A stretch of DNA of 64,000 nt from NCBI GenBank assembly GCA_026929865.2, contig CM049403.1, forward strand, positions 9,462,001 to 9,526,000, written 5' to 3'. The position numbers and the translations under genes were made by a program. Under the pieces are notes generated by a model. The model saw nothing but the letters and a program-made list of their open reading frames with translations, was not told the DNA's origin and did no database searches. How positions within the stretch are numbered: the first letter of the stretch is position 1; each line of letters starts with the position of its first letter. This DNA comes from Hyperoplus lanceolatus (lineage: Eukaryota > Chordata > Actinopteri > Uranoscopiformes > Ammodytidae). Below, piece by piece: positions 1 through 64,000 of the stretch.

Positions 1-28
1 CTGATTACCTCCTGCATTTTGTATTAAG

Positions 29-3000
29 GGAATGGGATTGGTAAGCACCGCATTCCCGCCCGAGGCTCTCCTGAAACTGCGCTATGGCAACCTGGGTATT
101 TGTCACACACGCTATTCAACCACCGGCATCTCAGAGCTGCAGAACTGCCAGCCCTTTGTGGTGGACACACTGCATGGCAAAATCGCCGTGGCACACAACG
201 GAGAGCTAGTTAATGCCCATGCCCTGCGGAAAAAGGTGAGGAAAAAGTGGCCCCTTCAGTCACATCGGGGGCCCCTCTTGGGTACTAAACAATAAACTGG
301 AAATGTATGATGTAATATGTTATTGATGGCAAAGCAGGCCTCTTCATACGGAATGCATCACATCTATTCTATATTTATTAATTTAACTTCCTTTTCTCAG
401 ACATGAATAAACATATTATGAAATGGCTCTTACTTTCATTATTAAACAGAGTAGGGAGTTCTACTGTCGATATTGTAAGTGATCTCTCATCATGATCATT
501 AAATATATTTTTTTCTGACCACATTTCTTCTTAAAAAATGTGGGTTCACCCCTATCTTTTCAGGTTTTATTAATTAGTTAAACAGTTCTTAACACAATTT
601 TAGTAGTTTAGTCTTCTTGTTTTTGTTTGATGCAGGCCAATTATTTCACCCCTCTGAAACTGTTTCATCTTTTCCAAAACCACAGCATATGTCTTCTGAC
701 ATTGTTGTTTAAGAAATAAGAAGCTTTTCACTGCATCAGTTGGGTTTACATAACTTGTTGCCAACTGAAACATAAATAATAACTGCAGTTTTTGACAGAT
801 GAAGGCCTCTTGCCAATTTGCTCAATAAAATCCAGGTGTTTTTTGGCCGGGCAGTGTATGTTGAATCAGTCCCTGTCTATGTGCTGTGCAGGTAATGCGC
901 CATGGCGTAGGCCTCTCCACCAGCTCAGACAGTGAGCTCATTACCCAACTGCTGGCCTTGACGCCACCAATGGAGGAGGCGGATGCACCAGATTGGGTTG
1001 CCAGGTCAGTGTTATGACTCATTACTGAATACATATCAAAAGTGAAAATTAAGAAAATAATAAACGAAAAAAAATGTCTTTGTTGTATTGTAGAATCAAA
1101 AATCTGATGACTGCGACCCCCACCTCGTACTCTCTGCTGGTGATGTATAAAGATGTCATCTATGCGGTGCGCGACCCTTACGGAAACCGACCCCTCTGCA
1201 TTGGACGGGTGGTTCCCATCTCTAAGCTGCACTCTGCAGGTATTCACATGTTTGTCTTACCTGACTATGCCTCAGCAATATGCACTTTAAACAAGTCCAA
1301 ATAAACATACAATAGACAATGCCTTTTAACTCTTATAATAACTCTCGCTTTGTTTTAAATACATACTTTTGCTGTTTTATTGAACTGTCTGTGTGATCTA
1401 AAGTGAGTCTGATGTTCTTTTTATGTTGTTTGAGCCACTAACTGAATTCAATTTGTCACTTTGTGATACACAATAAAGTTTTTTTTAATTGAATTGATTT
1501 AAAAGGCGAGGCCTTAGGAGAGGGGTTTGGGGTCACATGCTTAAGCCGGTGGAGGATTGACATCAGTCTTTGTCCCTTTTTGCTCAGGAAATGCGGACGA
1601 GGACACTGAGGGGTGGGTTGTGTCATCAGAGTCCTGCAGCTTCCAGTCCATCGGTGCCAGGTCAGTTTCCACCACCACTATGACGTACTCTGTGTTATGA
1701 TGAAAAGCATTGTGGGTAATGACCGTCCTCACGTCCTTGCTGGTTCTCAGGTACTACAGGGAGGTGTTACCTGGAGAGATTGTCCAGATATCCAAGCATG
1801 GGGTCAAGTCTCTTTCTGTGGTCCCTCGGCCTGAGGGAGACCTCCCCGCCTTCTGCATATTTGAATATGTTTACTTTGCCAGACCAGACTCTATTTTTGA
1901 AGGTTTGAATCTTTATCATGGATCTTTCTTTATACCACTCTTACTTTAAAAAGGTGTAGTGTGTGTATAGGGAATTGGCGTTTTTCAGAACAGACTTGGT
2001 AGAAGTGGAATATAATTTTCATTATTATGTTTTAATTTGTGTATTATCACTTGAAAATAAAAGTTGTTGTGCCATGTTGCACCGCCATGTTTCTACAGTA
2101 ACGCATAACGGACAAACTTTACGGCCGTTGGCTATTTTATATACAGTGGGCGTCTGCAGGAAATGCACCTGTTGTGATTTGAAGAACTATAGAACATATA
2201 ACTAAATACATCATCTACACCTCATCACTTGATCCATCTTTGGTAACTAGCTTATCGTCCTTAAAGGCCACCGTAAATTCTTCGAACAGGGGGATACAGA
2301 TAGTGTTACAATGTAAAACCTTTACTATTGATGATGCGATAATACACGTTATTACACACTGCAAAATACACGTTATTAGTATTAAACACTACACCTTTCT
2401 ACTGTTTGGCCTTCTTATAGAATAATTAAAAAAACTTTGTCTGAGTGACGGTATGTCGCCATGTACTGTATGTGAAGTATTTCCCACCGCTGTATTGCAG
2501 GGCAGATGGTGTATACTGTCCGACAGCGCTGTGGGCGGCAGTTAGCCATCGAGGCTCCGACAGACGCAGACTTGGTCAGCACCGTGCCAGAGTCGGCAAC
2601 TCCCGCCGCACTGGGCTACGCTCAGCAGGTCTGCTCTACCTCCAAAGACACACTGTCATAGAGACTCCTCATGATCCACCTCTGTTCTCACAACCTGTCC
2701 TCCTCTTGTCTCCACACAGTCTGGGCTGCCATACATAGAGGTTCTGTGTAAGAACCGCTACGTCGGGAGAACATTCATTCAGCCAAACACCCGCTTGAGG
2801 CAGCTGGGAGTTGCCAAGAAGTTTGGGGCATTGACAGACAACTTTGCTGGAAAACGAGTGGTGCTCGTTGATGACTCCATCGTCAGAGGCAACACCATCT
2901 CGCCCATTATAAAACTACTGAAGGAGGCCGGTGCAACCGAGGTTTGTGACATATGCTATAGTAGTGGGGTCAAAGTGGGTCCTGGTGGGGTTAAAAGAAC

Positions 3001-3514
3001 AGGAAAGCAGGAGGAACACATTCATTCTAGTAATTTAGGATAAAAAGGAGGGATATTGAATTTGGATTTAAAAAAGGGAAGCAAGAACAACAATAACTGT
3101 TCCTAACTAACTAGGTATAATCCTGCTGTTTTCTCCTCAACAGGTGCATATCAGGGTGGCCTCTCCACCGATCAGGCACCCTTGCTACATGGGCATCAAT
3201 ATTCCCACCAAGGAAGAGCTCATCGCCAACAAGCCAGAGTTTCAGGACATTGCTGGATACATCGGTAAGAACAACTGACATAAGTCAACTTCACACTTGG
3301 TCTTTGGTGCATCATGTAGCTAACACTTCGCTGTTGTACAGGTGCTGCCAGTGTCCAGTATCTGACTGTAGAGGGCCTGGTGTCAGCTGTGCAGGAGGGA
3401 ATCGCCTCCCTCCACGAGAAAGAAATGATCAGCTCCAGTAACAAGTCTGGCAAAAGAGTGGGCCACTGCACCGCCTGCCTGACAGGGAAATACCCAGTGG
3501 AGCTGGAATGGTAA
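29..3514 (+). CDS. ppat: Amidophosphoribosyltransferase (PPAT), 5' truncated by window start
   Basis: This enzyme converts PRPP plus glutamine to phosphoribosylamine, the committed step of de novo purine synthesis in the cytosol. Nine coding exons are visible: 29-235, 892-1004, 1094-1239, 1588-1660, 1751-1902, 2501-2628, 2720-2941, 3144-3264 and 3342-3514 (TAA stop). They join in phase to 444 residues. The human protein has 517, so about 73 N-terminal residues, including the propeptide and the nucleophilic cysteine, lie left of the window. Visible signatures are the glutaminase-domain stretches HTRYSTTG and [10 protein letters not shown], the segment [14 protein letters not shown], the PRPP-binding motif [13 protein letters not shown], and the C-terminal [17 protein letters not shown] with two cysteines expected to bind the Fe-S cluster. 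No internal break was seen. The gene is convergent with the HJURP-like gene. Identity is near certain. Confidence 0.97.
1950..2398. mobile_element. Putative MITE in a PPAT intron
   Basis: The segment lies between PPAT exons 1751-1902 and 2501-2628. It is bounded by a 12-bp inverted repeat, AAAGGTGTAGTG at 1950-1961 and CACTACACCTTT at 2387-2398. No coding potential was seen. The termini resemble those of the TTAA-flanked elements found further right in this window, so it is probably a related non-autonomous DNA transposon. Confidence 0.5.
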
Positions 3515-4266
3515 CTGTTGCATCGATGCAAGTGGATGAAAAGCTCTCTGTACACTGGAGGGAAATTGGTCTGGCATTTCAGTACCACTATCTGGGACAT
3601 AAAGCACAACTTGCTTCTTCTACAGAGGCTCATTAACCTCCTGACCAATCCTGTTACTATGTAAATGTATTTTCAAGAAAGTCTAGTTTCATGTTTTCAC
3701 ATTCCAAGCCTTAACTTAACAGGAGCATTTAGATGTGTGCCACGTAAAAAGAAAAGCGCTAGTGACCAAAAAGTCTAAAGAGTCTTTATTTTCCTCAAGT
3801 TTACTTTTCTTTTTTTACCTTCACCTGAACTTAACCACCATGCTCTTTTTGGGTCTGACTGTTGCATACTTTTTGTTTCCATAACTTTGAACATTGCATG
3901 ACTATATTGCAAAGTGAAATAATAAACAAGCAATGAGAACAAGTTGTTAATTTCACTGTTTTATTTACAAAGCATATTACAACTTTAAAACATTACTCTG
4001 TATTGACTTATAATGCACCAGAATCACTCAAACAAATGGTGAAACTGCAAACGACAATAATGAGAATGGAATACTTTGAACACATCTCAACATAAGTAAT
4101 AACTGTATTGAGCATTATCGTGTTGATAACTTCCAGTGACTCCTGTTGACTTCTGTGGGCTTGGCTCTGCTCAACACCATTTCCGGCACATATCGGGGAA
4201 GAAAAGGGTGATTAGTGAGAAACACTGGGAGGCCAGACCAACAACACTACCATTATTCTATTATAA
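3515..4266. terminator. Tail-to-tail 3' UTRs and poly(A) signals of PPAT and HJURP-like
   Basis: This 752-bp interval between two convergent stop codons contains no exon. AATAAA at 3921-3926 on the + strand is the likely PPAT poly(A) signal. TTTATT at 3960-3965 is AATAAA on the - strand and is the likely signal for the HJURP-like gene. The signals are about 35 bp apart, so both cleavage sites probably fall in the same short interval. Assignment is from motif and position only. Confidence 0.5.
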
Positions 4267-7200
4267 TCACCTGGGGGAGCGGGCGCTGGCCATTCTGCGC
4301 TCAAGTGAAGCTCCTGTTCTCATCCACGCCTCCTGATGGGCATCTGGTGCCAAGTGTTGATGGGTGCTGGACCTTTGACACATACCATGCTTACTGGGGC
4401 TATAGGAGTGGCCGCCATTTTTACTGGGGCTATGGGAGAGGCCGCCATAGTAACTTAGGCTATGGGGGAGGCCGCCATGCTTACTGGAGAAAGCATGACC
4501 ACCGGGCTTACTCGGGCTGTAGGAGAGGCCTGTGTCAGACTGCTCCAATTCAGACGTAGAGAGCCTGCGCTGCAGCATCTCCCTGCCGTGGCGTCTGGAC
4601 CCTGGGGAGTACACACAGTTTTCTTCCCTGTAGCGCATGTGGCCACCATATTTACTAGGGCTATGGGAGAGACCGCCATGGTTACTCGGGCTAACGGAGC
4701 GGTCGCCATGGTAACTTGGGATATGGGAGAGGCCTCTATGTTTACTGGGGCTGTAGGAGGGGCCTGTGTGTGACTGCTCCAATTCAGACGTAGAGAGCCT
4801 GCGCCGCAGCATCTCCCTGCCGTGGCGTTTGGACCCTGGGGAGTACACACAGTTTTCGTCCCTGAAGCGCTTGGAGCGCGGGTGGCCGTCCCCGCACAGC
4901 TCCCTGTGGCGTTTCCTTCGGGCGGAGCTGTGGGGCGACAGGGCGAGGGCTGCCAGTGCCGAGGAAGTGTGGAATCTGCCGGCCTCTGAGCTCTTGGCAC
5001 AGTAACGGCAAGGGGCACCGTGGAAGGGAGACGACTTGTTTTGGCAGACCAACTTGTGGTAGAGTTTGACAAAGCCCTCGTCGAGCTCCTTTGGCGAGCA
5101 ATGGACACCGCGGCTCGACAGCACGGAGGAGTCGAAGGAAAGGTGCCGCCGAAGCCCGTGACGAGTCCGACCTGCTGAGGCCTGGTCCCACTGAGCTGTT
5201 GGCGGCTGTGGCTGGGGGGAATGGAGGCAGAGCAACCTCAGTGGCACTGCTGGCTTTCGCTGAGGGGGAGAAAGCGACGTGGAGTACCCGTTGGTGTGCG
5301 GTGAATGTACGCCCAGAGGAAGCCTTCTTCTAGACCTGAGAGACGGGTCCGGGGATGCTCTAGCAGTGGGTAAGTCAGGTTTTGGAGGACTGACAGAGTA
5401 GGAGCAGGTCTGCTCTTCTGGATGGGTTTCCTCGGGAGACGAGACCTGGGAGACGGTGAAGGTCTCGTTCAGAGAGATGGCGTCTGGTTGCAGGAACTCA
5501 GAGGGGTCGGAGAAGTCCATGACGAGGATAGGTTTGTGCTGCTCTCTTCTAGGTGAGCCTCCCATCCTCCCAGGAGACTGCAGGTTGGTGACTACCTTCA
5601 TGGGAGACCAATGGCTAGTATGAGCCCTCGATGAACTGCCCCCCCTGAGCAGCGCCTTGCTGGATGCCCTTTCTAGATCGACTTTGTTGTTCCTCAGACT
5701 GATGTCAAAGGTGGTGTTGACATGACTGGATTTCATTTTGATTGAACGTTCAAACATGTGAAGAAAACAAAGGGTCATACAGAAAATAATGATGTCACAC
5801 AAAATAGAAATCACAACAAAATACATATTTATAAAAACTTGATGATTTGGTTGACATGTCCGAAACGGGGAAGAAGTGCAATTATTTAATCCCACCCCTT
5901 CTCCATGAGTCAAGTTATTAATTATATTAATATGAAATATATAGTAGCACTTCTTGAATATTTATTTAAATTACTCAAATGTAAATATATTAAAAAAAAA
6001 TAAGAGGTGAACTACGGACAGAATAAATCCCAATTGATAATCAAACACCTTCAACCCTGTGCCCTGTGAGAAGCATTTCCTTATACCTTCTGTTTGACTG
6101 CCGTCGCCATCTGCGGTACCTCCTCAGCACCGAGTCGGCGGCCTCATAGACTTGCTGCCTGCGCCAGACTTGTCCCAATCGACTGATCATGCTGGGGTAG
6201 AGCTCCACCAGAGACGAGCTGTGACTTCTCAGAGTCATTTCCAGCTGCTCATCCTGGTCCTCTGGCTGAAGCTCCGACAGGTTTCTCTGACTCTGGTCCA
6301 ACGAGCTCACAGTCAGCTGAGTCATGTCACTGCTATCCATACCTGTGGGAAGAAGACAAGAGGGGAAAAAAGCGTCACCTAATGTTTAAGCAACAAATTA
6401 AAAAGGTGCACTATGCAGTTTCAGAGGTTGTTTAACAGTTGCAGAGCCTGCAGTAAGTTTACAAAACATATTTACTCCACATGTAATTCTTAGTATTGAA
6501 TAATTCTATCATCATAATTCAAAACCAAATCACTGAGAGACATCTGGAACCGAACTCAGGAGTAGAATAAGTTTGGAAACAAAACTGTGGGCCATGCTGC
6601 TGTAAAAAACATTAACCAGTGAAACAGTCATTTTCAGGTAGCTTTTTAAACTACAAATAGTGTTCCAAGGATCCAATTTTCCTACAAATGTAAATTGTCC
6701 TGCCTTGGTTGTTGGCAATTCAAACGTTTTACCTGTTGCTTTATTGTTCGTTCCACTATCCTCCACAGAAAGCGGGCCCATGGAGACACTAGAGAAACAA
6801 GTCTCATCGGCTTCACCATCTTGAAGCGTAGAGTCCAACTGTTGAAAATAACCACAATTTATCAAGACAAACTTAAAACATTTGAGACAGAAGTGTTTTA
6901 AGTGAATGCAGTTCATCTACCCGAGATTCTTTTCTTCCACCACAGCCCAGGAATGCCCTGGGCTGTGGTGGAAGAAAAGAATCAGATTAATGAATGTACA
7001 ATTAATAAAAATATCTGTAATTTGCAATGTTTGTTATGGGGTTATGAATTATTGCCTCCTAATGATTGCTCTCTCAAATCCATCAGGCTCTGAGGAGAGG
7101 GAGAGCGTTTCATTAGAGAAGAGGCACATCGTCTATATTTAATATGTGAATTCCATGAGGACTTATTTCAGTTTGTGTCGCCGTAAAATACGTTCAGTGA

Positions 7201-9382
7201 CCCATACCTTTGAATCCAGCTTTTCCAGCATCTTTTTGGACTCACTAAAATAGCGTTCAAGGGCTTCATCATGCAATGAGAGAAGAAAAAACACAATGAG
7301 GCGAGGCCACAGGACATTTTTACACATTTCTTTAAAAAAAATGTATTGTAAATTATCTATTCATATTCTTGATTTATGTTTACTGTATGCACCAATAATC
7401 CAAGTCAAATACCCTATACAGTATGTGTGTGGTAACATGAGGTCGTAGTAACTGTTCATCATTTCTTCTTGTCTCTTAAGTCTTAATGTGAAAGTCTCTC
7501 TGAAAAGTACTGGGCTGTTTCTTCAGGCTCCTGGCAAAAACAACTTCCATTACATTTCATTATTGATTTTCTGGATATATAATTCAGTTTAAAAAGTGGT
7601 AGAAAAGCCACAAATACAATAAAGTGGCTTTCAACAATAATCAGTTAGTTAAAGTGTTGTTTATTCATATTGACTGATGATGGACTAATCAATGGATCAA
7701 ATGACAGCTTTGCAGTTCACTTACTGGGGGTTTCTGTACATTCCAGGTCCACCTCTACTCCCCCGTCCTGGTACCGAAGCTTTGAATACTGGTGAAAACA
7801 ATTACAGAAGTGGAGAATTTATGTCAGACCAAGCTCTAAATATGGTGAAGCAAGTACGATATTATGGTCGCGTGAACAGGAAGGATCTATATGTGATGAT
7901 GATGTGCATGCACAAGCCAAAATGCTGGCATGAAACATTCATATAAGCACAGATAATGCAAAGAAATAGCCCATTTTAAGAGCCTATTGTACTCTTATCT
8001 TTACAGTCCACCTGTGGTGCTGCTATATTAAGGCAACAATTAAAAAGCTTCAGGTGGAGTTTAATGATGCATTCAGAATCTTTTGTTCGAGATGGACAAG
8101 TGCAAGGCAAACAATTAACATTTTAGTGACTGCTGGTAGTAGTAATATTCCCAACCTTTCATGCTCCGTTTAGGAATTTTAGAATGAAACCAAATATGTC
8201 ACCAATGTGACAGGGAGCGCGTGCTGCACTTTTTTTTGTATAGTTTATTGTGCATGCACATTTTTTCATAATGCTTTACTGCCTACTTACTGCTTTGTTT
8301 ATGTATGTAAACTTTACATACATAAACAAAATAGGCAGTTTATTATAGCTTCAAATAGCTACCTGACTGCTGTGCTGCTTATCCCCTGACCTCTAAAGTT
8401 CCGTTCAAGTTATTTCAGAGTAAAATGAATACAACTGAATAAAAGTGAGACAGACCTTATATTACCTATATCAGGGGGTGTCAAACTCATTTACACAAAG
8501 GGCTACTCTACTATATGATAATCACACAAAGGGCCAGACATGTAGTTTACTGACTGACATGCCTTCTTTTTAATCCAAAAAGTAAAAACAACATATCTGC
8601 GTACAGGGTTATAGGCTAGGTTCATTTCAATATGTTGGGGGACAAATTATAGGTGGGGGATATGGGGGCTCCCCCAGAAACACTTAATTTCATGCATTCT
8701 GGTGGATTTTTATCCACCGATTTGTGCCTTTTCTGCATCAATTTATAGTGGAAAAAAAATTCTGTGAAGGAAAAGACAACTTTCATGTTCCTGGAGAAAC
8801 AACTATAATGGAATATATTGTAGTAAGGCTCTCAGGCATCCTGGATTGTTCAAAACTTACTGCACATTCAAAACACATCACATGCTATTTAGCCAAATTG
8901 GCCTATTTACAGCCCTTCAGAAAATGTACACATTTTCGTCAATTCATGGTTGTGGAACTTTCGACAGAAATTCCTAGCAGTAAGCTATGCGAGTGTCCTA
9001 ACCGTTGGGAGTATGTGCGACGTGCAGATACGGCACAGGCTCCGCATGCAGCAAAACAATATTAATATATCTATATTTTTTTTTTAACAAAAAGAAAAAA
9101 AAATAGATTCGGGGCTAATCAAATTATATACAGGGCTTTAGCCCCGAATAAAACAGCGGTTGTAAACAAAAATGTGTTTGTTGTGCTGCCGGTCACAGCT
9201 TTCGGTGCAACACCGGACTGGAAAATTCTCCTCGCTAACGTGAGCTAGCTGCTCCAGGCTCGAGGTAACGTTAGCAAGGACTGTTATCCTCATCGACTCA
9301 CCCTGTCTATTATTCGGTCCAGTGAACTTTTGAAGGTCCTGTTATTGGCAATCAGTTTGTTGTTGAAGGCAAAGTCGTCCAT
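4267..9382 (-). CDS. hjurp: HJURP/Scm3-like CENP-A histone chaperone
   Basis: Holliday junction recognition protein chaperones CENP-A:H4 and deposits it at centromeres. Six exons on the - strand join in phase: 9302-9382 (ATG), 7725-7788, 7208-7263, 6733-6838, 6087-6342 and 4267-5725, giving 673 residues. The N terminus (residues 1-68) has the Scm3 layout: a helix ending RTFKSSLDRIIDRYSK aligns with human RRFQRRMQRLIEKYN, followed by ECTETP where human has TYETP. A middle segment with RRYRRWRRQSNRRY matches the human basic region RRRHRYKSRMNKTY. WSPMKVVTN resembles human ISPVKIVS, and ELDEGFVKLYHKLVC resembles the human repeat EIKEEFDKLHQKYCL. The C-terminal third, absent from human HJURP, carries a 78-residue duplication and an array of SPSK-type repeats. 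The exon 3 acceptor is weak. The name rests on motif order, not on a search. Confidence 0.72.
4536..4866 (-). repeat. 234-bp in-frame tandem duplication inside the HJURP-like last exon
   Basis: Two nearly identical blocks of about 95 bp (about 4536-4631 and 4771-4866) are offset by exactly 234 bp, which is 78 codons. Each encodes a unit running from ENCVYSPGS through RHGREML and RRLSTSELEQS to a SYSPSK motif. Between and after them, shorter GGLSHSPSK-like units recur. Because the offset is a multiple of three the reading frame is kept. Confidence 0.85.
6925..6983. other. Perfect 27-bp hairpin in an HJURP-like intron
   Basis: Positions 6925-6951 are the exact reverse complement of 6957-6983, with a 5-nt loop (AATGC) at 6952-6956. 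The arm has a pyrimidine-rich outer half (TTTTCTTCCACC) and a GC-rich inner half (ACAGCCCAGG). It lies in the intron between exons 7208-7263 and 6733-6838, about 90 bp upstream of the exon 4 acceptor in transcript direction. It could be a young inverted duplication, a miniature palindromic transposon or a small-RNA hairpin. Confidence 0.9.
8278..8339. other. Long palindrome in HJURP-like intron 1
   Basis: An 18-bp perfect inverted repeat (8294-8311 against 8313-8330) has a single-base loop. It is extended outward by ACTGCCTA / TAGGCAGT (8278-8285 and 8332-8339) after an 8-base asymmetric bulge. The sequence is AT-rich and non-coding. Confidence 0.85.
8467..9150. mobile_element. Degenerate dispersed repeats, hAT-like at the left end
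   Basis: The stretch begins with CAGGGGGTGTCAAACTCAT and contains AAAGGGCCAGACATG, wording typical of hAT-type repeat ends in vertebrates. It ends with a 12-bp inverted repeat, ATTCGGGGCTAA (9107-9118) and TTAGCCCCGAAT (9138-9149). No transposase frame was found. The assignment is from remembered repeat consensus and is weak. It lies inside HJURP-like intron 1. Confidence 0.35.
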
Positions 9383-9610
9383 GTTGCACCTGAAAGTAGT
9401 TTCACTGTTGATGGTACTCGGTGAAACTAGCTGTCAAGCCCGTCAGGCTCTACGAGCTAAAGCTAAACGCGCTTAAACTTCGAAATCCTTTGGAGACACA
9501 TGATTGGACAGCGTGGGGGAGGTGCCTTCACAGCTGCTCGGAAATCCGAAGACATCTCTTAAACAATACTGTAGGGCAGGGCATGCCTTCATAAAAGGTT
9601 AAAATGAAAA
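9383..9610 (-). promoter_or_regulatory. Putative HJURP-like promoter region
   Basis: This is immediately upstream of the HJURP-like start codon on the - strand. It contains an ATTGG (CCAAT on the - strand) at 9503-9507 and a block at about 9464-9485 reading TAAACGCGCTTAAACTTCG, which has E2F-like GCGC and CHR-like TTTAAG features. Such a combination is expected for a G2/M gene, but no site was tested and the transcription start is unknown. Confidence 0.3.
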
Positions 9611-10990
9611 ACGGGAAAAACGAGAAAAGAAACGTGCATTTAGTTTAGTTTATTAGTTTATTTGTCAGGGACCATGTACAAATAACATACATCTCACAGA
9701 GAAAAGTCCCTGTGCAGGTCACCACAGAATACAATAACGTACATAACATGTAATATAAAATATATACAAATCATATCACAATATGCTACACATGAAATAA
9801 CCATTTGCCATCTAAGAAAATACACTAATTGAAATAAAAAACAAGATCAATACGAAGACTTCAAAAACTAAACTAATTTGAGCAATTTACAATCCATTTC
9901 TTGAGTTGGCATGAAAACAAGTCTAAGTCTGCCAAAACTTTTTGCTCATTAGGAATAATGTTCCATTCTTGTATTGCTCTGTATGAAAATGAGGACTGAC
10001 CAAATGTAGAATTTTTCTTAGGGACTCCACACTTCCCCCTAGTGGTAGATTAATTTGAATACATTTTTATGAAAAGAACATCGTTGTGTCAATACCTTTC
10101 ATATACTATCTATGGTCAATACATGACGGAGCCGAGGTACTGTGCGCTTGATGTCAAACATGATGTCCACACGCAAAACCATTTAGTGGATAGCATGTAG
10201 TTGACGGATTAAATGTAGATTAATCTTAAATAGATTTTGGGAGTAGCTATCTATAGGCCTACTTGAGTTTTTATATTTAAACTTTGACTCTGAGTAAAAG
10301 TTGAAATAAAGTAAAGGGTAAACAATTGAGGATATCGGTTAACACTTTATAATAATGTTCATTTATAAGTAATGTATTATTTAGTCATTTAAGTCATTAG
10401 ATAATGATGAACCGATCAGTTACACAACAACAGTAATATATATATTCTTGATTAATAAGTGTTACGTTAACATATTACAAATGCATTGTAAGTCATCTAT
10501 AAAGCTTTTAGTAAATCATGAAATTCTCATTAACAAATTATTGGGAAATCATTAAAAAGTAATTTACAAATCCTTCTACATCCCCCTAATCTGAAGTGTA
10601 AACCATTCATCAGGTACAAATGTGTAGTGGGTGTCCACAACAAAAACATTACATAATTTAATCTGTGGTCGAATCTTGCCTATAGTTGTCTTATTGTCCA
10701 ATCATGCTATTTTTTCCCCCACTGTTCATTGAATCATGTTCTCATTTGCGTCATTGGCTTCCATTTTGACTTTTGTGCCATATGTCCTCTAGTCATCACT
10801 CCAAAGACAACATGAACTCTCAAGTTAACAGACTTACGTCTGTCCCGCTGCCACTAATGACATCTGATCTCCTCCTGCTGTCACTTTTAGACATTCTTGA
10901 GTCATATTTTGACACTGCTAAGGAATAGATCACAAACCCAGTTATCGAAATTGGTTCATCACTTTAACTGTGGTTTGTTTTACAACTTAA
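9611..10990. repeat. Intergenic, transposon-derived debris
   Basis: No gene is supported here. The block at 9640-9740 (TTTATTTGTCAGGGACCATG) and the block at about 10335-10610 (GGTTAACACTTTATAATAAT with tandem TTATAAGTAAT-like phrases) resemble dispersed repeats seen in many fish genomes. No open frame longer than about 60 codons is present. Family names cannot be given from the sequence alone. Confidence 0.35.
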
Positions 10991-11740
10991 TTAACAACTT
11001 AACAACAGGACTTCAATTTGGAATTGTATCCCCTTTCATATATTTTTGAAATACATGGCCGATTTGTTTTACAATGCAACATTCTTAGAATCCCCATCAA
11101 ATTATCCCATTTTCTCAATGGTCTCTTCTGTACAAACACAACTTCTCTCCCCACAAATCCTACTTTAAACGTATGGGCCAACAGGATATAGCCTATACAA
11201 ATTGCTCATTATTCTTCAAAAACTGGTTCAACACTGATATTAAGTTGTCTAGTCGTCAGCTTCTCGACTCAGAAGGTCACCTATTAAGTTACTCTGATGT
11301 TTTATCCACGTTTCAAATTCCAGTACATCCGAAGGAGTACACACTATTGTTTTTGATGCTATTCCTTCTGGTGCCCTGATGTTGTTGAGAGGCTGACACT
11401 TGAATGTTTCTTATAAGAGCTTTTTCCAATAAGATATAGTATCAACAATATGTTACATTTTATTGGGATACATTTGTAGAAAACATCCCTTGGCAAAAAG
11501 TCTGGATTTTACCCCTTGCATTTCTAACTGATTAAGTGAGAGGAATTTCCTTCAAATTAATACGTAGATTATACCCTGCTAAAAGATATCTTCTGAGGCT
11601 TCTAAATGACATTGATACGGATTTCTCCTTTTGTTCAACATGACTTTTGTAATTGAGTCCATACAGCGGAATCTTGGTCTGACGTCCTTTATTTTATTCA
11701 ATAACATAGGCCTATATAATTGCTGATTTCTCCTTCACCA
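10990..11740 (+). mobile_element. L1-type LINE relic, C-terminal part of ORF2
   Basis: A decayed + strand fragment reads through several frames. The region near 11205-11370 encodes FFKNWFNTDIKLSSRQLL then HLLSYSDVLSTFQIPV and PKEY, followed after a frameshift by FDAIPSGALMLL. About 150 bp on comes VKEISFKLIRRLYPAKRYLL then NDIDTDFSFC. This order is typical of the region after the reverse transcriptase in teleost L1-like ORF2 proteins. Frameshifts and stops show it is dead. The 5' part of the element was not identified. Confidence 0.7.
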
Positions 11741-12479
11741 ATACAAATGTTCTTTTTTTTCTGATGTTAGAAAGGAGGAGGTTATAATCATTATTTTATT
11801 ATCAATCTTATTTTCTTCATGCCAAATTCCATGTAGGCCTACATAGATGCAGATTTAGAAATTCAAAATCCTCCTTTGCTTCTTTCCAAACTAGCTAGAC
11901 CATTATTTAGAAACAATACGACACACTTCCAAAACTAAAGGCATGACAATGTTTTGTTTGTGCATGTGTTTTTGTACTTCTGAAAATCAAAAAGAAAAAA
12001 AAAGAAAGTTAAAGAAGATCGGGACAGCCCCAAGGTGCAGGTCAACTTGTGTGACCTATATCAGTGATTTATTTAATTTAATGGTTTACTACTTCCGACA
12101 GTTATACAGAGCTTGGCTACATTCAAACTCGGTGTCCAAAATATTATAAAATAAACTGGGGGCCAACAACAGCTGTTGCCTAGGCCAACAACGAACGTAC
12201 CTTTCATATAGGCCTAGGCCTACTATCAGGGTACCTACTACATTAGAAGTGTCCGCTCGTTTTTATTGATAACACGGATTTTGGGTCACCTGACATAGCC
12301 TACAGTGCTGGTTGCTAACCTATAACTATACACTTCAGCCTACTTTGGGACAGTTCCTCCGCTCACACGTCTCTATCCACTGGTGACCGGAACGGACAGA
12401 GGAGGTGAGTAGGCTTTAGCCCATTATGGCTATACAATTAGAGACCGGGCCATAACCGGACATAACTTCCGTTTACTAA

Positions 12480-12883
12480 CACTGGCAGCTCCGCCCGGAA
12501 GAGTTGTCAGTATTAAACGAACCCAGCGCCGATCCAGCGCCTACAATTGGAGCCAATCAGATTCCATCGTGGGCTGGTTTTAGGCTTGCACGAGGAAATT
12601 CTGGTGATTGACATGCCTATTAATATCTCTGGACCAATGAATCACAGAGGTAGCGCAGCCTGTTTGGGAAGCCTGACCAATCACATCTAAGGGTAGGCGG
12701 GGTCTATTTCTATCCCTCTCCTTTTCGTGACATGACACTTTCAACAGCCAATCGGCGGCTAGCGCAGGCGGAGATCTAACGGGCTGCTGTTCAATCATCG
12801 TCCGAGGGCGTGGCTTGCAATGACATGGCCCACCTATTGGCCGGTCTGCAGACTTCCCACAGACAGTTGTATGTTCCATAAAA
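12480..12883 (+). promoter_or_regulatory. DCUN1D4 promoter region with a CCAAT-box cluster
   Basis: The 404 bp upstream of the DCUN1D4 ATG are more GC-rich than their surroundings. They contain CCAAT at 12553, 12634, 12677 and 12748 on the + strand and ATTGG (CCAAT on the - strand) at 12546 and 12836. Multiple spaced CCAAT boxes are the hallmark of NF-Y-driven TATA-less promoters. The transcription start is not visible. Confidence 0.6.
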
Positions 12884-17577
<4,694 letters not shown>

Positions 17578-18532
17578 GTGCAGCGCAAGATCGGAAAAAT
17601 ACAACTGTGACAACAAACGACTATGAGAATCAACAACCAATAAGTAAACAACACAAAAATGGTATGGCAGTGACAGTGGGTGTGTTCTGGTAGAGGAGGG
17701 GTGAGAGCTGTGGGTGGGCTTGGGTGGGGGCACTGAGTTTTCAGCCTGGGTGCATGCTGCCCAGCGCACGGAGGCGCCATTGTGGACTTATGTTCCCTTC
17801 AGATGTTGCACAGTGGGCAAGCCTGCAGCCATCCCCAGTGGCATTGCTCCCTCTCACTGTGACATGTCATATTGCTGTTTGTGTTAGGATAACGTGGTGT
17901 TGTGCGTGGATGATGGAAGCCAAAATGGTATCGTGTGGGAGAACCGCTCCTCACCCCTTGTCTTCAGCAAAGAGAAACCAACAGAAGCGACCATTAATGC
18001 ATTGTGTCTGAGTCTTTTACAGGGTCACTTTGACCTGGGCACATTTGAATATTATATATCTGTGCAATGAACTTAAAAATGAGCTTTTCTGGATGGACAG
18101 CACTTACTATTGTTAGTCATATTTTGAGTTAGCAAGGAGTTCTTCAAGAAGCACACTGTGTCAAATGAATGATCACAGGTTTCCTATGCCTGTGTTGTTT
18201 ACTATTGATCTGTGCCAGTGATTTTCTTTTTTCCTTCCAGTTTTTGTTCCCTCCTGCTGTTTTGCTCCAGCTAATGCTAACAGTTTGCTAACCCCCTGCA
18301 AAGGCTTCAGACCTCATAACACCAAACAAATCAGCATTGCTGCTTACTAACTCTTATTACAGTACAGCGGTGAGCCTCTAGTGCTCTGATCAGCATTTAT
18401 TGGTCTGATGACTAATATATGTATCCACGTTGTGTAGGTAAGAGTATTACTGTGCCTAAAAACATGGAAGTCACTTTGTGTGTGTGTCCCGCACACATAC
18501 CAACAAACCCAAATGTATATACATGTGTGAGA

Positions 18533-18564
<32 letters not shown>

Positions 18565-19800
18565 TCTCTCTCTCTCTCTCTCTCTGAATGGTCAGGGATT
18601 ATTTCAGGATGAATTCAGACTCTTTGGGCTGTGTTAAAAGTTGATAGCTGGTGTCCATTTTGTCTTGATATGTGGCATCTAGTAGCATCACTCCAAACAC
18701 TGACAGTGTTAATATAACTACAGTGGAAGACCAGTGACCCTCTCAGGACGAGGTCCTTAAGGCTTGAGTAGAAAGGTAGGTTTGCTGATAGCATTGCTTT
18801 GTACCACCCGTAGGATCTAATCAAATCAATGGACACTGGCATTTTGGAACTGTGATGATGCTATGCTGTTCTTTTCGCCTAGTATAATGTTCTCGTAAGA
18901 CATGTATACATTTTTGTCCTTGGCTGTGGTGTGATGCTGAATCGTCAGATTTAATATTTGCATGCATGCTCCAACAGAGCCTTTTGTGAATGGATGAGAT
19001 TTTTTTTAAACATTTTCCAAATGTGTTTTATTTTTGTTTTTGTACAGGAATTTGTGCAAGTGTTTTGTGCTTATTTTGATATTCACGATCATGTCATTTT
19101 AATTCTGATGGAGAACATGATTGTGTCTATTAAGACCTGGAACACACCTGTAACCTCATGGTGGAACAGGAGTTCCCTCCTGCATTTGCCCCATTTTACA
19201 CATGCTGTAAAGCTGTGGCTATTGTACTTCATTTAATTTTATTTATTGAATACACTGTTATTCTTTCTTAAATAAATTTTTGCACCACACTGTCATGATA
19301 CACATAAAATGCCCATTGGAATTTGTTTCGGTAGATTATACACATCAAAATCAACTGCAGCGCTATGAAAAACGCTATTGTCATTGCATCAACCATCAGC
19401 AAAACTTCTAAAATAGAAGTAGTTGTTGGATTGCCTACCCAATGTAGAGAGTTAAATGTTTTATTATTCTCCCACAAGAATGCAGGAGGATGAACACCCT
19501 TGTCCCAACTGTATATATGTATGTAAACTATGTAACTGTCTATATGTCTGTTTTCACTATAACCTATGTCTATATACATAAATAAAAGGGTTTATTAACG
19601 TATTGGCTCATTTTTTTGGCTCTTTGGTTAATAGATTGTCCATTAAAAAAAACATTATGTACCTCGTTAATACTCTGGTCCTATAGATGAACTAATTTTT
19701 ACTAATGAAAGCTCATGTTTTTGTTCAGTGATGATTTTATTAAGGACTCTTTAATGTATTAATAATGCACAACCATCAAGATGATATGGATTACAAAGAC
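17578..19800 (+). other. DCUN1D4 3' UTR and convergent 3' end with LRRC66-like
   Basis: No coding exon follows the DCUN1D4 stop. Candidate + strand poly(A) signals are AATAAA at about 19270 and 19580. A microsatellite tract, (AC)n at 18532-18559 then (TC)n at 18564-18585, lies inside. At about 19803 TTTATT is a - strand AATAAA suitable for the LRRC66-like gene, so the two genes end tail to tail. A 3' UTR of 1.7-2 kb is inferred, not shown. Confidence 0.5.
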
Positions 19801-20154
19801 ATCTTTATTAATTAACAGAAATAAGGTAAATCCACAAGATAAACATGGAATCCTCTACTGCGCTCTGCAACAGTTCCATACAATAAATTAACATTTACAT
19901 TTAATTTCAAGTTTAATGCCTATAAAATATAATATAATTCACTATACTTGTATCATTGACTGGTACATTTACGATCGTGTAACGCCACTTATCGTTTTGT
20001 AGCTAATTAGGATGTAGTGTCTCAAAAATTACTAATGTTTGTGGAGTCAAAATAGGCTACTTAGGTTTTGTGACATTAGTGAAGAAGGGTCAGATTCCCC
20101 TGTGTTCCTGCTCTGCTTCAGATAAGATCGGGTGCCTTCCAACCCATGCAAGCT

Positions 20155-23100
20155 CTACTGTTCATCTGGTGGTGGTGAAGTTGGAATAGGTGGTGGAGCG
20201 TCCTGTGGTGGTTCCATACCTCCAAAGTCATGCCTCCTGTAGTGGCGAATATCATACAACAAATCTGAAGCTGTTCTCTGTTTTAGTGAAGTAGAGGAAA
20301 GATATGATTGTTTTATTGGCTGTTTGGTCAGGGGCTTGTCAACTTGTGATACATTGTCATCAAAAAGACGAGATGCACCATTATCTAAAATTTCAGCCCT
20401 TGTGTCCCACTGTCTTCTGTCAGAAGACATGGCTGTTAGGGCACTGAGGCCTTTCTTTTCCCTATTCTCCTCAGAAATAGCTCTCAAAATCTCATTTGTT
20501 CCGCCAGATGAGTTGTCAAACTTGTTAAGACCTCTGCTGGATGCAAGAGAAGAAGTATTGGCACTAGGAGATGAGTGTTCATGCCATGGTGTCACATTTG
20601 CCGTACCTCTGTCTGGTTTAACTTTGCCATCACTAGGGTATGGTGGGCGAAGTTCTTGCTCTGCAGGTAAAGCCTGCTGTGGAGATGATAAGCCTCCATC
20701 CAAACTTCTCCTCGTACTGGAGATAGAAGGGTCTGATATTTGTCGACCGACACCAGTCCACCTTATCTCAGGTGGTAGGTCCACATATGTTGTGCGACCA
20801 GACCGCTCAATCATTTTCTCTACTACACCATCAAAGTTCTTATTGAGAACTCCGCTTGGGGAAAGAGATGTATTTCTATCTCCCACACCATGGAATAGAC
20901 CTTCTGGGGCGAAATTTACTATTTCAGCCCCTGTATATCTTTCTTTTGCATGGCCAATAGTTTGCCCACTGAGGAATAGAGAAGTACTTGGTGGTAGTGA
21001 TGAAGCTTTGATAATTGAACGCTTGTATGTGACTAGAGAGTCATTGTCTGTCATTCCTGATATATTTGACGTATATATGCTTTGTTTTACAGTCTGTCCT
21101 CTCACCTCATTTTCACTCTCGCTGCAGGAAGATGGGGATCTACTTTGCTCTGGTAATGGTGCCTTGACATTCAGACGCCTCTTAATGCGTGGGACTCCAT
21201 GGCTAAGGTCAGGAGCACTGTAGTCTATCGTGTAATTCTCACTGTTTGAGCTGGACGATGCTTCCCTCTGTAACGGTGCTTTAATGTCTAAAGCCCTCCT
21301 GATATGCGGGATAGAGGTGAGACTCAAATTAGGCTGTATTAAGTCTGAATCCTCTTCCACTTTTGAGGGTTGGCTTTTCAGCTCTACCACTGACTGATCC
21401 AGTTTGACATTGACAGCATGAGACACATATACAGACGTATGATCCAGGTATGGTGCCTTATCAGTTCCTCTCACTCCTTTACCTGCATGTTCTGTTAATG
21501 TATCATCATGCTCACTGCTAGAGGAGAAATTGGGCAGTGTCTTTAATGTTGGTGTAGCAGAAGACTTTTCAATGACCTTGTAAGAGGGGCGAGAGTCAGG
21601 TGGAGGTGATGTTGGCAGATTTGGTGGCTCAGGTGAATGCGATGTAATTTGAAGACGCTTACGGAAGCGTGAGACGCCAAGATTCATTGTTGCCCAACGT
21701 GACTCAAGTTCTGGGTTTTTTTCTAGTGTTTTGCTAATGTCGTCACTTGTTGTTTTGTCCCCCATGTGATCTGTAATAACTCTATACTTTTCCAAATGTA
21801 AATTGTGATCGGTGGTTGGATTGCGAGGAATGCTAGTCAATAGGGTCCTTGAAGACTTAATGAACTCCTTTTCTGTTGACATTGATTTGGTAGATACTCG
21901 GATTCCGAGATCATCGTGTCTTTTGTTATCATCCTCGCTGTCCCTTCCAGAAGAGCCTGGTTGTGGTGATGGGGCTTTGATATCCAGACGTCGGTTGATG
22001 TAAGGGACACCCAGACTCAATTTTGGCAACTGTGTCTGCACAGGTAGGTCTGTAGTCCCACCTTCACTCTCATCACTGCTTGAAGATAACTCAAGTGGTG
22101 ATGAACGAACCTTGATATCTAGACGCCTATTGACGCGGGGGGCACCTCTGGGACCCAGGTCAGGCCATCTTGAATCTGGATTTGGTTCTACCGATGTTGG
22201 GGGGGTGCTTAAATCTTCCATACCCTCTTGCTCTTCTGAGCTGCTTGAAGAGTAATAGGGACTAAGTTGGATCGCTTCCTCTCTCTTTCCTACCACTGTA
22301 TGGTTTGTACTCACATTACTCAATAATGAATCAGGAGGTGGTGATGGGGCCTTAATGTCCAAACGCCTCTTGAGGCGAGTCATATTACCAAGATCAAAAG
22401 CAGGCCACTCTGTTTCTGGAACATGACTTATTGTTTGAGATTCTTGAAATGAGATCCCTGCAATTCCTGCAACCCCTTGCCTCTCCCTCTTTGTGTGGTG
22501 GGTTGTTTGATCTTCACTGTCACTACTAGAAGATGAATCAGAGGCCGGTGATGGTGCTTTGATATCTAGACGTCTCTTGATCCGTGTACTATGCTCAAGA
22601 TCCAGAGCGGGCCACTGTGTTTGTGGGTCATAGCTTACAGTTTGAGATACCGTATTTGAAAGTCTTGCAATGTACAACTCCTCTTGCCCCTGTTTCTTTA
22701 TGTGGTTGGATATTTCATCCACACTGTTGCTACTAGAAGAGGTATCAGAGTCTGGTGATGGTGCTTTGATATCTAGACGCCTTGTAATGCGTTTAGTACG
22801 CTGAAGATCTAGCAAAGGCCATTGTGTTTCTGGAATACGACTTGCTGTTTGAGATTTTTGAAATGCAAGTTCTGCAGTGTTCACCTGCCTTGGCCTTTCT
22901 TTGTGGTGTGTTGTTTCATCCTCACTGTTACTACTAGCAGATGAATCAGCCTGTGATGGGGCTTTGATATCTAGACGCCTCTTGATGCGTGTAATATGCT
23001 GAAGATCTAGGGCAGGCCACTGTGTTTTAGGGTCATAGCTTACAGTTTGAGATACTTTACTTGGAAGCCTTTCAATGTCCTGCACCAGTGTCGTTATGCC

Positions 23101-26100
23101 ATTAGATGTTTCAACCTCACTGTCGCTACTAGAAGATGAATCAGAGTCGGGTAATGGTGCTTTGATATCTAGACGCCTCTTGATGCGTGTAGTATGCTCA
23201 AGATCTAGTGCAGGCCACTGTGTTTCTGGAACATTACTTTCTGTTTGAGATTTTTGAAATGTAAGTTCTGCAGTGTCCACCTGCCTTGGCCTTTCTTTGT
23301 GGTGTGTTGTTTCATCCTCACTGTTACTACTAGAAGATGAATCAGCCGGTGATGGGGCTTTGATATCTAGACGCCTCTTGATGCGTGTAATATGCTGAAG
23401 ATCTAGGGCAGGCCACTGTGTTTTAGGGTCATAGCTTACAGTTTTACTTGGAAGTCTTTCTATGTACAACTCCTGCCGCACCTGTTCCTTTTCGTGGCTG
23501 GATGTTTCAACCTCACTGTCGCTACTAGAAGACAAATCAGAGTCTGGTGATGGTGCTTTGATATCAAGACGCCTCTTGATGCGTGTAGTATGCTCAAGAT
23601 CTAGTGCAGGCCATTGTGTTTCTGGAACATGACCTGCTGTCTGAGGTTTGTGAAAAGCAAGCTCTGCAATGTCCGCCTTTTTTTGACTCTCTTGGTTGTG
23701 TATTGTTTCTTCCTCGCTGTCACTACTGGAAGATGAATCAGATTCTGGTGATGGGGCTTTGATATCCAGACGCCTCTTGATGCGTGTAGTATGCTCAAGA
23801 TCTAGTGCAGGCCACTGTGTTTCTGGAACATGACTTGCTGTTTGAGATTTTTGAAATGCAAGTTCTGCAGTGTTCACCTGCCTTGGCCTTTCTTTGTGGT
23901 GCATAGTTTCATCCTCACTGTCGCTACTAGCAGATGAATCAGCCTGTGATGGGGCTTTGATATCTAGACGCCTCTTGATGCGTGTAATGGGCTGAAGATC
24001 TGGAGCAGGCAATTGTGTTTTAGGGTCATAGCTTACAGTTTGTGATACTTTACTTGGAAGCCTTTCAATGTACGACTCCTGTACCAGTGTCGTTATGCCA
24101 TTAGATGTTTCAACCTCACTGTCGCTACTAGAAGATGAATCAGAGTCGGGTGATGGTGCTTTGATATCTAGACGCCTCTTGATGCGTGTAGTATGCTCAA
24201 GATCTAGTGCAGGCCACTGTGTTTCTGGAACATTACTTTCTGTTTGAGATTTTTGAAATGTAAGTTCTGCAGTGTTCACCTGCCTTGGCCTTTCTTTGTG
24301 GTGTGTTGTTTCATCCTCACTGTTGCTACTAGAAGATGAATCAGCCGGTGATGGGGCTTTGATATCTAGACGCCTCTTGATGCGTGTAATATGCTGAAGA
24401 TCTAGGGCAGGCCACTGTGTTTTAGGGTCATAGCTTACAGTTTTACTTGGAAGTCTTTCTATGTACAACTCCTGCTGCACCTGTTCCTTTTCGTGGCTGG
24501 ATGTTTCAACCTCACTGTCGCTACTAGAAGATGAATCAGAGTCGGGTGATGGTGCTTTGATATCTAGACGCCTCTTGATGCGTGTAGTATGCTCAAGATC
24601 TAGTGCAGGCCACTGTGTTTCTGGAACATGACCTGCTGTCAGAGGTTTTTGAAAAGCAAGCTCTACAATGTCTGCCTTTCTTGGCCTCTCTTGGTGGTGT
24701 ATTGTTTCCTCCTCACTGTCGCTACTAGAAGATGAATCGTAGGCCGCTGATGGTGATTTGATATCTAGACGCCTCTTGATGTGTGCAGTATGCTCAAGAT
24801 CTAGGACAGGCCACTGTGTTTCTTCCATTTGCTCACAACTAGAAGATAAAGCAGGCGGTGGTAATGGTGCTTGACGCTTTTTGGTAAGTGGAATATGCTC
24901 AAGATCTAGGGTAGACCCATTTGTATCAGAATAAATATTTGCTGTAGATTTTTGTAGTGGAATGTCCACCTTTCCTTGCCTCAGTGTGTGCTTTATTTTT
25001 TCCTCCCCACTATCACCACTAGAAGATGAATTGGAGTCTAGTAAAGGTGCTTTGATGTCTAGACGTCTCTTAATGCGTGTAGTATTCTCAAGATCTAGAA
25101 CAGGCCATTGTGGCTTCATGGCATCATGGCTTACAGATTGATACTCCATATTTGGAAGCCCTTCCATGCCCACCTCTCCTTGTTCTTTCTTCTTTGTGTG
25201 TTTTGTTGTTTCATCCATACTCTCATCACTAGAAGATAAATCAGAAGCTGGTAACGGGGCATTGATATCCGAATGCTTCTTAATCCCCTGTGTACTGGAG
25301 GAGTGTTCTAGTTTCACTGAAGGTCTGATGGAGTCTAGACCATGGATCTGCTGTTTAAAACCAGCATTGTTTTGAAAGCGAACACCAGTGACTTCAGGCT
25401 TATTGAGGTTACTTTCTACATCCTCTTCCCATTCTTCGTCTGAGTTCACAGTGTAGTGCGTAGGCCCGTCCTCACTGACACATGAGCTGGAGCTGGACAC
25501 ATCATCCCTCTTCTGTTTATCTGCAGGGAGCGCCACACTCAGTTTTGAGTCATTATAGGAACCACTCACACTGTTTGACCTTGTAGATGTGCTTGGAACA
25601 GAATCACTAAATTCAAATTGTTCTTCATTGTCCTGCCATTCATCAGGGGATGTCAGCTTGGTTTTATTTGTATGTGGTGACCAATTTGTAAAGGGTTCGG
25701 AAGGAAATCCAGGAATATCCGTTCTGCCCTGGCTGGAATTTTGTGGCACCTCAAGTTCTCTAGCTGTTGAGAAATCAGATCTCTGCTGAACAGAATCCTC
25801 TGCAAGTTTAGGAGTATTGGGTGTTGCGTGGTCTCTCTGGATAATTTGGTCCTCGTTTAATACTTTGTCAGACAGTGAAGAATCTGAGCATGAAGACAAG
25901 CTTCTCCTCTTCTCAAGCTCAGCAGGATCTGCGATGTGTTCAAACTCTACGTTGTGTGAGTGGCCTGCATCGATGACACCTGAGAGGCCTCTGCCATGGT
26001 TATCATTTGGAGGGCTGTGTCGAAAGCTGTTTTCACTCCCTGAATCTCCAGCCGCATGTGTATCCTTTGTAGCCTCAGTTGCTCCACATTCAATCACAGC

Positions 26101-29100
26101 ATCATGACTGATGCTTTCACTGGCCACGGTATCATAATACGGTACATTGTTGTCTACTCTATAATCTATAGTGCTGAATGTGACTCTCCTCTCCCTGTGA
26201 GCTCCTATCTCCCCTTGTTCATTGTCATCGTAGTAGGCCTCATTGTCATATTGTCTTTGTTCAACAGCTGAGACAGAGTTGGTCACAGAGGAGCTTTTCT
26301 TGGTGGTGATCCTTCTCCAGAGAACATCTATACAGGGTCTTGCAAATACCCCTAGAATAAAGGCTATCAGAAATGTGATGAAAACAGACAGACAAACAGC
26401 CAGAGTCAAGTCCGACTGTGTAGCTCTCTGATTCCGCTCCTGACCTGTCCTATTTGGCGATCCTCCTGGGATTATTTGTCGGCTGGCTCCGGGTAAACTT
26501 CTAGTTTTTCTTCGTGCTCCTCCTATTGTACTGATTTGGAGGTTAAAAACTGACACAACTTTGTGTTTTTCAGACACACACACATATAGTCCTGTGTCTC
26601 TCTCTGTGACGTCATTGATGAGCAGACCAGCCTCAGGTAGGCTCTCAGATGTTTGACCACTGGGCGTCCACAACACTGCATCTACAAAAAAGACCACATA
26701 GACATGTTGGACTGACCTTCATTGTTATATATGTATAAAGTTATGTTACACTTTTTTCACTGTGTTACCTTCTGAGGAGCAAGACAGCAGTATCTCAGAG
26801 CCTTTATAGACCGTCAAATCTTGGTGGAGATCTGGCCTGTTTTCAGCACTTAAACAGTTAAGATTATCCTCTTCCAGCTGTAGCAAGTCTCTGCCTGACA
26901 GGATGGAGGGGGAAGCACACACCACACTCCACACTTGCAGGCCTCTGCTCCTGTCATAGGCCATCTGCCTTCGTAAACTGTGGGCACTGCAATCACACTT
27001 CCACCTGTTGCCAGCCAGTATAACATCTGCCCCAATGTTACGAAGACTAAGGTACATCAAAGGATGGACGCTCGTCAACAGGTTGAAGCTCAGATCAAGG
27101 ACCTTGTAGGGGAACAATATGGACATACACCAGATGTTAAGACAAGTAATTTGATTGCCAAAACAATTGAATTAAAAGTACATATTATGCTAATTTTCCA
27201 GTTCAAATGTGTATTATTGTTATCTTAATGTAAAGCACTTTGGATACCTGCTGGTTGCTGTAAAAGGGATACATAAATAAAAGTGTTGATTGAATTTTTG
27301 ATTTTTGTTTTATACTAGAAGTGGGTTTCATGGTTTTTTCTTCAAAAAATAAGGTATTTTTCACTATTAACTCTTTCCATCCTTTTTCTCCCTCTTTCTG
27401 AAACGCTTCGTTTAAGCACCTGCTTCCCCCTTCCCGAAAAGTCCAGGCTGTATTGATTGGCAAGATTCACGAGGACATTTTGACTGCTTGTCTAAGTGAA
27501 ACCATCTCTTTGGCCTTAGGTGGGGCTACTGTATGGGGGGAATAATATGCTAATGAGCTGCAGGCTGTTGCATCACACTCTCTCTGGCCTAAACAGCCCA
27601 AAAGAAACTGATAGGGTTGTCTTATTTCAGCTTGTATAGGCTGGTTAGGACATCAAATACCCAAATATGCATGCACATAGAAAACGTTTTTTATGATATG
27701 TCCCCTTAAGTTATTCTCGCTACATTATCTTTTAATTGGACAATACGTCTCTGGAAATGACAGGTGAGCAAAGAATGTGGACTTCTCAATATTCTGTGCA
27801 TGTTTTCAGAGAATTAGATTAAATTAAAAACAGTGTTACCCTGAGCTGGGCTAAATTCTGGAACGTCTGTGGGTGGAGACTTGTGATGAGGTTATGTTGT
27901 AGGTGTAGCTCTTTTAGCTGTCGAAGGTGGCTAAGGTCTTCTGTTCGTAGATCGGAGATCCTGTTGAAGGATAGTTGCAGAACCTGTATCAACTCACAAG
28001 CTTCCAGCCCTGGTGAGAGAAAATAAGATATGTAATTAGAACTCCACAATAACCTATAAGGGGCTGGCTCCTGAAGGAAGCAAGGAAAAATAATACTTTA
28101 TGTTACAGGTTTTCGGTCATAATAGCAGATGTCGGTCAGTGTCTCGTCTTCTCAGTCCTGTACAGCTTTACCCTTTTTAATGGAATTTGTAAGGTAGTTG
28201 AACTGCTTATCTTTAGCTATGAAGTTCATTTGTTTGCATTAACGCAGTTTTCAATGTTGAGAAGAAATCATGTAAACTACAGGCCTTTCTCTCGCTCTCC
28301 CTGAACTTGGAGATAGTGAATACTGAAAGTCTCCAAATCAGTGAACACCCTCTTCCTGGAATATAAATCCAAATTCCCCTGGCTTATTTATTTTCACTGT
28401 GAACATTCTTACAATTTAAATAATTAGGGGGGAATTTTTCTGTGCTGCTTAGTCTGCCTTGCTGTATCCCCCTGTTGGCTAGCCGGAGACCATCTCCCTG
28501 AGTGTGCTGGGCTGAAGTTAGGCACTGTGGGTCTGTGCTTCATTAGAGAGGCACCGAGGCTTCTGTGAGCTGAATACCAAACAGGAAAGAAGACTGACTG
28601 TCAACACAGCTCTCGCTAAGTATATGGGCTGTCCACACATGCCTTTTAAAACCACCACAGTCAATGCATTTCAACGACACACATACGTATGTTCAGCCCA
28701 GCAAAAGGAATTCTTTGAAAAACCATGATGCAGGGGGAAAAACAAAAGTTGTACTGCGTGTTTACACCTTTCCTCAAGCCACTGGAATGTCAATAAAAGC
28801 TGTGGCTGCCTGAAGGGTGTACAGTGTCATTATCTTGGGAGGTTTAATCATTTCTGAGTCGAGCAAAGTACAAAAGATAAAGGATATCAATGAGAGGGTT
28901 TGTTTATATGTGAGAATCTCAGAAAAGACAACAATGCTCACTGTTAAGATTTCTCCTACGATATAAACAAATAAGCTGTCCGCCTTTTAAGCCTTAAAAA
29001 AAGTTTAAAAAGTAGTAAACCAATATTATGCCTATTGTATTTCACGTCTGACTGTTAGACATTTCTCAAAAACATTGTTGGGGGCAATTAAAGGTGTGTG

Positions 29101-31480
29101 CATCCGTAGACTCTGACCCTTTACTATCACCCATTATCTGCAATCACACAAAAATGTTTCTAAAGATCGGAATTTATATGATCATATTGTCCATTGGTTC
29201 CTCCCCTGAGAGATCAGACCCTTGTAGTGGTTCACAAGATAAAATCCCGGAAAGAAAAAAGAATCAACACAGAGTTAAAGTCACCTAATTATCCAAAATC
29301 TTTGCTTTGAGTGTGGCAATGCCAGGAAAATGTATTGAGATGACACAATCTGAAAAGCTAAGAGACAAAATCCCTCAACTAAATGGATTTCTGATGAGTA
29401 TAAACGTTTCAGAGCCACTGGTTAGGTGGCAACAAGGATAGCAGCAAACGGTAGCTACTTCCATACAGAAGGTGATATCTAACCAAAAACATTGCACTTG
29501 ACATAACATAATAACGTTCTTAACACAAACAGAGAACACCATTTTGGCTGGGGTGTGTCAGCTGCAATAAGGTTGAAATGCATTCTTTGTGTATGTTTAC
29601 CTTCCATTTTATACACTTTTGAGATTGTATTGACGCATCAATAATAATGATAAAATAATAAACATATATACGTGATCAAATTAGACTGATCACTTACTTA
29701 AGTCAAAGTTAAAATACCAAAGTATAAGAATGTAAGTAAAAGTATTTTCTAGCAAAATGCACTTAAAGTATGAAAGTTAAAGGAGAAGTAAGTGATATGT
29801 TTAGTTAATATAAGTATAATATCACACTGTATTCATGCAGCAATCGCTTTAACAATATGAGCAGTTCATAACACAGGTCTGCAAGTCATTCAGCTTTGAA
29901 GGATTTGCCAGATACAATTTTGGGTATCATGCTCGTTTTTATCCAATCAGGAGACAGAGCCCTATAAAGAGGCGGGTTTCTGTGCCCGTTAACGATGACT
30001 CGCTGCTCTCCATCGCGGCACTATCTGATGAAGACGGTTGCGCGTTTACCTGGTGGTGACGTACGGACAAGGGAGAGGACTGCTAAATGCAGTCACTGAC
30101 TGGAAGTTAGCTAAAAGGACCATACTTCTCCTTTAAATCACTCAGAATGCCAAATTGGAACCCCATTCATTGTGTTTAGCTATGGAACAATCAAGGTCCT
30201 GATAGACAATTAATATACAGTATATTTTTACCCTATGTGCACAAAAACACACAATAATCTCTCCGCAAACTAATTTGTGGGGACTTTCTGTGGGTTCTCC
30301 TATTAGTTTTGTTGTGGGGCAATTTACTATGTTATCATTCTGATAAGTACGAATAACTTAAAATTCCAGGAGGGCTTCACACAACTCCAGCCTGAGCAGG
30401 TCTAAAGAGCAACATTACTGACAACACCTGTAAGGCTCTGTAAGCCTTTGATGTAGAACAAGTTAAAAAAAAGTACAACATTTCCCTCTGAAATGTGGTG
30501 GAGAAGAAGAAGACTGTGGTGTAAAGTGGATATAAGGACAAGATTTGAGTAAATGCACTTACTGTATTTGCTTTCCACCACTGATAATATAACACCAACA
30601 GAGGCAATTCTGCCTTATGTGTACTTTTACTAAATTAAATTGTGAAGGTCAGGCTATAAATAGTTTGACAAGGTGTTTTAGCTACTTTTAATTAAGTAAA
30701 TTATCCAAATGGTTAAAAAGGGCAGTCCACATTTGCTCTGTGAAAATGGTTCATGGATAAAAAAGGCTTTAAAAAATGATTTTTGAGTTTAGGAATAGAC
30801 TCCACTTCCAAGCACTGCATACATGCACATGACTGATGTGGAAATGTTTGAGATAAATATGTGAAGATAGTCCAATACCAGAGTGTAGGCTACATTCTCG
30901 CAAGAAATCTATCCCAAGGTGCCACAGTGGCAGAAAAAATAAGTTACAACACATTTACATGCTTTCCTTATGCTGAGGTCACCGGAAGCAGTGATTATTG
31001 TGCTGTGACGTTGGTTTATATACGGGTGTGTATGACCACTGGCACTGACTCACCCTTGGGGAATTGCTTAAGCTGATTCCTCTCAACAGATAACAGCTGT
31101 AGGGTGGGGGCCCAAGACATGCATCTGCCCCAAGGTCTCGAGCGAGGCACATGTCTTCTTCCTCTACCGACATAAAACCTTCCTCCCAGGTTTCTCTCCA
31201 CACACATAGACAGGTGTGTGATACTGTTGTTCCCCAGCCATACAGTCCTGAGGTGGTAATGTGGTCGGTCCAGTGTTACAGAGGCAAGGAGGTTGTGAGA
31301 CAAGTCTAGTTCTTTGACAGTATCGTGGATGTGTAGTGGCACAGAGGATAGGCCAGTGGTGGAACAGTTCAAAAGGGAGTCCCTCTGACAGGTGCATGGC
31401 TCCGGACAAGCAGGTAGGGATGAGGAGGGGGCGGCGAGCAGCACAACAGCCAACACTAGCCCCTGTATTGCTGCTGCCAT
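20155..31480 (-). CDS. lrrc66: LRRC66-like giant LRR/Ig transmembrane protein with repeated cytoplasmic tail
   Basis: Four coding exons join in phase: 31054-31480, 27840-28009, 26769-27102 and 20155-26681, giving 2485 residues (human LRRC66 has about 880). The ATG at 31480 was chosen because an acceptor CAG lies just upstream (about 31487), making the earlier ATG at 31501 intronic. Domains in order: signal peptide (1-22); a cysteine-rich LRR N-cap (PACPEPCTCQRDSLLNCS); leucine-rich repeats with LDLSHNLL, LQLSFNRI, LHLQHNLI and LDLSFNLL; an LRR C-cap (GNRWKCDCSAHSLRR); one Ig-like domain ending DTGLYVCV; a transmembrane helix near 402-423; and a cytoplasmic tail of about 2060 residues with about 20 tandem units around KRRLDIK between residues 850 and 2150. 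The name rests on position between DCUN1D4 and SGCB, orientation and domain plan. Function is unknown. The repeat tail has no counterpart I recognise. Confidence 0.85.
21150..25110 (-). repeat. Coding tandem repeat of about 200 bp (WPALDL...KRRLDIKAPSP...SSSDSE), about 20 copies
   Basis: The RRLDIK core occurs exactly 16 times (near 25055, 24756, 24558, 24358, 24158, 23957, 23758, 23558, 23357, 23161, 22965, 22769, 22560, 22352, 22110 and 21975), with diverged copies at both edges (RALDIK, RRLNVK). The spacing in the homogeneous part is 196-209 bp, or 65-70 codons. A unit reads TQWPALDLEHTTRIKRRLDI, then KAPSPDSD, a run of serines, DSE and a variable spacer. Two subtypes alternate, EHTTR and QHITR. 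Copies near 24558 and 23558 are offset by exactly 999 bp, showing a higher-order duplication of about five units. Confidence 0.97.
27225..27300. repeat. Dispersed repeat tail in an LRRC66-like intron
   Basis: The phrase TAAAGCACTTTGGATACCTG followed by TAAAAGGGATACATAAATAA resembles the 3' tail of a retroposon family common in teleosts. Only this tail is recognisable. The family name is uncertain. Confidence 0.35.
28010..29776. other. LRRC66-like first large intron, left half: no feature recognised
   Basis: No exon with consistent phase and no clear transposon was found. A somewhat GC-richer patch at about 28430-28620 has no open frame. The flanking coding exons (27840-28009 and 31054-31480) join directly in phase, so no missing coding exon is required. 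Confidence 0.5.
29777..30136. mobile_element. TTAA-type MITE, 360 bp
   Basis: A perfect 14-bp terminal inverted repeat is present, TTAAAGGAGAAGTA at 29777-29790 and TACTTCTCCTTTAA at 30123-30136. The outer TTAA on each side could be a target-site duplication. The interior is non-coding and includes a GC-rich patch near 30000-30065. It lies in the intron between LRRC66-like exons 31054-31480 and 27840-28009. Confidence 0.75.
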
Positions 31481-31952
31481 CTCAACCTGTCGTAAAAGCA
31501 TAGATAGATTATGGACGGCTCACTCAAAAAGATTAAATAAGATCAGACATGGTCAATGTTGGAATTTAACTAAAAGTTTGAGGCCCTTGTACTGTACTTG
31601 ATTATTTGATCATTTCATGCCACTACTGTTCCACTACAATTCAGTGGGAAATGTTTTAATTTTTACTCCACTACATTTATTTAATAACTTATATGTTACT
31701 TAAAGAATTAAGCACACAAAATGTATAGTTCATAAAAGGTTGTAGGCTTAATACCCAACACTGAGAAAAATTTATTGGCTATTGACTATTAAGATGATAG
31801 TCATTTTTAACGCAAATGGGCCAAAAGGTCATGGCTTTTCATACGTTCATAAGTACATTTTCCTGCTTGCAAAATGCAGGACAAACGTGAACCATATTAT
31901 TTACAGTTTAGTATTCGTAATTTTACGATATTTACATAAAGAATCATATACA

Positions 31953-31953
<1 letters not shown>

Positions 31954-31986
<33 letters not shown>
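31954..31986. repeat. (AT)n microsatellite
   Basis: An AT dinucleotide run lies in the interval between the LRRC66-like start and the SGCB 3' end. This interval (31481-33503) contains no other recognisable feature apart from the SGCB 3' UTR. Confidence 0.9.
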
Positions 31987-31990
<4 letters not shown>

Positions 31991-32449
31991 TATATTTGTA
32001 AATCATTACATTAAAATAAATCTAATATGAACACTAATACGAACAAACTCACCCGTGTGTCTGACCAATGCCAAGCTGTCAGGGAAACTTGTGACCGTTT
32101 TTGTCTAAGTGTATCGACTGCGACTGTCTCTGGCAGTTCTGATCAAAGTCTGAAATATATTTCTGCTGCGTCTTAGCTTTACATGCAACCTACCCAAAAA
32201 TGCCATTCTGCAAATCCATTCAATCATTTACACCACACCTAGTTAATGTCTTACTGTAGTTGTTTTCCTGTATGATAGATAACTAAAATCCTGAACTTTT
32301 ATGGCCAGGAGAGCCATGCCCTAGCTGCACATTCTATTAGATAATAAAGCAGCGTAGTAAGGCCCTGCACACTTTTATGATTTTAAAGGGAGCATGTGAG
32401 CACCGGAGACGTTCAATGAAAACAAACAATAAGAAGTTTGGCATAGCAA

Positions 32450-33503
32450 CACGTTTCTTTATTGAAACAAACACGGCAAGGAAATGTTGAACACATTTTC
32501 AAATAAGGCTGATTGGCTTTTTTAATGTCTTGAGAACAACTACTTGATGATGACATTTCTCAGCATCAGCGCAGTTATAAAACATACAAGACCAAAAAAA
32601 GCAAAATGTCAAGGTCAACTCTTTTATATTATATTGCACAAAATTCAGACCACTCAATATATTCTTCAAACCAAGCGACTGATGATTTCAACTGTCCTGA
32701 CATAAGGGAACATCATTTAAAGAGATTTTCATCCATCTGTAACATAACATTGTGCACACACAGTCTCGCTCTGTTGTTGTATAATTCCGTCGTAAAAAAA
32801 AGGGTTTTGGCAACACAATTTGAATATTACATACATATTATGTTCTACATCATCCCTCGTAAATCCATTGGCACGTGCACGATAGAGAGTCCAAGATGAA
32901 AGAGAAACAGAAAGACCTACTCTGTTCTTAAATAACTGGATGGATTAACATTTGTCATGTGTTTTACACTTCTAATATTACAGAAACTTTAATTATAATT
33001 CAATGTCCCACACATTTGTCAGATAATACAATAACGAAAAAATATCAAACACAGCTGCCAGAAACAATGAAAAACCCCTTTCCAAGATTCGTACATTAGT
33101 AATACTGGATGGTAAGGCAAAAAGTAAATACGTTAGCTTCTATTTGTTATCAAAAGGGAGTGTGTATACAAAAGTATACTTTTTAAATATTTTGTTATGT
33201 GCTCTTTACACATTTTATTTAGAGTTGGCAAACCTGCAGAACAATTAAAATACATTAGTGCTTATAATAATGTTATATCTTAAAAACAATATCTTTGGCC
33301 AAGTGGCAATATGATCTGTAATGCCATTCCTATTTTACAAACAAAATGAGGCATGGAGAACTTGTGAGGTGAACTGCAGAGGTATTATTATGTGCAAGTC
33401 ATGATGGACGTCCTTTAAGACGTTTTTTCTCTTTTATACATACGCACATATGTAATCTGATTTAAGTGGTAGCAGATTGCAGAGAAGATTCCAGTCAAGT
33501 CTC
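32450..33503 (-). other. Probable SGCB 3' UTR
   Basis: The SGCB stop codon ends at 33504. The first clear - strand poly(A) signal downstream is TTTATT (AATAAA on the - strand) at about 32457. The interval has no coding exon. The length is inferred from this signal only. Confidence 0.45.
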
Positions 33504-36344
33504 CTAGTGAGCTTTTCTACAGGGGTTATCTGAAGTCTGGCAGCCCATGTTGGGATATTTCACCTGCACGCGGAACAGAGTCCCGTCCGCACACATGCAC
33601 AGCTTGTAGCGTTCCATTCCCTCATCGAAATACACGACTCCTGCGGAATTAGGGATGCGCGAGGCATTGAACATCACTGATCCATTGAGGACGATGCTGT
33701 TCTCCTGCCAAGACAAATGCATAACATTAATGAGTTGTTCACTCACAAGTGTTTGCAAAGCTTTATTTAAAGAGACAACAATTTTTTTTTTGTTTTTTTG
33801 TTTTAGCAGAAGTGGGAACACGTTCACTCCTCAAGCCCAGTTTCACACAGTCAAGCCATATTAACAGGACATGTCACTTACAGCCCTAAGATCGATGCCT
33901 CCGCCCATTTTGAACTCCACAGTCCGGCCCATGATGTTGACGCCCTCATTTCCACGAATAATAGCCTTGCTGTCCCCTTTAATGGTCAGGTCAGATGCAG
34001 CACTACTGGTGATCTAACATTTGGGGACAAAACATGAGCTTACTATAATATAATTTCCACATGTGTGTGTAATAAACATAAACAATAATACTGTATAATA
34101 TATATCACTCAGACTAACCAGTGAAAGATTGATATTTGATCTTTTTTCATATTGCTCCCTTTATTTTGTACCCTTGTAAAAACACTGCTGTAAGTACATA
34201 CAGTATTGGTAAATCGCAAACTTCACCTTTACATTTCCAATCCGGGCCTTTCTAATCAGGTACTTATTCTGAAGATAAACCAGGATTGTTTTGCGGTTCC
34301 CTACGTTCAGCAACTGAAAACTGAATTTTGGGTCTAAACTCCACTTTACACTGATGATGCCCTGTGTGTGGGGGACACACAGGGCATCATGCTTCATTTG
34401 TTCATTGTACAAAGTTTCTAAAATTTACATTTATTTACCAATCAATCTGTTGTATTTTAGTCATTTGTGTACAGGTTGTTAAACTCCAAAATGATAAGTG
34501 AATTGTTGCTCTGAAAGCCTACAGCTCCCAGTGGTGATTAGCATTATACACACCCTTTCCGTGGAAGCCTTTTTTACACTCAGAACTTTGACTCCTTTGG
34601 GCAAATGGAACTCGTGGTTGTCGAAGTCTGTGCTGAAGTATGTCTTCTGTGTACGAGGATCTGTGAAGGTAATGCCAACGTCGCTGACCACCAAGGTCTT
34701 GTCCTTCTCCACACTCAGCTTAGTGGTGCCTTGCTGGAACACAACCTGGAACAACACACATTAAACATTTGAAAATAGAGCAGCTGTGTCAGGTTCTCAG
34801 TTGTTTAAAATGCTTAGGCTACGATGGTAAAAGTTCTCTGTGTTTCTCACGGGATTATTGTTGCCGACCAGGGTGAGGTCCTGGTCCTTGCGGCCTCCCA
34901 CTGTGCTCTTGTGCAGCGGGTGCACGATGCCCATGTCCGCCTTCTGTTTAAAGCGCAGCAGGCCCGACTCGTGGAACTCCATACTGTCGCACCCATTCGG
35001 ACCGATACGTATCACTGTCCATATCACCAGAGTTATCTAAAGGACGATTCATGCAATAACACACAATGATCATTATGTGTTTACCATCGTTTTCCTGATA
35101 TTAAAGGTGGAGTCAGCTCTTTGTTGTCAAAATAATTTCTTGTCAAAATCAGTGAATAAACCCTGTTCGCTGAAAACCAATCCGGTGTTAATACACAGCC
35201 TAGGCTCTATAAATGGGCATGTTGCTAGCAACGGTGGGCCCCATTTGTTTACCATAACTTTGTTTACATGCTGAGTATTAACACTGGATCTTGTTTCAGC
35301 ACACACATGCAGTAAAGACAGGTAGAGGATTGACAGGAGATATTCACTGATTTTGCCAACAAGCTTTCTCCAGAATCGCTGACTCCACCTTTAAGCGCAG
35401 CCAATTGACATAGACTTGTAGCACTCACAATGAGATTGATTAAAGCGAGGAGGAAGAGGAGGACAACGATGCAGACAGCCATGTTTCCCTTGCGTCCTCT
35501 CAGCCCCGTCTTATGGAGGCGTTCTTCTTCGATGGGCACATAGCCCGCCTTGAAGTTACTGTTGTGTTCCTTGTTGATATTTCGTCTCTCTATTGCCTTC
35601 TCTCGCATGGACTTCTTCACAGGCCCATTGGAACTCTCCTAGAAGGCAAAACAATCTCTCAGGGCATGGCACTAACAGCTATACTTTTAGCAGAGAGTAA
35701 GGTAAGGTATCAATAATTATAATGACCCTTTAAAATCTAATTCCCAGCTCCATACACAGATTATATGATTACATAGGCTACTTTCCTTTAAAAATTTGTG
35801 TAATTTACACTTAAGAGTCTGTATACTGGTGTATGCTTAATGCAAAATATGTTTTTCATTGTGTATGAAACTATGCACAGATCTACACTAACAGTCCGTA
35901 CCCAACTAGCCCTGCGTTGGTTGGAATGCATCTCAGTTAAATGCCCCGCGTCTGTCTGTCTGTGTGTGGCCATAACTAAAAATAAACTGCAACTAATTTA
36001 GCAGCAAAACGAAAAGAAACTTAAATGTCTCACTAGCATACAGCTCATGGTGTCTTTATATTCGAAACATGTATTTGCTGTCAAACAGTAAACCTGCTAC
36101 AGTGATGTTTTTATTTGTTCTTCTGCCTATAATAACGAAGAGAAGGCCATTATTTATTACACTGGTATTATAGGCTATACACGGGGGGCCGACGACGAAG
36201 CCAATAACATTTATATTTATTACATTAAAGTGTTATTCTGGAACATTTACTACAGAGTTCCTAACAAACAACAGCGCGAAAAAACGAAGTAAAAGGCGAG
36301 AATAACAACAGATATTGAACATAACGGACCTGTTCAGACGCCAT
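33504..36344 (-). CDS. sgcb: Beta-sarcoglycan (SGCB)
   Basis: Beta-sarcoglycan is a single-pass type II glycoprotein of the sarcoglycan subcomplex that links dystrophin to the muscle membrane. Six exons join in phase: 36330-36344 (MASEQ), 35429-35638, 34851-35036, 34554-34745, 33882-34013 and 33504-33704, giving 311 residues (human 318, also six exons). A short basic cytoplasmic N terminus (KKSMREKAIERRNINKEHNS) precedes a transmembrane helix at about 57-82 (GNMAVCIVVLLFLLALINLI and on). The extracellular part has N-glycosylation sequons at N252 (NGS) and N258 (NAS). The C terminus carries the family cysteine cluster C281, C283, C300 and C307. A MITE fills most of intron 2. The gene is divergent from SPATA18, with 1398 bp between the start codons. 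Identity is near certain. Confidence 0.97.
34354..34390. other. Perfect 16-bp hairpin in SGCB intron 4
   Basis: Positions 34354-34369 are the exact reverse complement of 34375-34390, with a loop of five G. It lies in the intron between exons 34554-34745 and 33882-34013. Confidence 0.9.
35101..35394. mobile_element. TTAA-type MITE, 294 bp, in SGCB intron 2
   Basis: A perfect 17-bp terminal inverted repeat is present, TTAAAGGTGGAGTCAGC at 35101-35117 and GCTGACTCCACCTTTAA at 35378-35394. Related, diverged copies lie at about 39505-39793 and 62780-62930. The intron is only 392 bp (35037-35428), so the element makes up three quarters of it. Confidence 0.88.
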
Positions 36345-37742
36345 GTTGACCCTCCCTCTCCTGCTCGCACAGTGACAGGGCGCATACCATTCCCGCAGTG
36401 CAGGGCGAACACACTGCTTCTGGTGTATTCAATTATAGCGGGACGATTATTATTCATGAATAGCAAGACCGTGTTAAATGTAAATGAGAGAATGAGAACT
36501 AAGCAAGGGCAATTTTAAGTGCACTGAGCGTGCTAGGAAAAGACATGAAGATAAGAAAATAAAATGGGACGTTTCTCTGATAATAAAAAATGGTCGGTCC
36601 CAAATTCAGCCAGCCAATGACAGGAGGATCCTTAAATAGAAAAACATGTCCATTCATATTTTCCGTAGCCTAGGTTAACAGCCGAGCGCTCAACTTCTAA
36701 TCCAATCCCTCCTGAATGTTCAACAACTCTATAAAACAGTAGGCTAGTTCGTTAGAACGTAACAAACTGATTAGGCCTATTTCAGTGTCCCTTTAATAAT
36801 AACCAAACGCAGCCTATACATTTTGATAGGCTTATAACCATAGACTTTATAAGGCTAAACGGATAGGATAAGCCTATGGACGTGGCATCATATGGAAAAT
36901 CTTAATTGTGTGATAGATTGTTTGTCAGTATGTAGGCCTAGTGAAATTTATAGAAGAGGCTCAGTGAAATATGGAGAATTATGATGCTGAACTTTTTTTT
37001 TTACTCTTAATTAGCCTAGTAGGCCTATTACATTCATTAGCATAATTTTGTTCAGTTTTTATTATTATCATTATTTAGACCTGTGTTATTTTGGCATGAA
37101 TAATTGCCTACAGTAGGCCTATATGATTGGGTCTCATTATCAGCTGTAAACTATTCCTTGTTTTTTTTTTTAACCTTATTTATACAGGTAAATCCCATTG
37201 AGACCGAAGACTCTTTTACAAGGGAGACCTGTATTGTTGTATAAGACTAAAAATAGCCGACAGAATCAGATTAAAACAAATTTAACAAGTTTACGAATGT
37301 ATGGTGCATTGGCCTACAAGAGAAATAAAAGTAGGCCTATAGGGCCAATTAAATGCTATAGTAGCCTAGGACTATGTTTTTTTGTAATCGGATTTGACCC
37401 GACACAGCCTCAGCACTGTGAGTGAAGTGGCCCCGCGCTTCACTCTGCGGGTGTCATTTGTCGGTGTGACATTACACTCGTGTTTACAACCCATAGGAGA
37501 GCAGGAGCTGCAGCAAGTTCGTCCGCCAGCCTTGGTTATATTGATCTGAATCACTGTGCGCTTTGGTTGTCGCTTCCTCGCGCCGTTGCCACAACTGAGA
37601 CGGTGCGTGGCATCTGCGTAGTAGGTTGGAGAGAGAGAATCTTCCAGGATAAGATTTATATTTTTATTATTTTACAGAAACCACTCCCTAACAAATTACA
37701 CCCAGAATTTTTAACTTTACAAGTAGGCTATTGTGGACGGAC
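36345..37742. promoter_or_regulatory. Divergent intergenic region between SGCB and SPATA18
   Basis: The start codons of SGCB (-) and SPATA18 (+) face away from each other across 1398 bp, so both promoters must lie here or overlap 5' exons here. At 37169-37220 a piece of dispersed repeat is present (AACCTTATTTATACAGGTAA then CCCATTGAGACCG). No specific transcription-factor site is claimed. Confidence 0.5.
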
Positions 37743-42445
<4,703 letters not shown>

Positions 42446-43474
42446 AGTCTCGTCAGGAGGGCAAGAAATTAGACCTGTAGTTCATATCAGTGAAATAAAG
42501 TTAGAGGTATTTTCAATTTTGGTTTTTCACTTTTGCTTCAAGTAAATAAAAAACAATGGAATCCTAAGATACTGTGCCACCCAAAAGGCTGCTCAGAGTT
42601 TACATGGCTGGAAGAGGGCGTTTTATCTGTAAATCAATAGTAACTACACGTCAACACAGTATAGTACGAGAGAATATAGTCAGGCAGCTAAGTGACTAGC
42701 GTTCTTAGTTTACTTTATTTACTCTGTGAAAAGCTTTTGACAGATCAAGCAGTATTTTAGTAATAATCACAAACTTAAAAGTGCATTTTTCAGGGGAAAA
42801 CTAGACCTGCACAATAGCACTTCCTTAGTCAGGAAACATATTTAACCTTCTTCTTCTCTCGTTTTTACCAAAGTTAACATCTATTTAGCATTTAGTCTTC
42901 TTTAGGTGTTTCGTAGGACAAACATCATGGTGCTCATGATCAGTGCTAATGCTAACATCAATTCCTCAAGTACTTGAGCGACTGATATTGGTCGTTGTGA
43001 CTTTTTTTGTGTGGTGCTTGATATGCATTTATAATAGCTTTTTAGAATTTTTCGGTGCTGTAATTTTGTATTCTGAGACAAAGTGACATTTAATAACATT
43101 TAAAGTGCTGTAATATGACATGTATATGACACGACTTACCGGAAGTGGTTTTCTTTTTTTTTTTTTTAAGAAAAATAATAATTTTGTTTTCTTAAAATAA
43201 TAGTGCTAGTTATTATGTACACAAACATTACCGAACAGTTATGGTGCAGACATTCCTGTATGCCTTCAATGATAATTCTATTTATATTGTTTTCTCCTGT
43301 AAAACACATGCATTTTGTACCACCAATGCTGATATAATCAGATGCAATACTCCTTTTTTACTTAATTTCACGACTTGAATTTACGAAATGTCTTAAATAC
43401 TGTAGGATAAAATCATGTGGATTTCATTCTGATTTAATTGGTGTGATGAATATATTATTTGACTGTGCCTTTAA

Positions 43475-43990
43475 ACCTGCAGTGTGTAGAATTTTGGGTT
43501 TTATAGAAAGTAATTATAATATCCATAAGTACATTTAATTTAGTGCATAATAGCTGAATTTTCTATTTTTTATTATTATTTTTTCCCTGAAAAAGGGTCT
43601 CATATATGTCCATATTTCTGCATATTTTGGACCAAGGCCTAGTGCCGCCATCTTGAAAGTGTCATAGTTGGAATGTCATCAGGAGCATTGTTTAAAATTT
43701 AGAATTGTTCTTGTTCTTGAAGGCCACTGTAAAGCTTCAGTGTGTATTATGACATCTCAAGAAAACGCTCCCGGGTAACCCCACCCCTTAGAAAATAACA
43801 GAAGTTACGTGGCCTCAAGAGAACAATTCTAATTTTAAGCAGTGCCCTGATGACATTCCAACTATGACACTTTCAAGATGGCAGAACTGGTTTCTTGGTC
43901 CAAAATATGATGAAATATGGACAATATGAGGTAGGGAAAAAATAATAATAATTTAATTAATTTTAAAAAAAAAAAATACACACTGCACCT
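43475..43990. mobile_element. Fold-back TTAA-type MITE, 516 bp
   Basis: TTAA at 43471-43474 and 43991-43994 flanks the ends ACCTGCAGTGTGTA and TACACACTGCACCT. The inner halves are also inverted copies of each other: GGCCTAGTGCCGCCATCTTG through CATAGTTGGAATGTCATCAG at about 43637-43683 mirrors a block at about 43850-43905. The element is therefore largely one long hairpin. Confidence 0.82.
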
Positions 43991-44473
43991 TTAATGGTTC
44001 CTTAATGGTTGCCTTAAAAAAAAAGAAAGAATAAATGGCAAACATTTAATTTCCATTTTTTTTGTTAATCGTGTCTTTGTTTGTATTTTTCAGTAGCCTT
44101 ATCAGCAGTGAAACAATACCTTTCAATACCTTAGTGACACTGTTGAGAAGGACGGGTTTGCTAACCAAAAATAAACCAAATTATAGATTAAAGATATATA
44201 CTCGTGTCCATCCAATGTTTGAGTTATGTGAGAACTGTATGCATGCAGACAACTTTATAGCAGAACCTTTTTAAATCATGAAAGCTGTTCTCTCAAAGGA
44301 TTCCAACCTCCTTATTTTTCCACATTAGGCACAATAATTCCCCAAATTTACATTTTCTGACTTCACAGTATTGCTATACCCTGTTGTAACAACAGATGGT
44401 GCTGCCACTCCATCATTACCACTACTCAAGAGTTAACAAACTACATTGGCTGCAGCCAGAGTTTGTGTCTTAA

Positions 44474-44804
44474 ACCTGCAGTGTGTAGAATTTGGGGTTT
44501 TATTTCCTAGCAGATTTTGTAGAAAATAATTATAATATCCATAAGTACGTTTAATTTAGTGCTTAATAGCTGATTTTTTTTTTATTATTATTATTTTTTT
44601 CCTTAGAAAGGGTCTCATATATGTCCATATTTCTCCATACTTTGGACCAAGGCCTTGTCATTGTTTAAAATTTAGAATTGTTCTTGTCCGTGAAGGCCAC
44701 TGTAGATTCTGTTATTATTCGAAAGGGGTGGGGTTACCCAGGGAGCGTTGCATTCTAGAACTTTCTAGAACTTACTTAATGATGTCATATTACACACTGC
44801 ACCT
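44474..44804. mobile_element. Second copy of the TTAA-type MITE, 331 bp
   Basis: It has the same ends as the element at 43475-43990 (ACCTGCAGTGTGTAGAATTT on the left, ATTACACACTGCACCT on the right) and the same internal phrases, but lacks most of the fold-back centre. TTAA is present at 44470-44473, while the right flank has decayed to TTAC. Confidence 0.8.
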
Positions 44805-45269
44805 TTACGTTTCTGTAAAATCAATTTTTATTAAAACAATGTCAAACAATTGGACCCTCTGGCAATGCATTGATTACACAGATTGCAAAACATCCACATA
44901 ACTTAACAAAGACGTTTTATATTAATACAGTATACTGCATTTGATGTTGTACACTTTCAAACAACAACATATTCACATGCTAAATTTCAAATGAAATATG
45001 TTGCAAACAGAAATAGAAGTTTAAAGTTGAGGACAAAATACATAGATAGTGATCTTAGTTGTTGTGCATCATATGTGTGTGCGAGGGCACCGGTACCTTG
45101 AGGACATCCCAGTAGCAAAATCCCCATTGTGATGTCTTCATTAATAGTTTTCAGTATTCTCAGCCCTCTAATTAGGGCTTTCTTATCTCCAGGCCTGCCC
45201 GCCCCTGCACCCGCTACTGCCTCACCAAGCACAGCCAGCTCTTCAAACCATATCTAATATCTCAAATCA

Positions 45270-46030
45270 GGCATTCGCTCTGTGAAGCGGAAACTGAGCT
45301 CTAGCAGGGGCCCCTGTGACCCCTGAGTCCTTCAGAACAGTCTTGCCAGCGTCACTAACTTCTGAAATTGAGATATTTTGGTGTTTTTTTGTGAATTTAC
45401 TGCTATCTGCGTCCATTGAGAAGATAACAAGTCAATGTGGATTGAAAGACGGATGAGTGGTGGATGCCGTCTTTTTGTTCAGATGTATCACGCTTTCCAC
45501 TTAACAACATGCATGCACATCCATGGCCCTAAGGGTATGTACTTCCAAATCTACGCCTCATTCTATTTAGATTTTTTTAAATGCAGTGTTTTTGTAATCA
45601 AAATCATAATCCATTTAAAAAATATATATTCTATCTTTCTTTCAGGCCTTTAACAGCAGAATAAGCCGGTGTCCTGTACGTCTCACTGCCAGCCGCCTGT
45701 GAAGTCTCGTCAGCAGAGCAAGAAATTACACCTGTAGTTCATATCAGTGAAATAAAGTTAGAGGTATTTTCTGGTTTGGTTTCATCTGTATGGTTACACT
45801 TTTGCTTCCACTAAATAAAAAAAAATGGAATCCTTTGATACTGTGCCAACCAAAGGCTTCTATCAGGCATTCTGCGAAGCGGAAACTGAGCTCTAGCAGG
45901 CCCCTGTGACCCCTGAGTCCTTCACAACAGTCTTGACAGCGTCACTAACTTCTGTAATTGAGATATTCTGGTGTTTTTTTGTGAATTTAATGCTATCTGC
46001 GTCCATTGAGAAGATAACAAGTCAATTTAT
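45270..46030. repeat. Direct repeat of about 165 bp flanking the duplicated exon block
   Basis: Sequence at about 45270-45437 (GAAGCGGAAACTGAGCTCTA through GTCCATTGAGAAGATAACAA) recurs at about 45864-46027 with few changes. The two copies bracket the duplicated SPATA18 terminal-exon block, pointing to a composite tandem duplication. Confidence 0.85.
45442..45862 (+). pseudogene. Duplicated SPATA18 terminal exon block
   Basis: The block is a diverged copy of 42134-42592. It keeps the intronic sequence, the pyrimidine tract and acceptor (TTTCTTTCAG), the 57-bp terminal exon (45646-45702) and the poly(A) signal (GTGAAATAAAG, about 45750). The copied exon is still open in the SPATA18 frame and ends in TGA, with several replacements (for example R to I, S to C and E to V). 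It could be an inert duplicate or an alternative last exon. Confidence 0.85.
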
Positions 46031-47712
46031 TAAGTGGATTAGATGGAAATGTTGTTAATCTGCTTTCGATGATGTGAAGCTAAACAGTCTTAGTATGTGC
46101 TGATACTGAATAAAGATGACATGGTGGGTTTGTAGCTGCAGTTATCATTTACAGTTATGTGATTTTGTATCAAGAAGTAAATATTCTGAATGCTAAATGA
46201 AGAATGGCATAGCGTGCATATCGTCTTGTGCTTTTACCCACAGAGAGGAATGTGTTCATATGCTATTTCTCCAGTGGAAAACTTACAAATGAATCCTTTG
46301 AATCATTTGAATCTTCACAGCGATACAGAGGGACTCGGAGAAGGTCTTTCGGAAAAGAAATGTGTGGGATATGCAGAAACCCTCGGTGTGCCATAGAAAC
46401 TTGCGCCCATGCCCTCCCATCACATTCCCACACAATGAGCTTCTTGTCTGGTCTGCAGTTGTTCAGAGAGGTCTGGCTCCTGGGACCGAGGCCAGGTCCT
46501 GCTACCATGATATAACTGGTAGAGAGCCTCTGTCTCAGTTGTCCATCTGCGAGCATGGGGTGGAGGAGAGATATTGACTTAGGTGTGCTGTGGTCAGCTG
46601 TGGTTATTGAGAGAGTAAACACAGACTGTGGATGGATGGAGTTGAGGGAGAGAAGGTTGAACATGTTTGTCCTCTTTTTCTTGTCTAGGCATTAGTGCAA
46701 CAAAGCACTTTTACTGCTGTTACACACTTACTGCAGACAATGCCGGTTGATTACTAACATTAAAGCAATACTTTTTTTTAAATAAAGCCAGCGTTAAAAT
46801 CTTTATTTCAAGTGCTTTAGAAGTTAAGATTTTTGGTTCAGAGTATTGAAAAAAAACTACAAGAGAAATATATACAGATGCAAACAGACAAGGTTAAGTA
46901 AAACAAACACCCAAATGTATATGTTGGACCTTTTATTTATACTAGTATGAAAGAAGACGGAAGCATAATGGAAGCAAAATAGCCAAAAAATCTTGCTATT
47001 ACAGAGAGAGAGAAAGGGAGAGAGAGAGAGAGAGAGCGAAAGAGAGAGCAATGAGTTGCTTCTTTCACAATTGAAGCAACCTCTGTGGTAGCAAAATGAC
47101 CACACTGACGAAGAGTAGGTGCTAAAGGTGAAATCTTAACCCCTGGGTCAAACCATGAGTGACAGTACCAGCCGGAGCTCACACTTATCAGACTGACACA
47201 TAGAACTCTAACTAAAGTTTGGTAGAATTAGCCCCGACTCTATGCTGCTGGACCGTGTGATCTTTCCTCTGGCTGTTCTTAATGTGCTCATTACTAGCTA
47301 GAGTAGAGTTTGTGAAGCTTAAGCACGATGAACATGTAGCCTAGCCTATACCCGCACAGATGATCCCACAGCCAGACCAGAGGGGGAATTAATAATGGGG
47401 CTGTATATCACAGCACACAAAGACATGGTTATGGGTAACCAAACTGCAGTGCGTAAATCAAAGACAATATTAAAATAGAGAGCCAAGATGTCGTAGAAAA
47501 TTGAAGCCAGACAACACACAAATGAACAAAACATAAACGAGGCAAGTGGGGATGCACTCGGCGACACAAAAGAGCTAATTCTTTGCAAACGACTTCCAAA
47601 CTTTTTCCAGTCTTGGTAGGTCGTGATTGAGGGTCTTGTCTTTTGATGGTATCACCCTCAGACAGATGAGTCAGTGAGTCACTACAGGTCAAAGAAGCCT
47701 CTGTAACTCCGG

Positions 47713-47777
<65 letters not shown>

Positions 47778-50700
47778 CAGTGCTGTGCAGTCTGTGGGCC
47801 CAGAGAGGCCGTTAAACACATCTGGAATGGAGCAGGATGCAGGTTTCTTTAGCACAGGAGGACCTCACAATTTATGACAGTAGGGACCAGCATGAAGTAG
47901 AGGGAAAGACAGTGCACCCAGGTCTATGGTTTCGTACATCAGCCCGGTGTTGTGCGTGAATAACTGGAGCACAGCAGCACATTGACAACACTACCCCACC
48001 CTCTTTTATAGCCTTTCTTAGCCGTACTGGATCACCCCCGGGGCCATTTCCTTGGCACTAACCAATACGTGAGGTCATAGTGAGGGCTGGCTTGCAAACA
48101 TCGGCCCAATGGGTGCTAAAGGAACAAACAAGCGTGACTGCTGATACTTCTTCCCAGCTCCAGTTATGTCAAGTGACCAAATCGTCTGCCAGCGATAGCA
48201 CGGATAAATACTTCCTTCCTGCCTTCTCTATGACGAATATCATATCAAATAAAGAAAAACGACTTCGAAAATGTTGGACTCTGTTTTCCCCAATGCAGAC
48301 ATTTGTCCAGACGGTTTCCTCTCCCTGCTCTCTGTCATCTGCTGCACATCTGGACTATCACAAGATACGCTCGATTAAGAATATTGGAAAGGCAAATGAT
48401 TTGATGTGCTTTCTTCAGGAATCAGGATAGATGGATGGATGGATGAATGGATGGAGATAGATAAGACAGCTTCTTGGGTTTGGTTGACGCCTGTGTTAAT
48501 TAGGGCAGTGTTTATATATTGATTCAATATACGGCAATATATTGTGATATTTACTTGATATCTGTATCAGATTGGCAGCTCCAAATATCGTTCTTTTGAA
48601 GAAAAAAAAATTAACTGACATCCCCCAGATTGCAGACAGCGAACTGTATTTCAGTTTTGTTTTACATTTTTTGCGAATTACATGGACTATCTCAGTATAT
48701 CGCTATAGGCATCATAGCACAATGGATCGAGATATATCATATCATGACAGAAGTATTGTGATTCATATCGAATCGTGAAGTCCTGTAGCCAATACCGAGC
48801 ACAAGTGTAAATGAACTTGTGATTTCCTAACATTGGCAGGGATTTGCCACACATAAAATGTGATCCTGTTCAGGTTTGTCACAATTGATTTTCACACGTC
48901 ATCAAAGCCTCGGAGAGTGTCATGACAACCCTGTCTCGAGGAAGGGGGGGCAGATCAACTGGATGCCAGTGAGTTTTCAATGGTTTTTTTCTCTGCTCGG
49001 CAAAGAGAAATCTATTTCTGCCAAGTAGAGACGTCACTGTGTGCCCTAGTTACTTCATGGTTTCTTTTGTCGGGAGTTGCACTGTGCCGAACTTAACCTG
49101 CTTCTTGTCGTCAAAAGGGAGGCCAGACGCCTGGATGCTGGAATTCTCCATGTGAAAACACATCTGGACGACCTGATTAATGTGAATAACAGCCAACCGT
49201 TTACATTACAGAGGAGCACTGGCAGGGCGGAGTGCCGTGGATGCAGGTGTGAGTTTGGAAGGGTTACTGCTCCGCCGGGGCTTGTTACACTCTAGCACAG
49301 ATTCGATACTCTCACGGAAACAGGCGATCAAACCTGGCGCCGATCTCACGTCCGACTGCACACCCCAACCCCAACCCCGACCCCGAACAGGGATGGAGGG
49401 AAGGAACATTAGAGGGAGAGAGAAATAAAAAAATAAATCAAAATCAAAGACAGAAAAAGCAAGTTCTGGTGGAATGGAGGACTGGAATATCAACGTCCTC
49501 ATAGAGAACAACGTAAAGCTATTAAATATGGAAACTTTCTTGTGGCTGTGGTTTGACCTCCGGGGTCGCTACATATCCTCTTAAAGCGACTGAGCACACT
49601 GCAGCGTCTTTGGATGTGTGTCTGTCTCTGTCGTTTCACTTTAATATGTCGCTCACAAACAGATGTGAAGAGGTGGAACTGTCACTCACGACAGATTATC
49701 AAAGAACAGAAAGATTTAAGAGGCTGTCGAAAATTTGACTGAACATTTGGCACACTACGGTTTGACGTCAACAAGAAATTATTTTTAGTGATGAATGATC
49801 ATTTTGTCTGTTTTGATCAATGGATGATCACATGTGAGAAGGCAATTGCTTTGTGTCTGACTTTTTAACCTCAGGGATTTGGAGAATAAATGTATTTCAG
49901 GCAATACATTTCTTACCAACTGTGATGTAATGACACCACTAGATGGCAGTTCAACACTACTATTTTCTTCAGGGTTCTCTGTTTCTTGCACAGTGAAGAA
50001 CAAATATTATTTGTAACACATATTCAGATCCTGTACTTTTGGTAAAACTATATTACCACTAAATGCATTTATAGTTTTATTATGATTTTTGTTTTCCCAC
50101 CAGCATCAAGTAGCCTTCTCGCACATTACATTAACATGTTAAATAATTAAGGATTACAAAGAAAAATGACCAAACTGCAAGAAATGAATGATGACAAGTT
50201 ACAGTGAATTATCTTACTTTTTTCTTGCTGTGGATTTTCTTGGTAGTTTAATTGATGATGTAGGATAGGCAAAAAATAAGACTTGGGCCTCAGCCTATTC
50301 CTTTTTCGGTCAATGATTGTGTGATTTATTAAATTGTGTCAAATAGATATATTTTTTAAAATGTTTCCAGTTGCAAATTCAAACTTAATAGTTAAGTTTG
50401 TTACTTATAAAGTATGACCAAGAATAATCTTTTAATTAATCCAATTAATTAATTGGATGTATTATTAATATAATACATGTAACAACTTAAGCACTTTATT
50501 ATACTTTGCTGAAATGGAGCTAATTTTAAATGCCTTATATTCTGTAGCGTTTGGTATGGTATTTTGTTTTGAAATCCCTAAAGTGTAAAGTAACAGTAAT
50601 TACAACATATTAGATGAATGCAGTGCACTACTCAAGTCAAGTGCCCTTTGAATTATACTTTCAACCACTGGAATTGTTTGCAGTCAGAACCAATCCATGA

Positions 50701-53520
50701 AACAGCATGCAATTGCACTAGTGGAACAAACATTTTCCAGCTGATTTCCTGTGTTTTGAGCTGTCTGCTCAGACCACTTGAACCAACACAGGGTTCACTA
50801 CTTATTTCCTACCTGTATATTGTCAAACAGTCATTCCCCCAAGAATAGGCAGACAGATACATGTTCTTTTTTTCTTCTCCAGCAGGAGGAATATGACTTT
50901 GTAGGAGGGCTGCTGTTGCAGCTCAGCATGCCCAAAACAAAGCTCATGGTCACTCAGTGGTCATGACTGTGGTCATCAGCAGTCTCTGACTAAGAGCCAA
51001 ATCTTATTTTGTGGACATGATGGGAAATGTACTAAAGATACTAATGTGTTTAGAAATGATTTTAGGAAATTCACTTCCACTTCCTGTGCACAATAAAGAA
51101 CTTACCCTGCATTCCAAATCGCATACTCTTTCTTTTTTCTATTTTATATCTGACCATAAAAATAATCTATAGGATGCAGTAGGCTGCAGGCATACACTTG
51201 GGACCTACTTTTACTTATTTATTTCATCATAACATTGGGCCTTGATCTTGCCTCTTGCTTTTATAGCCTTCACATTCCCGTTTGTTTTCATATGGAGGCT
51301 CCGTCGATGTGACGTCACTTCCGGTGCACACTGGATTGTGGGTCAGAATCATCCAAGTAGGATGCTATTTTCAACAATTAACATCTCAGCCGGATGTAGT
51401 AGACATCTGGGTATTTCTAACCGTACAACATCTGGCCACAAGAATCGAGATATCCTAAATCTTTTTTCTACCATACTAAATAGTAGATAGTATGGGTATT
51501 AGAACGCAGCAAGAGTCTCTGAGAATGTTTCAAGATAAAGAAAAACACCATATGTACTGAAAACACACTTGTGATGCTTTGTAATTGGTTCATATGGCTG
51601 ACACCAAGGTCGGCCTACATAAGTAGATTCTCTTTCTTGCTTGCTTTTCTTAAAGTTACTTTTAGTCTGTATTTCACCATTAGACAATCTTGCCTTTTTT
51701 GGTCTACTAAAATGTTAAGAGCTATTTGTATCAGTGTCTCCTTATAGATTTTTCCTGCGAAGCAATGCTACACATTTCCTGCAAGTCTTACTCATTGGCA
51801 TAACATGCTGTAAAACTAAAGAGGAAACCAAATTCTAAAGGAATGCCTCGCGTGTTTACAGTAATTACTTAACAATTCTCAGATTGAGTGGAGGAAATTG
51901 TTTATTGATGTTTGTACAGCTCTTAAATCTGTGGGTCCGCTCTTTGATGGAAACTCCGTTGCCAGAAGAGTTAAGTCTGTTTGGCCCAGCCGTTTGAAGG
52001 CTAACTAGGCCATATGAAAATAATCCTCAATTATCCCACATATTACATATTGAGCATTTTGACTCTTTCTTTGCCATAACCAAAGCTTGTGCTGAGCTTT
52101 CGGTAATGTAAGCTGTTATGTTGAGGCAGGGTCACTTCTATAAAAAGAGAATAGACCTATTTTTGACACTATGAAGCGAAAGTTAACGATCCTGTTCTTG
52201 GGGCCACAGACAAAAAAGGGAGACAGGTCAGTTCTCGATGTGCCACTGACACACTTACCTTGAGACACAGTCAGTGAGTTTTCCGTTTGAAAACTAGATT
52301 GAAGGAAAAGTGCTTGTCCGTGTTCTGTGCATGCTTAAGGTTGAGGACCTGGCACACATCCCAGGCATTTTTTAAATGACCCAGTAATAGGACTCCATGA
52401 AGTCTGATATCTACTCAAGCTATAATAAAAACATTAGTTTTAACAGTAAACTTTTGCGATACACATTGAAGTTTTGCGATATTATGAAGCTATTGACTTG
52501 TTGGTCATTTGACTTGAATGCTTATGTCATGAAATATCTTTGGTGAAGGTTTCTAAGGAGCTCTGGACAGGAAAATGGCCTCATAGTGTTGAGCTGGCAA
52601 ATGGGAGTCCAGAAGAATTAACAAGAATTTACTGAGCCCTCTTCTCTCAGGGGGACTCTGCAAAGGAATGTATAACACACATCTATTTTTAGAGCAGTGC
52701 TCCAATAATTTGAGAGAAGGATTTCATTTCGGTGTGTTTTTTGATAAGGCTGTCACCAAAAATAGCCATGACTAAGGGACATGACTTATAATAGACTTTT
52801 ATATAAACTCTTCATTTCGTTCAATGTAATCTCTGCCCACTGAGCTACTTTTGAAAATGCTTTTCTTGGGTCTGTTTTGAATTTGAGAGCTAGCTATGAC
52901 TCATCTGTACACTTTTAGTTTTTGGTTCATCTGCCATGTATAACCATCCATAATAAGAGAAACAATAAAAGTCATGTGGAAATAAAAACGTCACAGACGT
53001 CAAACAAATCAGACCAAAGATGAAGCTAAGAAACAACTATAAATCTGTAAAAACAAATGTAGAAGCAACAGATTTTTGACTGTTTTGATACAAAGAAGAA
53101 GGCAGAACACCTGTCCACAGTATGAAAAGAAAATAAGTTAATAAATCCTCTAGGGAGAAATTGCTTCATGAATTCAATGAAACACTGTTGCTCCTGGTCC
53201 ATAAAAATGTAAGGACGGCTATTTATAAAACGGATACTTTGTCTGCAGGTATCCTCCTTCTTTAGAACACTTGTTTTGGAAACACATTAAAACAAAAGTT
53301 GCATTGATTCGAAAGTCTGCTCATTACTTTTTTTTCTTCTTTTCCCACAAATGACCTTGTGCAATAAATAGATTTGAAACTTTTTACAAAATGATTACAT
53401 ACTGTCGCTTCCCTGGATTTTGTTTACTTCACATCCATGGAACGTTCAATATCTTCAGTTTCTGGGAAGAAGTTGAAGGTCTCCAAAAGTGTGCTGATAA
53501 CCAGGACCTTTTCTCTACAA
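46031..53520. other. Gene-free stretch
   Basis: No gene, tRNA or clear transposon was recognised. Low-complexity tracts are present: (GA)n at 47011-47036 and 47712-47781, a GATG-rich run at about 48428-48455, and a CCCCAA/CCCCGA run at about 49365-49388. The open frames present are short, overlap in several frames, and have no flanking splice logic or familiar motif. Confidence 0.5.
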
Positions 53521-53526
53521 ATAAAT

Positions 53527-53532
<6 letters not shown>

Positions 53533-53574
<42 letters not shown>

Positions 53575-53835
53575 CGTATTACTCATGATGGGGACATGTT
53601 TCTGTTTACATAGTGATATTGTGGGGACGTACCTCCCTTTTGGGGACAAAATGGAAGTCCCCTTAACGCAATAATGACATTTTAGGGTGAAGACTTGCTT
53701 TAAAGTGATGGTCGACTTGGGTTTAGGTTGAGGTTAGGGTTAGGGTAGGGTTAGGCAAGTAGTGGTATGGTTAGGGCAAGTCTCCAGGAAATGAGTGTAA
53801 GTCTATGTAATGTCCTCGGAAGTGATGAAAAGACA

Positions 53836-53918
<83 letters not shown>
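53533..53918. repeat. Dinucleotide-bounded repeat element with TTAGGG-like core
   Basis: (TG)n at 53533-53572 and (TG)n at 53837-53918 enclose 264 bp that contain GGGGACATG and TTTTGGGGACAAAATGG phrases, a GGTTAGGGTTAGGGTAGGG tract at about 53733-53752, and TCTATGTAATGTCCTCGGAA. A related element in opposite orientation lies at 60369-60810. Confidence 0.75.
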
Positions 53919-53919
<1 letters not shown>

Positions 53920-53921
<2 letters not shown>

Positions 53922-56900
53922 TTATGCTTCTGTACAGCTCTCTGCGGGAGAGGAAGTGTTTCTGAGAAGTGCCTGCCTGGGATCTTTCCAGAGAAATAAG
54001 ATGGGCGGCCAGTGTCATGTCTGAGACCACCCTAGGCTTTTCACTGTAGTTTCATTTCTGAGTCTTACACAAAAAAGTTACAGGAAAAAAAGACAAACAC
54101 CCTCGGTCACCCCTTTGCCTTTGTTGTGCCTCAGATCCAACTAAACAAAAGGGTTCACGGAAAAATCCCACTGGAAACATTGGATTGACACAGCCACCAG
54201 TGTCCCTATCGTTAACATTAAATCATTGTGCTGACGACAAACAGCACCCAGCTCCGGATGGCAACAATATATCGATACACTACAAGCAAACACTTTATCC
54301 TCCTGTGCACGTCCCTGCTTGTACTGTATCATGAGGACATGTGCGACATTGAGACATGGCTGTGCATGTCACTGACCCACCAACATAATTGTATACATCT
54401 TTGTTTTATTTATAAAGGAAAGAAAGAGGTATCAGTTAATCAACATACCAGTATAGTCTTCAGTGTTCAAGATGTCGGTGAGCTAATGGTTGCAAGTGAT
54501 TATTTGAATTATGCCTCATTATAATTAATTGTGGTTCAAGGGGGGAGAGGGGGCGGGGGGCTTTGAAGCTCTGCAAAGTAGATATGATGACGTACATGCA
54601 GCAGCAGGATAGCTGAAGCACTGTTTCCTGATCTCGATACCTGAAGCAGTCCTGGTAAATCAAATTCTGAATATTCTTTGTTGTTTTGATATTTCTATTG
54701 CAAGAATAGGAGCCAAAAGTTAAATCCCACCGTGTTTTTTTCTCAGGACTGTGTGGATGTGTACAGACACAGCTTGATTAACACCTTCTGACTTGGGTGC
54801 TGCAACTTGCAATTTGATGCTTTTTATGACATATGTTGATTTCTATGACCTTGACAAGTGCCCACAACAGCCTTATTTATTCTGATAGGAAACTGATTTC
54901 TAATCACTGTACTACAAGTTCCTCTTATCCATTATGCAGAGTCAAAAATCTTTTTGTTGTTTACTATTACTGCCATGGTACGAGTAGCCATTAGTACTGT
55001 TACTGCTTAATGAATGCAGAAATCGTGTCCCGTGTTATTCCTCCATGACTTGCAGCCTCAGTGAGAGCAGGCAGAGAGCTGGAGCAGAAAAACATGGTGA
55101 AAGAGATAGGAGAAGGTGTAAGTGTCAGCACAGGGTATTTAGACAGCAGGGCCAGTCTCTCTGGCAGCTGCACTGTTTTCTCTCCTGGGGGATTAGCTGA
55201 AGTTTCAGGGTGACTGGGAGGACACAAAGCTGATAGCTGTAAAGATGGACATGTCTCATTTTCAGTGAAAACCAAAACAAACAAGAGCTTTCTTTTAGAC
55301 TAAAGATACAGCCTGGACAGACTTGGATGCTGTAGAGGTGTTGATGTTTTTTTTCTATCATCTTTCTACGAAAATCAATGGTAAAAAACACTACTTTTCA
55401 TATGTTTTTCCCAGCAATGGTGGGTGAAGCAATATCAATTTTGTCCAAAGTACTCCATTAAAGGTAAAGGGAGTCCTGCAATCATAATTTGACTTAATGA
55501 CTGATCAGTCTAGTCCATCGACACTGACAGCATTACACCACAGAGCCCTGATGCCTTACCTTAGTAAATCTAACTCTATAAACAACACCATGCAATATTA
55601 ACTGATTATCAGTTTGAAAAAATACTCCCAGAACTCTCAATGAAACAAAAAAAAAATTACAAACAAGAAATAAACAATAGATAGAGAAAATACATTTTGA
55701 GTCACTTCTAAATGCTCCTCTATGTTCCCCAGCTAATCCCACGTAGTCTATGGTCTCTGCCTGTCGGTCTGCTGTTTGATGCTGAGCAGGTCCAGTTACA
55801 TTTGACACTCTTCTAGACAATTTTAGTTTTTTGTTGTTGTGGCAAACAGCTGTGAACCAAAGCAGTAAAGTTGTGATATTTGTAGATAGTTGGGTACCTT
55901 ATGATATATATATAAACTGTGTTGGTATAAAAAATAAATACCTTCAAGGACCTCAAAATTGTAATAAAGTGCAGTAAATGAACTTACAAATAAAGTTGTA
56001 TTCCACTATATGATGCAAAAGATACTCCAAAGCTGCAGTTTGATTAACAGTACAAGTATCGTATCATTACTGATGAGTATAAAACTGTGAATGTTTTTTA
56101 TCCATACTAAAAAAAACAAGCATTCTCGTTCGATTAGCAGGAAGTATGTAATATACTACTTATGATATAAAAGAATATCAACACAATGTATTCTTTCCTA
56201 TTATTTTTTTCACCGCTCTGAGCAACTCTTCCATCTTCTCTGTATATTGCAGTAAGAGATTAGTGTGTGCTACACACAAGTAATTACCATAATTACTCCG
56301 CAATCTGTCTCCATCTGTTGAAGTATACTTCAAATTGATTGAATGTGAATACCTGACCTACTTTTAAAAACCTAACTGGAATACAAATTACTGTTGTCGA
56401 AAAAAAAGTGTTTGACAATTTAAAACCATGTAAATATTGTTGTTGAAATAATATATCATATTCACTCAAATCTACAAAAAAAACTGTCTTAGGAAAAACA
56501 AACTGAACAAAATCCATCCATGAAATATTTCACAAGATAAGTAAAAAACTTTGCCCTGCTGCCAGTGGTGAAAGGAAAGATTTAGGGGGTTCACCACAGT
56601 CATTAAGGTTGACCCTTTGGGGCCCACAAATGTTTGTATAAATTTCCATGGCAATACATCAAAAAGACGTTGAGTTGTTTCATTCTGGAGTGCAGGATAG
56701 CTAACATGGCTAACAAATGAAGAGAAGAAGAACCCTGGGTAGGGTCTATAACAGGAAGCAGCAAGGCAATAAAAAACAAACCGCCCAAAAAGTGAATTGA
56801 TGGTCATTTTATTGAACAGAAGAAAGAAAAAAATTAGTGTGTTAAACTGGAGTTCTTTATGGTAAAGCATTTGAAGGTCATCACTAATAAAGTGCACTTT

Positions 56901-58300
56901 CAGTTCATGTCCCCCAGCTGTCCCTCCAACAAGTTCAGACAGACCCCACCTGATGCAGGACTCACACCACACGTGTCACAGTAAGATATAGAAGAGCAAG
57001 AAGTGCAAAACGACTGTCCGAGTGCATAAGTGTTAGTGGAAGATCAGCGCGTTCAAGAGTCTCCGTCCTGTCTAAAATGTCTTAGACCATTTCTGCTACA
57101 GTTTCCTATCCTGGACAAGTTTCACCCAGCAAGATAAAAGAAAAAGAAAAAAGAATAATATGACAAATTGCGATGACTTCAGCACCAACGTTATGCGATT
57201 GATGATGAAAATTGAGAAATTGTAAAATAGAATGTCTCCAAACAGTATTTCATTAATGGTCAGCGTTGAGCTAAAAATCTTTGCCGTAATTGTCTTTACA
57301 TTTGAAGATCTTTGCTTTAAAAAAATATTTTTCCTATTTCCCAGTAGCATTTTGTCTTCTTCTACATATTATATATGTACAATTGTATCTTTACAAAGAA
57401 AATAATGTTCCGTTAAAGACGGTTGCGAGGTCAGTATTGACTCCAGTTTGGCACATATATCAGCCAGTAACAGACTCAATGGAAGAGACGGCAGAAAAGA
57501 GTGCGCTCGACACCCAGTTTCACTGATGTCACTTTAAATTCTGCCTCTCCTGAACAGACACATACACTAAAATAGCAGATTAATCATATTCCTACCTTAT
57601 TTATAATGAGATGAGTTTGAAATGTTAATTCCTTAGATGTGCAGCAAATAGGAATGTCATTCACATCCAAGGGGAGTTGTTTGATGTCGCACTTTTCTAC
57701 AGGGCAATGGCCACAGACCTCAGTGAAGAGTAAAAACATCTATGGTAAAAAAAAACTTTGTTGCATAAATTAACACTGAAGCTGGAATTTGTTTCTTTTT
57801 TTCCTTCTTCTAAGGGAATTTTGGATTGCAGTGTACAAACGACACAAACAATTTACGCCTTCAAAGTCAGAGACTTAACAAGAGGAAAAAAGGAGTTTAA
57901 CAAAAACGGAGGAACATAAAATGAGCACTGGGGAAACATAAATCTACATCATCTACTAACATTTACATGTACTTCATATTAGTCTCAGTGGCGATGCTCC
58001 ACATGGGATATCTTCAGCTCTTATTGCTTATTGTTTTCACTTTTTTTTAGTGTTGATCGAAAGATTAGGTAGTTCTGGGTTTTGCGTCTCACGCTTCTGC
58101 GTCACGTTAATCCGTTTTACCTTTTTCTTTAGCATGCAAACTTGAGAAATGAAACTGATAAAACCACCTTTTTGTTTTTGTCGTATTAAATTGTGTATCA
58201 CGTACACAATGAGAATTTAGACAAAAAGGGTCCTCAAACAAAAAGGAGCCATATTACGTATACACACACATACCTTCATTATCTCCCGGGCTTCATTACA
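53920..58300. other. Gene-free stretch downstream of USP46
   Basis: No exon with splice logic or familiar motif was found. The sequence is AT-rich. Part of the right end (from about 57000) may be USP46 3' UTR, because this gene can have a long one, but no boundary can be set from the sequence. Confidence 0.4.
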
Positions 58301-59005
58301 AATAACAGTAATAAATATTCTGAGTTCAATAAATAGGAGTTTTTCCTGTCAGCTCACCTGTGTGCCAGGCTATGTTAAAAGTATATTAAAGTCATATCAT
58401 CATATTGTCTCAAACAGTAAAGGTCCATTTCAGCTTTTGAGTGCTTAGATTTTGCTTCAACACCACTAGCAATGCATGGAATCTCCTAACTTCAACTTTT
58501 ATCAACTTAATTCCCTTCTCATGCATCCACCAGAGACATGTACATGGTGATGGGGGAAAATAGCCCTGACAGGAACTATGAGTGGGTGACACACAGCATG
58601 GAAGTACACAACACAACCTTATATACACAGAAAAGATAATCTGACAGCAGTCTGTCTTTGCAGCAGACCCTTAAACCCCATCATCTTCCCTGGTTTGCAG
58701 GCTTTTCCCCCACTGATCTAGACCAAGAATGCACCCGCTCAATTTTGGTTTTCTGTCAAGCATTTTTGCATTCGTTTTTTAAAGTGCAGTCCAGATGCAG
58801 GTGACTCAAAAGGCGAGAGAGAGAGAGAGAAAATAAAAGAGAGGAAGAGAGATGAACCAGAGAGGCTGGATTGGAACAGAGGATTGGCACATACGTCAGA
58901 GAAGACAATGGGATGGAGGTGGCAGGAGGCTGAAGGTAGAAAAAGAAAAGAAAAAAAGAGTGTCATCCTATTCAGTCTTCTCCTGTGTCACTGATCCAGC
59001 TGCAG

Positions 59006-62440
<3,435 letters not shown>

Positions 62441-64000
62441 CTGGAAGGAGAGGCACAGAATAAACCGATAATGAATAAATAAGATTAAAGCACCATTCGC
62501 GTGGAATTAGTCTTACATTGGGCCCTCGTGTGATATAGTGTCCAACCGTGTCCAGATTAATCAACCAAATAAAGACTAAATGGTTTAAAAAAAATTATTT
62601 GTGCTCGCTTCAATCAAATATTATCAAAAAATAACTTAAATAATGCTTCTTGATGCAATATGGGTTGGGCACTACTGTCACAGTTTTCCATGTATTTGGC
62701 TTGCATTGATATGTATGCACTTCTTTTACATGTGTTTTTTTTTCTTTTTTTATATATATATATTTCTCTATTTATTAAAAAGTGGAGTCAGCGATTCTGG
62801 AGAACACTTGTCAAATTCACCTTTTGACAATATCATTCAATATCTCTTCACAATACGCTGCCTGTCCGTTCTGTGTGTGTGTGCCACGACAAAAAGCCTC
62901 ATCTTAATACACAATTTCTCTTTATTAATCTTTATTGTAAGTGCAGCTTAGTTGTTAAGCCCAAGACACTGGCAGATTTTTCCCTATGGGGACACTACAG
63001 CGTAATTGAATTGAATATTAAATCTATACACTGCTGTTGATCGACCTCTGTCTCTGAGGACATGTCGGCATGTCATTAATAACAGTAATGACACAATGAG
63101 CAGATTACATTGATTAGTATCACCTGGGCTATCAGACGCTTCTACTGAGAACAGATCTGTATGTGAAAGGTGAAAACTGAGATGTGGAGAATCGGGGATG
63201 GGGTGGGTGGTGGTGGTGGAGGGAAGTCCAGAGAGGAGGAGGAGGAGGAGGAGGAGGCAGCTGACCAAAGCTGGGTCTCAACAGAGATTTCATTGTTCAT
63301 TCACATAAAGAGCTTCCTCAATATTATGGACAGCGGAGAACAGTCAGCCTCTCTGTCAGCTCTACTCTCCCAATGACCTTACCGCCGACATGCACCTGCC
63401 CTTCACCCTCAAATATTCAGACTGTATTGAAGCCAGCCACTGCTTAAGACACACACAACACACCACAACACAACACAACACAACACAACACACTCCACAT
63501 ATCTCCACTCTGTGAGTATGTACTAGGAACATGTATGTGGAGAGACAAGAGGCTTTTGGCAAGAACATGAACCCGACAGGGAAAAAGTTGCCACTGTGCA
63601 GAAAACATGAGATGTAGGGAGTTTCGTGTCACACACTGGTGAAGACAATTGAAGTTACAATTGCATGAATAACACAGGTGTAACTAATGATTCCTTAACG
63701 ATGGCTTATACCCAGTACAAGTGAGGCAGCATGCACAGTACCAGTGTCTATATCAGTCTACATCTTATCTCATGGCTTTATCTCAACTTTTCTTGATATT
63801 GTTTTATCATAATATTGGTAACATTTTGGATTTTCTTTTTTTATTCCTTGTTTTACTGTGAAGACCTTTGTTTTAGGAAGGTTTGATATCAGTCGTATAT
63901 CGTAAAGGTCTTTTATGCTCTACCTCTACATTTGTGAGTACAACATTTTAAGAATGCATTGAGGGGTTGTCAGTCAACTTTAGCACAAACTTACACTTGG
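62441..64000. other. USP46 intron to the window edge
   Basis: No further USP46 exon was found here. The stretch contains a truncated MITE at 62780-62930 with the sequence GTGGAGTCAGCGATTCTGGA, sharing the right-hand end of the 35101-35394 element in inverted orientation. It also has a GGA/GAG run at about 63226-63256 and an (ACAAC)n-like run at about 63449-63492. Confidence 0.6.

Follow-up and report, generated by a model that had tools for sequence, protein, structure and literature searches.

Short sequence motifs are reiterated in several well-described proteins, including LRP5/6, whose tail carries five copies of the PPPSPxS motif, APC, with its β-catenin-binding 15- and 20-residue repeats, and the nucleolar proteins Nopp140 and treacle, in which basic and acidic-serine repeats alternate. 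To our knowledge, LINGO1, LRRC4 and similar LRR-Ig receptors have no long repeat tail. For LRRC66, a vertebrate LRR membrane protein, no established function was found among the open-access literature matches listed: in most cases the protein is no more than an entry in a list, while it is assigned general LRR roles in a pig study (PMC7849149), its function is termed unknown (PMC4388690), and its 6.2-fold induction in pneumococcus-infected zebrafish larvae is given together with the description 'as yet functionally uncharacterized' (PMC9858863). Here, we describe an LRRC66-like gene of the fish Hyperoplus lanceolatus, found in a stretch of 64,000 nucleotides (hereafter, the window), whose last exon encodes a large repeat array in the tail of the protein.

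Gene model and genomic context

Four exons on the minus strand (31480-20155), with GT/AG boundaries picked by eye, join in frame to encode 2485 aa followed by a stop (Table 1), the length that had been predicted. The protein has an LRR ectodomain (Pfam LRR_8, E 1.1e-16 on the first 452 aa) and one transmembrane (TM) helix, and an Ig domain scoring above its cut-off of 21.8 bits lies between the LRR C-cap and the TM helix. The last exon (6.5 kb) had been described as open throughout, and no stop interrupts its 2175 codons, against about 120 expected from base composition and 61 to 214 found in its other five frames.

Across the window, Pfam places Sarcoglycan_1 at 34479-34760 and MIEAP at 40279-40554, both above cut-off, and a weak Cullin_binding match, below cut-off, at 16351-16608 (E 0.003); the start of DCUN1D4 is taken to lie at around 14.9 kb. 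With DCUN1D4 on one side and SGCB, then SPATA18, on the other, the gene occupies a location that fits the human locus; the relevant passage on human chromosome 4 lists DCUN1D4, LRRC66, SGCB and SPATA18 in one interval (PMC4388690). The LRR and TM architecture and the neighbouring genes agree with the label 'LRRC66-like' in the original prediction and support the identification of the gene as a fish LRRC66 orthologue.

Table 1. Features of the LRRC66-like gene and of its repeat array (positions within the window)
Feature	Position	Strand	Basis
Exon 1: start codon and signal-peptide-like N-terminus, LRR N-cap cysteines and the first LRRs	31054..31480	-	splice sites, in-frame join
Exon 2: LRRs	27840..28009	-	gene model; Pfam LRR_8
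Exon 3: last LRR with the LRR C-cap, beginning of the Ig domain	26769..27102	-	gene model, Pfam
Exon 4: remaining Ig, TM helix, entire cytoplasmic tail, stop	20155..26681	-	no internal stop, 2175 codons
Ig domain, exon 4 part (start in exon 3, ~26832)	26530..26681	-	Pfam ig, 24.1 bits
Hydrophobic transmembrane stretch, aa 402-424	26341..26409	-	sequence
Repeat array, u00-u19	about 21064..25329	-	TRF, motif and profile matches
u00, degenerate, core KHSDIN (25261-25278)	25219..25317	-	matched as unit, E 0.0015
u01 module, core RRLDIK	25009..25107	-	flank profile
Unit with core lost by deletion (LDLEHIPLTKKRQAPLPPP)	24853..24918	-	sequence
u02-u14 modules, exact RRLDIK in 13/13	22309..24813	-	flank profile
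Duplication copy 1, u03-u06	23851..24648	-	769/792 aligned bases shared with copy 2; a single 6-base gap
Duplication copy 2, u08-u11	22858..23649	-	alignment to copy 1
u15 and u16 modules, exact RRLDIK, missed by flank-only profile	21934..22167	-	
u17 module, core KRLQIT	21601..21699	-	
u18 (RALDIK) and u19 (RRLNVK) modules	21121..21336	-	

Organization of the repeat array

The array lies where it had been placed (21150..25110) and is slightly longer than this span, running from about 25329 to 21070. Nineteen units carry a core that matches L[DNQ][IV][KT] and reads exactly RRLDIK in 16 of them, and the core has been lost in two more, u00 and the unit at 24853-24918. Both the original figure of about 20 units, now 19 with a clear core and two degenerate ones, and the count of 16 exact copies were borne out; the mean number of RRLDIK occurrences in shuffled tails was 0.00025. 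A unit length of about 67 residues holds for the inner units, spaced by 66-69 aa from u02 to u14, but not for the others (39-121 aa), and TRF independently reports a 198-base unit in 12.5 copies at 22326-24823. RRLDIK, previously named as the core, is indeed conserved, but within a larger module, in which it is preceded by WPxLDL and followed by AP and then by an acidic cluster rich in serine. The charge profile shows basic and acidic blocks alternating along the tail. The edge units u15-u19, found by their core, retain it between flanks that are not recognised by the profile.

The array contains an internal duplication of 0.8 kb whose two copies are 97% identical, which indicates recent growth. 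Near-identical copies are difficult for assemblers, and the array could in principle have been multiplied by the assembly, or be dropped from the transcript by an internal intron or alternative end, leaving the exon incompletely translated. We consider this highly improbable, given the open frame, the selection pattern described below and the 21 codons that differ between the duplicated blocks.

Selection on the core

Selection on the repeated motif had been proposed on the grounds that the core is exact while the spacers vary. The proposal stands but the argument is insufficient alone, because recent copying could give the same pattern, and among u03-u11 the core codons hardly differ. Initial selection of the 19 units relied on their core, which biases the codon comparison made on that set; the main codon test was made on the 14 units recognisable from their flanks alone, a choice that removes most but not all of the bias, the profile having been trained on core-placed units. 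In these 14 units, the RRLDIK codons have undergone ten synonymous and no nonsynonymous changes and the ten-codon core (-4 to +5) 16 and three, while the codons outside the latter show 59 and 181. Against these other codons, the Fisher p is 3e-7 when the ten-codon core is tested and 1.6e-6 when RRLDIK is. Compared with well-aligned neighbours alone (29/56), the corresponding values are 8e-5 and 6e-5. When the change labels were shuffled over all columns, the best six-codon window, LDIKAP (12/1), was equalled in none of 2000 shuffles; over well-aligned columns, the best window was RRLDIK itself (10/0), equalled in two of 2000. Because synonymous changes occurred there without amino-acid changes, the RRLDIK core is supported as being under purifying selection and not merely copied.

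Constraint is not confined to the core. The spacers do vary, as the changes outside the core attest, but the recent duplication has a pN/pS of 0.27 (one-sided p 0.003), so they are constrained as well. Across u02-u13, pS is lower in the core (0.18) than in its flanks (0.33), and some homogenisation of the core among these units is therefore possible. Single copies are dispensable, since u00 and the deleted unit have lost theirs.

These observations bear on whether slippage or unequal exchange simply inflated a disordered tail, producing an array with no specific role. Such passive growth would fit the 97%-identical blocks, the near-identity of core codons in u03-u11 and the two lost cores, but it is already disfavoured and in our view unlikely: the core amino acids were kept through ten synonymous changes, the core persists in u15-u19 beyond the reach of the profile (though these units were found by that core), and pN/pS in the recent duplication is below 1.

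Uniqueness and predicted structure of the unit

In the 807 Mb genome, both the RRLDIKAP-coding sequence and the whole unit were found in this exon only, with no second locus. The module profile gave 23 and 18 pattern matches in viral and prokaryote contigs, respectively, none of which was confirmed, and Rfam gave no match in the 64-kb window at gathering scores. No Pfam domain exceeded its cut-off in 15 units, although three families each matched one unit at E<=1: AF-4 (E 0.0012, 18.6 bits against a cut-off of 26.9), which lies in the serine-rich stretch and was set aside, and two others with E values of 0.099 and 0.14. Over the whole tail, PH_SLA1 exceeded its cut-off of 27 with a score of 49.4 bits, but no single stretch passed and one of 15 units matched (E 0.099), so the score is read as a sum over repeats. 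Actino_peptide, below cut-off on the whole tail, was set aside, as was the single PDB profile match of the unit (E 0.021), located in the serine-rich stretch.

AlphaFold, run on one unit with an alignment of 14 others, returned a pTM of 0.20 and a mean pLDDT of 66.6, values of 77-83 being confined to residues 11-40, which correspond to the module; this low-confidence model gives no sign of a folded domain. As the confidence is low, the predicted disorder of the tail is drawn from its composition together with the low pTM.

A putative docking array and its possible partners

We think it probable that the tail of this LRRC66 orthologue is translated and constitutes a disordered, multivalent docking array, tandemly duplicated and with its core kept by selection. 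The tail would be a probably disordered arm displaying about 19 copies of the docking peptide WPxLDL-x4-RIKRRLDIKAP, most followed by a serine-rich acidic cluster that is likely phosphorylated. The copies would have arisen by tandem duplication, probably via unequal exchange; while the spacers drifted, selection would have maintained the docking core in almost every copy. With the full array translated, each unit would bind a cytosolic partner, several partners bound at once would provide avidity, and control could be exerted by clustering of the LRR-Ig ectodomain or by phosphorylation of the serine clusters. More tentatively, this LRR-Ig receptor tail with its roughly 19 genome-unique docking motifs may recruit many copies of one cytosolic partner, copy number changing through unequal exchange and perhaps varying between individuals, thereby tuning signal strength; this version is possible, though we would not yet favour it. 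One selected motif present about 19 times in a tail names the residues that matter, and the repeat tail could serve as a high-avidity bait in a partner search; within-species variation in copy number, should it exist, would further provide a natural series of doses of a receptor docking site.

Proposals for particular partners are sub-cases of the docking-array reading, and the probabilities we attach to them do not sum to one. The class to favour first, rather unlikely as it is, would be a Ser/Thr kinase with an RxLxPhi or D-type docking groove. In one proposal, KRRLDI could act as an RxL motif on the cyclin hydrophobic patch and the following SP as a CDK site, making the membrane tail a cyclin-docking array. 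While [RK]xLx[ILVFM] is present in 19 of 20 units (u00 lacks it, and the deleted unit is outside the set), all core units have I or V as the second hydrophobic residue, [RK]xLx[FL] matches 0/20, SP/TP follows the core in 13/20 only, neither WPxLDL nor the conserved Lys at +3 is explained, and a plasma-membrane tail would be an unusual place for cyclin/CDK; we judge it distinctly unlikely. Little probability goes, too, to a MAPK D-site array, in which basic residues and L-x-I would dock ERK, JNK or p38 for phosphorylation of the following SP: a general D-site expression matches 16 of 20 units, but it is loose (21 matches across the whole tail) and misses u02, u16 and u18 despite their core, as well as u00, and seven of the 20 units have no SP/TP. 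Expressions for RVxF, PxIxIT, B56 LxxIxE, the clathrin box and the K[KR]x[KR] NLS matched none of the 20 units.

A different partner, actin capping protein, would be bound by the inner units as by CARMIL and CD2AP, linking the receptor to barbed ends. LxHxTxx[RK]x[RK] occurs in nine units, against 0.0045 per shuffled tail, and resembles the CPI consensus LxHxTxxRPK(6x)P (as written in passages of PMC4598739 and PMC2897767). The motif is stated to tolerate significant divergence (a passage of PMC6249002), to have a central [RK]x[RK] whose arginines are required (likewise in PMC9282853) and to be extended in bound peptides (text of PMC2897767). In CapZ-beta, the double mutant R15A/Y79A no longer binds CPI (PMC4598739). 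There are, however, no strict matches, at most three of seven consensus residues being present in any of the 20 units; 11 of 20 fail even the relaxed form, and all 20 have Arg or Lys at the position of the RPK proline. His at -8 changed four times in 14 units, RRLDIK never, and the nine matching copies stem from few events. The PDB-chain matches of the unit include no capping-protein peptide, although the shortness of the motif makes this test a weak one. Capping-protein binding is a doubtful, outside candidate.

Comparison with known systems

The gene shares with LRRC66 the LRR ectodomain, the single TM helix and the neighbours DCUN1D4, SGCB and SPATA18; its Ig domain and its tail of about 20 repeats, described here from this one species, are candidate differences. 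PDB matches to LINGO1/LRRC4-type LRR-Ig receptors cover the LRR and Ig regions (2id5, query 149-346; 3zyi, query 136-346; among the best 60 of 254). With the CPI motif of CARMIL/CD2AP, nine fish units have LxHxT and basic residues in common, whereas RPK and the spaced Pro are absent. Like Nopp140 and treacle, the tail alternates basic and acidic blocks, but the fish protein belongs to the membrane and has a conserved specific core. APC likewise arranges tandem docking peptides and serine clusters along a disordered chain, though as a cytosolic scaffold of different sequence. The LRP5/6 tail, like that of the fish protein, is a receptor tail that reiterates a short motif with SP followed by serines; the fish motif is another one, its copies number about 19 as against five, and its phosphorylation is predicted.

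Gene model and neighbourhood

The in-frame join of the four exons of the LRRC66-like gene encodes a protein of 2485 residues, whose last exon carries the repeat array in the cytoplasmic tail. The first 452 residues hold leucine-rich repeats (LRRs) and an immunoglobulin (Ig) domain recognized by Pfam, a hydrophobic transmembrane stretch occupies residues 402-424, and among the 60 best of 254 matches, LRR-Ig proteins in the PDB, LINGO1 and LRRC4 among them, align across the LRR and Ig span. Descriptions of human LRRC66 generally give LRRs only; mammals may have lost the Ig domain, or it may have gone unnoticed in them. A juxtamembrane YDNEAYYDD and a VPYYD further along the tail are possible tyrosine phosphorylation sites, judging from the residues.

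Coordinates of the gene, array and neighbouring features
Feature	Position	Strand	Remark
Exon 1	31480-31054	minus	
Exon 2	28009-27840	minus	
Exon 3	27102-26769	minus	
Exon 4	26681-20155	minus	
Ig domain	26832-26530	minus	between LRR C-cap and transmembrane helix; split by exon 3/4 boundary
YDNEAYYDD	26250-26224	minus	juxtamembrane
Deleted unit	24853-24918		core removed by deletion
Units u03-u06	23851-24648		duplicated block, 97% identical to u08-u11
Units u08-u11	22858-23649		duplicated block, 97% identical to u03-u06
Stop-to-stop frame	4270-5961	minus	564 codons

Flanking open frames match GATase, Sarcoglycan_1, MIEAP and UCH in Pfam and, weakly and below the cut-off, Cullin_binding, a set consistent with PPAT, DCUN1D4, SGCB, SPATA18 and a USP. 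One human chromosome 4 interval lists DCUN1D4, LRRC66, SGCB and SPATA18 together (PMC4388690). Zebrafish lrrc66 is reported to rise 6.2-fold after pneumococcal infection (PMC9858863), so a fish lrrc66 is transcribed, which does not extend to the present array. The 564-codon frame, with short SHSPSK.GG-type repeats, a near-identical pair of CVYSPGS[KR]RHGREML[RQ]RRLSTSELEQS stretches and no Pfam match above cut-off, is possibly a second repeat-rich coding region. Long CA/TG dinucleotide runs lie within open frames at about 14090-14345, 40110-40340, 53760-54030 and 60180-60610.

Organization and uniqueness of the array

RRLDIK occurs 16 times in the protein. Numbering on the core leucine gives 19 units (u01-u19), in addition to u00, whose core reads KHSDIN, and the deleted unit. 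The consensus of 15 of the 21 units, leaving aside u08-u11 as near-copies and u00 and the deleted unit as degenerate, is SxTxSxxPxTQWPxLDLxxxTRIKRRLDIKAPSPxxDSSSSSDSExET; in these 15 units the leucine is the sole invariant residue, and conservation reaches 90% or more at the proline of WP and at the core's two arginines, isoleucine and lysine. TRF reports a 198-base unit in 12.5 copies, and SYDP[KQ]TQ and LYIERLP recur in every other spacer.

In the genome (806.7 Mb, 527 contigs), all 12 occurrences of R-[IL]-K-R-R-L-D-I-K, with CGN for the first and third arginines, fall within the array exon, and the reversed pattern has none in the genome. The broader RRL-D-x-KAP pattern occurs 15 times, 14 in the array exon and once on contig 20, as SSLDIKAP. 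A single whole unit as query matched at least 18 sites within the array exon and at least one outside it (E 5); a motif with an intron inside would escape this search. A 274-residue query covering the beginning of exon 4 had three matches, one being its own exon and the remaining two having E of 0.27 and 0.62. These searches gave no indication of a mobile element or shared domain.

Selection on the core

Core codons are almost identical in u03-u11, and exact repetition alone therefore proves little. Comparing all 19 units in pairs gives a pN/pS of 0.14 in RRLDIK, 0.23 in the ten-codon core (positions -4 to +5) and 0.87 in the flanks. The pS of the ten-codon core (0.44) resembles that of the flanks (0.46), so the core is not homogenised overall; within u02-u13 only, core pS is lower (0.18 versus 0.33), and some homogenisation is therefore possible there.

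Because the 19 units had been chosen by their core, a profile built from the flanks of u02-u13 alone was run along the tail, the threshold being the maximum over 200 shuffles (3.56). Fourteen units (u01-u14) exceeded it; the profile missed u15-u19, u00 and the deleted unit. On a tree of the 14, with one count per nonsynonymous codon change, synonymous and nonsynonymous changes number 10 and 0 in RRLDIK, 16 and 3 in the ten-codon core, and 59 and 181 in the other codons. As some spacer-end codons align poorly, the comparison was also limited to positions -17 to +21, where other codons show 29 and 56 (p 8e-5 against the core, 6e-5 against RRLDIK). When labels were permuted, a six-codon window equalled the best (LDIKAP, 12/1) in 0 of 2000 trials over all columns, and the best (RRLDIK) in 2 of 2000 over well-aligned columns.

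The two duplicated blocks share 769 of 792 aligned bases, with one 6-base gap, and are a recent duplication. They differ by about 12.5 synonymous and 11.5 nonsynonymous changes (pN/pS 0.27; p 0.003 against neutrality, assuming equal mutation rates), and the core holds none of the 11 nonsynonymous codons, which alone is weak evidence. Given this 97% identity, array copy number is likely polymorphic; short-read assemblies may collapse here.

Predicted shape and candidate partners

AlphaFold, given 15 units, returned a pTM of 0.20 and a mean pLDDT of 66.6, with moderate confidence over the module only and an empty secondary-structure read-out. Serine makes up 15% of residues and charged residues are abundant; this composition and the low model confidence point to a disordered chain bearing linear motifs. 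Net charge is basic at the core and turns acidic past it; its strongest periods are 33 and 66 residues. Behind the core, 18 of 20 units have CK2-like [ST]xx[DE] sites and 13 of 20 have SP/TP. The proposed reading is that every unit pairs a peptide for docking with a cluster open to phosphorylation, and that the array would act through multivalent recruitment.

Three known motif classes were compared, and the units are assigned to none of them. [RK]xLx[ILVFM] is retained in 19 of 20 units, and one peptide taken from the cyclin-binding motif in E2F1 reads PVKRRLDL (PMC4381256); in the array, however, the second hydrophobic residue is never F or L. A general MAPK D-site expression matches 16 of 20 units. 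Likeness to the capping-protein motif, LxHxTxxRPK(6x)P (PMC4598739, PMC2897767), extends to 9 of 20 units and its strict form to none of the 20; the residues that define that motif vary among units, while RRLDIK stays constant.
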